DNA from: Syntrophotalea acetylenivorans
GTDB taxonomy: Bacteria > Desulfobacterota > Desulfuromonadia > Desulfuromonadales > Syntrophotaleaceae
Direction: 5' to 3'
Length of the DNA stretch: 64,000 nt
NCBI RefSeq assembly: GCF_001887775.1
Contig: NZ_CP015519.1
Span: 372,001-436,000 of the forward strand
The notes beneath the pieces were generated by a model. It did not search any database. It had not been told where the DNA came from and saw only the letters and a list, made by a program, of their open reading frames with translations. The position numbers and the translations under genes were made by a program. How positions within the stretch are numbered: the first letter of the stretch is position 1; each line of letters opens with the position of its first letter. This document shows positions 1 through 64,000 of the stretch, piece by piece.

Positions 1-598
1 CATCATGCAGGAACTGCACGAAGGGGATCGGGTCGAGTTGTTGGGGCCGCTCGGTCATGGTTTCGATTTGTCTGCCGACGGCAGTGAGGTGATCCTGGTT
101 GGCGGGGGTATCGGATTGGTCCCTCTGTATATGCTTGCCAGCGAACTGGTAAAAACGAACAAAGTTCGGTTGCTTATCGGCGGGCGTTCTCGTAAGGACG
201 TGTTGATGGTAACGGAATTTGAGCGCCTCGGAGTGGAAACCTACGTGTCGACCGATGATGGTACGCTCGGAGAAGAGGGTCCGGTTACCCAAGTGTTGCA
301 GCGCAAACTGACGAAATTCCCCGGCGCGGCGGTATATGCTTGCGGTCCAATGCCGATGCTGGAAGCGGTTCATCGGATCTGCCAGCCCCGTAAGGTGAAA
401 TTACAGGTTTCACTGGAAGCGTTTATGGCTTGCGGGGTAGGGGCCTGTCTCGGGTGTGTGGTCAAAGGGGCCGGTCATAGCGAAGAAAATCCCCGTTATC
501 TCTGTACTTGCAAGGAAGGCCCTGTATTTGATGCAGAGGATCTCGACTGGGAATTGCTGGAGAAGCGAATGAACGAGGAGGGCCACAGCCATGAGTGA
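1..598 (+). CDS. pyrK: Dihydroorotate dehydrogenase B, electron-transfer subunit (5' truncated)
   Basis: This is the C-terminal part of PyrK, the FAD/[2Fe-2S] subunit that passes electrons between the PyrD flavoprotein and NAD in pyrimidine synthesis. The open frame continues through the left edge (codons begin at base 2), so the ATG at 5 is internal. A nucleotide-binding GGGIGLVP stretch lies about 33 residues after that Met, and the cysteines of the C-terminal cluster follow C-x4-C-x2-C (residues 143, 148, 151), with a further Cys at 167 or 169. It overlaps the next gene, pyrD, by 8 bases, as expected for the heterotetrameric enzyme. Confidence 0.95.
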   Translation, partial: IMQELHEGDRVELLGPLGHGFDLSADGSEVILVGGGIGLVPLYMLASELVKTNKVRLLIGGRSRKDVLMVTEFERLGVETYVSTDDGTLGEEGPVTQVLQRKLTKFPGAAVYACGPMPMLEAVHRICQPRKVKLQVSLEAFMACGVGACLGCVVKGAGHSEENPRYLCTCKEGPVFDAEDLDWELLEKRMNEEGHSHE

Positions 599-1541
599 GA
601 TGCCGCAATCAAAGAGTCCGTCGGCAGAAACTCCGGACCTGTCAGTTGGATTTGCCGGTCTGCGGTTGAAGAACCCGGTCATGCCAGCTTCTGGTACTTT
701 TGGCTACGGTGAGGAATATAGTCCCTATATGGACCTCAACCGCCTGGGCGCTATTGTTACCAAGGGGCTTTCTCTTCGTCCTAAAGCCGGGAATCCAACC
801 CCCCGGATCGCCGAAACCAAGGGCGGCATGCTGAATGCGATCGGTCTGCAGAATGTCGGAATGGACGTTTTCGCCGAGCAGAAACTGCCCTTTTTGAAAG
901 AGGTGCAGACGCCGGTGATTGTCAATTTCTTTGGCAATAGTCTGGAAGAATACGGTATGGCCGCGCAGCGACTGTCGCAGATCGATGGCATTGCCGCGGT
1001 TGAACTTAACATCTCCTGCCCTAATGTAAAACAAGGGGGTATCGTTTTCGGTACCGATCCCGGCGCCGCAGCCGAAGTAGTTGGTCTGGTACGGCGGCAT
1101 CTCAACGTGCCGCTCATCGTCAAGCTGACTCCCAATGTCACCGACATTACCGTCATCGCCCGGGCTGTCGAGGAGGCAGGAGCCGACGCTATCAGTTGTA
1201 TCAATACCCTGACCGGCCTGGCGGTCGATATCCGCCGCCGCACCCCGCGTCTTGCAAACGGCACCGGAGGGCTTTCCGGTCCCGTGTTGAGGCCTCTGGC
1301 GGTACGCATGGTGTATCAGGTGGTGCAGGCGGTGAGCCTGCCGGTAATCGGCGTCGGTGGTATTATGACTGCCGAGGATGCCTTGGAGTTCCTTATCGCC
1401 GGCGCGCAAGCCGTTCAGGTCGGAACGGCCAATTTTGTCGACCCAGCGGCGATGATCACTATTATCGATGGTCTGCAGCAATTTTGTCAGGAAGAAGGGG
1501 TGTCTCATATCACCGATTTGATCGGTAGCCTGCATTGCTGA
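591..1541 (+). CDS. pyrD: Dihydroorotate dehydrogenase B, catalytic subunit
   Basis: A class 1B, FMN-dependent dihydroorotate dehydrogenase that oxidises dihydroorotate to orotate in the cytoplasm. The 316-residue TIM-barrel protein has the active-site cysteine in NISCPN (Cys about 143), the IVKLTPN lysine strand, and the GVGGI phosphate-binding loop near the C-terminus. A cysteine base rather than serine fits class 1, and the adjacent pyrK makes it the 1B type. The first ~15 residues are a polar extension. The start lies inside the end of pyrK, which suggests translational coupling. Confidence 0.96.
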   Translation: MSEMPQSKSPSAETPDLSVGFAGLRLKNPVMPASGTFGYGEEYSPYMDLNRLGAIVTKGLSLRPKAGNPTPRIAETKGGMLNAIGLQNVGMDVFAEQKLPFLKEVQTPVIVNFFGNSLEEYGMAAQRLSQIDGIAAVELNISCPNVKQGGIVFGTDPGAAAEVVGLVRRHLNVPLIVKLTPNVTDITVIARAVEEAGADAISCINTLTGLAVDIRRRTPRLANGTGGLSGPVLRPLAVRMVYQVVQAVSLPVIGVGGIMTAEDALEFLIAGAQAVQVGTANFVDPAAMITIIDGLQQFCQEEGVSHITDLIGSLHC

Positions 1542-1583
1542 TTAGACCGCTTTAGCCTCTGCCCGGTTGGTGCGAAAGTCGCT

Positions 1584-4241
1584 ATGGACGTTATTACCAC
1601 CCATATCAATGCCGATTTCGACTGTCTTGGCAGCATGATTGCGGCTAAAAAGCTCTACCCGCAGGCTGAAATGGTCTTTGCCGGTGCCCAAGAGCGAAGT
1701 GTGCGGGAGTATCTGCTTAAAAATCCTGAGCAGGCTGCTCTTTTCAAGCGCATCCGCGATATCGACCTGGCCGACATCCGCCGGTTGATCCTGGTCGATG
1801 TTTGCCAGGCGGAGCGGATCGGCCCTTTTGCCGAGGTTCTTGAGCGACCGGGGATCGAAGTTCATGTCTACGATCATCATCCGCTCTGCCAGCTTAGCGT
1901 CAAGCCATCCCTTGAGAAGATCGAGGAGGTTGGCTCGACGGTTACCATCTTTGCCCATCTGTTCCAGGAGCAGGGGATTGAACTCAGCTCCGCTGAAGCG
2001 ACCATGATGCTCCTCGGTCTCTATGAGGACACAGGCAAGCTGCTGTTTAATTCCACCACCAGCAGTGATTATCAGGCGGCAGCCTATCTATTGGAACAGG
2101 GGGGCGACCTCAATCTGGTGTCCGATTCCCTGATTCAGGAGTTAACGGCCAAGCAGGTCGCTTTGCTGCATCAACTCATTGAAAGTCGTTCCATTCTCAA
2201 TGTCAACGGCATCGACATTGCTGTCGCTCATGCCTCTATCGACCATTATGTCGGTGATCTGGCTGTCCTGGCCCATAAACTAAAGGATATGGAGAGTCAC
2301 AACGCTCTGATTGTGGCCGTGCGAATGGGTGATCGGGTTTTCCTGGTCGGCCGCTCCCGGGTCCCCGAAGTTCATGTCGGCCAAATTTTGAGCGAATTTG
2401 GCGGAGGTGGTCACAGTTTTGCCGCCTCCGGGGTTTTGCGGGATATGACCCTGGTGCAGTTTCTTGATCGCCTGACAGAAGTATTACAGCGCCATGTCAA
2501 CCCCCACTGGGAAGCTCGTCATCTGCTTTTTACCGCGCTCAAGACGGTACCCAAAGATGTAACTATCAAAGACGTTCGCGAACTGCTGACCCGTTATAAT
2601 ATTAATGCGTTACCGGTTATGGATGGTGAGCGGGTGGTTGGTATTATTAGTCGCCAGGTGGTGGAAAAAGCCGCATATCATTTACTTGAAGATTTGCCGG
2701 TGAGCGAATTTATGAACAGTGACTTTGTCGCGGTTCAGCCTGGCACTCCTGTGGAAGAGTTGCAGGAGTTGATTGTCAGCGGCAATCAGCGTTTTGTGCC
2801 CGTGGTGGATGAAGGCAAGCTGGTCGGGGCGATCACCCGAACAGATCTGTTGCGGCATATGGTGTCCGGCGCGGTTTCCCGGCGCATGAGCGATGCCCCT
2901 GCTCTTGGCAGCAGTCTTGGCTTGAAAAAACGATATGTCGTGCGCTTGCTGCGAACGCGGCTTGAACAGCGTATTCAGGATATTCTTGATCGGCTGGGGC
3001 AAGTGGCACAGGATTTAGGCCTTGATGTTTTTGCGGTTGGGGGATTTGTCCGCGACCTGTTGTTGAATAAGCAGAATCTTGATGTCGATATTGTTGTCGA
3101 AGGAGACGGTATCGCCTTCGCTGCTGAATTTGCCCGGCGTTTTGATTGTCGCATACGCACTCATCGCAAATTCGGCACCGCTGTCCTGATCTTTCCCGAT
3201 CAATTCAAGGTGGATGTAGCCTCAGCGCGCACCGAATATTACCTGGAACCAGGAGCCTTGCCCACGGTAGAGCATGCACCGATCAAGCTCGATCTTTACC
3301 GTCGTGATTTCACCATTAATACTCTTGCCATTGCTCTCAACGGCAGTCATTTCGGAGAACTCTACGACTTTTTCGGCGCCCAACGAGACCTTCAGGAAAA
3401 AGCGATTCGCGTTTTGCATAACCTGAGTTTCGTAGAAGACCCGACGCGGGTTTTCCGCGCCATCCGTTTCGAGCAGCGTCTCGGTTTTCGCATCGGGGTG
3501 CATACCGAACAGTTGCTGCGCAGCGCCATGCGTATGGGTTTTTTGGACAAGATCGGCGGTCATCGTGTTTGGAACGAACTGGTTTTGATTTTTAAAGAAG
3601 CCAACCCTTTACCGGCAGTACTGCGGATGGCCGATCTCGACCTGCTTGAATATCTGCATCCCGACCTTTTGCTTGAAAAAAGGGCCAAGAAGCTGTTTGC
3701 CAATGCTCGTCAGGCGATTGATTGGTATCGCCTTCTCTTTACCGGCGAGCCGTGTCGCCACTGGCTGGTCTATTTTTTATGCCTTTTGACTGATCTGGAT
3801 GATCAGGCCGTGGCCAGCCTTTGCCAGCGGTTGGTGGTGGCGCCGCGACTGCAACAGATATTTACCGTTGAACGGGAGGCGGCCCATCGTGCAACCAATC
3901 TGATCTTCTGGCGCCGGATGCACACTGCACCACCGCGTCCAAGTGAAATTTATGATTGGTTTCAACCGCTGGCCACGGAAGTACTGCTGTATGCTATGGC
4001 TCGCAGTAACAACGAACAGGTACAGCGTTGCCTTTCCAGCTATTTCACCCATCTCCGTTCAGTTCAGTGCGAACTGGTTGGCAGTGACATCAAGCAGTTG
4101 GGAATTGCACCGGGCCCCATCTATAAAGAGATCTTTCAGCGTCTACTTGCTGCACGCCTTGACGGAGAGCTTGTAACCCGGCAAGACGAACTCGATTTTG
4201 TTTCCCAGCATTACCTGCCAAACAAGCACACCAACGAATGA
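1584..4241 (+). CDS. DHH-CBS-poly(A) polymerase/tRNA nucleotidyltransferase fusion
   Basis: An 885-residue three-module protein. The N-terminal third is a DHH/DHHA1 phosphoesterase (DFDCLG near residue 13, YDHHPL near 95, and GGGGHSFAASG near 272). Two CBS domains follow at roughly 315-435. The C-terminal half is a class II nucleotidyltransferase of the poly(A) polymerase/CCA-adding family, with the GG-(x)-RD and D-x-D catalytic motif (VGGFVRDLL then LDVDIVVEGD) near 480-505 and the RNA-binding helical domain after it. Proteins of this architecture in related bacteria are annotated as A-adding tRNA nucleotidyltransferases, working with a separate CC-adding enzyme. That specific role is inferred; CC- versus A-adding cannot be decided by eye. 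Confidence 0.9.
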   Translation: MDVITTHINADFDCLGSMIAAKKLYPQAEMVFAGAQERSVREYLLKNPEQAALFKRIRDIDLADIRRLILVDVCQAERIGPFAEVLERPGIEVHVYDHHPLCQLSVKPSLEKIEEVGSTVTIFAHLFQEQGIELSSAEATMMLLGLYEDTGKLLFNSTTSSDYQAAAYLLEQGGDLNLVSDSLIQELTAKQVALLHQLIESRSILNVNGIDIAVAHASIDHYVGDLAVLAHKLKDMESHNALIVAVRMGDRVFLVGRSRVPEVHVGQILSEFGGGGHSFAASGVLRDMTLVQFLDRLTEVLQRHVNPHWEARHLLFTALKTVPKDVTIKDVRELLTRYNINALPVMDGERVVGIISRQVVEKAAYHLLEDLPVSEFMNSDFVAVQPGTPVEELQELIVSGNQRFVPVVDEGKLVGAITRTDLLRHMVSGAVSRRMSDAPALGSSLGLKKRYVVRLLRTRLEQRIQDILDRLGQVAQDLGLDVFAVGGFVRDLLLNKQNLDVDIVVEGDGIAFAAEFARRFDCRIRTHRKFGTAVLIFPDQFKVDVASARTEYYLEPGALPTVEHAPIKLDLYRRDFTINTLAIALNGSHFGELYDFFGAQRDLQEKAIRVLHNLSFVEDPTRVFRAIRFEQRLGFRIGVHTEQLLRSAMRMGFLDKIGGHRVWNELVLIFKEANPLPAVLRMADLDLLEYLHPDLLLEKRAKKLFANARQAIDWYRLLFTGEPCRHWLVYFLCLLTDLDDQAVASLCQRLVVAPRLQQIFTVEREAAHRATNLIFWRRMHTAPPRPSEIYDWFQPLATEVLLYAMARSNNEQVQRCLSSYFTHLRSVQCELVGSDIKQLGIAPGPIYKEIFQRLLAARLDGELVTRQDELDFVSQHYLPNKHTNE

Positions 4242-4350
4242 TTTCGCTTTTGTGTCTCTGCTGAACTATCCCAGGCAACTGCCATGGATAAATTGACTTA
4301 GGTACAGGTATTTGCTAAAAAGAAGGGTCAAGCTTCTTTTAGGAAAGGTT

Positions 4351-5034
4351 ATGGATATCTTGCTGGTAAAAATCTCAATTATGCTGGTTCCCGGCTTACT
4401 GGCCATCGTATTGCACGAAGTTGCCCACGGCTATATTGCAGAACGTCTCGGCGATCCAACAGCCCGCATGTTGGGGCGTTTGACTCTCAATCCTTTTAAG
4501 CATATCGATCCTTTTGGTCTGGTGGTGCTGTTTCTGGTTGGTTTCGGTTGGGCGCGACCGGTGCCGGTCAATGTCCTCAACTTCAAACGTCCCCGCCAGG
4601 ACATGGTTTGGGTCGCTTTGGCCGGGCCGGTTACCAACTTGATCCTGGCTGGACTCTCTGCACTGTTTTTACGGTTGTTACTGCTAATGCCCCTTGGTGC
4701 ATCGCAACCGGGGGGATTCGTTTCTTCTCTGGCAGAACCGCTCATTTTGATGGCGGGGTTCAGTCTGTACATTAACTTGTTGCTTGCCGCACTCAACTTG
4801 CTGCCGGTTCCTCCCCTCGATGGTGGTCGAGTGATTAGCGGGGTGCTTCCCGAGGCTCAAGCCAGGTGGCTGGCGCGGATTGAACCTTTCGGGTTCTTTA
4901 TTTTAATCCTGTTGGTCTTCGTCACGCCCCTGTGGGACAAGGCACTGCTGCCCGCGGTCTCTTTTGCTGCTCATTGGTTGGCCGGTCCGCAGGCTGCAGC
5001 TATTCAACACTTTGTTCCTTTGGCCGGTTCCTGA
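4351..5034 (+). CDS. Site-2 protease family (M50) membrane metalloprotease
   Basis: A multi-pass membrane zinc protease of the compact M50 type that cuts within or near the membrane; its substrate is unknown. HEVAHG at residues 22-27 gives the HExxH zinc site inside the first membrane helix, and PPLDGGRVI near 155 is the second motif with the third ligand. At 227 residues it lacks the PDZ domain of RseP. The ATG at 4351 follows AGGAAAGG at good spacing; an in-frame TTG at 4312 is possible but has no clear ribosome site. It lies directly before scpA. Confidence 0.9.
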   Translation: MDILLVKISIMLVPGLLAIVLHEVAHGYIAERLGDPTARMLGRLTLNPFKHIDPFGLVVLFLVGFGWARPVPVNVLNFKRPRQDMVWVALAGPVTNLILAGLSALFLRLLLLMPLGASQPGGFVSSLAEPLILMAGFSLYINLLLAALNLLPVPPLDGGRVISGVLPEAQARWLARIEPFGFFILILLVFVTPLWDKALLPAVSFAAHWLAGPQAAAIQHFVPLAGS

Positions 5035-5044
5035 TGGGGCAGCT

Positions 5045-5806
5045 ATGCCTTACCAGATAGATATAGATACTTTTAAAGGGCCTCTCGATCTTTTACTCCA
5101 TCTCATTCAGAAACATGAGATGGATATTTATGATATTCCCATTGCCGAAATTACCGCCCAATACCTGGCGACAATCGAGGTTATGAAAAGCCTGAACCTT
5201 GATCTGGCTGGCGAGTTTCTGGTGATGGCGGCCACCCTGCTTCATATCAAGTCAAAAATGCTCTTGCCCCGGGATGAGGAAGAGGCTCTTGAGGAGACTG
5301 AACTCGATCCGCGGACCGAATTGGTTAAACGTCTGTTGGAGTATCAGAAATATCGAGATGCCGCTATTTCTCTTGATACCCTGCCGGTTTTAGGACGGGA
5401 TGTTTTTGTGAACAGTCCCCCGGAACCGGAAGGTGATGGAGAGGATGAGGCAGAATGGGAGCCTGTTGGCCTCTTTGAACTGGTCGCAGCTTTTCGGCAG
5501 TTAATACAGGACAATGGCGAGGAAACTTTTCACGAGATCAGTCGCGAGCGTCTTTCCGTAACGGACCGAATCAATCAGATTTTAACTTCCCTTAGCGAAC
5601 AGAGCAGTATGGCTTTTGGTGATTTGCTAACCGGTGTTGTTAGTCGTAACGATGTGGTTGTAACCTTTCTTGCTATGTTGGAGCTGGTTAAAATGCGTCT
5701 TGCCCGGCTGATGCAGAACAGTCGGGATAGTTCCATTTGGCTTTACGCCGTTGAAGGCATCGATGGCAACTGTTTGCAACAGGATGAGACCCTTGGTTAC
5801 AGTTGA
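5045..5806 (+). CDS. scpA: Segregation and condensation protein A
   Basis: The kleisin subunit of the bacterial SMC-ScpAB condensin complex, acting in chromosome compaction and segregation. The 253-residue protein opens with the family signature YQIDIDTFKGPLDLLLHLI and continues with LLHIKSKMLLP; an acidic linker and a C-terminal winged-helix region follow. The ATG at 5045 is used because the signature begins immediately; the frame is open upstream but that part belongs to the end of the M50 gene. It overlaps the probable scpB start. Confidence 0.95.
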   Translation: MPYQIDIDTFKGPLDLLLHLIQKHEMDIYDIPIAEITAQYLATIEVMKSLNLDLAGEFLVMAATLLHIKSKMLLPRDEEEALEETELDPRTELVKRLLEYQKYRDAAISLDTLPVLGRDVFVNSPPEPEGDGEDEAEWEPVGLFELVAAFRQLIQDNGEETFHEISRERLSVTDRINQILTSLSEQSSMAFGDLLTGVVSRNDVVVTFLAMLELVKMRLARLMQNSRDSSIWLYAVEGIDGNCLQQDETLGYS

Positions 5807-6383
5807 GCTTAAAGCAATCATCGAAAGTTTATTACTGGTTGCCGACGGGCCGGTACAGCCGGATCGTGTTGCCCTGATCCTCGAGATCGAATTGGAGCAG
5901 GCAAAAGAACTTTTGCAGGAATTGCAAGAAGACTATGAAGGTGCCCAGCGTGGATTTTCTTTGCAGTTGGTTGATGGCGGATTTCAGTTCCGAACTCGGC
6001 CTGAATATGCCGAATGGATCCGGCGGTTTCGTAAAAGCCGGCCTTTCCGATTCTCTAGAGCTGGTCTGGAAACCCTGGCTATCGTCGCTTATCGGCAGCC
6101 TGTTACCCGCGCTGAGATCGACTATTTGCGCGGTGTCGATTCGGGTGGCGTAATAAGGACCCTTCTCGATAAACGTCTAGTACGTATCCTCGGTAAAAAG
6201 GATATCCCCGGGAAACCCCTCATTTACGGTACCAGTAGAGAATTTCTCGAATTATTCGGTTTGCGGGACTTGTCCTGCCTGCCGACCCTTAAAGAATTTA
6301 ACGATCTGCCTCCGGATATGCTTGCCGATATGGAAATGTCTGATGCAGGGCAACCCCCTTTAGAAGAGGATTCGTCATCATAA
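5784..6383 (+). CDS. scpB: Segregation and condensation protein B
   Basis: A dimeric winged-helix partner of ScpA in the SMC condensin. The conserved ETLAIVAYRQPVTRAEIDYL-type segment with RGVDSGGVIRTLL and KPLIYGTSREFLELFGL is present. The ATG at 5784 gives 199 residues, beginning at the first conserved helix and overlapping scpA by 23 bases. An ATG at 5751 would add 11 residues and a longer overlap. The acidic tail is typical of the family. The scpA-scpB-pseudouridine synthase order is widespread. Confidence 0.93.
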   Translation: MRPLVTVELKAIIESLLLVADGPVQPDRVALILEIELEQAKELLQELQEDYEGAQRGFSLQLVDGGFQFRTRPEYAEWIRRFRKSRPFRFSRAGLETLAIVAYRQPVTRAEIDYLRGVDSGGVIRTLLDKRLVRILGKKDIPGKPLIYGTSREFLELFGLRDLSCLPTLKEFNDLPPDMLADMEMSDAGQPPLEEDSSS

Positions 6384-6418
6384 ACGGCGGAACTCTTCAA
6401 TAATACCGAGTGCTATAA

Positions 6419-7129
6419 ATGAAGGAACGGTTACAAAAATTGATCGCCGCTGCCGGTCTTGCATCACGGCGGCAGGCAGAGCGCTGGATCAGCGCAGGCA
6501 GGGTTACCGTCAATGGTCGGATTGCCGCTATTGGTGATCAAGCCGACGTTGAGCGTGATCGCATTGAAGTGGATGGACGACCGCTGCGACTGGAGCAGCC
6601 CAAAGTCTATCTTCTGCTGAATAAACCCAACGGTTATGTCACAACGGCCCGGGATCCTCAGGGGCGCAAGGTTGTTGCCGATCTGTTGAAGGACGTCAAA
6701 GTGCGGGTTTTTCCCGTCGGGCGCCTGGACCTCAATACAGAAGGTTTGCTGCTGTTGACCAACGACGGAGATCTGGCTGCGCGTTTAACCCATCCACGTC
6801 ATCAGGTGGCTAAAACCTACCTGGTACGTGTGCGGGGCACGCTGACAGCCTCCTCCCGGCGCCGGCTCGAAGAGGGAGTGATGCTGGACGATGGTCCTAC
6901 CGCTCCGGCCAAAATTGCCAAGGTGCGCTCTTCAGGAAGTCATACCTGGTTCGAGATGACCATCAGTGAAGGCCGTAACCGTCAAGTCCGAAGAATGTGT
7001 GAGGCCGTAGGGCATTCGGTAAGCCGCCTAAAGCGTGTTGGTTTGGCTTTTCTGGTTCTGGAAGGTTTGCCGGTTGGGGTATATCGCCCCTTAACGAACG
7101 GCGAGGTCAAGCGCCTCAAAAAACTGTAG
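6419..7129 (+). CDS. rluB: RluB-type rRNA pseudouridine synthase
   Basis: A 236-residue RsuA/RluB-family pseudouridine synthase. An N-terminal S4 RNA-binding domain (ERLQKLIAAAGLASRRQAE, residues 3-21) precedes the catalytic domain. The active-site aspartate is in GRLDLNTEGLLLLTNDG and the late motif is GRNRQVRRMCEAVGH. The family modifies a helical region of 23S rRNA; position specificity (RluB rather than RsuA) is inferred from its place after scpAB. Confidence 0.9.
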   Translation: MKERLQKLIAAAGLASRRQAERWISAGRVTVNGRIAAIGDQADVERDRIEVDGRPLRLEQPKVYLLLNKPNGYVTTARDPQGRKVVADLLKDVKVRVFPVGRLDLNTEGLLLLTNDGDLAARLTHPRHQVAKTYLVRVRGTLTASSRRRLEEGVMLDDGPTAPAKIAKVRSSGSHTWFEMTISEGRNRQVRRMCEAVGHSVSRLKRVGLAFLVLEGLPVGVYRPLTNGEVKRLKKL

Positions 7130-7326
7130 ATTTTTCTCAGGGCGTTTTTGCTTGTAAATGGCCTTTGTCATGTGAGATGGGAAGCACTGGAGGGGTTTGA
7201 TTTAATAATGGACTCTTGTTCACCTAAAGGGGCTTGTTTGCAGGGGAAATTCATGTCCCTGTTCTTGACAGAGTGCTTGCTCCTAGTTTAAGTTAACGAG
7301 GGTATTTAATCACTTTAACCGAGTGG

Positions 7327-9456
7327 GTGAAGGCATTGTCTAAAAAGGAAAAACTCTTAGCGGCGGCGCAGAAAAATCTGCTTAAAGGCCAAATCGGTAA
7401 AGCTATCAAGGACTACGAAAAGATAGTGGCTATCGATGCCAACGACATTCGCAACCGGCAGAAGTTAGCGGAGCTTTACAGCCGTGACAAAATGGCGGAG
7501 ATGGCCCTGGCAACCTATGAAAGTGTGGCCAAGCATTATGAGGACAATGGTTTTTTTCTAAAGGCTCTGGCGGTCTACAAGCAGATGCAGAAAGTCGATG
7601 CCTCAAAGCCCGAACTCTATCAACGCCTTGCAGAAATCAATGTCAAACAGGGATTGGTCGGGAATGCTTTGACCGAATATCACAACCTGCTCAAATTATA
7701 CCGGAGCCAAGGGGAAACTGACGAAGCGTTAAAAATACTGGACCAGATGAAAGAACTGGATCCGGATAATTTAAATATCTCTTTGCAAGTGGCTGAAGCG
7801 TACAGTCAGGCTCAGCAGACAGAAAAAGCAGCGGATTGCTTGGTTGAAATCCTGCAACGCATTACTCCCGTTGCCGATTTGCAGGCTGTGGAAAACGTTC
7901 AAAAAGTTATACTTAGCAAGTGCCCAGCTACCGACTGCCCGGAATTCAATCCCGTTATGGTGGAACTGGCCAGGGCATTTCTTGCTTGTGGGCAGGCGGA
8001 TCGCAGTGTTGAGTTGTTGCAAAGCGTTTTGGAAAATGACTCACAGAATACCGAGGCACTTTTGTCGTTGGCCAAGAGCTATCGTTCTCTGGCTGATCAT
8101 TCAAAGGAAATATCTACCTTCGGTTCATTGCTGGAACTTGATGCGGATAATCTGAATTGGCACAAAGGGTACGCTTGTGCTCTCTTGGCTGACGGCCAAA
8201 CGGAACAAGCATTGGGTGAACTCGAAAAGCTCAAGGAAGGTTTTTTCGCTGAAGGGCGCGCGGCGGATCTTAAAGAAAGTTACGAAACAATTGCAGAGCA
8301 ATTGCCGGAAAATGAAAAGGCCGTTGTTTCGTTGCAGGCCATTTACGAACAGACGGGAGAAGGCGGCAAACTTTTTGATTTGATGTCTACTCAACCGGAT
8401 GAAGCACCTGCAACAGAATCTATTGCTGAAGACGAGACAGCCGATTCTGTGGAACCAACCAGTTTTGGTGAACTCGATCTAGAAGATGAACCAACCACTG
8501 CTCCCGACAATCTGGAACAGTCGTCGTCCTTCGAGGTAGAGGCCGACTCGCCCGTTGAGGTTGAGGCAGCCCAGGAGAGTGGTCTCGAATTTGATGAACT
8601 AGACCTGGATGGTATCGAGTTTGGCCTCGATACAGAGTGTTCGGATGACGCAAGCACCTCCGCTGACACATTACTAGATGGGGACCTCCCTGAGTCCCCT
8701 GTTGAGGTTGCCATTGATGCGGCCGGCGAGGTCGAAGAAGCAGAGTTCTATTTTCAACAGGGCCTGCTAACCGAAGCCGCTCAAAAATGCCAGGCCTTGA
8801 TAGACCGTTTAGGCGATTGTCCCCAGGCTAAGCAATTGCTTGACCGAATTGGCAAAAACGACGTCACCGGCTTAGATGCCGGTCAGGACAAAAAGGTCGT
8901 TGCTACTGCACCCAGTGGTGCGAAGGGACCGTTGCAGGGCTTGGAAGATCGGGAACGTTCACGTCTCGATGGTTCTTTGAGCGACTTCAAAAAAGGTTTG
9001 GAAAACCAGGTTTCTGCCGAGGATTTTGAAACGCATTACAATCTTGGAATTGCGTACAAAGAAATGGGTTTGCTTGACGATGCTATCGAGCAGTTCGATA
9101 AAGTGATGGCCGATCCCCAACGGCGCATCGATTGCCTGACACTTAAGGGGGCGTGCCTTGTCCAAAAGGAGGCCTTTGAGGATGCCGTTTCCGCCTTTAA
9201 GGAAGGCTTGGCTTATGATGCCCTCAAAGATGGCGAGCGTATTAGCCTTTATTATGAACTGGGGCTTTTGTATATGGAGTGGAAACAGCCCCTCGAGGCG
9301 CTTGACAGCTTTCAATGTGTTGCCGATGCAGATCCCTTTTTTCGTAATGTAGACGATCAGATACGACAGTTACGTAAGGAATTGGGGCTTGATGACGATA
9401 GTGGGGGCAACCCCTCCGGTAATGGTTCGGATAAGAACCGGGTTTCTTATATCTGA
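7327..9456 (+). CDS. Large tetratricopeptide-repeat protein with acidic central region
   Basis: A 709-residue soluble protein with no signal peptide. TPR repeats fill residues ~1-340 and ~560-700. Between them, at about 355-480, is a low-complexity stretch very rich in Asp, Glu and Ser, with repeated DELDLDG-like segments. The start is a GTG at 7327 (a TTG at 7336 is the alternative). A TTGACA box at 7265-7270 lies upstream, but the -10 match is poor. The following gene encodes an ExeA-like ATPase, so it may be a scaffold for a secretion or pilus assembly machine; that is only inference from the neighbour. Confidence 0.85.
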   Translation: MKALSKKEKLLAAAQKNLLKGQIGKAIKDYEKIVAIDANDIRNRQKLAELYSRDKMAEMALATYESVAKHYEDNGFFLKALAVYKQMQKVDASKPELYQRLAEINVKQGLVGNALTEYHNLLKLYRSQGETDEALKILDQMKELDPDNLNISLQVAEAYSQAQQTEKAADCLVEILQRITPVADLQAVENVQKVILSKCPATDCPEFNPVMVELARAFLACGQADRSVELLQSVLENDSQNTEALLSLAKSYRSLADHSKEISTFGSLLELDADNLNWHKGYACALLADGQTEQALGELEKLKEGFFAEGRAADLKESYETIAEQLPENEKAVVSLQAIYEQTGEGGKLFDLMSTQPDEAPATESIAEDETADSVEPTSFGELDLEDEPTTAPDNLEQSSSFEVEADSPVEVEAAQESGLEFDELDLDGIEFGLDTECSDDASTSADTLLDGDLPESPVEVAIDAAGEVEEAEFYFQQGLLTEAAQKCQALIDRLGDCPQAKQLLDRIGKNDVTGLDAGQDKKVVATAPSGAKGPLQGLEDRERSRLDGSLSDFKKGLENQVSAEDFETHYNLGIAYKEMGLLDDAIEQFDKVMADPQRRIDCLTLKGACLVQKEAFEDAVSAFKEGLAYDALKDGERISLYYELGLLYMEWKQPLEALDSFQCVADADPFFRNVDDQIRQLRKELGLDDDSGGNPSGNGSDKNRVSYI

Positions 9457-9565
9457 ACCTGACCGATCAGGATTGTCTTTTTATTGTTGGAATGCCACGG
9501 TTGTTTTTCGGGTGGGCTTGAGGAAAAAGTAAGAATAATAAAGTTTTTTGTAAGGGAATTGGTAG

Positions 9566-10468
9566 ATGAGCTACGCCGAACATTATGGACTAGAGCGGGA
9601 GCCTTTTTCAAACGCTCCTGACGCTCGGTTCTATTTCAACAGTGAGCAACACCGTCAATCGCTTCAACGCTTGATGTATGCTGTCGACTCCAATAAGGGA
9701 TTAGCGGTTCTGATCGGAGGAATCGGTACCGGCAAGACGACTCTGGCGCGACGTATGCTGGATTGTCTACCCGAAGATCGCTATGAATCTTCTTTGCTGG
9801 TGATGGTCCATTCCGGTATCACACCGGAATGGATATTAACCAGGATCGCCATGCAGTTCGGTGTTGAAGAGCCTGCATCTGACAAACTTTCATTGCTTAA
9901 ACAGCTCTATGACCGGTTGCTGCAGATCGAGGAGTCGGGTCGTCGCGCTGTGGTTTTGATCGATGAAGCCCAGATGCTGCAAACGCGCGATCTGATGGAA
10001 GAGTTTCGCGGGTTGCTCAACCTGGAGATCCCTTCTAAAAAATTACTCAATATCGTCTTCTTCGGCCTGCCTGAAGTCGAGGATTGCTTGCGGCTCGATG
10101 AACCTCTGGCCCAGCGTGTCGCTGTTAAATATCAGTTGCATTCCTTTACCGTTGAGACCACAACCAGTTATATTAATCATCGTTTGAAAATTGCCGGTGC
10201 TGATCGAAACGTCTTTGCTGCTGATGCTATCCCGGCTATCCACCGCTTTACCGGTGGAGTCCCACGATTGATCAATACCATTTGCGACAATTGCCTGTTC
10301 GAGGGCTTCATGCGTAAGATGGAACAGGTCGATGTTTCTGTCGTGAACAGCGTTGCAGGAGACTTCGGTTTGTTGAAGGAACCCTTGACCGATGTGGCTC
10401 AATCGGAAAACCACTCTGACTTGACAGAAATCGAGAACTTACTCGACTCTCTTGAGCATAAGATTTGA
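9566..10468 (+). CDS. ExeA/GspA-like AAA ATPase
   Basis: A 300-residue AAA+ ATPase of the ExeA/GspA (general secretion pathway A) type. It starts with the family's YGLEREPFSNAPDARFYF segment, has the Walker A loop GGIGTGKTT at residues 51-59 and Walker B VVLIDEAQ near 130, and a sensor/lid region with GGVPRLIN. There is no C-terminal membrane helix or peptidoglycan-binding domain as in full-length ExeA. ATPases of this type assemble secretin or pilus components; the target here is unknown. A strong terminator follows. Confidence 0.88.
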   Translation: MSYAEHYGLEREPFSNAPDARFYFNSEQHRQSLQRLMYAVDSNKGLAVLIGGIGTGKTTLARRMLDCLPEDRYESSLLVMVHSGITPEWILTRIAMQFGVEEPASDKLSLLKQLYDRLLQIEESGRRAVVLIDEAQMLQTRDLMEEFRGLLNLEIPSKKLLNIVFFGLPEVEDCLRLDEPLAQRVAVKYQLHSFTVETTTSYINHRLKIAGADRNVFAADAIPAIHRFTGGVPRLINTICDNCLFEGFMRKMEQVDVSVVNSVAGDFGLLKEPLTDVAQSENHSDLTEIENLLDSLEHKI

Positions 10469-10492
10469 ATCGTAACCGTATATTTGAATTTG

Positions 10493-10527
10493 AAGAGCGG
10501 TCGAAGTATTGACCGCTCTCTTTTTTA
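10493..10527 (+). terminator. Rho-independent terminator after the ExeA-like gene
   Basis: An 8-bp perfect stem (GAGCGGTC at 10495 with GACCGCTC at 10511), an 8-nt loop and then TTTTTT at 10521-10526. It separates the TPR/ATPase unit from mutL. Confidence 0.9.
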
Positions 10528-10562
10528 CGCTTTAGCTAAATTTTCTGCTTCGGAAGGTTCGC

Positions 10563-12368
10563 ATGAGGGAGCAAATTCGTATTCTGCCGGAACAACTCTG
10601 TAACCAGATTGCCGCTGGGGAAGTAGTAGAACGCCCGGCATCGGTAGTCAAGGAGTTGGTGGAAAACGCCCTGGACGCGCAAGCCAACAAAATCGTTGTA
10701 GAAATTGAAGGGGGAGGCAAGCGATTGATTCGCATAACCGATAACGGTTGTGGTATGGATCGGGATGATGCTTTTCTTTGCCTCGAACGACATGCGACCA
10801 GCAAGTTGCGCAACGAAGCTGATTTGTTTCATTTGCAGACACTCGGCTTTCGTGGCGAAGCGTTGCCATCGATTGCCGCCATTTCCCGTTTACGGTTGCG
10901 TACACGAACTTCTGAGGCATTGGAAGGGTGGGAAATTCACGTCGAGGGAGGCGCCGTGCGTCATGCCGAGGCCACCGGTATGCCGGTCGGAACCCTTATA
11001 GAGGTCAGGAATCTCTTTTTCAATACGCCTGCCCGGCGCAAATTTTTACGCAGGGATGAGACCGAAGCCGGACACATAAGCGATACGATCACCAAATTGG
11101 CCCTGGCCTGCCCGCAGGTTCAGTTTCAGTTGGTAAATAATGGTCGCCGGCAAATAGATCTCAACCGGCAGAAAAACCTCTCTGAGCGTGTCGCTGGTTT
11201 ACTTGGCCGTTCGGTCCTGCAAGGTTTGATGCCGGTCGAGGGGACGAAAGGTGGGATGCGCCTTCATGGTCTGATCAGCCAACCGTCTCTCAACCGATCA
11301 GCGACCAGCAGTCAGTTCGTATTTATTAATGGTCGATATATTCGCGACCGATTGGTTCAGCACGCTCTGCGTGATGGCTATCGTCACCTGTTAATGAAAG
11401 GCCGTCATCCCATCGTTGTGCTTTTTCTTGAAATGGCGCCGGAGCAGGTTGATGTCAATGTTCATCCAACAAAACACGAGGTTCGATTCCGGGATCAATC
11501 CTTTGTGCATGACTTTATCGCTCAGACCTTGCAGGAAACGCTGCGTTCGATCGGTTCCGAGGCACCGGCTTCCGTCCCTGTTAATCCTGTTTTTCCTGTT
11601 GTCAAAGAGCAAGATGACAGTTCCTCGCCATCTCGTTCAGCGAGTATTGCCGAACCGATTGACGAGTCACTGTTGGTAGTGGGCGAAGGCAGGGTTAATT
11701 ATCCGGTAACGCCACAGCAAGAGATCATCGAGAGTTTCGACGAACCAGGTCTGACAAGTGATGCCCCGTTGTGTGAAACCGGTGGTTTTTATGCCGGCCT
11801 CAGGGTAATAGGCCAATTCTCTGATAGTTATATCCTTTGCCAGGACAAGCAGGACTTGCTGCTCATCGATCAGCATGCAGCCCATGAACGCATTGGATTC
11901 GAACAATTGCGCAACCAGTATCGTGACTGCGGGGTAGAGCGACAAGGCTTGCTTTTCCCCCTGGTTCTTGATTTCGATCATCGGGAAGCGGCCGCCCTTG
12001 ATGAGCACCAGGCTGAGTTGCAACGCGTTGGGTTTGATTTGGAATGTTTCGGCGGGAACTCCTATGTCCTCAAGGGGATTCCGCAGGTTCTTGGGGATGC
12101 TGAGGCGGAAAAGTTGATTCGCGATGTGATCACCGAACTGATTTCTTTTGGTGGCAGTTCGCTTCTTGAAGAGCGTATCGAACAGCTTCTGATTCTCATG
12201 GCTTGTCATCGGGTTATTCGTGCCAACCAACAATTAAACAGGTCGGAGATTGACTACCTGCTTCGGGAGCTTGATCAGGTCGATTTCAGTGGCCATTGTC
12301 CTCACGGTCGACCCGTTGTGCAACGTCTTTCCTTGTCGGAAATCGAACGTATGTTCAAGAGGACATGA
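10563..12368 (+). CDS. mutL: DNA mismatch repair protein MutL
   Basis: A 601-residue GHKL ATPase that links MutS mismatch recognition to strand processing. N-terminal motifs are complete: ERPASVVKELVENALDA, the ADP-binding DNGCGMD and GFRGEALPSI. The C-terminal dimerisation domain carries DQHA-x2-E-x4-E (DQHAAHERIGFE, near residue 435), the metal-binding motif of MutL proteins that nick DNA themselves in species without MutH, plus CPHGRP near the end. Its stop overlaps the miaA start, giving a mutL-miaA-hfq unit as in many Proteobacteria. Confidence 0.97.
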   Translation: MREQIRILPEQLCNQIAAGEVVERPASVVKELVENALDAQANKIVVEIEGGGKRLIRITDNGCGMDRDDAFLCLERHATSKLRNEADLFHLQTLGFRGEALPSIAAISRLRLRTRTSEALEGWEIHVEGGAVRHAEATGMPVGTLIEVRNLFFNTPARRKFLRRDETEAGHISDTITKLALACPQVQFQLVNNGRRQIDLNRQKNLSERVAGLLGRSVLQGLMPVEGTKGGMRLHGLISQPSLNRSATSSQFVFINGRYIRDRLVQHALRDGYRHLLMKGRHPIVVLFLEMAPEQVDVNVHPTKHEVRFRDQSFVHDFIAQTLQETLRSIGSEAPASVPVNPVFPVVKEQDDSSSPSRSASIAEPIDESLLVVGEGRVNYPVTPQQEIIESFDEPGLTSDAPLCETGGFYAGLRVIGQFSDSYILCQDKQDLLLIDQHAAHERIGFEQLRNQYRDCGVERQGLLFPLVLDFDHREAAALDEHQAELQRVGFDLECFGGNSYVLKGIPQVLGDAEAEKLIRDVITELISFGGSSLLEERIEQLLILMACHRVIRANQQLNRSEIDYLLRELDQVDFSGHCPHGRPVVQRLSLSEIERMFKRT

Positions 12369-13315
12369 TGAAAGGTGTGAAAGAGGGTCAACGCCCCTTG
12401 TCTCTGGTGGTGATTTGCGGGCCGACGGCAGGAGGGAAAACATCGCTGGCTTTGGATCTTGCCGAGCACTTTGGAGTGGAAATAGTATCTGCGGATTCAA
12501 GGCAGGTCTATCGGGGGATGGACATTGGCACAGCCAAGGCAAGTGTCGAAGAGCGGGCCAAGGTCCGCCATCATCTGATCGACGTCGTCGATCCAAATGA
12601 GAACTTTACAGCCTCTGATTTTATCGTTTATGGTCGTGTCGCGCTCAACGACATTGCTGACCGTAGTCATCTGCCCCTGGTTGTTGGGGGGACCGGATTT
12701 TATGTCGACGCATTGTTGCGCGGCTTGGTTGATGCGCCAGGCGCCGACCCGGCGCTGCGTCAGGAATTGGCGGACTGGGAGCTTCAGCATGGATCCGGTA
12801 GTTTGCATACCCGATTGCAGGCTGTTGACCCGGTCATGGCTGCTCGGCTGACCCCCCTTGATCAAGTTCGAATTATACGAGCTCTGGAAGTTTATTATCA
12901 AAGCGGCCAACGATTGTCTGATCTGCAAGGGCGACACGCGGCTGTGAAAAGTCCTTATCGGGTCTTATCCATAGGTTTGGCGTCACAGAGAGACTTGCTG
13001 TATGATCGCATCAACCAGCGAGTTGATGAAATGATCCAGGCCGGTTTGCTAAACGAGGTTCAAGCGTTACTGGAACAAGGGTATAACCCCGATTTGAAGG
13101 CGTTAAAGACTATCGGTTATCAAGAATGTGTAAACCATTTGTTGGGTAATGCGTCTTTGCCGGACACTATAAGTTTGATTCAGCGCAATTCACGGCGTTA
13201 TGCCAAGCGACAGTTGACCTGGTTTAGAAAGAATAAAGATATAATTTGGCTTGATTCCCCGAGAGAGTTTGCTAAGGTATTGAAGTTGATTGATCATTTT
13301 ATAATGTCTAAATAA
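12365..13315 (+). CDS. miaA: tRNA dimethylallyltransferase
   Basis: Transfers a dimethylallyl group to N6 of A37 in tRNAs that read UNN codons. The 316-residue protein shows the P-loop GPTAGGKTSLAL, the DSRQVYRGMDIGTAK substrate segment and VVGGTGFYVDAL. Two adjacent ATGs (12365, 12368) are candidate starts; the first overlaps the mutL stop by 4 bases. Hfq follows 10 bases after its stop. Confidence 0.95.
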   Translation: MMKGVKEGQRPLSLVVICGPTAGGKTSLALDLAEHFGVEIVSADSRQVYRGMDIGTAKASVEERAKVRHHLIDVVDPNENFTASDFIVYGRVALNDIADRSHLPLVVGGTGFYVDALLRGLVDAPGADPALRQELADWELQHGSGSLHTRLQAVDPVMAARLTPLDQVRIIRALEVYYQSGQRLSDLQGRHAAVKSPYRVLSIGLASQRDLLYDRINQRVDEMIQAGLLNEVQALLEQGYNPDLKALKTIGYQECVNHLLGNASLPDTISLIQRNSRRYAKRQLTWFRKNKDIIWLDSPREFAKVLKLIDHFIMSK

Positions 13316-13325
13316 AGGAGCGGCC

Positions 13326-13559
13326 ATGTCTAAGACCCCATTTAATATTCAGGATCAGTATCTCAACCAAGCTCGTAAAGAGCGTGTCCGTGTAATAATT
13401 ATGATGATGTCGGGGCAAAAACTGGAAGGGTTTATTAAATCGTTTGACAGCTTCTGCGTCTTGGTTGAATGCAGTGGCGACCTTCTTTTATACAAGCACG
13501 CCATTTCCTCAATCACCTCGGCTGATGGTTCCTTCCGTCTGCATGGCAGCCGAGATTAA
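13326..13559 (+). CDS. hfq: RNA chaperone Hfq
   Basis: A 77-residue Sm-like RNA chaperone that forms hexamers and helps small RNAs pair with mRNAs. The Sm1 region (ERVRVIIMMMSGQKLEGFI) and Sm2 motif (YKHAIS) are both present, and there is only a short C-terminal tail. AAAGGAG lies just before the ATG. The miaA-hfq order is conserved widely. Confidence 0.96.
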   Translation: MSKTPFNIQDQYLNQARKERVRVIIMMMSGQKLEGFIKSFDSFCVLVECSGDLLLYKHAISSITSADGSFRLHGSRD

Positions 13560-13716
13560 TTGGCGGCCAGCAGGGCGGGCTGGATTTCCCGAGGAATGAT
13601 TCCTGCCTAAAAGGTCATTTCAATTCTGCGCCTGGGAGACTGTCGGACTCCAAGGGCCGAGCAGAAGGTTTTTGGTCGACTTTTGCCAGGTTCGACACCT
13701 CCTAGTAGAGTAGAGA

Positions 13717-13759
13717 GTGTCAGGCTGTTGCTGTTATGGTGCAGCAAGCGTCGTGACAC
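13717..13759 (+). other. Imperfect hairpin before the phosphatidyltransferase gene
   Basis: Nested arms GTGTCA/TGACAC (13717, 13754) and TTGCTG/CAGCAA surround an 8-nt loop. There is no T-run, so it is not an obvious terminator. It ends about 20 bases before the next start codon and could act in the leader. The rest of the 13560-13780 gap shows nothing clear. Confidence 0.4.
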
Positions 13760-13780
13760 GCTTATGTCAGGGGATTGGGT

Positions 13781-14332
13781 ATGGTTTTGAATATCCCGAA
13801 TTCGCTAACCCTGCTGCGGTTGTTTCTAGTACCGTTGGTTACTATCGCAATAATTTATCGTGAATTCGAGCTGACTTTGGCTTTGTTTCTGGTGGCAGCC
13901 CTTAGCGATCTGCTGGATGGGCTTTTTGCTCGTCTGCTCGATCAGTGTACACTGTTAGGACTCTACTTGGACCCGGCAGCAGATAAAATGCTGACATTGT
14001 CCTGCTATCTATCGCTGGCATTTATCGGCTTGGTTCCTGCGTGGCTTGCGGTGGTGGTCTTTTTTAAAGACCTGTTTATGATTCTGGGTGCCGCAATTAT
14101 CTTTTTCTGTGGCTGGGAACTCAAGGTTGAGCCGAGCCGTTGGGGAAAGCACACCACCTTTTTGCAGCTGATTACTGTCGCGGCAGTGCTTTTAATTGTT
14201 GTGACCGGTTGGTCAGGCAGCTGGATCTCCTGGCTATTCTATTTGACCGGGCTGCTGACAATTTTTTCCGGTGGTCATTATATTTTTCAACGCTTACGTA
14301 CTTTGCCGGAACAACCACAACTGCCGGCATGA
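13781..14332 (+). CDS. CDP-diacylglycerol-glycerol-3-phosphate phosphatidyltransferase-like
   Basis: An integral membrane CDP-alcohol phosphatidyltransferase of 183 residues, most likely PgsA, which makes phosphatidylglycerol phosphate. The family signature DG-x2-AR-x8-G-x3-D-x3-D reads DGLFARLLDQCTLLGLYLDP followed by AAD, and several hydrophobic helices follow. The ATG at 13781 has GGGG just upstream; a TTG two codons earlier is possible. Substrate choice cannot be proven from sequence alone. Confidence 0.87.
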   Translation: MVLNIPNSLTLLRLFLVPLVTIAIIYREFELTLALFLVAALSDLLDGLFARLLDQCTLLGLYLDPAADKMLTLSCYLSLAFIGLVPAWLAVVVFFKDLFMILGAAIIFFCGWELKVEPSRWGKHTTFLQLITVAAVLLIVVTGWSGSWISWLFYLTGLLTIFSGGHYIFQRLRTLPEQPQLPA

Positions 14333-14362
14333 AACCTTTCTTAAGATTTGCATGGAAACCAC

Positions 14363-15142
14363 ATGAATGATTGCGAACAACAGGCGCGTATCGCGCTGGA
14401 TAATCAAGACTGGCCTGCTGCGATCCGTTTATTTAGACAGGCACTTAAAGATTCGCCGCAGGACGCAGAATTGTCTTTGCTTTTAGCCGATGCCCTGTGC
14501 GAGTTCGACAAGGCTTCAGAAGCGGTATCGGTGCTTGAAAAGGCTCTAGAAAAACATCCCGGGGAAGTAGAGCTTCTGTTTGCTCTCGGAGATTTAGTTT
14601 TTGAGCTTGACGACAGTGGTAAGGCTCTGGAATGTTATCGTGAAATTCTTCGGATAGACCCGGAAGAGGGCGAAGCTTGGGCCAGCATCGGTTTAGTTCA
14701 GTATCGGCAACAGTGTTATGTCGAAGCCATAGATGCTTATCGCACAGCTGCAAAATTGGATGGCGATTCGGCTTTTCTGTTTAACTGCCTGGGAGATGCC
14801 TTTCTTGCACAGGATGATACTGAACAGGCCTTGGTGTGCTACCAAAAAGCACTGAAGCTCGATCCGCAAGAAGCCCATACCCATCTCAATATGGCCGAAA
14901 TATACCAAGAACGTGGTGACCTTGTTTCTGCCAAGGCAGCCTGTTGCGAAGCTATCGCCCTCGACTCAGAGTTGGCAGAGGCCTATGTGGCCCTTGGAAA
15001 TATTTGCCTCGACCTGGATGAGACTCGCGAAGCACTGTCCAGCTATCAGAAGTTTCTGGCTATTGAAAAGTCGACCGTGGGGCGGGAAATTTTAGCTGAA
15101 GTTACCGCTCTGGTCGAAGGGTTGAAGGCAGAGATGTCTTGA
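14363..15142 (+). CDS. Tetratricopeptide-repeat protein
   Basis: A 259-residue soluble protein built almost entirely of TPR units, about seven from residue 10 to 245 (for example ALECYREILRIDPEEGEAW and ALVCYQKALKLDPQEAHTH). There is no signal peptide. The ATG at 14363 follows GGAAA; an in-frame TTG at 14348 would add five residues. The partner is unknown. It shares the strand and closely follows the phosphatidyltransferase gene. Confidence 0.82.
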   Translation: MNDCEQQARIALDNQDWPAAIRLFRQALKDSPQDAELSLLLADALCEFDKASEAVSVLEKALEKHPGEVELLFALGDLVFELDDSGKALECYREILRIDPEEGEAWASIGLVQYRQQCYVEAIDAYRTAAKLDGDSAFLFNCLGDAFLAQDDTEQALVCYQKALKLDPQEAHTHLNMAEIYQERGDLVSAKAACCEAIALDSELAEAYVALGNICLDLDETREALSSYQKFLAIEKSTVGREILAEVTALVEGLKAEMS

Positions 15143-15183
15143 ACAGGCATTTTCCAAAAAGATGATAGGTTTTAAACTGATAG

Positions 15184-15219
15184 GACAAAAAAAGGGCAGG
15201 CGCATCGCGCCTGCCCTTT
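15184..15219 (-). terminator. Terminator of the PxxKW gene
   Basis: A 13-bp perfect stem (15191-15203 with 15207-15219) and a 3-nt loop. On the minus strand it is followed by a run of seven T. It lies between two convergent genes and may also stop the plus-strand TPR transcript. Confidence 0.9.
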
Positions 15220-15249
15220 GTAGTTTCAATCGCTAAAACCCCATGTTCG

Positions 15250-15531
15250 TTACTTGCCAGCGGCCTTTTTGGAAGCCTTAAGGGGGTTGACTTTAACGTC
15301 GACACTTTTGATTTCAACTTTTTTGTGGGTAGCGAAATTACACAGACCTGCGCTCCACTTTTGAGCGGGAGAGGGGTATGCCGAACAGACCTGGCCGACT
15401 TTACTGTCGACGATCCGCTCGCAGCCCTGACATTCTTCGACGACGGGCTGACAGGTGTTGCCTTCAAAGACGCAACCGCGCTTTGACCAGAAGGTACACT
15501 CAATGCCGGGGAGAACGGTTTCACACTTCAT
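15250..15531 (-). CDS. PxxKW-family cysteine-rich protein
   Basis: A 93-residue protein with nine cysteines and the sequence PAQKW near residue 55, which names the PxxKW family, known mainly from Deltaproteobacteria. The cysteine spacing suggests metal or cluster binding, but the function is not known. The C-terminal ~20 residues are lysine-rich. A strong AAAGGAGG site precedes the ATG and a good terminator follows. It is divergent from another cysteine-rich gene at 15694. Confidence 0.85.
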   Translation of the reverse strand: MKCETVLPGIECTFWSKRGCVFEGNTCQPVVEECQGCERIVDSKVGQVCSAYPSPAQKWSAGLCNFATHKKVEIKSVDVKVNPLKASKKAAGK

Positions 15532-15585
15532 CTGGTTTTGCCTCCTTTATGTTTCAATTGTTCTTTTTTTGTCTAAAGAGTGGCA

Positions 15586-15614
15586 TTATTATGCATGTGG
15601 TGAATTTTTGTCAA
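15586..15614 (-). promoter_or_regulatory. Candidate sigma-70 promoter for the PxxKW gene
   Basis: On the minus strand TTGACA (15609-15614) is followed after 17 bases by TAATAA (15586-15591); an overlapping CATAAT gives a 15-base spacing. It sits 55 bases before the start codon. Confidence 0.5.
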
Positions 15615-15693
15615 TTGTAAAATCGAATTGACAGTGGTTTTGTAGAGTTGAATGAGGAGTGCCTCATCTGGTTGCATAGGGAGTGTTTGTTCG

Positions 15694-15978
15694 ATGACTC
15701 ATGAAGAGTGGGAAACTAAGTGCAAATGTTGTGCGCGTTGCTGCTATGAAAAGATCGACTTTGAAGGAGAGGTTTATTTTACCGATACACCCTGTGAAAA
15801 GCTTGACCTTGAAACGCTCCGTTGTACCGTTTACGCCGACCGGGATATTCGGCGCCCTGGCTGTGTCCGGTTAACTCCGGAACTTGTCACAAAAGGTTTT
15901 CTTCCGGGAGATTGTCCCTATGTGGAGAACATATCCGATTATGTGGCGCCTGTTCCCTTTGATGAAACAAACCGTTGA
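15694..15978 (+). CDS. YkgJ-like cysteine-cluster protein
   Basis: A 94-residue protein with a CKCCARCC cluster near the N-terminus and further cysteines (CEK, RCTVY, GCVRL, DCPY), resembling the YkgJ-type zinc- or iron-chelating domain of about 90 residues. The metal and role are not known. The ATG at 15694 is favoured because an AGGGAG site precedes it and the cysteine cluster starts soon after; an ATG at 15652 would add 14 residues. Confidence 0.75.
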   Translation: MTHEEWETKCKCCARCCYEKIDFEGEVYFTDTPCEKLDLETLRCTVYADRDIRRPGCVRLTPELVTKGFLPGDCPYVENISDYVAPVPFDETNR

Positions 15979-16177
15979 GGCGGTGAACAAGATATGCCGC
16001 AAAGTTAAGCTGTTGTCATCATATTATTTATAGGGGATAATATCAATTTCACCTTTTCTGTGAGCCACGTTTGTCCGTTCTGGCTTTTAGAGGGATGGCT
16101 GTTGAAGCCTCAGCACCCAGGCTATTAACTAACACGCTGTTGCTGTCTGCACATTTGTTCCAACATAGAGGACTGTT

Positions 16178-16696
16178 ATGGAATTGAAACAGGGCATAGA
16201 GAAATCTGAAAAGCGAAAATTTTGGTTGATGAAATCTGAACCGAATTGTTTTTCCTTGAATGACTTAAAGAATCGTCCGGACGGTACCGAGCCCTGGGAC
16301 GGGGTTCGTAATTACCAGGCTCGTAATCTGTTGCGGGATGATATCAAATGTGGGGACGGTGTCTTATTCTATCACAGTAATATTTCAAAACCCGCTATCG
16401 TCGGATTGGCAAGGGTGGTCCGTGAAGGGTATCCAGACTATACAGCCCTTGACCCTGAATCCGATCACTTCGATCCCCGTGCATCAGCAACAAATCCTCT
16501 CTGGTATATGGTTGATGTGCAGTACCTGGCTTCCCTAGAGGTTCCTATAACTCGCCAGGATTTAGCTCGGCATCCTGTGCTTGCAGGCATGGGGGTACTG
16601 AAAAAGGGCAACCGTCTGTCCGTGCAGCCGGTTACTCAAGAACAATGGCAGGCCGTTTTGCAGGTGGCTGGTCTTGAAGACCCTTTCGGGCTTTAG
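16178..16696 (+). CDS. EVE domain protein
   Basis: A 172-residue protein that is nearly all EVE domain, a PUA-like fold thought to read modified bases in DNA or RNA. Characteristic segments are FWLMKSEPNCFS, WDGVRNYQARNLLRD, GDGVLFYHSN and IVGLARVVREGYPD. The first ~13 residues are a charged extension. No restriction or modification gene is adjacent, so this looks like the common stand-alone housekeeping type. Confidence 0.88.
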   Translation: MELKQGIEKSEKRKFWLMKSEPNCFSLNDLKNRPDGTEPWDGVRNYQARNLLRDDIKCGDGVLFYHSNISKPAIVGLARVVREGYPDYTALDPESDHFDPRASATNPLWYMVDVQYLASLEVPITRQDLARHPVLAGMGVLKKGNRLSVQPVTQEQWQAVLQVAGLEDPFGL

Positions 16697-16782
16697 AACC
16701 TATTTTCGATCTTTTATGCATCCGTGTCCATTGTCCGGATCATACTAAAACCTTTAATCCGTATGTAATTATGGAGTAGGCA

Positions 16783-19167
16783 ATGACTAACTCTAGGAAA
16801 TTTATCGCGGCAATTACGGCGGCCGTGATCGTGGGTCTGGTCGCTCTCGTTGTATTGACTAAGTTTCTGGTAACGCCGGAACGGGTCAAAGGGCTGTTGC
16901 TGCCACGCGTTGAGAAGGCCTTGAACCGCCAGGTTGGAATTGAGCAGGTCGATATCAGTCTCTTTTCCGGCATTGTTCTTAAAAACATTGAAGTTAAAGA
17001 ACTAAAGGATGCAACGAACTTCCTGCAAGCCGAGGCCATAACCCTGCGTTACCGTTTCTGGCCCCTGTTTCGTATGCGGGTAGAGATTGACGAGATTTCC
17101 GTCGATAAACCGAAAATTAGGCTGGAGCGATGGACCGATGGAACCTTTAATTTTAGCGATCTGATCCCAACGGCCGATAAAAAAACTGCCACGGCACAGG
17201 GTGAAACAGACCTATCCGCAGAAGAGTCCACAACGGGCAATATTCAGTTGTTGATTTCCCAGTTGGCCGTCCGGCAAGGAACCGTTCAACTAATCGATCA
17301 CCAGGTCGCCGCTGACCCGCTTAGTTATAAACTCGATGATTTTTCATTGCAGGTCAGCCAGTTTTCCCTTCAACAAGACTTTCCCGCGCAGTTGTCAGCC
17401 ACATTGAACGGGGCGCCCTTGTCCATCAACGGGGTTGTCAATCTTGCTAAAAGTTCAGCAGAAGTCAAAATAGTCATGCCTGGCTTAGATGTCATGCCTT
17501 TTGCCCCATACTTTGGTGAGCAGTTACCGGGTCGTCTGGATCGTGCTGAAATTGATCTGGACTTGCAATTATCGGGGAATCGGGAAGTGCTCGCCAGCGA
17601 AGGACAGGTGCGGCTGCATAATGTCGACTTGCAGTTGGACGCTATGCCCCAAGCCCCTTTAAAGGGGGCTAAAATTGACATCGATTATGATATTGATCTC
17701 GATCTGAAGAGCCAACGACTCGTGGTTGATCACGGCCGGTTGTCCTTAAACGAGGTACCGCTTTATGTCGCCGGTGAAATACAACAGGGTGCAAAAAAGT
17801 CGCTAGATTTGAATTTGCGTATAAATGAGCTGAATATCGCCAAAGTTCTAAAGGCCTTTCCCGCCGGACTGGTCAAGGACTTTGTCCCCCTGGAGCCTGC
17901 CGGTCTGATTACAGCGAGAATTCATCTAGCTGGCACACCTGAGCGCCCCAGGGAATTGGTGCAGGATGCTGAAATGCGCTTAGACGGTGTGCAGGCGCTC
18001 GTTGGCACACTAAGACCGTCACTGACCGGCCTGGTTTCGATCAATGGCGATGCGTTACTGACGGAAAACCTGGTGCTGGTTGTCGGCGATAATCGCCTTC
18101 AACTTGAATGCGAAGCTTCTTCTTTTACTAAATTGCCCATTGTAGCGGTTGCAAATGTTCGTAGTGATCACGTTATTATCGATCAACTGCTTCCCCGGGA
18201 AAGTTCATCATCCGCTGGAGCCTTGACTTCTTCTAAGAGTACTGGGGCAGCGTCGCCATCTACTCCACCGGAGCCTTTGGACCTTCCGCTTATACTCTCC
18301 GGCACAGCTACGATTAAGCAGGCCTTTTATCGAGGTTTGCCCATTGACGGCCTTCAGACACGCTATCGTTTCCAGAACAATCAGCTTCAAATTGAAGACT
18401 TGGTCGGCCAGGTCGCCGGGGGCTCATTCAAGAACAACTCCCTTATCGATCTTGGGCGTCCAGGCTTTGCCTATCGAACCCAACTTTCCACCCTCGGCGT
18501 TCAGGCCGACCCATTGCTAAGAGTTTTTGTTCCCAAAGCTGCTGGTTCCGTTTATGGTTTGATGAATCTAGACCTCGATCTGAAGGGGCAAGGGACCGAT
18601 TTTGAGGTTGTTCGTAATCAATTGAGTGGCCAGGGGAGTTTGTTGTTGCGAGAAGGGCGTGTAACCGGCACTAATTTATTGAAAGAATTGTCGAATTTTC
18701 TTGGTCTGCCTGAATTGAGCGTTATGGGGTTCGATCAAGCCAGCGGGCGTTTTGCTATCAATAAGGGCCGTTTTGATCTAACCAGTAGTTTGGTCAGCCA
18801 GGATCTTCGTTTCGCCCCGCGAGGTGATGTCGGCCTTGACGGTACCCTGAATCTCGCCCTGGATCTTCGTTTGTCGCCAGACTTGACCGAAAAACTTGAT
18901 GGTAGCGGCCGTTTTGCTCAGTTGTTGGTTGATGCCGATGGTTGGGGGCAGGTTCCTCTCCGGGTGAAGGGATCCGTTGCCCGCCCGAAATTTGCCTTGG
19001 ATACTGCGTTCATAAAGGGCGCATTGAAAGGAAAAGCTGAAAAAAAACTTCAGGAAACCTTGGAAGAAAAGCTGTTCCGTAAAGAAGTTCCAGCCGACCA
19101 GGAAGATTCACGGGAAAAGGAGAAGAAGCTTCTGGAGGGTGTTATTAAGGGCTTGTTCGGTCAATAA
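16783..19167 (+). CDS. AsmA-family envelope protein
   Basis: A 794-residue protein with one N-terminal membrane helix (about residues 7-28), then a long beta-rich periplasmic region typical of AsmA/TamB-like proteins, which are linked to lipid transport and outer-membrane maintenance. The AsmA N-terminal block (VEKALNRQVGIEQVDISLF) and the C-terminal AsmA_2 pattern (GRVTGTNLLKELSNFLGL, then DLTSSLVSQDLRFAPRGDVG) are visible. A Ser/Thr/Pro-rich linker is near residues 470-500. The C-terminus is charged and helical. Confidence 0.85.
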   Translation: MTNSRKFIAAITAAVIVGLVALVVLTKFLVTPERVKGLLLPRVEKALNRQVGIEQVDISLFSGIVLKNIEVKELKDATNFLQAEAITLRYRFWPLFRMRVEIDEISVDKPKIRLERWTDGTFNFSDLIPTADKKTATAQGETDLSAEESTTGNIQLLISQLAVRQGTVQLIDHQVAADPLSYKLDDFSLQVSQFSLQQDFPAQLSATLNGAPLSINGVVNLAKSSAEVKIVMPGLDVMPFAPYFGEQLPGRLDRAEIDLDLQLSGNREVLASEGQVRLHNVDLQLDAMPQAPLKGAKIDIDYDIDLDLKSQRLVVDHGRLSLNEVPLYVAGEIQQGAKKSLDLNLRINELNIAKVLKAFPAGLVKDFVPLEPAGLITARIHLAGTPERPRELVQDAEMRLDGVQALVGTLRPSLTGLVSINGDALLTENLVLVVGDNRLQLECEASSFTKLPIVAVANVRSDHVIIDQLLPRESSSSAGALTSSKSTGAASPSTPPEPLDLPLILSGTATIKQAFYRGLPIDGLQTRYRFQNNQLQIEDLVGQVAGGSFKNNSLIDLGRPGFAYRTQLSTLGVQADPLLRVFVPKAAGSVYGLMNLDLDLKGQGTDFEVVRNQLSGQGSLLLREGRVTGTNLLKELSNFLGLPELSVMGFDQASGRFAINKGRFDLTSSLVSQDLRFAPRGDVGLDGTLNLALDLRLSPDLTEKLDGSGRFAQLLVDADGWGQVPLRVKGSVARPKFALDTAFIKGALKGKAEKKLQETLEEKLFRKEVPADQEDSREKEKKLLEGVIKGLFGQ

Positions 19168-19348
19168 GTCTAGTACGCTGCCAATCACCATGGCGCCAGC
19201 ACCATAGGGTCGCAATGGACAAATAATACCTTATGCATTCCATGCGACCGCTTTTGAGGAAGGGGAAGGCATTATTTTTCTGATTGAATTATAAGAGCGG
19301 ATTTTTTTGACCGTTAGTTGGACAGGCTTATGTGCTAAGGAGTGTCTG

Positions 19349-19864
19349 ATGAACGTTTATGATTTTGCCATACAGATGGAAACAGATGCCGAAACCTTTT
19401 ATCGAAAATTGGCGGACGAAAGTCATATCCCCGGCATGAAAAAAATATTTTCTGATCTGGCTGACGATGAACAGAGCCACAGGCAGTTATTTCAGAACCT
19501 GAAAAACCAGCAAGTGCCCGACGCTGTGACCGAGTCAAAGGTGTTGGAAAAAGCGAAGAACGTTTTTGCCAAAATCCTGGCTGAGAGGCAGAGCCTTCCT
19601 TCCGTAATGAGCAATCTTGAGTCTTATCGGTACGCCCTCAAACTTGAAGCGGAAGGCGTACGGTTATACTCTGATGCGGCAAAACGCGAAGTGGATGAGG
19701 AGATAAAAAAGGTCTTGTTGTGTATTGCCAAGGAGGAGGAAAATCATTTCAATATCGTCGAGAACATCTATAATTTTGTCAATGCTCCCAATCAATACCT
19801 AGCCTGGGTTGAGTTCAGCAGTTTAGGCGAGTTTGAGGCCTTTGGCCGTGAAACGGATATATGA
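19349..19864 (+). CDS. Ferritin-like (rubrerythrin-type) diiron protein
   Basis: A 171-residue four-helix protein. Carboxylate/histidine ligand patterns are present in pairs: METDAETFYRKLAD and DDEQSHRQLF in the first half, LEAEGVRLYSDAAK and EEENHFNIVENIY in the second. No C-terminal rubredoxin CxxC domain is present, so it is the erythrin type. It probably acts in peroxide or iron handling. Start at 19349 follows AAGGAG; upstream in-frame codons lack a site. Confidence 0.85.
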   Translation: MNVYDFAIQMETDAETFYRKLADESHIPGMKKIFSDLADDEQSHRQLFQNLKNQQVPDAVTESKVLEKAKNVFAKILAERQSLPSVMSNLESYRYALKLEAEGVRLYSDAAKREVDEEIKKVLLCIAKEEENHFNIVENIYNFVNAPNQYLAWVEFSSLGEFEAFGRETDI

Positions 19865-19963
19865 CCTGGTGTTAAATCGTTGCCATTTCCGTTGTGGAAA
19901 AAACAGACCAGCCGCTATGATAACGGGTGGTCTTTCTGCGAAAATATTTTACCCTGCCAACCC

Positions 19964-21103
19964 TTAACCCTGTGTCACTTTGGTTGCCAGATTTGACTTC
20001 AGACGATTGATGCGGCGATAAGCTTGATCGATTCGCTGTTCGCTGACGCGACCCTGTTGTACCAGGTCGGAAATCAGGGCTACGGTATCGCTGACAAGGT
20101 CATCATCGCTGGCGCAAATTAATAAGATGTCCACTCCAGCATTGATGGCACGTTCTATCGTCTCCGGAAAAGAATAGTGCCGCCTGATCGCATTCATCCG
20201 CAGATCGTCCGAAATAACCACCCCGTCGTATTTCATCTCTTCTCGTAGCAGTTCGGTTATAATAGGTCGGGACAGGGTTGCCGGTAGTTTTGCATCCAGC
20301 TGTGCATTATAAACATGCCCTGTCATGATCGCATCTGCCAGGCCAGCGTCAATCAAATTAACAAAGGGCAGCAATTCTGCCTTTTCCCAGGTTTCGGTGA
20401 TGTCGACAAAGCCTCGATGACTATCGGTTTTTGAACTGCCGTGGCCTGGAAAATGTTTCAGACAGGTTGCTATGCCATGGGAGCGATGAGCCGCTATGAC
20501 TTGACCAGCGTGGGCCGTTACGATGGCAGGGTCGGTTGAGAACGACCGCTCCCAAAAACCGATAACCGGATTCTTCGGATTGCTGTTCAGGTCGACCACT
20601 GGGCTGAAGTTGAAATTGACGCCATACCGATGCAAGGTTTTGGCAATCGCCTCGGATTCCGTGCGAGTTTTGGCAAGATCGTTCATTTGGCCGAGTTGGG
20701 CGAAACTGGTTGTCGTTGGGAAGCCATCTCGAGGCTTTAGCCGGCTCACTTTCCCTCCTTCCTGATCAACAGCGATGAGCAGCGGGGTAGGACTCGCCGA
20801 TTGAAGCGAATGGGTCAGGGCCTGCAATTGATCGGGGGATACGATATTGCCTGGCCCTTTGGCTTCGTCAGCAGGCTGGCTGCGCAGCATGACGCCTCCC
20901 AGGTGACCGAGACGAATGTCCTGCAGCAGAGGGTGTTGCGCAGAGAGCCGAGAACCTTCGAAACAGACCAACAGCATCTGGCCGATGCGTGCTTGCAAGG
21001 ATAACGGCGGTGGAGGAGGGACCGCTGCCGGTCGGCTAAAGTAAAGGTCGAGCAGAAATACCAGAAGTGCTGCGCATAAAAATTGCCGCCATTTTATGGA
21101 CAT
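19964..21103 (-). CDS. nagZ: Glycoside hydrolase family 3, beta-N-acetylhexosaminidase
   Basis: A GH3 enzyme of the NagZ type that removes N-acetylglucosamine from muropeptides. The 379-residue protein has KHFPGHGSSKTDSHRG, the loop with the Asp-His general acid/base pair, and the nucleophile region VISDDLRMNAI. Unlike cytoplasmic NagZ of enterobacteria, it begins with a hydrophobic segment (LCAALLVFLLDLYF) and a proline run, so it is probably exported or membrane anchored. The ribosome site before the ATG is weak. Confidence 0.88.
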   Translation of the reverse strand: MSIKWRQFLCAALLVFLLDLYFSRPAAVPPPPPLSLQARIGQMLLVCFEGSRLSAQHPLLQDIRLGHLGGVMLRSQPADEAKGPGNIVSPDQLQALTHSLQSASPTPLLIAVDQEGGKVSRLKPRDGFPTTTSFAQLGQMNDLAKTRTESEAIAKTLHRYGVNFNFSPVVDLNSNPKNPVIGFWERSFSTDPAIVTAHAGQVIAAHRSHGIATCLKHFPGHGSSKTDSHRGFVDITETWEKAELLPFVNLIDAGLADAIMTGHVYNAQLDAKLPATLSRPIITELLREEMKYDGVVISDDLRMNAIRRHYSFPETIERAINAGVDILLICASDDDLVSDTVALISDLVQQGRVSEQRIDQAYRRINRLKSNLATKVTQG

Positions 21104-21136
21104 GGTGTAAGCCAGGTGAAAAAGAAAGATAGCGAT

Positions 21137-21170
21137 AAAAAAAGCCCGGCGGCTAACCGCAGGGCTTTTT
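21137..21170 (-). terminator. Terminator of the cold-shock gene
   Basis: On the minus strand a GC-rich stem (AAAAAGCCC with GGGCTTTTT, inner GCGG/CCGC) is followed by seven T. It separates csp from nagZ. Confidence 0.88.
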
Positions 21171-21196
21171 GCTTGAATGTTGTCAGATGCGACGAC

Positions 21197-21397
21197 TTAG
21201 ATTTTGCAGACGTTAGAAGCTTGAGGACCTTTTTGTCCTTCGGTCACGTCGAAAGAGACCCGGTCTCCTTCAGCAAGGGACTTGAATCCGTCGCCCTGGA
21301 TAGCCGAAAAGTGGACAAAAACATCGGGGCCGTTGTCCTGCTCGATGAAACCAAAACCTTTTGCGTCGTTAAACCATTTGACTGTACCTTCTGCCAT
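21197..21397 (-). CDS. Cold-shock domain protein
   Basis: A 66-residue single cold-shock domain, binding single-stranded RNA and DNA and melting secondary structure. RNP1 (KGFGFI) and RNP2 (VFVHF) are intact. The ATG at 21397 follows GGAGAAG; the open frame continues upstream but the domain begins right at MAEGTVKWF. It is divergent from the DEAD-box helicase across a 480-base gap, an association that suggests shared cold or RNA-structure regulation. Confidence 0.95.
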
Positions 21398-21762
21398 TTT
21401 CTTCTCCATGTTTCCCGGTTGGGATGTTTTTGTTGTGGAGATCGAAGCCTCTGGCTGAAAGACACAAAGCCGAATTGGGTCTGAATGCTTTGTTCTTGAT
21501 TGACGCCGTGTCAATATGCCGGGCTACATGAATCCGCACAACATTTACCAAGATGATGGAAGGCTAACATGGGCACGTTTTTAAAAACAAGTATTTTCCT
21601 GCCGAAATTTTCAAAAATTCCCATAAAACACAACCGCAAAAAGTTGAACAAGATTAAAAGGCTACACGAATATTTTGAGGTGTCAAGCATGGTGGCGAGT
21701 CAAGTGTGCCAGGAGGTTTAATGCATTGCTTAGAGATTGCAGTCTTGAAAAATAGCTCCTGC
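21398..21762. other. Intergenic, csp leader side
   Basis: A non-coding stretch between the divergent csp and helicase genes. It probably holds the csp promoter and leader, but no convincing -35/-10 pair was found on the minus strand (a lone TTGACA lies at 21509-21514). No ORF of note. Confidence 0.5.
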
Positions 21763-21791
21763 TTGACAATTTACAGTAATATCTGTTAGTT
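21763..21791 (+). promoter_or_regulatory. Candidate promoter of the DEAD-box helicase
   Basis: A perfect TTGACA at 21763-21768 is followed by 17 bases and TTAGTT, a partial -10. Transcription would begin about 30 bases before the hairpin at 21831. Confidence 0.5.
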
Positions 21792-21830
21792 TTAGTGAGA
21801 TAAACTAATTTCTGGAAAAAGACCATCGTA

Positions 21831-21860
21831 AAGCCCCGAAATTAACTCGGGGCTTTTTTT
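21831..21860 (+). terminator. Terminator/attenuator in the helicase leader
   Basis: An 8-9 bp stem (AAGCCCCG at 21831 with CGGGGCTT at 21848), a loop of 7-9 nt and seven T at 21854-21860, ending only 19 bases before the helicase ATG. No upstream plus-strand gene needs it, since csp is divergent, so it most likely controls readthrough into the helicase. Confidence 0.75.
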
Positions 21861-21879
21861 ATTAAAGAAAAAGGAACTT

Positions 21880-23175
21880 ATGGATTTTCAAACTTTCGAT
21901 TTTCAACCTCAGATCATGAGCGGCATCAAGGCCGCTGGTTATCTTGCTCCCACTCCGATTCAGGAACAGGCTATCCCTGCAGTGCTCAGTGGAAGCGATG
22001 TAATGGGGTTGGCGCAGACCGGCACCGGAAAAACCGCCGCTTTTGCTTTGCCTATTCTGCAGCGTTTGTCCAGCGGCAGCAAAGGTCATGTACGTGCTCT
22101 GGTTGTTGCGCCGACTCGTGAGCTGGCAGAACAAATACACGAATCCTTTACTAGCCTAGGTCAACAGACTGGCCTTCGCAGTGTCACGGTCTATGGTGGC
22201 GTTAGCATCAATCCGCAGATTGCTAAACTGAAGCGAGGCGCCGAGATCGTTGTGGCTTGCCCAGGGCGCTTGCTCGATCATCTCCGGCAAGGAACCATCG
22301 ATCTGTCGCACCTCGAGGTATTAGTCCTCGATGAGGCCGATCAGATGTTCGATATGGGCTTTTTCCCGGAGATTCGACGTATTCTCAAACATTTGCCCAG
22401 TAAGCGGCAGACATTGCTGTTTTCAGCGACCATGCCTAAGGAAATTCGCCATCTGGCTCATGAGGTGCTGCACGATGCTGTGACCGTTCAGGTCGGTACC
22501 ACGGCCCCGGCAGAAACGGTTAGCCATGCACTTTATCCGGTGGCTCAACATCTTAAGACAGCGCTGTTGAGGGAACTTCTAAAACGCACCGATACCGAAT
22601 CGGTATTGGTATTTACCCGCACCAAGCATCGCGCTAAACGATTGGGGCAGCAGTTGGACCGTGATGGTTATCGGGCAACGTCATTGCAGGGTAATCTGTC
22701 GCAGAATCAACGTCAAAAAGCTTTGGAGGGTTTTCGCAAAGGCACCTTCCAAATTTTGGTGGCGACCGATATCGCTGCTCGGGGAATCGATGTGAGCCAG
22801 GTCTCTCATGTCATCAATTACGACGTACCATCGACACCGGAGTCCTATATTCACCGCATTGGTCGTACCGGTCGAGCCGCTCGAAAAGGAGATGCTTTCA
22901 CCATGATCACCAATGAGGACCGGGGGATGGTGCGGGCCATTGAAAGGCTTCTTAAAAGTACCATCGAATGTCATACCCTGGACAATTTCGACTACAGTGC
23001 AGCAGCGCCGCCCCGGGATCCGGCCAAGGGCCGTAAACAGGGCTCCCCACCTGCCGACCGTCGGCGTGTAGCAGCTAAGTCCGGCAGCCGATCGGGTAAA
23101 AGCGGATCTCGTTCCAATAAGTCTGCTCAGGGAGGCCACCGCTCACGCGGCCGGCAGAGCCAGGCAACCGTATAA
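21880..23175 (+). CDS. DEAD-box ATP-dependent RNA helicase (RhlE-like)
   Basis: A 431-residue RNA helicase with all core motifs: Q motif PTPIQ, AQTGTGKT (I), PTRELAEQI (Ia), DEAD near residue 151, SAT (III), ARGID (V) and HRIGRTGRA (VI). After about residue 380 comes a basic Arg/Lys/Gly/Ser tail that likely binds RNA. Such helicases help ribosome assembly and RNA turnover, often in the cold. An AAGGAA site precedes the ATG. The transcript appears to pass a terminator hairpin just before the gene. Confidence 0.94.
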   Translation: MDFQTFDFQPQIMSGIKAAGYLAPTPIQEQAIPAVLSGSDVMGLAQTGTGKTAAFALPILQRLSSGSKGHVRALVVAPTRELAEQIHESFTSLGQQTGLRSVTVYGGVSINPQIAKLKRGAEIVVACPGRLLDHLRQGTIDLSHLEVLVLDEADQMFDMGFFPEIRRILKHLPSKRQTLLFSATMPKEIRHLAHEVLHDAVTVQVGTTAPAETVSHALYPVAQHLKTALLRELLKRTDTESVLVFTRTKHRAKRLGQQLDRDGYRATSLQGNLSQNQRQKALEGFRKGTFQILVATDIAARGIDVSQVSHVINYDVPSTPESYIHRIGRTGRAARKGDAFTMITNEDRGMVRAIERLLKSTIECHTLDNFDYSAAAPPRDPAKGRKQGSPPADRRRVAAKSGSRSGKSGSRSNKSAQGGHRSRGRQSQATV

Positions 23176-23215
23176 ACGGTTTTTGCCGGCGAAAACTCGT
23201 TGGGAATGAATAACG

Positions 23216-23269
23216 GCCCGATCGGTCTGACGCACTTAGTTTGCTCAGACCGATCGGGCTTTTGTTTTT
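23216..23269 (+). terminator. Terminator of the DEAD-box helicase
   Basis: A 15-bp perfect stem (23216-23230 with 23245-23259), a 14-nt loop and a T-rich tail. Confidence 0.92.
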
Positions 23270-23450
23270 CTGTTTAAGCAAAATTAAATCAAGAACGTCT
23301 ATTCAGATATATTCCTCTACCGTTTCCCATAACCAGTTATTCCTGCACTGTTTTGCTGCTCCAGGTCTTTTTGGCGTCGCTGTAACAGGGTATACTGAAA
23401 AAAAGCCTAAGTTTTCTTTATAGTGGTAACCCTTAAACAGGGGAGGCGCT

Positions 23451-25160
23451 ATGCAACAAAAGCGGCTGCTGGCGGTGGCTCGTGGCGACGAACCCGCCGA
23501 CCTTGTGTTACGCAATCTGCAGTTGGTCGACGTCCTTAACCATCAGGTTTATCCTGCCTCTATCGCGGTCTGTGATGGACGCATCGCCGCCATTGATGAA
23601 GCCTGTCTCGGCCACGAAGAGCACGATCTTCAGGGTGGCTTCGTTTGCCCGGGGCTGATCGATGCTCATGCCCATATCGAAAGCACCATGCTGCATCCCG
23701 CAGAGTATGCCAGGGCCGTGATTAGCCACGGTGTAACCACGGTGATTGCCAATCCTCATGAAATTGCCAACGTACTCGGTATGGCAGGGATACTTTATCT
23801 GTTGCAGGCCGGAGATAGAGCGCCTCTCGATATCCTGTTGACGGTGCCTTCGTCAGTGCCGGCTACCGCCTTGGCTTCTTCTGGGGCCACTTTAACCAGC
23901 AAGGATATTCAATCGCTGGGCGATCATCCAAAGGTGGTGGGTCTGGGCGAGGTGATGGATTTTCCTGGGGTGGTCGCCGGTAAAGATCGTTTATTGAAAG
24001 AACTCTCCATGTTTCGGGGGCAAGTTGTTGACGGCCATTGTCCGGGACTCATGGGAAGGGATCTCCAGGCCTACGCCGCGGCTGGAATCTCTTCTGATCA
24101 CGAATGCGTCAATATTGCCGAGGCGGCGGCCCGCTTGCGAAGCGGTATGAAGGTCTTTTTCCGTGAAGGCAGTGCGGCGCACAACCTTCTCGATCTGCTG
24201 CCCTTGTTGGACCACTACAATGAGCGCTGGATTTCTTTGTGTACCGACGACTTAAGTCCCGCCGATCTGTTGACGAAAGGTTCCATCGACAATTTGCTGC
24301 GGATGGTCATGAACGCCGGGGTTCCGCCCATCACCGCTTTGCGCATGGCAACCCTTAACCCGGCCGAGCATTATCGGCTTTGGGATCGAGGGCTGCTCGC
24401 TCCTGGGCGTCGGGCGGATATTCTCGTGGTAGATAGCCTTTCCGAGTTTCAGCCGAAAAGAGTCTATCGGGCCGGTCAACTGGTAGAAACCAAAGAGCAG
24501 CCGGCAGACAGGGCAGAGAGGGTGCCTGCAAAGCTTGCGCATACGGTTCGGGTTGATTGGCAGCGGCTAGACCTCAAGGTGGCGGCGCAGGGAACTCACA
24601 TGAGAGTCATCGGCGTAATTCCAGATCAACTGACGACGACCTGCAGGATTATGCCGGCCCATATCGTTGCTGAAGAGGCTCTGGCTTGTCCGAAACGAGA
24701 TCTGCTGAAGATGGCGGTAATCGAACGACATCGCGAAAGTGGTCAATGCGGTCTTGGATTTGTGACCGGCATGGGTTTACAACGCGGGGCCATAGCCAGT
24801 ACCGTGGCCCACGATCATCACAACCTGATGGTTATCGGTGGCGATGACCGTTCCATGCTGACGGCGGCACGGGCGGTTGCTGCCGTTGGTGGTGGCCAGG
24901 CGGTTGCTCTTGGTCATGAGGTTTTGGCGCTTTTGCCATTGCCTGTTGCCGGTCTGATGTCCGATGGTGCTATTGAACAGGTTGCCTCTTCCCAGAATGA
25001 GGTGGCCCAGGCCGCTCGTCGGCTTGGATGCAGGTTGGATGATCCGTTTATGACCATGAGTTTTCTGGCGCTGGAGGTCATTCCGGAATTGAAGCTTACC
25101 GACCGGGGTCTGGTCCATGTCCGGACCATGAAGTTTGTTCCTCTATTTGTGGAGGATTGA
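23451..25160 (+). CDS. ade: Adenine deaminase
   Basis: Converts adenine to hypoxanthine and ammonia in purine salvage. The 569-residue amidohydrolase has the metal-binding DAHAHIESTM segment near residues 69-78 followed by HGVTTVIANPHEIANVLG, both diagnostic of the AdeC family, and the conserved C-terminal domain including DHHNLMVIG. A GGGGAGG site precedes the ATG. The next gene, hpt, turns the product into IMP. Confidence 0.95.
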   Translation: MQQKRLLAVARGDEPADLVLRNLQLVDVLNHQVYPASIAVCDGRIAAIDEACLGHEEHDLQGGFVCPGLIDAHAHIESTMLHPAEYARAVISHGVTTVIANPHEIANVLGMAGILYLLQAGDRAPLDILLTVPSSVPATALASSGATLTSKDIQSLGDHPKVVGLGEVMDFPGVVAGKDRLLKELSMFRGQVVDGHCPGLMGRDLQAYAAAGISSDHECVNIAEAAARLRSGMKVFFREGSAAHNLLDLLPLLDHYNERWISLCTDDLSPADLLTKGSIDNLLRMVMNAGVPPITALRMATLNPAEHYRLWDRGLLAPGRRADILVVDSLSEFQPKRVYRAGQLVETKEQPADRAERVPAKLAHTVRVDWQRLDLKVAAQGTHMRVIGVIPDQLTTTCRIMPAHIVAEEALACPKRDLLKMAVIERHRESGQCGLGFVTGMGLQRGAIASTVAHDHHNLMVIGGDDRSMLTAARAVAAVGGGQAVALGHEVLALLPLPVAGLMSDGAIEQVASSQNEVAQAARRLGCRLDDPFMTMSFLALEVIPELKLTDRGLVHVRTMKFVPLFVED

Positions 25161-25161
25161 T

Positions 25162-25701
25162 GTGGCTGGGGTGGAACCGCAACCGGCAGTGATGTTAACT
25201 GTTGAGCAGATTGCTCGTCGAGTGCAGGAACTTTCTCGGCAAATCAGCCGTGATTATGCTGCCGCAGACGAACTGGTCATGGTCGGTGTATTGCGTGGTT
25301 GTTATATCTTCCTGGCGGATCTGTCACGGGCGCTAACTATACGCAGACGAATTGATTTTATCGCTGTTTCCGCCTACGGGCAGCAAGTCTACCCCAGCGA
25401 TTCTCTGCGTCTTATAATGGATGTACGCTCCGACCTGGCTGGACAGCATGTGCTTATTGTCGACGATATACTTGATAGTGGCTTAACCCTGAACTATTTG
25501 ACCCATCTCTTGGGTGCTCGCAATCCTGCCAGCCTGCGCACCTGCGTCCTTTTACGTAAACCTGGCCGGTTAAAGATAGATATCACTCCCGATTATATTG
25601 GGTTTGATATACCGGAAGTGTGGGTTGTCGGTTATGGTCTCGATTGTTCCGACCGATATAGGGCTTTGCCCTATATCGGTCAAGTCGACCGCTTAATCTG
25701 A
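25162..25701 (+). CDS. hpt: Hypoxanthine phosphoribosyltransferase
   Basis: Makes IMP (and usually GMP) from hypoxanthine or guanine and PRPP. The 179-residue type I phosphoribosyltransferase carries the PRPP loop VLIVDDILDSGLTL, a VGVLRGCYIF lysine-less loop and the C-terminal LDCSDRYRALPYIG segment. The start is a GTG at 25162, with GGAGG six bases upstream and only one base after the ade stop. The pair forms an adenine-to-IMP salvage operon. Confidence 0.94.
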   Translation: MAGVEPQPAVMLTVEQIARRVQELSRQISRDYAAADELVMVGVLRGCYIFLADLSRALTIRRRIDFIAVSAYGQQVYPSDSLRLIMDVRSDLAGQHVLIVDDILDSGLTLNYLTHLLGARNPASLRTCVLLRKPGRLKIDITPDYIGFDIPEVWVVGYGLDCSDRYRALPYIGQVDRLI

Positions 25702-25839
25702 CCGGTTAAACATAGGGGAGGGTAAGACTTCAGTCATAAATAGTCAAAATTATGACCATTTTGTACTTTTTGTATTGTATTAAAATTAAATATCATGGTA
25801 ATTCATTGATGTTAATTGATCCATAATTGAGAGGATGCA

Positions 25840-26952
25840 ATGACCGTGAGGTGTTGTGGTGGTTCCACCACAGGATTGCCAGATAATGAATTGTGCGCTG
25901 ATGCTTCGCAAATAGAGGAGCTGAAAGAACGTATCCGGCGTTTGGAAGAGGAGCGGAATTATTTGCGTAGCTCTTGTGACGAGCTGCAAGGCAGTCACGA
26001 CATTCTTTTGGAAGCAATTGGCGCTGCAAACCAGAAGCAAGTACAGGCTGAAATGTTGAGCATGGAATTAGACCAGGTTTTTTCTTCCTGTGCCGATGCC
26101 ATGTGGGTGGTGCGTAATGATAAAATAGTGGTTCGCGCCAATGACGCTATGCTTAACTTGCTGGGTAAAACGTCTGCAGAGGTGGTCGGCCGTCCGTGCA
26201 ACACCTTGCTTGAAGCGCCCCTTTGCAACGGGAAATCCTGCCCCCTAGAGCTCTCTATAAATTCTCTCTCTGCCAAGGAGTATGATGTTTCGCGAGGTAT
26301 CTCTTCGGGAGAACAACATTTTATCGTATCAGCTGCTCCTTTGGTGACCTTGGATGGTACACCTGGAATTGTTGCGCAATTTAAGGATATCACGGATCGC
26401 AAACAGGCCGAAGCCGCTCTGGCCAAGGCCAATATTACCCTCGCCCGATTGGCACGATTGGATAGCCTGACGCAGTTGCCCAATCGACGATCCTTCGATG
26501 AAAACATAGAGCGGGAATGGCGTCGATTGGCTCGTGAAAAACAAAGTCTTTCCCTGGTTTTATGCGATATCGACTTTTTCAAGCCGTACAATGATACCTA
26601 TGGCCACCAGACCGGTGATGACTGTCTGCGTCAGGTAGCGCAAGCTCTTGGCGGATGCGCTATGCGAGCCGGAGATCTTGCTTGTCGCTATGGTGGAGAA
26701 GAGTTTGTTTTTTTGTTGCCGAATACCCCTTTAGAGGGCGCCACTAAGTTTGCTGAGCGGGTTCGTCATGCAATAGAAGCGTTGGCTCTTCCCCATGAAA
26801 CATCCCGTGCTGCGTCTGTCGTTACGCTTAGTCTTGGTGTGGCGTCGCAGATCCCTGGTTCCGGTACCTCACCGGAAATTCTTATCAGGGCAGCAGACGA
26901 GGCCCTTTATCAGGCTAAAGAAGCTGGCCGCAATCAGGTTGCTGCCAGTTAG
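25840..26952 (+). CDS. Diguanylate cyclase with PAS domain
   Basis: Likely synthesises cyclic di-GMP. The 370-residue soluble protein has a coiled coil at about residues 25-75, a PAS domain at ~80-190 (QVFSSCADAMWVVRNDKIV to VAQFKDITDRKQAE) and a GGDEF domain. The active site reads GGEEF near residue 285, with the inhibitory I-site RxxD (RAGD) five residues before it, so it should be active and product-inhibited. No membrane helix or receiver domain is present; the PAS ligand is unknown. Confidence 0.93.
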   Translation: MTVRCCGGSTTGLPDNELCADASQIEELKERIRRLEEERNYLRSSCDELQGSHDILLEAIGAANQKQVQAEMLSMELDQVFSSCADAMWVVRNDKIVVRANDAMLNLLGKTSAEVVGRPCNTLLEAPLCNGKSCPLELSINSLSAKEYDVSRGISSGEQHFIVSAAPLVTLDGTPGIVAQFKDITDRKQAEAALAKANITLARLARLDSLTQLPNRRSFDENIEREWRRLAREKQSLSLVLCDIDFFKPYNDTYGHQTGDDCLRQVAQALGGCAMRAGDLACRYGGEEFVFLLPNTPLEGATKFAERVRHAIEALALPHETSRAASVVTLSLGVASQIPGSGTSPEILIRAADEALYQAKEAGRNQVAAS

Positions 26953-27202
26953 CTGACCGGTTTTTCTTCAATGGCTATTACTCCCTTCCCCTAGCCAGGT
27001 TTGTTCAATTCCCATTTCTTCCGTTTCTCTACTGTAGTTGTCAAAATTAACCCACCTGTTTTATGCTTTTGTGGTCTAGAGGGTAAGTCTGGCGTTCTTT
27101 GGATGCTGGAGTGCAGCTCTTGTAGCTCGTGAGAGTAATGTTATCTTTTACTGGTAGGGATATCTGAAGAGGTTGGTAGCAACTTCTGGGAAAGGGATAA
27201 AT

Positions 27203-27427
27203 ATGATTGTGGTTAAGTGTGGCCGGTATCGCCATTTTAAAGGCCTTGAATATGAAGTTCTTGGTGTGGCTCGGCATTCCGAAACGGAAGAAGAACTTGT
27301 AGTTTATCGGCCTCTCTATGGTGAGGGCGATCTATGGGTCAGGCCTCTGCATATGTTTGTAGAAACTGTAGAAATAGACGGTAAGACTGTTTCCCGATTT
27401 AAATATATAGGCGTAAGTTCTTGCTGA
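27203..27427 (+). CDS. DUF1653 family protein
   Basis: A 74-residue small protein matching DUF1653: GRYRHFKGLEYEVLGVARHSET, LVVYRPLYG and LWVRPLHMF. The family is common in bacteria and has no known function. The ATG at 27203 is preceded by GGGAAAGGG; the frame is open ten codons further upstream without a site. Confidence 0.85.
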   Translation: MIVVKCGRYRHFKGLEYEVLGVARHSETEEELVVYRPLYGEGDLWVRPLHMFVETVEIDGKTVSRFKYIGVSSC

Positions 27428-27470
27428 AAAGTGTAGTCAGGGTTATGTCCGTTGTCAAAAGGAGGAAGTT

Positions 27471-28439
27471 TTGAAAATAGTGGTGTTGGATGGACACACG
27501 CTTAACCCAGGAGACCTCAGCTGGTCCGATTTGGCCGCTTTGGGCGAATTGAAGGTCTATGATCGTACCGGACTCGAAGTACTGCAGGATCGTGCTCTAG
27601 GCGCGGAGATACTGCTGACCAATAAGGTGCCTATTGATGGCTCTTTGATCGAAAAACTACCGAAGCTTCGATATGTCGGAGTTTTGGCTACCGGGTATGA
27701 TATCGTCGACGTTTCCGCGGCGACTCGCCACAATATCGTTGTGACCAATGTGCCGGGGTACAGTACTTCTTCCGTCGTGCAGATGGTTTTTGCTTTATTG
27801 TTGGAGATGACACAGCAGGTCGGTCACTACAGTCGGCTGGTCCGGGAAGAGGGGCGCTGGTGTGAAAGTCCCGACTTCTGTTTTTGGGATCGCCCGTTAC
27901 GGGAGCTGACGGGGTTGCGCTTGGGATTGGTGGGGTTTGGCCAGATCGGTCGCCAGGTGGCTCGCGTGGCTTCAGCCTTCGGCATGCAGGTGCAGGTACA
28001 TACCGCCCATCCAGAGAAGTACCGGAGTTGGCAAGAGACCGAAGGAATAGTGTTTCTGGGCCTGGAAGAACTTTTTGCACAAAGCGACGTAGTTAGCTTG
28101 CATTGTCCTTTGTCAGAGGACACAGCCGGCCTCGTCAATGCCTCTCTACTTCACATGATGAAGAGAAGGGCGTTGCTTATCAATACGGCTCGGGGCCCCT
28201 TGCTCGACGAACAAGCTGTTGCCTCTGCGCTGAACAGTGGCCGGCTGGCAGGTCTGGGTATCGATGTCTTGTCCAGTGAGCCACCCTCAGTCGATAATCC
28301 TTTACTCACCGCCGCCAATGTCCATGTCACTCCCCATGTCGCATGGGCTACTGAAGAGGCCCGTAGGAGACTGCTGGACATTGCAGTTGCCAACATCAAG
28401 AGTTTTTTGACCGGTGAGGTAAGCAATAGGGTCAACTAA
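27471..28439 (+). CDS. D-2-hydroxyacid dehydrogenase (hydroxypyruvate reductase-like)
   Basis: A 322-residue NAD(P)-dependent dehydrogenase of the D-isomer family, closest in pattern to glycerate dehydrogenase/hydroxypyruvate reductase. The Rossmann motif is GFGQIGRQVA near residue 150; catalytic segments are NTARGPLLDE (Arg), a Glu in LSSEPP, and HVTPHVAWA (His). The start is TTG at 27471, six bases after GGAGGA. The exact substrate is inferred. Confidence 0.87.
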   Translation: MKIVVLDGHTLNPGDLSWSDLAALGELKVYDRTGLEVLQDRALGAEILLTNKVPIDGSLIEKLPKLRYVGVLATGYDIVDVSAATRHNIVVTNVPGYSTSSVVQMVFALLLEMTQQVGHYSRLVREEGRWCESPDFCFWDRPLRELTGLRLGLVGFGQIGRQVARVASAFGMQVQVHTAHPEKYRSWQETEGIVFLGLEELFAQSDVVSLHCPLSEDTAGLVNASLLHMMKRRALLINTARGPLLDEQAVASALNSGRLAGLGIDVLSSEPPSVDNPLLTAANVHVTPHVAWATEEARRRLLDIAVANIKSFLTGEVSNRVN

Positions 28440-28768
28440 CCGTGATATGGGATGAATTTCAAACTTAATCTTGTTGTTATTAAAAGGTTCGTTCTATGGC
28501 ACAGGGATATAAAAATAATGGTTTTAGACAACCTTATGTTGTTCGGCGGACGATTCGCAATTGTGGGTAAAACTTAGTGCCAATTTCCTTTTCTATAATA
28601 ATTTCAATTATTTAAAAAAATAGAAAACAGTTATTCGTTATGTTTTCCTGGTTATAGCTTATTTTCTGACGCCCAAATGTGTAACTGATTGTATTTCAAT
28701 GCAAAACTTTATATGCTTAAAAAATAGGCAGGTTGTTGGGGGTGCCGATGGGGGCTGTGGCCTCTCGG
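28440..28768. other. AT-rich intergenic tract
   Basis: A non-coding gap downstream of the dehydrogenase and downstream of the convergent mazG. Bases ~28580-28735 are strikingly AT-rich with A- and T-runs. No ORF or clear terminator is seen. It adjoins the DnaA-box-like cluster at 28769-28800. Confidence 0.6.
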
Positions 28769-28800
28769 TTGTGTACAGCCTTATGCACAGGTCTTCCACA
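28769..28800 (+). promoter_or_regulatory. Three phased DnaA-box-like 9-mers
   Basis: TTGTGTACA (28769), TTATGCACA (28781) and TCTTCCACA (28792) lie in the same orientation, 12 and 11 bases apart. The middle one fits the consensus TTWTNCACA exactly, the third has one mismatch and the first two. Binding is inferred only. Confidence 0.45.
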
Positions 28801-28845
28801 GAATTTGTTGAAAAGTATCCAAGGGCCCCGATTGAACAGGGTTTT

Positions 28846-29646
28846 TTAGGTTTTGGTTAGGGCCTTGGCTTCTCGCCAAAGAGTTTCCATCTCAGCCAAA
28901 GAGGCTTTTCGGAGAGAGCGACCGCTTTTCTCCAGAGAGCTTTCGACGTGGCCAAAACGAAAGATAAAGCGACCGACTGTTTTCCGTAATGCCTCCTCGG
29001 CATCGATGTTTAAATAGCGGCCGAGATTAGCTGTCGCAAAAAGGAGGTCTCCCAGCTCGTTTTCGATGGACTGCTGATGGTCTTCCCTCAAGGCCTCTTC
29101 CAGTTCTGCCATTTCCTCCCTGACTTTGGCAAAGGCGCCATCGATTTCAGGCCAATCAAAACCGGCACGGCTTGCTCGTTCAGTCAGTTTCTTTGCGTGC
29201 ATCAGGGCCGGTAAGCTTTTCGGTATGGAGCCTAGGGTTGTTTCGGCTTTGCCCAGTGTCTCTTTTTCTTGCTTTTTGATTGTTTCCCACTGGGCCGATA
29301 CATCTGCAGGTGTCTTGCATTCAATATTACCGAAGACATGTGGATGCCGCCGCTCCAGTTTGTCGGCTATGCCGGTTATGACATCTACCATGCTGAAGTC
29401 AGAGCGTTCTTCATGAATCCGGGCTTGAAAGACTATTTGCAGTAAAAGGTCGCCAAGCTCCTCACAAATTTCAGCGGGTTGACCATTATCGATCGCTTCC
29501 AGGGTTTCATAGCATTCTTCCAGTAAAAAGGGTTTTAGTGTTTCTGGAGTTTGTTCGGTGTCCCACGGACAACCGTCAGGACCTCGCAGTCTTGCCATTA
29601 TGGACAACAATCGTTGAAGGGCTTTTGCAGCTTCTGTCTGTTGCAT
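28846..29646 (-). CDS. mazG: Nucleoside triphosphate pyrophosphohydrolase MazG
   Basis: Hydrolyses NTPs and dNTPs to monophosphates, cleansing nucleotide pools. The 266-residue protein contains two tandem MazG domains. The first has GCPWDTEQTPETLKPFLLEE with the metal-binding EExxE (EECYE) and the EELGDLLLQIVF segment; the second has EELEEA and ENELGDLLFATANLGRY. AGGAGAA precedes the ATG. It is divergent from the DUF177-rpmF-plsX unit. Confidence 0.95.
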   Translation of the reverse strand: MQQTEAAKALQRLLSIMARLRGPDGCPWDTEQTPETLKPFLLEECYETLEAIDNGQPAEICEELGDLLLQIVFQARIHEERSDFSMVDVITGIADKLERRHPHVFGNIECKTPADVSAQWETIKKQEKETLGKAETTLGSIPKSLPALMHAKKLTERASRAGFDWPEIDGAFAKVREEMAELEEALREDHQQSIENELGDLLFATANLGRYLNIDAEEALRKTVGRFIFRFGHVESSLEKSGRSLRKASLAEMETLWREAKALTKT

Positions 29647-29808
29647 GGGTTTTCTCCTGAGTTATTCAATGGATGCGGCAATTTTCTCGTGAAGGGGTCC
29701 ATATCTTTATTTGTATTACATTTTCGCAAATATTCGGTTGCAATGATAGGGGGAGAGGGGATAGGGAAACGCTTCATTTATGGGCTTTTGCAGGGAATGG
29801 TTTTTGCC

Positions 29809-29836
29809 TTGACAAAAAAGGGGCAGGCTTTATACT
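29809..29836 (+). promoter_or_regulatory. Sigma-70 promoter for DUF177-rpmF-plsX-fab
   Basis: TTGACA (29809-29814), a 16-base spacer and TATACT (29831-29836) lie 36 bases before the GTG start of the DUF177 gene. Confidence 0.75.
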
Positions 29837-29871
29837 ACCCGCTTATTCAGCGGTGCTTGGGGAGGTCAGGC

Positions 29872-30429
29872 GTGCTTATATCTGTAGATGAGGTAAAAGA
29901 GGCGGGACTGTTACTTGAGTTGGAGGAACCGCTGACAGCCTTTCCTGTACTGGGCGAGATTGCACAAAGCGGTTCCTGCCAATTTGTCGGTCCGGTTACG
30001 GTAGAGGTTAAGGTTTTTCTTGCTCATGAAATGGTCGAGGTGGAAGGGCAGGCATCGGTGCGTGCGAATTTCACCTGTGGTCGGTGCCTGCAAGAATTCG
30101 ATCTTGATATCAGCAGCGATTTTGTCCTGACCTACTGTCGTGAATTGCCCCATGTTGAAATCGTTGATGATGGCGACGACGAGGGTGCTGAACTTAGTGC
30201 TGAAGATATGGGTTTGATTCTTTTCGACGGAGATGAGATCGATCTGTCGGAGAGTATACAGGAACAGTTGGTTATGGCTTTACCGAATAGCCCTGTTTGT
30301 GATGAGAAGTGTAAAGGGCTTTGCTCTCAGTGTGGAATGGATCTTAACACCGGGACTTGTGATTGCCCTCCACAGGATATTAATTTAAAAATGGCCGCCT
30401 TGAAAGATTTCAAGGTTAAAAAACGATAA
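29872..30429 (+). CDS. DUF177 (YceD) family protein
   Basis: A 185-residue YceD/DUF177 protein. Members are almost always encoded just before rpmF and are linked to 23S rRNA maturation or large-subunit assembly; the mechanism is not firmly known. Cysteine pairs CGRC (near residue 60) and C-x3-C-x3-C-x2-C at the C-terminal end suggest a zinc site. The start is GTG at 29872 behind GGGGAGG. The frame is open far upstream, but that part overlaps the mazG start and the promoter. Confidence 0.9.
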   Translation: MLISVDEVKEAGLLLELEEPLTAFPVLGEIAQSGSCQFVGPVTVEVKVFLAHEMVEVEGQASVRANFTCGRCLQEFDLDISSDFVLTYCRELPHVEIVDDGDDEGAELSAEDMGLILFDGDEIDLSESIQEQLVMALPNSPVCDEKCKGLCSQCGMDLNTGTCDCPPQDINLKMAALKDFKVKKR

Positions 30430-30506
30430 ACTTCACCGCTCAGGGCGGTGCGTAATGACGAATCAAATCGGTGGCAGGAGTCGCCGATACATAAGGAGTG
30501 CTTAAC

Positions 30507-30686
30507 ATGGCTGTACCAAAGAAAAAAACATCCAAATCCAAACGTGACATGCGTCGGGCTCACGATAGCCTTTCTGCTCCCGGTATCTCTATTTGCCCCC
30601 AGTGTAAAGAGCCCAAACAGCCTCATCGGGTTTGTGGTAGCTGTGGTACCTACAAAGGTAAAGATGTTACCGAGACAGAAGCATAA
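30507..30686 (+). CDS. rpmF: 50S ribosomal protein L32
   Basis: A 59-residue L32 protein beginning [19 protein letters not shown], with a zinc ribbon formed by CPQC and CGSC. AAGGAG precedes the ATG at 30507. The yceD-rpmF-plsX order is conserved and couples ribosome supply with lipid synthesis genes. Confidence 0.97.
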
Positions 30687-30701
30687 TAAGAGGTCGACCG
30701 C

Positions 30702-31733
30702 TTGAAGGAAAAAATAGTAGTTGCCGTTGATGCCATGGGCGGAGACAATGCACCCGCCGTAGAGGTTCAGGGTGCTGTTGCGGCTGCCCGGCGTTGGGGC
30801 GTGTCCATTATTTTAGTTGGTGATAGAGAGCGGGTCGAAGCCTGTCTGGCCCAGGAGACGACCTCCGGTCTTGATATCCGAATCCAGCATGCCAGCGAAG
30901 TTATCGGCATGAAGGATTCAGCTTCCGATGCTGTCCGCAAAAAAAAGGATTCCTCGGTACGGGTCGCTTTTGATCTTGTGCGAGACGGGGAGGCTCATGC
31001 TGTGGTCAGCGCAGGAAATTCCGGTGCGACTTTGGCTGTAGGCATGTTTCGGCTGAAACGTATTCGTGGTATAGACCGGCCGGCCATCGCTACGATCATG
31101 CCCAACATGGTCGATCAGACAGTTGTTCTCGATGTTGGTGGTACGGTCGATTGTAAACCTGCCCATTTAGAACAATTTGCATTGATGGGTGAGATCTATG
31201 CCAAGTCCGTACTGGGGAAGACCCAGCCGCGCATAGGTATTCTCTCCAACGGTGAAGAAGACAGCAAGGGCAACGATCTGACCCGTCAGGCGCATCAGTT
31301 ACTGAAGGGGTCTGACCTCAACTACCTCGGCTTCGTCGAGGGGCGTGACCTATTCAATGGTAAAGTCGATGTAGTTGTCTGCGATGGTTTTGTCGGTAAT
31401 ATCGTTCTCAAGGTCTCAGAAGGCCTGGCCGAAGCGATCAGTTCAATTTTGCGACGAGAAATCGGCAGCCGCTTTTTGGCCAAGATCGGTTATTTACTGT
31501 GCAAACCGGCCTTTGCCGCTTTCAAGAAACGTATCGACTATGCCGAATACGGCGGTGCGCCGTTGCTTGGCATTCAGGGAACGGGTATGATCTGCCATGG
31601 CGGATCGGCTTCCCGTGCGATTATGAATGCCATTGGTCTTGCCCGTGAATCGGTGGCCCAACGCGTTAATGATCGACTGATTGAGCATTTGCATATGGGG
31701 GCCGATGATACGCCTGCTGACGAAAAGGGATAG
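30702..31733 (+). CDS. plsX: Phosphate acyltransferase PlsX
   Basis: Makes acyl-phosphate from acyl-ACP for phospholipid synthesis. The 343-residue protein shows [12 protein letters not shown] at the start, [12 protein letters not shown] and GFVEGRDLF. The start codon is TTG at 30702 with AGAGG upstream, 15 bases after rpmF. It begins the fatty-acid cluster that runs to fabF. Confidence 0.96.
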
Positions 31734-31783
31734 TGTTCCTTTTAGCTGGTATTGGCTACGTTGTTGGTGGGGGACGTATCTAG

Positions 31784-32764
31784 ATGCTATATAGTCGTAT
31801 AGTTGGCACCGGAGCATATTTGCCTGAGAGGGTTCTCACCAATGGTGACCTTGAGCAAATGCTCGATACCAGCGACGAATGGATCGTAACTCGCACCGGT
31901 ATTCGCCAGCGTCATATCGCCGGTGAGGAAGAATATACCTCCGACCTGGCCAGCAAAGCGGCTTTGCAGGCCCTTGATATGGCTGGTTTGACCGCTGGTG
32001 ATATCGACTTGATCCTGGTGGCCACGGTTACCGGTGATTTCAGTTGGCCCGCTACCGCTTGTCTGGTGCAGAGCCAGATCGGTGCTGACAAGGCGTTTGC
32101 CTTCGATTTGTCGGCGGCCTGTAGTGGCTTTGTCTACGGCTTGTCTACCGCCGATAGTTATATCAGATCCGGTAAGGCCAAGCGTGTTCTGGTGATCGGC
32201 GCTGAGATTTTCAGCCGCATTGTTGACTGGCAGGACCGCACTACCTGTATCTTGTTCGGCGATGGCGCCGGCGCCGTGGTTTTGGAGGGGCAAGAGGGAG
32301 ATCGTGGCATTCTCTCCACCCATCTGCATACCGACGGCTCTCAGTGGGGCCTTCTGTATCAGCTTGGTTTCGGTTCGCGTAACCCGGCATGCGGGCAGGA
32401 CGGAAAAAAATATCTTCCCTATATTCAGATGCAGGGAAACGAGGTATTTAAAGTTGCTGTGCGAGCCTTATGTGATGCGGCAGAAGAGGCTTTGTCTGCC
32501 AACAAGGTAAGCGTGGATCAGTTAGCCTACTTTGTTCCACATCAGGCAAACCGTCGTATTCTTGAGGCGACGGCCAAGAGACTTGGGTTGCCTTCGGAAA
32601 AACTGGTAATGAATGTCGATCGGGTCGGAAACACCTCGGGCGCATCGATTCCCCTGGCTCTGGACGAACTCAACCGGCAAGGGAGCCTCAAAGAAGGTGA
32701 CCTGTTATTGTTGGACGCTTTTGGTGGCGGTTTCGCCTGGGGTTCAGCACTGCTGCGTTGGTAA
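31784..32764 (+). CDS. fabH: 3-oxoacyl-ACP synthase III
   Basis: Condenses acetyl-CoA with malonyl-ACP to start fatty-acid synthesis. The 326-residue thiolase-fold protein has the Cys-His-Asn triad: the Cys in LSAACSGFVYGL (near 112), His in PHQANRRI (near 250) and Asn in VGNTSGASIPLA (near 280). It follows plsX by 50 bases and is followed by fabD. Confidence 0.97.
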   Translation: MLYSRIVGTGAYLPERVLTNGDLEQMLDTSDEWIVTRTGIRQRHIAGEEEYTSDLASKAALQALDMAGLTAGDIDLILVATVTGDFSWPATACLVQSQIGADKAFAFDLSAACSGFVYGLSTADSYIRSGKAKRVLVIGAEIFSRIVDWQDRTTCILFGDGAGAVVLEGQEGDRGILSTHLHTDGSQWGLLYQLGFGSRNPACGQDGKKYLPYIQMQGNEVFKVAVRALCDAAEEALSANKVSVDQLAYFVPHQANRRILEATAKRLGLPSEKLVMNVDRVGNTSGASIPLALDELNRQGSLKEGDLLLLDAFGGGFAWGSALLRW

Positions 32765-32798
32765 CGGTTGAATTTTGTGATCGGTCAAGGAGTAGTTA

Positions 32799-33719
32799 AT
32801 GTCTAAAGTTGCTTTTATTTTTCCTGGACAGGGTTCTCAATACCCGGGTATGGGAAAAGATCTTGCTGATAATTTTGCTGTAGCCCGAGAGGTATTTGAA
32901 GAGGCGAACGACAGCCTCGGATTCGATATTGCCAAGATATGTTTTGATGGTCCCGAGGCTGACCTTCAGCTGACGGCCAATACACAACCTGCCATACTGA
33001 CGGTCAGTATCGCTGCTCAGCGGGTAATTGCTGACGAGTGCGGGCTGACGGCGGCTTTTGCTGCCGGACATTCCCTTGGCGAGTACTCCGCATTGGTCTG
33101 CGCCGGGGCCTTGGCGTTTAGAGATGCCGTGACCACTGTTCGCCAGCGTGGCCTGTTTATGCAGGATGCAGTGCCTGTCGGAGTCGGGACCATGGCGGCG
33201 ATTATTGGGCTTGACCGAGCCGACCTGGAGGATGTCTGTCAACAGGCCGCTGCAGGGGAAGTGGTTGCGCCAGCCAATTTCAACAGTCCTGGCCAGGTGG
33301 TTATTGCCGGTCATGTGGCAGCTGTTGAACGAGCCATGGGCTTGGCTAAAGAACGAGGCGCCAAGCGGGCTTTGGCTCTTCCCGTCAGTGCACCTTTTCA
33401 CTGCAGCCTCATGCTGCCCGCTGCCGAGCGTCTTGCCAAGGTCCTCGACACCGTTTCGATAAGTGATCTTACTGTCCCGGTAGTCAGCAATGTCGAAGCT
33501 CAGGCCTACAGTGAGTCCCAGCGTGTTAAGGAACTTCTCGTAGCGCAGGTTTCAGCTCCCGTGCGCTGGGAAGAATCCGTACAACACATGGCTTCACTTG
33601 GAGTCGAGCAATTTGTTGAAATCGGACCGGGTAAGGTGCTTACCGGGTTAGTTAAGCGTATCGCTCGAGGCCTTGCTTTGCATAATGTACAAGATGCATC
33701 AGGACTTCAGGGCCTGTAA
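32799..33719 (+). CDS. fabD: Malonyl CoA-ACP transacylase
   Basis: Transfers malonyl from CoA to ACP. The 306-residue protein has FPGQGSQ near the N-terminus, the nucleophile motif GHSLGEYSAL with Ser about residue 92, and the His in PVSAPFHCSLM. AAGGAGT precedes the ATG. A member of the fabH-fabD-fabG-acpP operon. Confidence 0.97.
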   Translation: MSKVAFIFPGQGSQYPGMGKDLADNFAVAREVFEEANDSLGFDIAKICFDGPEADLQLTANTQPAILTVSIAAQRVIADECGLTAAFAAGHSLGEYSALVCAGALAFRDAVTTVRQRGLFMQDAVPVGVGTMAAIIGLDRADLEDVCQQAAAGEVVAPANFNSPGQVVIAGHVAAVERAMGLAKERGAKRALALPVSAPFHCSLMLPAAERLAKVLDTVSISDLTVPVVSNVEAQAYSESQRVKELLVAQVSAPVRWEESVQHMASLGVEQFVEIGPGKVLTGLVKRIARGLALHNVQDASGLQGL

Positions 33720-33738
33720 CTAAAAGGGAGAAAAACGC

Positions 33739-34476
33739 ATGCTTCAAGATAAGGTAGCCATTATTACTGGATCTTCGCGGGGCATAGGTCGCGGCATTGC
33801 TTTGCATCTGGCTTCCCTGGGCGCTATTATCGTGGCATCGGCTAGAAATGTAGCCGCCCTTGATTCTCTTGTGGCTGAAATTCAGGAACAAGGCGGAAAA
33901 GCCCTTGCAGTGCCGGGTGATGTTGGCATCAGCCAAGATGTAGATGCTCTCTTTGCTGCAGCCAAAGAAACTTTCGGCCAGGTGGATATTCTCGTTAATA
34001 ATGCCGGGATTACCCGGGACGGCCTGTTGATGCGGATGAAGGACGAAGATTGGGATGCCGTTCTGGATACCAATCTAAAAGGGGCCTTCTATTGCTGTCG
34101 TGCGGCTGCTAAAATCATGAGCAAGCAGCGTAGTGGCCGTATCGTGAATATTTCCTCTGTGGTTGGAGAGATGGGTAACGCCGGTCAGGCCAACTACTGT
34201 GCCAGCAAGGCCGGACTTGTCGGGCTAACGAAATCCATCGCCAGAGAATTGGCTCGTCGCAATGTGACAGCCAATGCCATCGCTCCTGGATTTATCGTTA
34301 CCGATATGACCGATACCCTGTCGGATAAGGTTAAGGAAGAGCTTCAGGGGCAAATACCTCTGGCTCGTCTTGGAGAAGCGCAAGATATCGCCCATGCCGT
34401 TGCTTTCCTGGCTTCCGAGCAGGCCGGATATATTACCGGTCAAGTGCTCGGCGTCAACGGCGGTATGTATATGTAG
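33739..34476 (+). CDS. fabG: 3-oxoacyl-ACP reductase
   Basis: NADPH-dependent reductase of the elongation cycle. This 245-residue short-chain dehydrogenase has GSSRGIGRGIA, NNAG, the catalytic Ser in NISSVVGEMG and Tyr-x3-Lys in YCASKAG. It is positioned between fabD and acpP. Confidence 0.97.
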   Translation: MLQDKVAIITGSSRGIGRGIALHLASLGAIIVASARNVAALDSLVAEIQEQGGKALAVPGDVGISQDVDALFAAAKETFGQVDILVNNAGITRDGLLMRMKDEDWDAVLDTNLKGAFYCCRAAAKIMSKQRSGRIVNISSVVGEMGNAGQANYCASKAGLVGLTKSIARELARRNVTANAIAPGFIVTDMTDTLSDKVKEELQGQIPLARLGEAQDIAHAVAFLASEQAGYITGQVLGVNGGMYM

Positions 34477-34531
34477 TTAGCTAGTCCATTCACAAACGGA
34501 TGGTCCGAACATCAACAAGGAGGTGAAGCAA

Positions 34532-34765
34532 ATGGCTTCTATTGAGGAAAAAGTCAAGCAAATTGTAGCAGAGCAACTTGGAGTTGAAGAAGATCAGGTG
34601 ACCGCGGAAGCTGCTTTCATGGACGACCTGGGTGCTGACTCGCTCGATACCGTTGAGCTGGTTATGGCTTTGGAAGAGGAATTCGATATCGAAATTTCCG
34701 ATGAAGATGCCGAGAAGATCGCTACTGTTGGGGATGCAATTTCCTATATTGCAGATAACTCCTGA
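34532..34765 (+). CDS. acpP: Acyl carrier protein
   Basis: A 77-residue acidic four-helix protein carrying growing acyl chains on phosphopantetheine attached to the serine of [23 protein letters not shown] precedes the ATG at 34532; a GTG at 34523 within that site is unlikely. A terminator follows 24 bases after the stop, which would favour a separate abundant acpP transcript. Confidence 0.98.
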
Positions 34766-34789
34766 TTCGATCTACACTGTAGGGACAAT

Positions 34790-34818
34790 GGAGGGAACAC
34801 CTGTTTCCTCCGTTTTTT
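34790..34818 (+). terminator. Terminator after acpP
   Basis: A stem of about 8-10 bp (GGAGGGAACA with TGTTTCCTCC, including one G-U pair), a very short loop and six T. Confidence 0.8.
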
Positions 34819-34832
34819 AACTGGCAAGAATG

Positions 34833-34864
34833 AGCCGGCAACGCCTAGCTGCGCGTTGCCGGCT
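34833..34864 (+). other. Strong hairpin between acpP and fabF
   Basis: A 12-bp perfect stem (AGCCGGCAACGC at 34833, GCGTTGCCGGCT at 34853) with an 8-nt loop and no T-run, 63 bases before fabF. It could protect or help process a transcript end. Confidence 0.55.
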
Positions 34865-34927
34865 ATTAAAGTAACGCCGGCAATGACACTGGTCCACGAA
34901 AGGACGGTGTAAAGGAGGCATTTTAAT

Positions 34928-36160
34928 ATGCGTAGAGTCGTAGTAACTGGACTCGGGGTGGTTTCCGCTTTGGGTACTGGGGTGGAAAAGAACTGGGATG
35001 CGTTGATGACCGGGCGCTCCGGTATTGATCGTATCACTAGGTTTGATGCCTCTGAGTTTCCGACTCAGATTGCCGGCGAAGTCAAAGATTTTGACGCCAC
35101 GAACTATATGCCTAAGAAAGAGATCAAGAAGATGGATCTCTTTATCCAATACGCTCTGGCCGCAGCCGAAGAAGCCATGGAAGACTCCGGCCTGCAAGTG
35201 ACCGAAGAAAATGCGGAACGGGTCGGTGTTCTGGTGGGGGCTGGTCTTGGTGGTCTGCCGGCCATTGAGAAATATCACCAGGCCATGCTTGAAGGGGGCT
35301 ACAAAAAGATTTCCCCTTTCTTTATCCCGATGCTTATTACCAATTTGGCTCCCGGCCAAATTTCGATGAAATACGGTGCCAAGGGGCCTAACGTCTCTTC
35401 AGTCTCGGCCTGTGCTACCGGCACCCATTCAATCGGTGATGCTTATCATATTATTGCCCGTGGCGATGCGGATGCCATGATTGCGGGGGGCGCCGAATCG
35501 ACTATTACCCCCTTAGCTATCGGCGGTTTCAATGTAATGCGTGCCCTGTCTACCCGTAACGACGATCCTCAGACCGCCAGTAGGCCCTTTGAAAAAAATC
35601 GCGATGGTTTCGTTATGGCTGAAGGCGCCGGCATTCTGGTGCTTGAAGAATATGAAGCAGCCAAGGCTCGCGGCGCAAAAATTTACGGCGAAGTCTGTGG
35701 CTATGGTCTGACCTCCGATGCCCATCATTTAACCGCTCCTGCCCCTGGTGGGGAAGGGGCCGCCCGCTGTATGAAGATGGCTCTCAAAAATGGCGGTATC
35801 GCAGCGGAAGACGTCGACTACATTAATGCCCACGGAACTTCGACCCACTTCAACGACCTGTATGAAACGATGGCGATCAAGACCGTTCTTGGTGATCATG
35901 CCTACAAGACCATGGTCAGTTCTACCAAAGGTATGACGGGCCACGCTCTCGGGGCTGCCGGTGGTATCGAGGCGGCGTTTGCGCTTCTTACCATTGATCG
36001 CGGTGTTGTGCCGCCCACGATCAACTATCAGGAACCCGATCCCGAGTGTGACCTCGATTACGTTCCTAATGAAGCACGTCAGGCTGAGGTTAAGGTGGCG
36101 TTATCTAATTCTTTTGGTTTCGGTGGCACTAACGCCAGTTTATTGTTCCGTAAGGTATAA
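34928..36160 (+). CDS. fabF: 3-oxoacyl-ACP synthase II
   Basis: Elongates acyl-ACP. The 410-residue condensing enzyme has the nucleophile Cys in [12 protein letters not shown] (near 164), His in HGTSTHFND (near 303) and His in GHALGAAGG (near 340). AAAGGAGG precedes the ATG. It closes the fatty-acid block. Confidence 0.97.
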
Positions 36161-36167
36161 GGATTTT

Positions 36168-36626
36168 ATGATGTTCTTAATTGCCAGCGATCACGGCGGT
36201 TTGCCGATGAAAGAGCTTATCTTGAATTATCTGGCTGCACGGGGCATCGAGGTTCGTGATCTTGGAACCGATAACGGCGACTCTGTCGATTATCCGGATT
36301 TCGGCGAAAAGGTGGCACGTGCCATTGCCAAGGGTGAAGCGGATAAGGGTATCCTTGTCTGTGGGACTGGCATCGGTATGTCCATCGTGGCCAATAAGTT
36401 CCCCGGGGTGAGAGCGGCTCTGGTGTGGGACGATTTTACCGCACAGATGTCTAAAGAGCATAATAATGCTAATATCATCGTGCTGGGGGGGCGTGTTCAA
36501 ACGCCCGAAGCCGCTTGCCGAATGGTCGGTATCTGGTTGGATACAGCCTTTGAAGGCGGCAGGCATCAGCAGCGCCTCGATAAAATCGCCCAGATAGAAC
36601 AGGACCTTCGGGCCGGGATACTCTAA
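36168..36626 (+). CDS. rpiB: Ribose-5-phosphate isomerase B
   Basis: Interconverts ribose-5-phosphate and ribulose-5-phosphate. The 152-residue LacAB/RpiB protein has IASDHGG at the start, VDYPDFG, and the active-site Cys in LVCGTGIGMSI. Two adjacent ATGs (36168, 36171) follow AAGGA, 8 bases after fabF. A product here feeds ribulose-5-phosphate for the riboflavin genes downstream, though that link is only positional. Confidence 0.95.
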   Translation: MMFLIASDHGGLPMKELILNYLAARGIEVRDLGTDNGDSVDYPDFGEKVARAIAKGEADKGILVCGTGIGMSIVANKFPGVRAALVWDDFTAQMSKEHNNANIIVLGGRVQTPEAACRMVGIWLDTAFEGGRHQQRLDKIAQIEQDLRAGIL

Positions 36627-36640
36627 CGGTTCAACGCTAA

Positions 36641-36664
36641 ATGGGCAGGCTGCGGCCTGCCCAT
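36641..36664 (+). terminator. Hairpin after rpiB
   Basis: A 10-bp perfect stem (ATGGGCAGGC with GCCTGCCCAT) and a 4-nt loop, with only a weak T-rich tail. Confidence 0.6.
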
Positions 36665-36725
36665 TCCTTGTTTTAAAGAAATTCAATTATCAGAATACAT
36701 CGAGTTAATATGGAGGTTGAGAAGG

Positions 36726-37976
36726 ATGGCTGAGATGCTCGCTAATTTCGATCCTGAAGTCGCCGGGGCCATACGGCAGGAAACGGAACGCCAGGAATAC
36801 AATTTGGAATTCATCGCGTCGGAAAATTTCGTCAGCGAACAGGTCATGGAAGCTCAGGGCTCCGTCATGACCAACAAATATGCTGAAGGCTATCCGCGCA
36901 AACGCTTCTATGGTGGTTGCGAAAAGGTCGATATGGTCGAAGATCTGGCTATTGCGAGAGCCAAGGAGATTTTTGGCGCAGATCACGCCAATGTCCAGGC
37001 CCACTCCGGATCCCAAGCCAATATGGCGGTATATTTTGCCGTCTGCAAGCCGGGCGATACTGTGTTGGGCATGGATCTCTCGCATGGAGGTCATCTTACC
37101 CATGGTTCGCCGGTTAACTTTTCCGGGAAACTGTACAACATTGTTTCATACGGCGTTGACAAGGAAACCGGCCGTATCGACTACGATGAAGTCGAGCGTA
37201 TTGCCCTCGAATGTAAACCGACCCTGATTGTCGCTGGTGCCAGCGCCTATGCCCGGACCATCGATTTTGAAGCCTTCCGGCGCATTGCCGACAAGGTCGG
37301 CGCCAAGGTAATGGTCGACATGGCACACATCGCCGGTTTGGTCGCTGCCGGGGTGCATCCGAGCCCGGTGCCTCATGCCGAATTCGTCACTACCACCACC
37401 CATAAAACATTGCGTGGTCCCCGCGGTGGTATGGTGTTGTGTCGTGAAGAATACGCCAAGATCATCGATAGCAACATTTTCCCCGGCATCCAGGGCGGCC
37501 CATTGATGCACGTTATTGCCGCCAAGGCCGTTGCTTTTAAAGAAGCATTGACTCCAGAATTTAAAGCTTATACCGAGCAGGTCGTTAAAAACGCCAAGGT
37601 GCTGGCCTCTGCTCTGGTCAAGCGTGGTTTCAATCTGGTTTCCGGCGGTACCGATAATCATCTTATGCTGATCGATTTCAGCGGCAGTGAGATCACCGGA
37701 AAGATGGCTTCTGCAGCCCTGGAAAAAGCCGGTATCACCGCCAATAAGAATACGGTACCCTTTGAGACCCGCTCGCCTTTCGTTACCAGCGGTATTCGTC
37801 TCGGCACCCCGGCCACCACGACTCGCGGTCTTAAGGAAGCCGAGATGGAACTGGTCGCGGCATGGATTGAGAGAGCCATCGCGAATATGGATAACGATAC
37901 GGTTCTGGAAGAGATCCGTGGAGAGGTTAAGGAATTGTGCAAAAAATTCCCCCTCTATGCTCATCGGCTGAAGTAA
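36726..37976 (+). CDS. glyA: Serine hydroxymethyltransferase
   Basis: PLP enzyme that converts serine and tetrahydrofolate to glycine and methylene-tetrahydrofolate. The 416-residue protein has the PLP lysine in [13 protein letters not shown] (near 228) and [17 protein letters not shown] and GGTDNHLML segments. The ATG at 36726 lies nine bases after GGAGG; a TTG at 36717 is the alternative. The stop codon shares a base with the next start. Confidence 0.97.
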
Positions 37977-38449
37977 TGACTCGTCCATCCTGGGAAGAGT
38001 ATTTCATGGAAATTGCCCGCTTGGTGGCCAGACGCTCGACTTGTCTGCGCCGCCAGGTGGGAGCCTTGTTGGTCAAGGATAAAAATATCCTCGCTACAGG
38101 ATATAACGGTACGCCCTCAGGAATCACTCATTGTGGCGATTCGGTTTGTCTGAGGGAGGCTCAACAGGTGCCGTCCGGTCAACGCCATGAACTTTGCAGG
38201 GGGCTTCATGCCGAGCAGAATGCCATTATTCAAGCGGCTAAGCACGGGATCAATATCAGTGGTGCTACCCTCTATTGCACCAACTCGCCCTGTGTCATTT
38301 GCAGTAAAATGATCATTAACGCCGGCATCGAAAAGGTACTCTACCTTGAAGGCTATCCTGATGACCTCTCCCGTCAGATGTTGCAGGAAGCCGGGATTGA
38401 AGTCCTTCTGATAGGCGATGCTCCAAAGGTTTCGGATACCTCACTATGA
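37976..38449 (+). CDS. Deoxycytidylate (dCMP) deaminase
   Basis: A zinc deaminase of the dCMP deaminase/ComEB type supplying dUMP for thymidylate. The 157-residue protein has HAEQNAI and PCVIC as the zinc site, with extra cysteines (CGDSVCLRE) typical of the family. The ATG overlaps the glyA stop (TAATG). Close linkage to glyA, source of methylene-folate for thymidylate synthase, fits. Confidence 0.93.
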
Positions 38450-38919
38450 AATGTCCGTTCTGCGGCTTTGCCGATAATCGTGTCATTGATTCGCGTCTTG
38501 GCAAGGAAGGCAACAGTATTCGTCGCCGCCGGGAATGTCTGCAGTGCGAGCGTCGCTTTACCACTTACGAGCGGGTCGAGGAGATACTGCCTCTGATTGT
38601 TAAAAAGGATGGCCGTCGCCAACCTTTCGATCGGCTTAAAGTGATTGCCGGTATGCAGCGAGCCTGCGAAAAGCGTCCTGTATCCTTTGCGACCATTGAA
38701 AATATTGTCGATCAGCTTGAACGCCAATTGCAGGAAAGCGGTGATCGCGAGGTTGATTCCAGCCGCATCGGTAAAGCGGTCATGGATGCTCTTCATGAAA
38801 TAGACGAGGTCGCCTACGTTCGCTTTGCTTCGGTTTATCGCCAGTTCAAAGATATCAATGAATTCATGGATGAACTTAAGGATATCCTTGCAGACGGCGG
38901 CGGTCAGAAGCCCGGTTAA
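38446..38919 (+). CDS. nrdR: Transcriptional repressor NrdR
   Basis: A 157-residue repressor of ribonucleotide reductase genes. The N-terminal zinc ribbon is CPFCG ... [12 protein letters not shown], followed by an ATP-cone ([18 protein letters not shown]). It overlaps the deaminase gene by four bases. NrdR recognises NrdR boxes; none was sought successfully within this window. Confidence 0.96.
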
Positions 38920-38932
38920 TCAGTTTCTGTCT

Positions 38933-39052
38933 GAAAACGGCTCTTTTCCGCCGTGGCGGCGTCAATCTTCGAGCTTGCTTGTGTGGCGTACCGGTGTACG
39001 CCTCCGCGCAAGCCCTTGATTCTCTTGCCACGACGAAAAATCTCTCGTTTTC
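38933..39052. repeat. 120-nt stepped imperfect palindrome
   Basis: Paired blocks step outward symmetrically from the centre: GGCGTAC/GTACGCC (38985, 38996), GCTTGC/GCAAGC (38973, 39008), AATC/GATT (38964, 39018), CGTGGC/GCCACG (38952, 39027), TTTT and CG blocks, and GAAAAC/GTTTTC (38933, 39047). Unpaired gaps are 4-6 bases on both sides. It fills most of the nrdR-ribD gap and looks like a dispersed palindromic element. Confidence 0.7.
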
Positions 39053-39123
39053 AACTCGGCAACCAGTCCGGTGATCATCCGGAGTCTCCGTATGAGCACC
39101 AACAGTTACAGGTCTTTTCAGTC

Positions 39124-40233
39124 ATGGAAGCAACTGCGGATCGATATATGCGTCGGGCTCTTGAGCTAGGAGCCCAAGCTGAGGGACGGACCAGGCCCAA
39201 TCCGGCTGTCGGCGCCGTGGTTGTTGCCGACAATCAGATCGTCGGCGAGGGGTTCCATCCCGCTGCCGGCCAGCCTCATGCAGAAGTCTTTGCCCTGCAA
39301 GCAGCAGCTGAGCGTGCTGTAAATGCCGATCTTTATGTCACCCTTGAACCCTGTTCCCATCAAGGCCGCACCGGCCCCTGCACCGAGGTGATAATTGCTG
39401 CCGGCATTCGGCGTGTCTTTGTCGGTACCCAAGATCCCAACCCGCAAGTGGCCGGTTCAGGCATCCGCCGCCTACAGCAAGCCGGAATTCAGGTTGCAGT
39501 CGGTCTCCGTGATAAAGAGTGCCGCCGCCTGATCGCCCCTTTTGCCAAGCATGTAACTACCGGGCTTCCATTCGTTATTCTCAAAAGCGCCGTTACTCTC
39601 GATGGCCAGACAGCCACCTCGACCGGCGATTCCCAATGGATTTCCAATTCCCGGAGCCGTGAAGAGGTCCATCGTCTTCGGGACCGCGTCGATGCTATCA
39701 TGGTCGGTGTCGGAACCGTACTGCATGATGACCCTAAACTCACCACCCGTTTGCCGGGGGGACGGGATCCTTTACGCATTGTCGTCGATTCTCAATTACG
39801 GACACCTCCCCAGGCGACCCTGCTCCACCTTGATTCATCTGCTGAAACTTTGATTGCACATATTTCCACAGCATCAGTAGAGCGCCGAGACCGTCTCCTG
39901 GAGAACCGCGCAACTCTTTTGAAAACCGCAGAATCCGACGGGCGGGTCGATTTGCACGATCTGTTGGCACAATTGGGGCGCCGCGGGGTGCAGAGTGTTT
40001 TACTGGAAGGCGGGGCGCAATTAAATGCGGCTTTTCTAAAGGCAGACCTGATCGACCGCATGATGATTTTTGTCGCGCCAAAGGTGATCGGCGGCAATGG
40101 TGGCTTCGGTATTTTTGCCGGGGAAGGTTTTGCCCGCCTGGCGGACGCCAAACAATTGCAGGATATTCGTTTTCGTCAATTTGGCGACGACATACTTATT
40201 GAGGGAGAGGTAATACGATGTTTACCGGCCTGA
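39124..40233 (+). CDS. ribD: Bifunctional riboflavin deaminase/reductase
   Basis: Carries out the deaminase and reductase steps after GTP opening in riboflavin synthesis. The N-terminal cytidine-deaminase fold has HAEVFAL and the zinc site PCSHQGRTGPC; the C-terminal half is the NADPH reductase (KSAVTLDGQTAT, GVGTVLHDDPKLT, LLEGG). At 369 residues it is full length. The ATG at 39124 has no clear ribosome site; the frame is open back to 38953 through the palindrome but that part is not conserved. Confidence 0.95.
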   Translation: MEATADRYMRRALELGAQAEGRTRPNPAVGAVVVADNQIVGEGFHPAAGQPHAEVFALQAAAERAVNADLYVTLEPCSHQGRTGPCTEVIIAAGIRRVFVGTQDPNPQVAGSGIRRLQQAGIQVAVGLRDKECRRLIAPFAKHVTTGLPFVILKSAVTLDGQTATSTGDSQWISNSRSREEVHRLRDRVDAIMVGVGTVLHDDPKLTTRLPGGRDPLRIVVDSQLRTPPQATLLHLDSSAETLIAHISTASVERRDRLLENRATLLKTAESDGRVDLHDLLAQLGRRGVQSVLLEGGAQLNAAFLKADLIDRMMIFVAPKVIGGNGGFGIFAGEGFARLADAKQLQDIRFRQFGDDILIEGEVIRCLPA

Positions 40234-40868
40234 TCGAAGATCTCGGTACCGTGCGCTCTCTTCAGACCGGAGGCGGCAGTGGGCGAATTACTATTGCGAC
40301 CTCCCTGTCTATGGATGAGATTGCTCTGGGCGATAGCATTGCCGTTAATGGTGTCTGTTTGACCGTGGTGACCTTTGGAGGCGGACAGTTCAGCGCAGAT
40401 GTTTCTGCGGAGAGCCTCTCCCGGACTGTACTCGGTGATTTACGTCCCGGTCAGCAAGTAAACCTGGAACGGGCTTTGCGTTTGTCCGACCGACTGGGCG
40501 GCCATTTGGTCAGCGGTCATGTCGATGGGCTTGGTGTGGTGACTGAACGTTATCAGGATAGAAACGCGGTGCGTTTTACTATTGAAGTTCCTGCCGCACT
40601 ACAGCGCTACCTGGTGGAAAAGGGTTCCGTGGCTATCGACGGGATCAGTCTGACGGTTAACAGTGTCAGCGGACAAGGGTTCAGCGTGGCCGTTATTCCC
40701 CATTCTCTGGCGAAAACCACTCTGCAAGAGCGTCGGGTTGGCTCAACCGTCAATATCGAAACAGACCTGCTCGGAAAATACGTGGAGCGTCTGCTCCGGC
40801 CCGCTTCAGAGCGAGGTGAAGAGGGGGCTCTCAGCCTCGATATGCTTGCCAAAAATGGCTTTCTGTGA
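40218..40868 (+). CDS. ribE: Riboflavin synthase alpha subunit
   Basis: Dismutates two lumazines to riboflavin. The 216-residue protein has two lumazine-binding repeats, starting MFTGLIEDLGTV and repeating around GGHLVSGHVDGLG; VNGVCLTV and IDGISLTVN match the two halves. It overlaps ribD by 16 bases. Confidence 0.96.
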   Translation: MFTGLIEDLGTVRSLQTGGGSGRITIATSLSMDEIALGDSIAVNGVCLTVVTFGGGQFSADVSAESLSRTVLGDLRPGQQVNLERALRLSDRLGGHLVSGHVDGLGVVTERYQDRNAVRFTIEVPAALQRYLVEKGSVAIDGISLTVNSVSGQGFSVAVIPHSLAKTTLQERRVGSTVNIETDLLGKYVERLLRPASERGEEGALSLDMLAKNGFL

Positions 40869-40900
40869 CATAGTACGCCCCGCGAAAGGGAGGCAACGAC

Positions 40901-42106
40901 ATGCCGATTCAAAATATTGAAGCGGCCCTGGAAGATATCCGCCAGGGCAAAATGGTTATATTGGTCGATGATGAGGATCGAGAAAATGAAGGCGATCTGG
41001 TCATCGCAGCTGAACTGGTCACACCCGAGGCCGTTAATTTCATGGCTAAGGAAGGGCGAGGTTTAATCTGCTTATCCCTCACCGAAGAGCGGGCCGACGA
41101 GTTGGACCTGCCCCTGATGGTACAGGAAAACAGTTCGTCTTTCGGGACAGCTTTTACCGTTTCCATCGAAGCCCGCCGTGGTGTTTCGACGGGCATTTCC
41201 GCCAAGGATCGAGCGACCACGATTCAGGTTGCAATTGCCGATGAATCGCAGGCTAAAGACCTGGCCAGACCCGGTCATGTTTTTCCTTTAAGGGCCAAAA
41301 AAGGTGGTGTTCTTGTACGCGCCGGGCAGACTGAGGGCTCGGTCGATCTGGCGAGACTGGCGGGACTTAAACCGGCTGGTGTTATCTGCGAGATCATGAA
41401 CGATGACGGCAGCATGGCTCGCATGCCGCAACTGAAAAAGTTTGCCAAGAAACACGACCTCAAAATCGTTACTGTAGCAGACCTTGTCAGCTATCGTATG
41501 CGCAAAGAGCTGTTGGTTCGGCGAGCTGCCGACACCATTATTCCGACCCCCTTTGGTGGTGACTTTCAGGCCATCGCTTACGAAAATGAGGTCGATGATT
41601 TACAGCACCTGGCCCTGGTTAAAGGTACCATTGATCCGGAAAAGCCGGTGATGGTTCGGGTTCATTCAGAATGCCTGACCGGAGACGTATTCGGTTCCTT
41701 GCGTTGTGATTGCGGTGACCAATTGCACTCGGCCATGTGTCAAATCGCCGATGACGGCTGTGGCGTTATCGTCTACATGCGCCAGGAAGGACGGGGCATC
41801 GGTCTGATCAATAAACTTAAAGCCTATGCCTTGCAGGACGATGGTCATGATACGGTAGAGGCCAATGTGGCACTCGGCTTTCAAGATGATCTTCGAGACT
41901 ACGGTATCGGCGCGCAGATTCTACTGGATCTCGGCGTGCGGAAAATTCGACTCATGACCAATAATCCCAAAAAGATCGTCGGTCTAGAAGGATATGGTCT
42001 CAATGTCGTCGAAAGAGTACCGATCGAGATATCACCGACCTGCGAAAACCTTCGCTATCTCAAAACTAAACGGGAAAAAATGGGGCACCTGCTAGAAAAC
42101 CTCTAG
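40901..42106 (+). CDS. ribBA: Bifunctional DHBP synthase/GTP cyclohydrolase II
   Basis: The N-terminal half is 3,4-dihydroxybutanone-4-phosphate synthase ([12 protein letters not shown] and the [16 protein letters not shown] region); the C-terminal half is GTP cyclohydrolase II with the zinc motif C-x10-C-x-C ([17 protein letters not shown]) and RQEGRGIGL. At 401 residues both domains appear complete, so it provides both precursors of lumazine. The C-terminal Arg-Tyr-Cys-Asp positions look intact. Confidence 0.96.
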
Positions 42107-42248
42107 CCGTAGGCGGCGGAAGTTAATATGTTTCGCCCGGTGCATAAAAGTGTGACAACGCAGCCCACTTGAGGCCGAAGATCCTGTGAGAATTCTCGCT
42201 GGATCCGGTCCATGATAATAAAAATCGCCATAGAAGAGGGAGAATACC

Positions 42249-42713
42249 ATGGCCAGAATCATCGAAGGCAAGCTCGACGCCAAGGGCCTTAAGGTCGCTA
42301 TCGTGGTCAGCCGTTTTAACAGCTTTATCTGTGAACGCTTGTTGGAAGGGGCAACGGACGCTCTGCTGCGTCATAATGCCGATGATGGCGATATCGATGT
42401 GATCCGGGTCCCCGGTGCTTTCGAAATTCCCTTGGTGGCAAAGAAACTTGCGACCTCAGGTCGCTACGACGGAGTGATCTGCCTTGGTGCCGTTATTCGC
42501 GGCGCCACTCCACACTTCGATTATGTTTGTGCCGAAGTGTCCAAAGGGGTTGCTTCCGTCAGCCTCGATACCGATATTCCTATTGCCTTCGGTGTTATTA
42601 CTACCGATACCATTGAACAGGCCATTGAACGAGCCGGCAGCAAGGCTGGCAACAAGGGTGCTGAAGCCGCCATGGTGGTGATCGAGATGCTTAACCTGTT
42701 TAGGGCGCTCTGA
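42249..42713 (+). CDS. ribH: 6,7-dimethyl-8-ribityllumazine synthase
   Basis: Condenses the RibBA and RibD products to lumazine. The 154-residue protein has [31 protein letters not shown] and the KGAEAA end. It is separated from ribBA by 142 bases in which no FMN riboswitch or terminator was recognised. nusB starts 5 bases downstream. Confidence 0.96.
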
Positions 42714-42718
42714 TTAAT

Positions 42719-43189
42719 ATGCAAAACGGTTCCCGTCGTCAAGGCCGCGAATTGGCCATAAAAATACTCTTCAGCCTGTTTGAGGACCAATCTTCCCTCG
42801 ACCATGTGCTAGAGACTTTTTGGAATAACTTTCGTTTTAACAACGATATCCTCGGTGACCCGATGGATGAGGTGGAGTTGCCTGTTAAGGAGGATATCCG
42901 CCTTTTTACCGAGGAACTGGTGCGAGGTGTTGCGACTCATCGTGAGCAGCTTGACCAGGTTATCGATGAGTTTTCCACCAACTGGTCTCTGGAGCGTATG
43001 TCGAGAGTCGATCTCGCCATCCTGCGCATGGGGGCCTTTGAATTGTTGTTTCAGCCTCAAACGCCTACGAGTGTAGTCATTAACGAAGCGGTAGAAGTCG
43101 GCAAGCGCTACGGCACTCAAGAAACACCGTCTTTTGTCAACGGCCTGCTCGACAAGGTATCCCGAATCTATCGCCCCAAGTCCTCATGA
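42719..43189 (+). CDS. nusB: Transcription antitermination factor NusB
   Basis: Binds boxA with NusE to allow rRNA antitermination. The 156-residue all-helical protein has RRQGRELAIKILFSL at the start, WSLERMSRVDLAILRMGAFELLF and NEAVEVGKRYGTQETPSFVNGLLD. The ribH-nusB pairing is widely conserved. Confidence 0.96.
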   Translation: MQNGSRRQGRELAIKILFSLFEDQSSLDHVLETFWNNFRFNNDILGDPMDEVELPVKEDIRLFTEELVRGVATHREQLDQVIDEFSTNWSLERMSRVDLAILRMGAFELLFQPQTPTSVVINEAVEVGKRYGTQETPSFVNGLLDKVSRIYRPKSS

Positions 43190-43641
43190 ACTCGGTGCGG
43201 GTCTTAGCTCAGGCGCCGGATCGCATGCCCGGAGAGGTCGTCGCCGGTTTTTTCTTTGAAGACCAGCGCCCCGTTGAAGGACCTTCCGCTCTACTCGATT
43301 GGCGCCTGAACGGTCTGCTGCATAAATTGTTACTGGCCGGTTCGGCTACGGGCCAGCTGGGGGAAAATATTCTGGTCGGCAACAACGGTAAACTTGAGGC
43401 ATCCTGGATTCTCTTTGTCGGTGGCGGCAGGCTTCAGGATCTGGCTCCCTTTACCTATGGGGGACTGGTCAGCAGCGTTGTCGACGATTGCCGCCGAGCC
43501 GGATTTAACCAGATTTCATTGTGTTTAACCGCACCGGCAGATGCTGCCCCCGACTGGGTGGAACAGCTCGCAAGAGAACTGGCTCTTGGATCCGGTGATA
43601 TGGAAATCCTGCTGACGTTGCAAGAAGGGGTCGGCGCCTGA
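43186..43641 (+). CDS. Stand-alone M17 leucyl-aminopeptidase N-terminal-like domain protein
   Basis: A 151-residue protein resembling the macro-like N-terminal domain of cytosol (M17) aminopeptidases: VAGFFFEDQRPVEGPSALLDWRLNGLL, ENILVGNNGKLEASWILFVGGG. The catalytic metallopeptidase domain is absent, so enzyme activity is not expected. It overlaps nusB by four bases. Role unknown. Confidence 0.65.
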   Translation: MNSVRVLAQAPDRMPGEVVAGFFFEDQRPVEGPSALLDWRLNGLLHKLLLAGSATGQLGENILVGNNGKLEASWILFVGGGRLQDLAPFTYGGLVSSVVDDCRRAGFNQISLCLTAPADAAPDWVEQLARELALGSGDMEILLTLQEGVGA

Positions 43642-43704
43642 GTTAGTCTTTTGTTTTAAGATTTACAGGATCTGATAGAAGTTTTTCGATTGCAAGGGGG
43701 GGCT

Positions 43705-45015
43705 ATGAAAGAGGTCAAGGTAGGGTTGCTCGGATTTGGTACCATCGGTGCCGGGGTGGTCAGGGTTTTTCAACAGAATTCACAGGTGATGACCGATCGC
43801 CTGGGTGCTTCCATAAAGCTGGCACGCATTGCCGATCTCGATATCACCACTGACCGTGGCGTGCAGGTTGAGGAGGGCGTGCTCACTACCGACGCTAACC
43901 AGGTATTGACCGCTCCGGATATCGATGTCGTTATTGAATTGATCGGTGGTTATGAGCCTGCCCGTTCTTTTGTGTTAAAAGCGATTGAAAACGGTAAACA
44001 TGTTGTAACCGCCAACAAAGCCCTGTTGGCTAAGTACGGCGACGAAATCTTAGCTGCCGCGGCCGAAAAGGGTGTGGAAGTCATGTTTGAAGCCTCCGTC
44101 GGAGGTGGTATCCCTGTGCTTTCCGCTATCAAGGAGAATCTCTGCGTTAACCGGTTTCGCTCGATATTCGGTATCCTCAACGGTACCTGCAACTATATCC
44201 TGACCCGTATGACGGATGAAGGGGCTGATTTTGCCGCAGTACTGAAAGATGCACAGGATGTCGGCTACGCCGAAGCCGATCCCACCTTCGATATCGAAGG
44301 GGTCGACACGGCCCATAAACTCGCCATTCTCATCGGCCTCTGTTACGGTACGCGGGTGGATTGTGACGACATTCATTTGGAAGGCATCAGTCAGATCTCA
44401 GCGGTTGATATTCAATTCGCCCGCCAATTTGGCTACAAAATCAAATTGCTTGCTATCAGCAAAGAGGTGGACGGAGAAATCGAGGCCCGGGTTCATCCGA
44501 CCATGATTCCGCAAAATGCTCCTCTGGCCGATGTGGATGGGGTGTTCAACGCCGTCCGCCTGGTTGGTGATTTTGTCGGGCCGGTGATGTTGTATGGTCA
44601 GGGAGCGGGTATGGACGCGACTGCCAGCGCCGTTATGGGCGATGTCATGTCGATTGCGAGAAACCAGCTGACCGGTGCCATTGGCAGAACCCCGGCCATG
44701 GCCTATTGTCCTACCGCCATCGGTAAGTTGCCCCTTAAAGCGATGTCCGATATTGTGAGTCGCTATTATCTGCGTTTCAGTACTGTGGACAAGCCCGGCG
44801 TAGTGGCTCGAATCGCCACTATTCTCGGTAACTATCAGATTTGTATTTCCTCCATGATGCAGCCGGAGGGGCATGCCGTTGATACGGTGCCGATTGTAAT
44901 TATGACCGACGATGCCAGGGAAGCGGATATTCGATCCGCACTTGATGAAATTGATCGCCTGGATGTCGTTCACGAGCCGAGTCACTTTATTCGGATTGAA
45001 AACACTATCGAATAG
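43705..45015 (+). CDS. hom: Homoserine dehydrogenase
   Basis: Reduces aspartate semialdehyde to homoserine for threonine and methionine. The 436-residue protein has the NAD(P) motif GLLGFGTIGAGVV, NKALLAKYG, GGGIPVL and the C-terminal ACT domain (RFSTVDKPGVVARIATIL) for feedback control. The ATG at 43705 follows a G-run ribosome site; an upstream in-frame TTG adds five residues. A convergent O-acetylhomoserine sulfhydrylase lies downstream. Confidence 0.95.
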   Translation: MKEVKVGLLGFGTIGAGVVRVFQQNSQVMTDRLGASIKLARIADLDITTDRGVQVEEGVLTTDANQVLTAPDIDVVIELIGGYEPARSFVLKAIENGKHVVTANKALLAKYGDEILAAAAEKGVEVMFEASVGGGIPVLSAIKENLCVNRFRSIFGILNGTCNYILTRMTDEGADFAAVLKDAQDVGYAEADPTFDIEGVDTAHKLAILIGLCYGTRVDCDDIHLEGISQISAVDIQFARQFGYKIKLLAISKEVDGEIEARVHPTMIPQNAPLADVDGVFNAVRLVGDFVGPVMLYGQGAGMDATASAVMGDVMSIARNQLTGAIGRTPAMAYCPTAIGKLPLKAMSDIVSRYYLRFSTVDKPGVVARIATILGNYQICISSMMQPEGHAVDTVPIVIMTDDAREADIRSALDEIDRLDVVHEPSHFIRIENTIE

Positions 45016-45056
45016 TTGATCTTAGGAGCCTATTGATGGTCTCCTTGAGCTAAAGC

Positions 45057-45088
45057 AAAAAAGGCGCCCCGGTTCGGGCGCCTTTTTT
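45057..45088. terminator. Bidirectional terminator between hom and trmL
   Basis: GGCGCCC/GGGCGCC stem, 6-nt loop, flanked by A6 and T6, so it can serve both convergent genes. Confidence 0.93.
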
Positions 45089-45134
45089 GTTGGTAAATTG
45101 TTCTGATCGGTAACCCGTCAATGGGATTATCCTT

Positions 45135-45602
45135 TCAGGTCAAGCGCCCCGTTTGTCTCAATGCTTCGTAAAGGACAATGCCGGCAGCGGTGGAAAGATT
45201 AAGGCTGCGCACCCGGTCGTTGAAGATCGGAATGCGGATCGTGTGATCGGCCTCAGCACAGAGCAGTTCTTCCGGCAGGCCTTTGGTTTCCTTGCCGAAG
45301 ACCAGGAAGTCGCCCGGTTGGTAATCGACACCACTGTAGCTACGCTGAGCTTTTTTGGAGGTATACCAATAGCGGGCAGCGGGGTGCTCCTGTTGCAGAG
45401 CTTCCAGAGACGGCCAGCGCCTTACGTCGATAACCTCCCAATAGTCGAGGCCGGCTCGTTTAAGATAGCGGTCATCAAGGGAAAATCCGAGTTCCCCGAC
45501 CAGATGCAATACGGTGTTGGTTGCCCCGCAGAGGCGAGCAATATTGCCGGTGTTGGGTGGGATCTCCGGTTCGATCAGAACGATATGAAAAGGCTTTGAC
45601 AT
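45135..45602 (-). CDS. trmL: tRNA (cytidine(34)-2'-O)-methyltransferase
   Basis: A 155-residue SPOUT methyltransferase. The family start FHIVLIEPEIPPNTGNIARLCGAT-like segment, LVFGKETKGLP and the knot motif RSLNLSTAAGIVLYEALRQ are all there. TrmL methylates the wobble ribose of some leucine tRNAs. Confidence 0.93.
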   Translation of the reverse strand: MSKPFHIVLIEPEIPPNTGNIARLCGATNTVLHLVGELGFSLDDRYLKRAGLDYWEVIDVRRWPSLEALQQEHPAARYWYTSKKAQRSYSGVDYQPGDFLVFGKETKGLPEELLCAEADHTIRIPIFNDRVRSLNLSTAAGIVLYEALRQTGRLT

Positions 45603-45669
45603 TTAAAAACTGCCTAACGGGCGTTGCCCCGGGCTTGGATAAAAAGCTCGCGGCAAACCGGGATAGATT

Positions 45670-47058
<1,389 letters not shown>

Positions 47059-47084
47059 CTACGATAGTTTGAAAAGGGGGGACC

Positions 47085-48776
47085 ATGGCAGGTATGGATA
47101 GCCTCTGCATGGAATCAGTGTTGGTCGAACTGCAGGAGGTTCTACCCGGTAGCCGCGTAACAAAAGTTTACCAGCCCGCTGCGGCCGAATTGATCTTCAA
47201 ACTCTGGAATCGAGGTCGTACCTGGCGACTGTTGCTGTCTTGCGAGCCCGGTCGTTCCCGTTTGCATCTGGTCGAAGGCACCTATCCGAATCCGCCGGTT
47301 CCGCCACGATTTTGTCAGTTGCTCAGGGCCCGCTTGCGGGTTCTGACCGGTTTAAGGCCGATTCCCGGAGAGCGGATCGTTACCTTTACTTTTGCAGGGG
47401 GCGATAATTCAACCTATCAACTCCAGGCAGAGCTAACCGGTAGGTCCGCCAACCTGGTTCTGGTCGATGAGCAGGGTCTGGTTGTCGATGCCCTTAAGCG
47501 AATACCGGCCGATAATGGCCGGTTGCCTGTGATGCCCGGTGAGCACTATCATGCACCAGAGCCCTTGACGGGGCAGCTATTGGACCAGGTCAATCCAGGG
47601 CAGCTCCCTGAATTCGATGCATCTTCTTTTGAGCAATGGTTGCTGGGCGGGGTCAAACCCATGTCCCGCTTACTGGCAAAAGATCTTGCCCTGCTGGTGA
47701 AGTCGGGCAAGAGTCCAAGCCAGGCTCTGGCAGATTTCCTCGAACGCCGCCGTAATTGGGACACAGGTATCTCTATTATGAATGTGGCTGGTAAACCTCA
47801 GCTTCTACCCTTTGGTCTAAAAGCCCTTGAAGCTCAGGAGCTGGCAACCTTTACTTCACCTTCGGCAGGTGCAGAAGTCTACTTTGGGGAGTATGTCTCT
47901 TCAAAAGATCAGTTCGGCCCGGCCGGGGAATTGCGGTCACTGGTTAAAAAGACACTGAACAAGCTTACGCGGCGAATGAAACGCATTCTGCTGGATCAGC
48001 AAAACCTGGAACAGGCAGAAGGGGTGCGCCAACAGGGCGAACTGCTCCTGTCGCAGCTGCATCGGGTGCAGCCCGGTGAAAAGTCCGTCACGGTCGATAA
48101 TTATTACATGGATCCGCCCCAACCGATCAGCATACAACTCGATCCCTGCTTAACCCCGCAGGAAAACGCCGAGCGCCTGTTTTGCTCCTATAAAAAAAGC
48201 AAACGAAGCCGGCAGCATATTGAACGTCGGCTTGTCGAAACGGAACAAGAAATTCTATGGCTGGAGGGGATATCCCTGGCTTTGGCCGAAGCACAGGGGG
48301 CTGATGAATTTCTTAGTATTCGGAACGAACTGGCAGAGCAGGGCCTATTGAAAGGCAAAAAAGTAAACCGGGTTCAACGAGGCTCTAAAGGCGTCGCCGG
48401 AGTACGGGAAACCGTCAGCCCCGGTGGTTTCCGAATTTGTTGGGGAGTGAATAATCGCGCCAATGATCACGTTACGAAAAACCTCTGCCATGCGGATGAC
48501 CTGTGGTTCCATGCCCACGAGATGCCTGGGTGTCACCTGGTTCTGAAACGAGGCAATCATCGAGAGGTTCCTGAACAGGACCAACTCTTTGCCGCCGCTT
48601 TGGCAGCGGGGTATTCACGGGGGAAAAACGATGGAATGGTGATGGTGATGGTTACCGAAGGACGCTGGGTAAGTAAGCCCAAAGGGGCGAAGCCCGGACT
48701 CGTGACGGTACGTCAATTCAAGACCCTTCGCGTGATCCCAAAGCGGGATCAAAAGGATAATGGGACGAAGGAATAA
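47085..48776 (+). CDS. rqcH: Rqc2/NFACT-domain protein
   Basis: A 563-residue NFACT protein (fibronectin-binding/RqcH family) that acts in ribosome-associated quality control, adding alanine tails to stalled chains in other bacteria. NFACT-N spans about 1-220, a coiled-coil region about 290-420 follows, and the C-terminal NFACT-R has DDLWFHAHEMPGCHLVLK. A GGGGGG run precedes the ATG. The C-tail is basic. Confidence 0.87.
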   Translation: MAGMDSLCMESVLVELQEVLPGSRVTKVYQPAAAELIFKLWNRGRTWRLLLSCEPGRSRLHLVEGTYPNPPVPPRFCQLLRARLRVLTGLRPIPGERIVTFTFAGGDNSTYQLQAELTGRSANLVLVDEQGLVVDALKRIPADNGRLPVMPGEHYHAPEPLTGQLLDQVNPGQLPEFDASSFEQWLLGGVKPMSRLLAKDLALLVKSGKSPSQALADFLERRRNWDTGISIMNVAGKPQLLPFGLKALEAQELATFTSPSAGAEVYFGEYVSSKDQFGPAGELRSLVKKTLNKLTRRMKRILLDQQNLEQAEGVRQQGELLLSQLHRVQPGEKSVTVDNYYMDPPQPISIQLDPCLTPQENAERLFCSYKKSKRSRQHIERRLVETEQEILWLEGISLALAEAQGADEFLSIRNELAEQGLLKGKKVNRVQRGSKGVAGVRETVSPGGFRICWGVNNRANDHVTKNLCHADDLWFHAHEMPGCHLVLKRGNHREVPEQDQLFAAALAAGYSRGKNDGMVMVMVTEGRWVSKPKGAKPGLVTVRQFKTLRVIPKRDQKDNGTKE

Positions 48777-48816
48777 CTCCGCAGCCAAATCAAGGACCCA
48801 GGAGCTTTGTCAGGGG

Positions 48817-49092
48817 CTAGTTGTCAATACTCTCTCGTAAACCTTTACCGACTTTGAAAAAGGGCAGTTTTTTGGGTTTTACTTCGATCGTTTCACCGGT
48901 CTTTGGATTCCGGCCGGTGTAGGCTTTATAGCTTTTGACGGTCATGCTGCCAAAGCCGCGAATCTCAATGCGTCCGCCTTCTGCCAGGGTGTCGGTCATG
49001 GATTGGAAGATAAGATTAACAATTTCCTCCGCTTTTTTGTAGGTCAATCCCTTTTCAAAAGCCAGCGCTTCAATGAGGTCCGATTTGTTCAT
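48817..49092 (-). CDS. HU/IHF-family DNA-binding protein (IHF beta-like)
   Basis: A 91-residue histone-like protein: MNKSDLIEALAFEKGLT, GRIEIRGFGSMTVKSYKAYTGRNPKTGE and KLPFFKVGKGLRE. The GRNPKTGE beta-arm with its intercalating proline is kept. The start pattern and RGFGSM favour an IHF-beta-like member over HU. GGAGGCG precedes the ATG at 49092. Confidence 0.92.
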   Translation of the reverse strand: MNKSDLIEALAFEKGLTYKKAEEIVNLIFQSMTDTLAEGGRIEIRGFGSMTVKSYKAYTGRNPKTGETIEVKPKKLPFFKVGKGLRESIDN

Positions 49093-49301
49093 GACGCCTC
49101 CAGAATGCTTTCCAATAGTATTTCTGGAAAGCACCTTCAGTTGATAGTTGGCACCTGATTAAGTTCTGAAAAATCAGTTGAAAACGTAGAGTATACTTAA
49201 CGATATACGGTACTTATGGGCCTGTCAATCAAGGTGGCTGCAATTTTTTCTAAAAAACTCTAGGCACTGCGAATGGTTTGCTGGTAAAGGCTGTCTTTTT
49301 A

Positions 49302-49333
49302 TTGTCAACCATATTTGTCGGTAGTGTTGACAA
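49302..49333 (+). promoter_or_regulatory. BirA-type operator
   Basis: Inverted half-sites TTGTCAACC (49302-49310) and TGTTGACAA (49325-49333), with 14 bases between, match the spacing of biotin repressor sites. The right half covers the -35 box of the bioB promoter. Regulation by BirA is inferred. Confidence 0.75.
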
Positions 49334-49354
49334 AACTTCCCTCGTCCCTATAAT
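49327..49354 (+). promoter_or_regulatory. bioB sigma-70 promoter
   Basis: TTGACA at 49327-49332 and TATAAT at 49349-49354, both perfect, with a 16-base spacer, 40 bases before bioB. Confidence 0.88.
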
Positions 49355-49394
49355 CGAACCCTGTTAACTGACTTAGGAAAGGGAGTTTTAGATC

Positions 49395-51081
<1,687 letters not shown>

Positions 51082-51417
51082 AAACAAATTTATTGTTTGG
51101 TTAAAAGGAGTCGTGGACCGCGGGGTTGCGCCCCCGCGCGACGCCTTACTCTTTTACTGCGCGGCAAAAGAGTAAGCAGAAAAACGCGCCCCGGCTCCTT
51201 GCCCTGCGGGTCCCCTGCGCTTCGCAGACGTTTTGCGGGCGGGAAAAAACTAGCTGCGCTCAAACAGTTTCCCCGCCTTGTTCGCAAAACGTCCACTCCG
51301 CTCCGGCTGCGTCACAGGGGATTTTTTTCTCATTTTCCATCACTTATCAATGATCACTTGTCTCACTATCCCTGCGTGTCGCCGAAAACTGCATCAAAGT
51401 TCTTCAAAGGATCACCC
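51082..51417. repeat. GC-rich multi-hairpin element between bioD and bioA
   Basis: About 260 bases with three hairpins: CGCGGGG/CCCCGCG (51119, 51132), TTACTCTTTT/AAAAGAGTAA (51146, 51166) and GACGTTTTGCG/CGCAAAACGTC (51227, 51283), the last enclosed by CCCCTG/CAGGGG (51212, 51315) and followed by T7. The frame is open into bioA but the composition and symmetry say non-coding. It resembles hairpin-rich intergenic repeats found scattered in many proteobacterial genomes. Confidence 0.65.
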
Positions 51418-52770
51418 ATGAACTATCAGGACATAGTAAATTACGATCGCCAGCATGTCTGGCACCCCTGCACCCAAGAAAAGGATCACGAAGCACTGCC
51501 GCCTATTCCCATCGAACGGGGTGAAGGGGTCTACCTCATCGATAAGGCAGGCCGTCGCTATATCGACGGTGTTTCCTCCTGGTGGGTCAACCTGTTCGGA
51601 CATACTCATCCCCGCCTGAATCGTGCCCTTACCGAGCAGGCAGGTCGTATCGCTCATCACATTTTTGCCGGTTTCACCCATGAGCCGGCTGTGGACCTGG
51701 CGCGTCGCCTGTGCGCATTGACCCCTGGCAACCTGAGTAAGGTGTTCTTTGCCGATAATGGTTCGGCGGCAGTGGAAGTAGCATTGAAGATGAGCTTCCA
51801 GTATTGGCAACAGCACGGCAAACCCAACAAAACCCGTTTTGTTTCTTTGACCGAAGCCTACCACGGTGAAACGGTCGGCGCCCTGTCCGTTGGGGGCTGC
51901 GATCTTTATCGCCAGGTCTACCAGCCCATGCTTCTGGATACATTTCAGGCCCAGGGACCCGATTGCTTTCGTTGTCCCTACGGTCTGCACAGGGATAGTT
52001 GTGACGCCCCCTGTTTCGAGCATCTGGAAAAGCTGGTTACCGAGAGCCAGGAAGAGATTGCCGCGGTCATTGTCGAGCCTCTGATTCAGGGGGCCGCCGG
52101 CATGCGCATCTATCCGCCGGTTTATCTACGCAAACTGCGTGTGCTGTGCGACACCTGTCAGGTTCATTATATCGCCGATGAAATCGCCGTAGGGTTCGGT
52201 CGCACGGGTAAGATGTTTGCCAATGAACATGCCGGTGTGGCTCCCGATCTGATGTGTCTGTCCAAGGGCATCACCGGAGGATACATGCCCCTCTCGGTGA
52301 CCTTGGCTACCGAGGATATCTACCAGGCCTTTTATGATGACTATGAGACCCTCAAGGCTTTCCTTCATTCTCACTCTTATACCGGTAATGTGCTGGCATG
52401 CGCCCTGGCTGTCGAGGTGTTGAATATTTTCAAGGAGGAGCAGGTCCTGGCTAACCTGGCACCCAAAATGGCCTTGCTGGATCGCTACGCAGCCCGTTTC
52501 GAGGCCTTGCCTCATGTTGGTGAATTCCGCCGCTGCGGTATGGTTGCCGCGGTGGAGATGGTGGCGGACAGGCGGGGAAGGGTGCCCTATCCGTGGCAGG
52601 AACGGCGGGGTTATCAGGTCTATCAGCAGGCCCTTAAGCAAGGCGCTCTATTGCGGCCGCTGGGTAACGTGGTTTATTTTATGCCGCCTTTGACGATTGA
52701 AGAGCCGGTGCTGGAAGAGTTACTGGAAATCGCCCTGAAGGGAATCGTCGAGGTGACATCCGAAGAATAA
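51418..52770 (+). CDS. bioA: Adenosylmethionine-8-amino-7-oxononanoate aminotransferase
   Basis: PLP aminotransferase making diaminopelargonate, the step before BioD. The 450-residue protein has VWHPCTQ at the start, [19 protein letters not shown], the Asp in [14 protein letters not shown] and PLP Lys in [13 protein letters not shown]. The ATG at 51418 follows AAAGGA. The frame is open 107 codons upstream through the hairpin element, but those residues do not belong to the family. Confidence 0.95.
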
Positions 52771-52853
52771 ACACTCCCCCCGTTGGCTGAAACTGGACAA
52801 TGTGTCGCTCATAGGGTTTATTGATAGGGTAGCCTTAATGATTTCAAGGGGGA

Positions 52854-53426
52854 ATGATGGTTAATCCGCAAGAAATGTTCAGGCCGGGTGATGCCCTGCT
52901 GGTAGTCGATGTGCAAAACGATTTTTGTCCCGGCGGCGCACTGCCTATCGAGCATGGAGATGAAGTTGTCGCTGCTCTTAATCCTTGGATTGATGCAGCA
53001 CAGAAGCGATGCATACCGATCTTCCTGAGCCGTGACTGGCACCCGTCGGGTCATCCCAGCTTTGCCGCTAACGGCGGTTCCTGGCCGGTGCATTGCCTGC
53101 AAGATACCCGCGGCGCTGCCCTCCATTCTGAGTTGCTGATACCTGAAGGTGCCGAAATTGTCACCAAGGGCACCCGTTTCGATCAGGATCAGCTCTCCGT
53201 CTTCGATCAGACAGGATTATCCGACAAATTGCGCGCCGACGGAATTCGTCGCTTGTGGGTTGGAGGTTTGGCCCTCGATGTGTGCGTTCTTGCCTCGGTA
53301 CTCGACGGATGTCGTGAAGGGTTCGATGTGCAGTTGCTGCTCGCCGGGTGTCGGCCGGTGACTGCTGAAGGAGGCCGTGAAGCTCTGGAAAAAATGCGTC
53401 AGGCTGGGGCGGAGATTGTAGAGTAG
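52854..53426 (+). CDS. pncA: Nicotinamidase
   Basis: An isochorismatase-fold amidase of 190 residues converting nicotinamide to nicotinate for NAD salvage. The catalytic triad is visible as Asp19 (VVDVQNDF), Lys105 (TKGTRF) and Cys144 (LDVCVLAS), with metal ligands in SRDWHPSGHPSF (Asp61, His63, His67). Two close ATGs follow GGGGGAATG. Confidence 0.9.
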   Translation: MMVNPQEMFRPGDALLVVDVQNDFCPGGALPIEHGDEVVAALNPWIDAAQKRCIPIFLSRDWHPSGHPSFAANGGSWPVHCLQDTRGAALHSELLIPEGAEIVTKGTRFDQDQLSVFDQTGLSDKLRADGIRRLWVGGLALDVCVLASVLDGCREGFDVQLLLAGCRPVTAEGGREALEKMRQAGAEIVE

Positions 53427-53467
53427 GGGGCTTCGATCATTTTGAGTCAGGCTGGTTCATCCATGAC

Positions 53468-53499
53468 AAAGGGGCTGTCGCATTAGCGGCAGCCCCTTT
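53468..53499. terminator. Terminator between pncA and the outer-membrane gene
   Basis: A 13-bp stem with one mismatch (AAAGGGGCTG with CAGCCCCTTT at its ends) and a 6-nt loop, between convergent genes. Confidence 0.75.
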
Positions 53500-54834
53500 G
53501 TTGATAGTACACTAGTTCTGTCGGACTATTCCGGTAATACCGCGCAACAGATAACTTCCACCCGGCGGTTTTTGGCACGTCCGGCTTCAGTGGTATTGTC
53601 AGCTATAGGAGAAGCTTCGCCGAGGCCTCGGGATACCAGTCGTTTTCCGTCGATGGGATAGTTGTCTACCAGGTATTGACGGACCGCTTCCGCCCGGTCT
53701 TCGGAGAGTTGCGCGTTGTAATCGGCGGCACCGCGCGAGTCGGTATGTCCTTCGATGACGATCTGAGGCACGTCCTTGTATTTCTGGATAAACTCGGCGG
53801 CGCGGTCGAGTTCCGGTTTGAACTCCGGCTTGATCGTCGCGTCATCGAAATCAAAAAGGATATCCAGGGTCATGGTCAAGGGACAACCTTTTTCATCGAC
53901 CTGGACACCGGTCAGGGTTCCTGGACACTGGTCGAGATAATCAGGGACTCCATCTCCATCCGTATCGAGAGGACATCCATACTTGTCTATGGCCGCGCCG
54001 GCAGGGGTGTCAGGGCACTGATCGAGATAGTCGGGGACACCGTCTCCGTCACTGTCCGGAGGACAGCCGACATCATCGACGACAATGCCTGCTGGTGTAT
54101 CCGGGCACTCGTCCAGGTAGTCGGCTACGCCGTCCCCGTCGCTATCCAGCGGACAACCGTATCGATCAACTTGAACGCCTTGAGGGGTGTCGGGACAACG
54201 ATCAAGGTCATCCGTCACGCCGTCGCCATCGCTGTCCATGGGCGGTGGAGGAGGCTCCGGTTGCTTTTTGGCAAAGCGGTAATTAAAGATGATCCCGGCT
54301 AAAACCTGGTCGGCATCACCTTCGTCATCTACGACCGGGCTATCTTCGGCATCGTCCAGCAAGCGAGTGTACTTAGCCAGGGCCAGCATGCCCCAGTTTC
54401 GGTTGAAGTTGTATTGCCAGGCCAGGCCGACGCTCGCGTCTTTGAAGCCGCTGTCAGCGTCATAGACAGGCAGACCGCTCGCATCAGAATCGGCTGTGTC
54501 GATGCCGAAATAGCTGTCCATATAATCGGAATCGGCATAACTGGTCGCTGCAAACATGGTCAGACTTCCCAGGGTCTGAAAAGGAATCTTGTAGCCGAGG
54601 CCCAGTTCTACCAGCGAACCATTGTGGGCGTCAGCTGCGTCCGTGAGACCGGTTAATTGTAGAAGCCAGTGTTCGCCGCTGTACCCAGCGAAGAGTCCCA
54701 ATTCAACCGCGGCATCGACTTCTTCCAACAGATCGACTTCGTCATCCTCGACATCGTCCCGTTCCGCGCGATAACGAACTACCGGGCCTAAATGCCAATT
54801 GCGGCTGGGTACCAGATTCGCACGCAGGGTATTG

Positions 54835-54840
54835 CCTAAC
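54835..54840. repeat. Left target-site duplication CCTAAC
   Basis: Six bases identical to those flanking the right end of the IS; matches an NCTARN-like preference of IS481. Confidence 0.9.
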
Positions 54841-55917
54841 TGTCGGGTCCCAGATGATTCCATCAGCAGAAAAAGCTTCCCGTTGTTCCTAGCTCGGGAT
54901 ATGCTTTTTGACATTCTCTGCTGTGAAATCTGAAGGAGTCCGACATGACGATTCGGTTACACGCGAACGCAACGACAACACCTAGGATACGACGCTATAT
55001 CCAACAGTCCCAAAAGACGGATAAAGCCTTGGCCAAAGAGCTGGGTATCTCTATTGATACGGTTCGTCGTTGGCGAAAGCGCGACGACGTTCATGACCGT
55101 TCTCATACGGCTCACAGGCTGAATACGACTCTGAGCAAAGCCCAGGAAGCTGTTGTTGTCGAACTGCGGCGATCTTTGCTCCTATCCCTGGATGATCTGC
55201 TGGTGGTCACCCGGGAATTTATCAATGCCGACGTTTCCCGCGCAGGACTGGACCGCTGTCTACGCCGGCATGGTATTTCTCGATTGGCCGATCTGATCCC
55301 CCAAGAGGAAACGGCCAAAGACAAACCCAAGACTTTTAAAAACTACGACCCGGGTTTCGTTCATGTCGACATCAAGTACCTGCCGCAAATGCCGGATGAA
55401 ACTTCACGGCGGTACCTGTTTGTGGCCATCGACCGCGCCAGCCGCTGGGTCTACTTGGAGCTGCGCAAAAGCAAGTCGTCCCAAGCCGCTACGGGTTTTC
55501 TAAACCGTCTGGTAAACAAAGCTCCGTTTGTGATCCGCAAACTGCTGACCGACAACGATAAGGCCTTCACGGATCGTTTTAGCACTGCCGGCGAGCGAAA
55601 GCCGACGGGAAAGCATATATTTGACCAAGCCTGTGTGCGACACGGTATCGAGCATCGGCTGATTCCACCCCGTCGCCCTCAGACCAATGGCATGGTGGAG
55701 CGTTTCAATGGCCGCATCAGCGAGGTGCTGGCAACGACCAGGTTCAATTCCGCTGAAGACCTGGAACAAACCATGCTGCGTTATGGGTATTTATACAATC
55801 AGCATATCCCCCAGCGGGCCTTGGAACATAAAACCCCGGTAGAGGCTCTAAAACAGTGGCAAAAAAGGAAGCCGGAACTTTTCCATAAACAGGTCAGGAA
55901 TCATGCGGGACCTGACA
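54841..55917 (+). mobile_element. IS481-family insertion sequence, 1077 bp
   Basis: Terminal inverted repeats begin TGTCGGGTCCCAGATGATTC on the left and, on the reverse strand, TGTCAGGTCCCGCATGATTC on the right (three mismatches in 21). A single DDE transposase fills the element. A 6-bp duplication flanks it, as known for IS481 (NCTAGN). It lies inside the fusion outer-membrane gene, in opposite orientation to it. Confidence 0.95.
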
Positions 55918-55922
55918 CCTAA
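54945..55922 (+). CDS. IS481-family transposase
   Basis: A 325-residue DDE transposase. An N-terminal helix-turn-helix (KALAKELGISIDTVRRWRKR) is followed by the rve integrase core: Asp in FVHVDIKYLP (near 141), Asp in LLTDNDKAF (near 202) and Glu in NGMVERFNGR (near 251). GGAG precedes the ATG. The last sense codon straddles the element end and the TAA stop lies in the target duplication. The gene looks intact, so the element may still be active. Confidence 0.95.
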   Translation: MTIRLHANATTTPRIRRYIQQSQKTDKALAKELGISIDTVRRWRKRDDVHDRSHTAHRLNTTLSKAQEAVVVELRRSLLLSLDDLLVVTREFINADVSRAGLDRCLRRHGISRLADLIPQEETAKDKPKTFKNYDPGFVHVDIKYLPQMPDETSRRYLFVAIDRASRWVYLELRKSKSSQAATGFLNRLVNKAPFVIRKLLTDNDKAFTDRFSTAGERKPTGKHIFDQACVRHGIEHRLIPPRRPQTNGMVERFNGRISEVLATTRFNSAEDLEQTMLRYGYLYNQHIPQRALEHKTPVEALKQWQKRKPELFHKQVRNHAGPDT

Positions 55923-55923
55923 C
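55918..55923. repeat. Right target-site duplication CCTAAC
   Basis: The second copy of the 6-base target; it supplies the transposase stop codon TAA at 55920-55922. Confidence 0.9.
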
Positions 55924-56343
55924 AAAGAAAGAAAATACCCCCGGCCCCAGTTGACTCGTGCTTGCATCAAGGGAACCGCTTCATATTCATTGGAGCCTTC
56001 GTAATCCGGGGCGTATCCGGCTCCAAGACCGAATACGGATGACTCGATGCCAGCATTGTCTGTCATGCTCAAATCAATAGCTTGCGCCACACATGGTTGA
56101 GCCGCAAACAGCATGTTTAACATGAACAACAGCAGACAACAGCCCATACTTCCTGCCACATACCTCCAGCTGTTCATAACTTACCTCCCGCTTGATGTCC
56201 TGATAGGTACCATCTCGACCGGTTGATCCACAATGAGTCAAAGTTTAACAAGCGAATCAAAAATGTAAATGGTTTGAGAACTGTTTAATCAAGAGAAAGA
56301 AAGCTTAAAGACAAGAGTTACAGCGTCGAGTTGAAGAAAGCAA

Positions 56344-56372
56344 AAGGCCGATCAAGTGAATGATCGGCCCTT
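56344..56372 (-). terminator. Terminator of purB
   Basis: A 9-bp stem (GGCCGATCA with TGATCGGCC), 6-nt loop, then TTTT on the minus strand. Confidence 0.8.
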
Positions 56373-56400
56373 GGTGATGCTTTTACACTGGTGAGAATGT

Positions 56401-57837
<1,437 letters not shown>

Positions 57838-57957
57838 TTAGGCGATGAAGATTACTGCGAAATACATTGACGATATAAAATTAAAGAGATATAAAAAAGC
57901 GGTATAAATGCTTCATTATCCTTTTACCGTTGTGGCGTGCCTGTGTGAAAGGTCGCA

Positions 57958-58143
57958 TTGACCAAACGTGCCACTTGCCAAACTTTCCGGCACTCCTTCG
58001 CCACCCATTTGCTTGAGAATGGCTATGACATAAGAACCGTCCAGGAGTTACTAGGGCACAATGACGTCAAAACGACGATGATTTACATCCATGTCTTAAA
58101 CCGTGGTGCAGCAGGTGTTCGGAGTCCTGTTGACGGGCTTTGA
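57958..58143 (+). pseudogene. C-terminal fragment of an integron-type tyrosine recombinase
   Basis: Only the last ~60 residues remain: [29 protein letters not shown]-like sequence (Arg-x-x-His box, LLGH and the catalytic Tyr in MIYIHV), then [15 protein letters not shown], a tail typical of IntI integrases. A TGA in frame four codons before the TTG at 57958 shows it cannot be a full gene. It is a degraded remnant. Confidence 0.8.
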
Positions 58144-58634
58144 TTGGCCTCACGTTGTTTCGTTATGCGGATCCGTCTATGCCGCCTTAATAATTTTTGT
58201 GAGCTGCAAATTTAGCTGAAAAAAATAACAAAATATACAAAAAGCCGTTTTTTAAAAAATTGGTTAGATGGGCCTTAAACCACATTTCGGGAGCTTATAA
58301 GGATCCGTCCATTTACTGTTAGGCAGCTCGACTCTGGAGCATCGCTGAAATGGCCAATTCTAAACTCATCTTTTTGATTCTTTGGTTGTTGGACTCAATT
58401 CCAAACAAAAAAAGCTCTTGGCCTATTTTTACATTTTTGCAATTGCATCTTTTGTATGTTTTGTAGGTGTCCTTTTAACGATCTGAAAAAGCCTAACCAT
58501 AAAATCAAGCGGACTGGGTGATACGGCGGCGATTCGCGTAAAGGTCTCTGCTTTTTTGAAAGGTCTTGGTGCCAGCCGCTTATCACTATCGTTATGGTAA
58601 ATCGCAACGTGTAGCGCCAGTTTTATCCAACACG
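58144..58634. other. Non-coding region downstream of the integrase fragment
   Basis: No convincing ORF. An AT-rich part (58190-58262) is followed by integron-core-like heptamers GTTAGAT (58263) and GTTAGGC (58318), and GGATCCGTC occurs at 58169 and 58301. No convincing attC hairpin was found. Confidence 0.4.
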
Positions 58635-58725
58635 AAAGAGCCTGATGTTTTCGCTGAGTTTTCCCTCTTTTTAAGCAGGCTTTCAGCGTACATCAGGCTC
58701 TTTCCTTAAGTGCCTTTGGAAAAGT
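58635..58725. repeat. 91-nt hairpin element, copy 1
   Basis: A 14-bp perfect outer stem (58635-58648 with 58690-58703), an inner CGCTGA/TCAGCG stem and a conserved tail GTGCCTTTGGAAAAGT. It lies downstream of the minus-strand protease gene, so it may be its terminator or 3' RNA structure. Confidence 0.75.
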
Positions 58726-58761
58726 CTTTCCTATGGCACCCGCCCATCTGGTTAAACAAAA

Positions 58762-59901
58762 CTATTCTCCATCGATGGTTACGCCAAATCGGTCGAGCAC
58801 CGCGTCGATGGGGTTGGCTACGGTTATGGTCGTGCTGCCGGCAAAGAGCAGGCCGACCGGTTTGCGCTCATCCGCCTTGGTTCTGCCTTTGCCGACCGCC
58901 ACCACCAGAGACCCCGAATCGCCGCCGGCACTGAAGCCACCAGGTTCAATAATGATCTGGTTGACGAAGCGGGCCGTGCCGCTGTCGTAACCGACGTTGA
59001 CCGTGGCGTTTATGGCGGTGATAATGCCGCTGGTCAAGCCGGTGGTGCGGCCGTACTTTTTGACCTTGAGATTGACGCGCGGAGCCAGGGTGGACGATTT
59101 GGGGGTGCCATAACCATCGCAGGGCGTGTTGTTGCTGAGAAGATCTTGCGCGGATTCGGCAAGGGCTGCATCGATGATGTTGCCGGCCGAAGCGGAAAAG
59201 ACGATCTCTTCAAAATCGTGCAGGGTGCCGATCTCATCACCGTCGATGAGGGTTCCGTTGGGGCCTATGCTTCCGCCGTCGAAGGCCCCGGGTTGCAGAA
59301 TTTCGTCGTTATAGGAGGCGAGATTTTCATCGGCATAGACGTGGTTGTTGCTCAAAGCGTAAACGTTGGTACCATCCGTGACCCGGGCGCCAATGGTACC
59401 GGCGGTGATGGCCGGATGCCCGGTGGATACGCCGATCGGTACCGCGCGATCAAATGGGGCTGCGGGGTCCACGTCACACACAGTGCTGGTGTCATCTTCG
59501 CCGGGGGTGGCGGGGATACCGCCTTTTTTCAGAGCGGTAATTTTACCGGTGATTTTAACCGCTACCGGCTGGCCGTCCAGTACGGCAGGTATGTGTGCTG
59601 CACGGGCACTATGGAACGACTCCACCAGCACCAGCACCGCCGGCTGGCCATGTGCAGACAGCCCGGTGGCGGTACCGACCACACCAGGCTCACCCATGAG
59701 CTTTTCGGTGTGCCGGTTTTGCACCGCCATGACCGCTTTGATGGCCGGATGGTTCTGGTCAAAGACCACCGTCGCCTGCTCTGGAAGGTCTAAATTCTCT
59801 GGGCCTAACGCCATCGCTCCGCCAGCAGAGAAAAGCAGCGTAAGAAGAAATGTCATCAGGCTGAACGAATACGTTGCGTAGCGGGTAATCGGGTTTCTCA
59901 T
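58762..59901 (-). CDS. Secreted trypsin-like serine protease
   Basis: A 379-residue exported protein with an N-terminal signal peptide (hydrophobic FSLMTFLLTLLFSAGGAMA, cleavage near residue 31). The chymotrypsin-fold triad is visible: His187 in ALSNNHVYA, Asp244 in NIIDAALAE, Ser329 in SAGGDSGSLV. Substrate unknown. The ATG at 59901 follows AAAGGAAA; earlier in-frame ATGs run through the leader hairpins and are unlikely. The gene has a long structured leader and is bracketed by two related 91-nt hairpin elements. Confidence 0.85.
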   Translation of the reverse strand: MRNPITRYATYSFSLMTFLLTLLFSAGGAMALGPENLDLPEQATVVFDQNHPAIKAVMAVQNRHTEKLMGEPGVVGTATGLSAHGQPAVLVLVESFHSARAAHIPAVLDGQPVAVKITGKITALKKGGIPATPGEDDTSTVCDVDPAAPFDRAVPIGVSTGHPAITAGTIGARVTDGTNVYALSNNHVYADENLASYNDEILQPGAFDGGSIGPNGTLIDGDEIGTLHDFEEIVFSASAGNIIDAALAESAQDLLSNNTPCDGYGTPKSSTLAPRVNLKVKKYGRTTGLTSGIITAINATVNVGYDSGTARFVNQIIIEPGGFSAGGDSGSLVVAVGKGRTKADERKPVGLLFAGSTTITVANPIDAVLDRFGVTIDGE

Positions 59902-59934
59902 GGCCCATTTCCTTTCACTGCTTGTCATTAAACT

Positions 59935-59978
59935 AAAAAAGCCGAGCTTTTCGAAAGTACCTCTTTCGGAAGCTCGGC
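59935..59978 (-). terminator. Terminator hairpin in the protease leader
   Basis: On the minus strand GCCGAGCTT pairs with AAGCTCGGC, with an inner CGAAAG/CTTTCG, followed by six T, 34 bases before the start codon of the protease. Confidence 0.85.
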
Positions 59979-60129
59979 CATCTTCAAACTGAAGATCCGT
60001 TGCTTGCTGCTCCCCCTCATGATGCGACGGGGTGAGCATTGCCAGGAGATCCTTTCAGTGGATGTAATTCATTGGTTGGAGGCCTCTTCATTGTTTGAAT
60101 AGTGAGATCTTTTAACTCTATGTTTTATA
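59979..60129 (-). promoter_or_regulatory. Structured 5' leader, candidate riboswitch or attenuator
   Basis: Reading on the minus strand, ACTGAA-(2 nt)-GATC (60048-60059) can pair with GATCTTCAGT (59988-59997), enclosing a stem GCTC(A)CCCC/GGGG(G)GAGC (60029-60037 with 60009-60016). The 3' strand of the outer stem can alternatively form ATCTTCA/TGAAGAT (59980-59996). A terminator follows. No known riboswitch consensus was recognised. Confidence 0.5.
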
Positions 60130-60157
60130 AACATAAACGCTCGGTATCGGGTGTCAA
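60130..60157 (-). promoter_or_regulatory. Candidate promoter of the protease leader transcript
   Basis: Minus-strand TTGACA (60152-60157), a 16-base spacer and TATGTT (60130-60135). A perfect palindrome ATGTTTTATAAACAT (60120-60134) overlaps the -10 and could be an operator. Confidence 0.55.
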
Positions 60158-60247
60158 GCAGAGTCGCGGTTAGGATTGGTAAATGTCACCAAGAACAGGG
60201 GGTGAGGTCTTTGTTCTCGTTCAATAGTAGCCCCCTTCCTCAATGCA

Positions 60248-60338
60248 AAAGAGCCTGATGTTTTCGCCGAGTTTTCCTCTTTTTCAAGGAGGTTCTCTGC
60301 GCTCATCAGGCTCTTTCCCCCGGTGCCTTTGGAAAAGT
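60248..60338. repeat. 91-nt hairpin element, copy 2
   Basis: A 13-bp outer stem (60248-60260 with 60304-60316), inner CTCTGCG/CGCCGAG-type stem and the same tail GTGCCTTTGGAAAAGT as copy 1. It lies downstream of the minus-strand yheU unit. The following 60339-60593 shows no gene or site. Confidence 0.75.
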
Positions 60339-60593
60339 ATTTGTCCTTTTCCTTGTGCTATGCACATCGAGTTGATCTGTTGCTTTTCCGATGTGGGAGC
60401 GGGGGTGCATAGGCTCCACAGGTTTGGAGGTTTTTAGTCTCTTTACCTTTTTTCTTATCGACTGGTCGTTTGTTCTGCCGACAATGCGATTAGAGTAGAA
60501 CCTATGATTCAATACTACATCTGAGATTGAGAAATGCAACCTCCCTTTCGCGTTTTAATTTGTTAATTTATGTCGATAAATTAGACAGTTGCC

Positions 60594-60959
60594 TCAGGTC
60601 CGGCACAGGCTTTTGACCAAATCCTCTTCTGCCTGGCGACCGAGAGCATTAAGTGCCTCGATAGCGCTGTTCGCGTATTCTTTTCCATCTCCTGTTAAGT
60701 AAGCGAAAACAAAGGCGGCCAGTTCGGCTTGGGCGGTGGCGCGCTTCTCTGCAGGGGTTCTCTTTCGGCCGGCCTGCAGCCAAAGAGTTTCGGCTCGTTC
60801 TCGATGAAAAGTAATGGCCTGATTGACGACATCAAGCCGTTTTGTCAGGGATTGCTTTTCGTTAGAGCGAAAGGCGGCGACGATCTTTTCAGGAAAGTCT
60901 TCCTGGATGAGTTCCGCAAGACGGATCAGTTTATTTTTCACCAGTACCTCGGTTGTCAA
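60594..60959 (-). CDS. Hypothetical protein, 121 residues
   Basis: Not recognised. A helical, charged soluble protein with no signal peptide, membrane helix or cysteine pair; LIQEDFPEKIVAAFRS and TPAEKRATAQAELAAFVFAYLTGDGKEYANSAIEALNALGRQ are its clearest features. It begins with TTG a few bases after the yheU stop, with a weak ribosome site, so it is probably co-translated with yheU. Confidence 0.6.
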   Translation of the reverse strand: MTTEVLVKNKLIRLAELIQEDFPEKIVAAFRSNEKQSLTKRLDVVNQAITFHRERAETLWLQAGRKRTPAEKRATAQAELAAFVFAYLTGDGKEYANSAIEALNALGRQAEEDLVKSLCRT

Positions 60960-60961
60960 TT

Positions 60962-61207
60962 TTAGGTGCAGGGAACCAGGTTTGCCGTTTGCGTTTTTAG
61001 ATCGAACACGACCTTAACCTGTTGGTTCTTCAGTTGCTGCAGAACCTCTTCGACCTTATCCTCCAGGGTGCAGCCGGTTTCGGCCCAGTCGCAACCGTCT
61101 CTGGTTACAAACTCCTGAATCATCCGCCGCAGCGTATCCGGTTTGATCTCTTTGTGGGGAATCTCGACCCCTTCTTCGGAATGGTCTGAATTATTTACTT
61201 GATGCAA
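60962..61207 (-). CDS. YheU-family protein
   Basis: An 81-residue member of the YheU/UPF0270 family: VEIPHKEIKPDTLRRMIQEFVTRDGCDWAE followed by LEDKVEEVLQQLKNQQVKVVFD. Family function is unknown. The first ~15 residues are an extension. The start is a TTG at 61207 with GAGG six bases upstream. Confidence 0.82.
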   Translation of the reverse strand: MHQVNNSDHSEEGVEIPHKEIKPDTLRRMIQEFVTRDGCDWAETGCTLEDKVEEVLQQLKNQQVKVVFDLKTQTANLVPCT

Positions 61208-61277
61208 AAATCACCTCAATGCGACCTGAATAGATCTTGATTCATAACGGCGGGGAAGAGCTGGTATCTCCGCAGGT

Positions 61278-62540
61278 CTAGATGGCGGTTTGAGTCAGGG
61301 CCGTTTCATCCTTTCTGGGGAGCAGCATGGCCAGGGCTGCTGCAGCAGCGGTTAAGCCCCCTGCCAACAGATAACTGCTGCTGAAACTGCCGGTCAAGTC
61401 TGCCAGAAGGCCGGCCAGACTCGGCCCTGCAATCTGCCCGAAGCTGGCAAAAAAGGTGACGTGGCCGAGAGCGGACATGACCTTTTCCCGTGGGAGATAA
61501 TCGCTAAGGGCGGCTACAATGATCGAAGGAATACTGAAGGCCGAGAGCCCATAGAGGGTAACGGATAGATAAATCCATATTCCGGATAGTTGGCTGGCTG
61601 CCAGCAAGTAGGCACAAGTTTGCACCGCAAATACGCTCATCATCCCCCTGGCGCGTCCGACACGATCGGACAGGGTACCGAATAGAGGGCCGGAGAATAG
61701 GGCACAGAAACCGACCCAAATCCACAAGTGGCTGGCTTGTGCTTCATTGAAACCCATTTCCTGCACCAGGGTGGTGACAATGAAAGTGGCATAGATCACA
61801 TAGGTGAAACAGAAGATGAAGAAGGCGGTTGCGATGAGAGCGAGCAGATAGGGCGGTGCGCTGCTTGGCGGTAAACTATCAACCTTGCCGTCACGGTCTG
61901 GAGTTGATGGAATCTCGGTACCGATAGGTTCTAGTCCCAACCCTTCCGGGCTGTTTCTTATAAACAGGGCAGAGAGTAGGGCGATGACACCAACAAACGC
62001 TCCGAGCAGCAGCCAACCCAATCGCCAGCCGGCGGCACCCTGACTGGCGGTGAGCAAGGGAATCAAGGTTCCGCTGAGCATGATGGCAAAACCGTTACCG
62101 GCCATCAGCAGGCCTCCGGCGCGTCCACGGCTGCTGGCTTTGAACCAGTGGGCGATCAAACCCATCACTGGAACGTTGGCAGTGCCGGTACCGAACCCCG
62201 TTAGAATGTAGAGGGCGAGTACCGTAGGGTAGTAACTGGTTCTGCTGATCAGCATCATGCTGGTTGCGACTGTCATCAGGCCGCAGGCAATCATGGTGCG
62301 GGCCCCAAGACGTCGTACCATCCAGCCGCAAAACAATACCGCCCCAAGATAGCCGGCAAAGTTACCGGCACTGATCAAACCCATCTGGCTATAGCTTAAG
62401 CCGAGGTCCTCGCCCATGGAGGGCAGGAGCATGCCCAGGGCCAGGCGTCCGAGGCCGATACAGCCGAAGACGGCCAGCATGGACACGAACACGATGACCC
62501 AGCCGTAGTGAAATTTGAAGAGCGGTGATTTATTCCTCAT
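61278..62540 (-). CDS. Major facilitator superfamily transporter
   Basis: A 420-residue membrane transporter with about twelve hydrophobic helices. The loop after helix 2 reads GWMVRRLGARTMIACG, the MFS signature position, and GTLSDRVGRARGMMSV is its repeat in the second half. The opening FHYGWVIVFVSMLAVFGCIGLGR resembles YbfB/YjiJ-like MFS proteins. Substrate unknown. The ATG at 62540 is at the first conserved residues; the frame continues upstream into yaeQ without support. Confidence 0.87.
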   Translation of the reverse strand: MRNKSPLFKFHYGWVIVFVSMLAVFGCIGLGRLALGMLLPSMGEDLGLSYSQMGLISAGNFAGYLGAVLFCGWMVRRLGARTMIACGLMTVATSMMLISRTSYYPTVLALYILTGFGTGTANVPVMGLIAHWFKASSRGRAGGLLMAGNGFAIMLSGTLIPLLTASQGAAGWRLGWLLLGAFVGVIALLSALFIRNSPEGLGLEPIGTEIPSTPDRDGKVDSLPPSSAPPYLLALIATAFFIFCFTYVIYATFIVTTLVQEMGFNEAQASHLWIWVGFCALFSGPLFGTLSDRVGRARGMMSVFAVQTCAYLLAASQLSGIWIYLSVTLYGLSAFSIPSIIVAALSDYLPREKVMSALGHVTFFASFGQIAGPSLAGLLADLTGSFSSSYLLAGGLTAAAAALAMLLPRKDETALTQTAI

Positions 62541-62565
62541 CCGTACAGAATTCTTTCTTTTCGCA

Positions 62566-63099
62566 CTAAGGCAGCAACCGGACCCATGAAACTTCACATT
62601 CCCCCGCCTTGCTGGAAACATAGGCTGAATCACCGGTGATGGTGACCGAGATATCCATGGTGCGTTGAACCAGTGTTGCCAAGGTCTGTATGCTTTGCCA
62701 CTGGAAGCGGAAAAAGGAGGCCGCCAGGTCTTTAAATTTTTCCTGGCCCATATCCCACCAGGATTCGGATTTTGCATTGAAACTATAGACCCGGACCGAT
62801 TCCGAGATGCGTGTTGCCTTTTTTATTCGATCAAAAGAGGGCTCGCCGACATCAACCCACAGGGCAATCCTATCATCCAGAGTGCGAGCCCAGAGGTCGG
62901 GCTCTTCCGCTACGCAAAGACCTTTGGTGAATTCGAGAGATTCCTGTGCGTTGATACAGAAAGCCAGCACCCGCGCCATCATCCGTTCAAGGGTTTCGGA
63001 GGGATGTTGTGCAACCGTCAAGTTGAGATCGTCGTAATAATTTCTATCGATATCAGCCAGGGTAATTCGCAGTTTATAGATCGTCGGTTTTAAGGCCAC
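62566..63099 (-). CDS. YaeQ-family protein
   Basis: A 177-residue YaeQ protein, a PD-(D/E)XK-fold family with no firmly known role. Signature segments are ALKPTIYKLRITLADIDRNYY, LAQHPSET-like VAQHPSETLERMMARVLAF and EEPDLWARTLDDRIALWVDVGEPSFDRI. The start is taken as GTG at 63099, giving the usual xALKxTIY beginning; a TTG at 63126 would add nine residues. It precedes the MFS gene by 25 bases. Confidence 0.88.
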   Translation of the reverse strand: MALKPTIYKLRITLADIDRNYYDDLNLTVAQHPSETLERMMARVLAFCINAQESLEFTKGLCVAEEPDLWARTLDDRIALWVDVGEPSFDRIKKATRISESVRVYSFNAKSESWWDMGQEKFKDLAASFFRFQWQSIQTLATLVQRTMDISVTITGDSAYVSSKAGECEVSWVRLLP

Positions 63100-63452
63100 A
63101 AATGGTCCATTTGTATAGCAAGACAAAAGATATCGAGGTTTTCGTCATCTCAAAAAAAACCCCGAGGTTCCCTGAAGCTGTCTGTTTTACCATGGAATCT
63201 ATTTATAAATTGAGAAAAAAACAGATTGTTCCATAAGAATTGGACCGAGCACCATCTTCGGAGATTTGCCGTTATTTCCATTGCCTTGGTATCATGATTC
63301 GCCGGAAGAAGCTTAGGGAGATGGAAATTGTCGTGCAATCAAAGACTTATGGTTGACGCATCGCATATCTTCAAGCATAGTGAGCGCGACTCAGGTTTTG
63401 GATGATCCAGAGTTCCTTTACCTCTTAACCACTTTTAGATAAAAGGACCATT
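63100..63452. other. Intergenic between yaeQ and the methyltransferase-like gene
   Basis: A divergent gap without a convincing ORF. A possible plus-strand promoter is TTGACG (63353-63358), 17 bases, CATAGT (63376-63381), 72 bases before the next ATG. No other clear structure. Confidence 0.4.
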
Positions 63453-64000
63453 ATGCGCCCCGATATTTACGACGAAACGATGGATGCATGGGATCTGGTC
63501 GATACCGCGCAGATTCCCGGTGGTGGTCAGCTTGAGCTGTATAAATGCGAAGAGGAATACTCCATCAGCATTTCCAGTGGGGGCGGTCTGATGAGCACCA
63601 TGGCGCATCAGTCCGAAGATGCCCTGGCGGAACTGGTGTGTCCCAAGGTCGCTGGCCGCCCGCAGCCAAGAGTGTTGATTGGCGGACTGGGAATGGGGTT
63701 TACCCTGGCGGCAGCCTTACGCCATTTAGGGGATAATGCCGAGGTGGTGGTGGCCGAGCTGGTGCCCTCTGTGGTGGAGTGGAACCGAGGCCCTCTCGGG
63801 AAGTATGCAGGACATCCTTTAAATGATGAACGGACCACGGTTCGACAAGGCGATGTGGCAAAAATTTTACGGGCAGAGAGGAACGCCTACGATGCGATTT
63901 TGCTCGATGTGGATAATGGTCCCAAGGGCTTTACGCGCAAGAAAAACGATTGGCTTTATACCACTGACGGCTTGACCGAGGCTTATCGGGCTCTGCGCCC
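63453..64000 (+). CDS. Spermidine synthase-like methyltransferase-fold protein (3' truncated)
   Basis: The reading frame begins with ATG at 63453 after AAAAGGA and runs off the right edge, giving 182 visible residues. The Rossmann-like core shows VLIGGLGMGFTLAAAL, the nucleotide-binding glycine loop, VVVAELVPSVVEWNRGPLG, and YDAILLDVDNGPKGF, the pattern of spermidine-synthase-like proteins. The gatekeeper and polyamine-site residues cannot be judged, so true spermidine synthesis is not claimed. Confidence 0.8.
   Translation, partial: MRPDIYDETMDAWDLVDTAQIPGGGQLELYKCEEEYSISISSGGGLMSTMAHQSEDALAELVCPKVAGRPQPRVLIGGLGMGFTLAAALRHLGDNAEVVVAELVPSVVEWNRGPLGKYAGHPLNDERTTVRQGDVAKILRAERNAYDAILLDVDNGPKGFTRKKNDWLYTTDGLTEAYRALR

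Follow-up and report, generated by a model that had tools for sequence, protein, structure and literature searches.

What are the two similar hairpins that lie on either side of a protease-like gene in Syntrophotalea acetylenivorans? Our window, a stretch of 64,000 nt (contig NZ_CP015519.1, positions 372,001 to 436,000, forward strand), had been the subject of a preliminary description, which placed a 91-nt element at 58635-58725 (copy 1) and another at 60248-60338 (copy 2) in the same orientation, and proposed that they were a structured 3' RNA, a terminator family or a small mobile repeat. The coordinates are confirmed. The two elements share 86% identity across 91 nt (E = 1.2e-22 in a whole-genome BLAST), and the outer stem said to be shared is a perfect 13-bp helix in both. 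On either strand, the fold of each copy beats all 200 shuffles, with z values of -7.4 (+) and -6.5 (-) for copy 1 and -5.05 (+) and -4.0 (-) for copy 2. BLAST with copy 1 (E ≤ 0.001) finds these two copies and nothing else in the 3.2-Mb genome.

Other parts of that description do not hold. The change in the inner stem, from CGCTGA/TCAGCG to CGCAGAG/CTCGGCG, had been called compensatory; read on the minus strand, the fourth pair is T-A in copy 1 and an A.G mismatch in copy 2. Nor is 91 nt the length of the unit, as the copy 2 hairpin forms the 3' part of a conserved unit of ~260 nt that runs from 60506 to 60247 on the minus strand. The two hairpins are real, yet they are fragments of something larger (Table 1), which is very probably a conserved RNA gene, judging by the comparisons below. 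A conserved end hairpin can look like a small repeat if the remainder of the RNA gene goes unrecognised.

Table 1. Features at the RNA and protease locus, in window positions
Feature	Position	Strand	Basis
Copy 1, putative truncated paralogue keeping P7 and part of P6; boundaries approximate	58628..58729	-	81% identity to copy 2 over 102 nt; model match
Protease-like gene with Nal1_C domain, between both copies	58762..59901	-	Pfam PF25819, E 1e-6, 28.6 bits (cut-off 26.1)
Full-length structured RNA gene (copy 2)	60247..60506	-	Covariance model 259.8 bits, model 1-259 (copy 2 itself in model); homologues in 10/14 family genomes; identity falls on both sides
Putative promoter: TTGCAT (60539..60534), 16-nt spacer, TAGTAT (60517..60512)	60512..60539	-	Fixed position in homologues
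5' domain: helix P1 (60506-60494 with 60420-60408) closing hairpins P2 and P3	60408..60506	-	MFE folds of four homologues; both-sides changes
Middle domain: helix P4, CCCCCG/CGGGGG (60405-60400 with 60322-60317), closing hairpins P5 and P6	60317..60405	-	MFE folds
P7, the hairpin first described in copy 2: AAAGAGCCTGATG..CATCAGGCTCTTT, then T; probable intrinsic terminator	60248..60316	-

Boundaries of the proposed RNA gene

When the flanks of the homologues are aligned, conservation is seen to continue, in the minus-strand sense, for ~190 nt upstream of the hairpin and then into a promoter-like stretch. To quantify this, the window's genus was compared to the other genera, using ten full copies with each segment aligned separately and copy 1 (w1), G003a and G004 left out. 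Mean identity is 34, 32 and 31% for the three upstream segments (70 nt each), rises to 57, 62, 70, 62 and 86% along the five that cover promoter to hairpin, and drops again to 34 and 30% for the two that follow; the profile has gaps of 35 nt ahead of the promoter and 10 nt past the hairpin. By this measure, the block of conservation has sharp edges.

In all ten full copies, the pattern TTGNNN-16/17-TANNNT ends 7 nt before the start of the conserved RNA. Across copies, these hexamers share 3-4 of 6 and 4-5 of 6 letters with the consensus, which is a weak match, and those of the window, with 3 of 6 and 4 of 6 letters, are not listed by a consensus promoter scan; it is because they hold a fixed position in divergent copies that we regard them as a putative promoter. 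Given the position of TAGTAT, transcription is expected to start near 60505, which would place the 5' end of the RNA there. At the other end, P7 has a 13-pair stem and is directly followed by T4 in 10/10 full copies, and the 3' end of the RNA probably lies at this tract. A terminator scan does not list P7, probably since it allows only loops of 3-8. The predicted RNA length is ~249-260 nt. The model that we propose is of a structured, stand-alone sRNA of ~260 nt, which would be read from the minus strand, start at a sigma-70-like promoter of its own and terminate at P7.

Is the unit instead protein-coding? The RNA does contain stop-to-stop frames of 48-84 codons. However, gaps of 1-2 nt account for 231 of the 287 pairwise gap runs and, as judged by eye, the frames disagree across genera. 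The dominance of these short gaps, together with the disagreement of frames, argues against coding, although a small ORF is possible. Comparison with known RNA families was negative. Against Rfam (4227 families), 60235-60560 gives three matches at E ≤ 10, with 9.7-14 bits versus gathering scores of 80-120, and seven homologue loci give one match at E ≤ 0.5, of 17.6 bits and outside the RNA. 6S RNA (RF00013) was considered and rejected, as two other loci of the genome exceed the 6S cut-off (1249372-1249554, 65.3 bits, and 942636-942816, 53.3 bits, both on C1 of G000, the window's genome), while the RNA described here reaches no Rfam family. tmRNA was likewise rejected, since the window contains no tRNA or tmRNA according to ARAGORN. 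G+C content of the window is 50-53%.

Fold and covariation

Minimum free energy folds of copy 2 (w2), G006, G005 and G012, each computed from a single sequence, show a common layout of two branched domains and a terminal hairpin, with z values of -8.1, -7.4, -6.5 and -8.5, respectively; the G005 fold departs in the detail of P4-P6. In an alignment of 11 sequences (the ten full copies plus the partial copy of G004), 753 of 814 cells (92.5%) are paired over 77 pairs. Nineteen of the 77 pairs are changed on both sides, compared to 10.0 in shuffles, none of 500 of which reaches 19, and to at most 10 in slid controls. One caveat here is that the structure was derived (RNAalifold, RIBOSUM scoring) from the same alignment on which it is scored, which gives it an advantage in the slid control. 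In an earlier run of RNAalifold, for which the alignment was shorter and did not include the 5' strand of P1, just 6 of 58 pairs had both-sides changes and the covariation term was only -0.4.

The both-sides changes are distributed unevenly, with 7 in P1, 8 in P2, 1 in P3, 1 in P4, 2 in P6 and none in P5 or P7. Fifteen of the 19 therefore fall in P1 and P2, helices that were absent from the preliminary description. Covariation had been proposed there as the check on the hairpin; it is present, mainly in the 5' domain, and absent from the hairpin itself, where none of the 25 pairs (13+6+6) is changed on both sides among the ten full copies. The conserved RNA structure expected of a stand-alone sRNA gene is found here. 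On the plus strand, too, the region has a good fold (z = -5.4). G.U cells outnumber A.C cells, 71 to 19, and the minus strand pairs 753 cells where its complement would pair 701. We assign the RNA to the minus strand on the basis of this G.U excess, the putative promoter and T4.

Distribution

With copy 1 as the query, matches among 58 genomes occur in G000 and eight others, all of the window's family; one 19-nt match in another family (E = 0.006) was taken as chance. A 248-nt query of 40 genomes adds G004, where the copy is cut by a contig end, and four more matches of 18-25 nt (E = 0.03-0.09), which we also attribute to chance. A covariance model search of the order (136 genomes, 14 candidates scored per genome, strict filters) matches 10 genomes, all in the window's family, and scoring 50 candidates in each of forty relatives recovers the same ten carriers. 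In a sample of the phylum, only G000 matches among 395 genomes, with 5 candidates scored per genome, such that remote or diverged copies may have escaped; the sensitivity of the order search was limited as well. Altogether, 10 of 14 genomes of one Desulfuromonadales family, probably Syntrophotalea and its relatives, have the RNA: ten copies are full, one is truncated by a contig end and two are degenerate. Nine other genomes of the family thus carry the RNA, which removes the possibility that these are just two copies made by a simple local duplication.

For G001, G009 and G010, no model match was seen at E ≤ 5 under laxer filters (150 candidates scored). A match of 27.9 bits in G007 was rejected: large parts of the model are skipped, what aligns is A-rich sequence and an unrelated terminator-like stem, and antisense matches at known loci also score 21-29 bits. 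The G001 contig begins 363 bases before the helicase, and the RNA locus may simply be unassembled in this genome. G010, a 99% complete genome from a genus that includes several carriers, seems to lack the RNA (150 of its 959 candidates scored).

A scan for the exact palindrome identified three named carriers, all confirmed by cmsearch: Desulfuromonas sp. CSMB_57, MAG DJKA54_ANT-KO_bin.13 and MAG 42485_Bin_1. The first of these groups with Syntrophotalea in a passage of a published study (PMC9484754). Two viral contigs bearing the palindrome have no model match at E ≤ 1, and of two Sphingomonadales/Novosphingobium loci, one (L018) scores 21.0 bits, within the noise range, and the other (L019) has no match; both were rejected. 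Collections of phage (50,697 records) and plasmids (72,556 records) contain no match by blastn at E ≤ 0.01. Genome G008 holds two full-length copies of the RNA 16 kb apart (C18:104274-104527 and 120310-120564), each with promoter-like hexamers, and one of them may have a divergent role.

The second copy and the protease locus

Copy 1 lacks the 5' domain. It matches the model from position 100 only (100-258), with 67.7 bits. It lies 59 nt beyond the stop codon of the protease-like gene and is followed by T3 only. By our reading, that gene starts at the ATG at 59901 and encodes a signal peptide; we take Nal1 to be a serine protease. The order RNA-protease-RNA' recurs in G003, where the protease is 87% identical over 409 residues and the second copy (G003a) is degenerate, with 138.6 bits over model positions 1-259 and an internal gap. 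A degenerate 5' half is still present in G003a, and the second copy was therefore probably a complete duplicate at first. These comparisons suggest that a local duplication around the protease predates the split of the G000 and G003 species, and that the second copy is probably decaying in both. In the 3'-terminal ~108 nt, w2 shares 92% identity with G003a and 79% with G003b, whereas G003b is 91% identical to G002; exchange between copies is therefore likely. Copy 1 would then be a truncated paralogue that arose by local duplication and may now serve as a putative terminator of the protease gene.

Several other elements lie in the vicinity. Before the protease start, on the minus strand, a c-di-GMP-I-GGC (GEMM type) riboswitch-like element at 59964-60046 scores 27.7 bits, below the gathering score of 59, and is followed by a hairpin and a T-run. 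A weak promoter-like site for the protease occurs at 60157-60130, one of 3 such sites found versus 1.8 expected. The C-terminal remnant of an integron integrase (TIGR02249, E = 1.3e-32) is located at 57949-58140 (+), and the same locus of G002 contains an intact integron integrase (L022 8272-9270, E = 6.3e-143). Further away, an IS481-family transposase at 54945-55922 (+) lies between a 109-aa ORF, which has no Pfam match and may be the start of MipA, and a MipA-OmpA ORF, whose MipA match lacks the first 39 profile positions. The transposase may have split one outer-membrane protein gene.

Gene neighbourhood and alternative origins

We compared the genes around the RNA across carriers, with neighbouring ORFs picked mechanically and named mostly by reading. 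In G000 and G003, the protease lies downstream of the RNA on the same strand. Downstream of the RNA in G002 is an opposite-strand ORF with weak pilin-type matches, followed by the integron integrase. A sensor kinase-like ORF follows the RNA copy G008a, and a same-strand ORF follows that of G005. Downstream ORFs are on the opposite strand for G002, G006, G008b, G011, G012 and G013. A helicase that we read as RhlE is found a few kb upstream in G000, G002, G004, G008 and G012, while a 50-residue helicase query has no match in 6 of 11 genomes (G005, G006, G007, G009, G010 and G011). Adenylosuccinate lyase lies downstream in G000, G002 and G011. The shared RhlE and adenylosuccinate lyase flanks suggest vertical inheritance in part of the family.

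These neighbourhoods bear on whether the RNA could be a cis-acting leader (riboswitch or attenuator) of a protease operon, with P7 as the regulated terminator. The same-strand position directly upstream of the protease in G000 and G003, and the terminator-like hairpin at the end of the RNA, would fit such a leader. However, no constant class of downstream gene is found, the next ORF being different in other genomes and on the opposite strand for six copies, and the protease of the window has its own promoter-like site, albeit weak, and its own riboswitch-like leader, albeit below the Rfam cut-off. We consider a cis-acting leader highly improbable. We place even less weight on a dispersed repeat or terminator family, or a small mobile element of the REP or MITE type. 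Two related copies do occur in each of the window, G003 and G008, and the hairpin is nearly symmetric, but many dispersed copies were not found: carrier genomes have just one or two, several of them share flanking genes, phage and plasmid collections are silent, and the hairpin is embedded in a 260-nt unit that has conserved promoter hexamers and a 5' domain with covariation. The mobile repeat of the preliminary description is better explained as the end of one stand-alone RNA gene. Its structured 3' RNA or terminator fares better, in that the hairpin does end a conserved RNA and copy 1 does follow the protease; the evidence points away from a dispersed terminator family.

Another possibility concerns the second copy only and is compatible with an RNA gene. 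The duplicate could be an attachment-site repeat, left when a small element integrated at the 3' end of the RNA gene with the involvement of the nearby integron integrase. A full gene on one side and a 3' fragment on the other, in equal orientation, would be expected from such an event, and integrase sequences are present, as the remnant in the window and as the intact gene of G002, which sits between the RNA and adenylosuccinate lyase. The degenerate 5' half of G003a points instead to an originally whole duplicate, and no attC-like core was noticed in the hairpin by eye. We judge this origin unlikely. Taken as a whole, and leaving aside the manner in which the RNA acts, a stand-alone RNA gene accompanied by a truncated paralogue is probably the correct reading of the locus.

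Possible modes of action

Predicting what this RNA gene does is less straightforward. The exclusion of other explanations, together with the anatomy of the RNA, leads us to favour a trans-acting regulatory RNA that would pair with mRNAs, possibly with Hfq; this is the most likely of the predicted actions, although we put it forward tentatively. Hfq is encoded in 5/5 and ProQ in 0/5 of the genomes tested. CCUCC motifs, which are complementary to ribosome-binding sites, number 1-2 per RNA, a count reached by 2 to 62 of 200 shuffles depending on the copy. They are partly paired within the fold, and give a weak hint of predicted pairing with mRNA starts. No conserved open pairing seed stands out in the RNA.

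The main alternative, ranking next, is a protein-binding or structural RNA, acting by titration or as a scaffold rather than by pairing with mRNA. The large fold is consistent with this, as is the strong conservation of P7 in sequence, which might be seen in a protein site. For CsrA in particular, the evidence is against: each RNA has 3-7 GGA motifs, 86-189 of 200 shuffles have at least as many, and a CsrA sponge was rejected. For the ANGGA form, an excess is suggested at most in G003b, whose 4 motifs are matched or exceeded by 15 of 200 shuffles. We regard action through a bound protein as somewhat unlikely. A quite unlikely mechanism, lower still in our estimation, is that this lineage-specific, two-domain RNA might be a molecular switch, its two folds alternating on binding of a ligand or protein. 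In such a scheme, the invariant UAUGCAC, comprising the 3' side of P1 and the linker to P4, could pair with the largely unpaired GUGCAUAG after P5, and one fold alone would expose the pairing sites. In the alternative helix CUAUGCAC/GUGCAUAG, 81 of 88 cells pair, and the 7 broken ones lie at one pair (4) and at two others (2 and 1). One pair is changed on both sides, and all of these measures are reached by at least 250 of 500 shuffles. If it did switch, the RNA would represent a free-standing regulated RNA of a new family.

Irrespective of mechanism, the sequence comparisons point to a new and apparently uncatalogued RNA family of the stand-alone sRNA type. Literature searches by words returned no title or abstract start that describes the RNA, an unnamed RNA being hard to find in this way, and surfaced no small RNA studies in the Pelobacter/Syntrophotalea group. 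The P. carbinolicus genome paper (PMC3543383) lists multicopy sequences in its supplement. Our analysis would add a large structured RNA to this group of organisms, syntrophic partners of methanogens, and the putative promoter, boundaries and fold are defined well enough for immediate testing.

Comparison with known RNAs

How does this RNA compare to those of known type? 6S RNA is of a similar size class and is also intergenic, but its shape is that of one bulged rod, in contrast to the two branched domains seen here. CsrA sponges of the CsrB/RsmZ type are alike in length class and in having a terminal hairpin; GGA motifs in our RNA occur at chance level. The match to GEMM/c-di-GMP-I riboswitches adjoins the RNA gene, before the protease, and is separate from it. 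Compared to Hfq-associated trans-acting sRNAs, the RNA is larger and more branched than most, and its U-tract is short (U4). Yet it resembles these sRNAs in its promoter-like site, its intergenic location, its terminator-like 3' hairpin with a U-tract, and the presence of an hfq gene in the genome.
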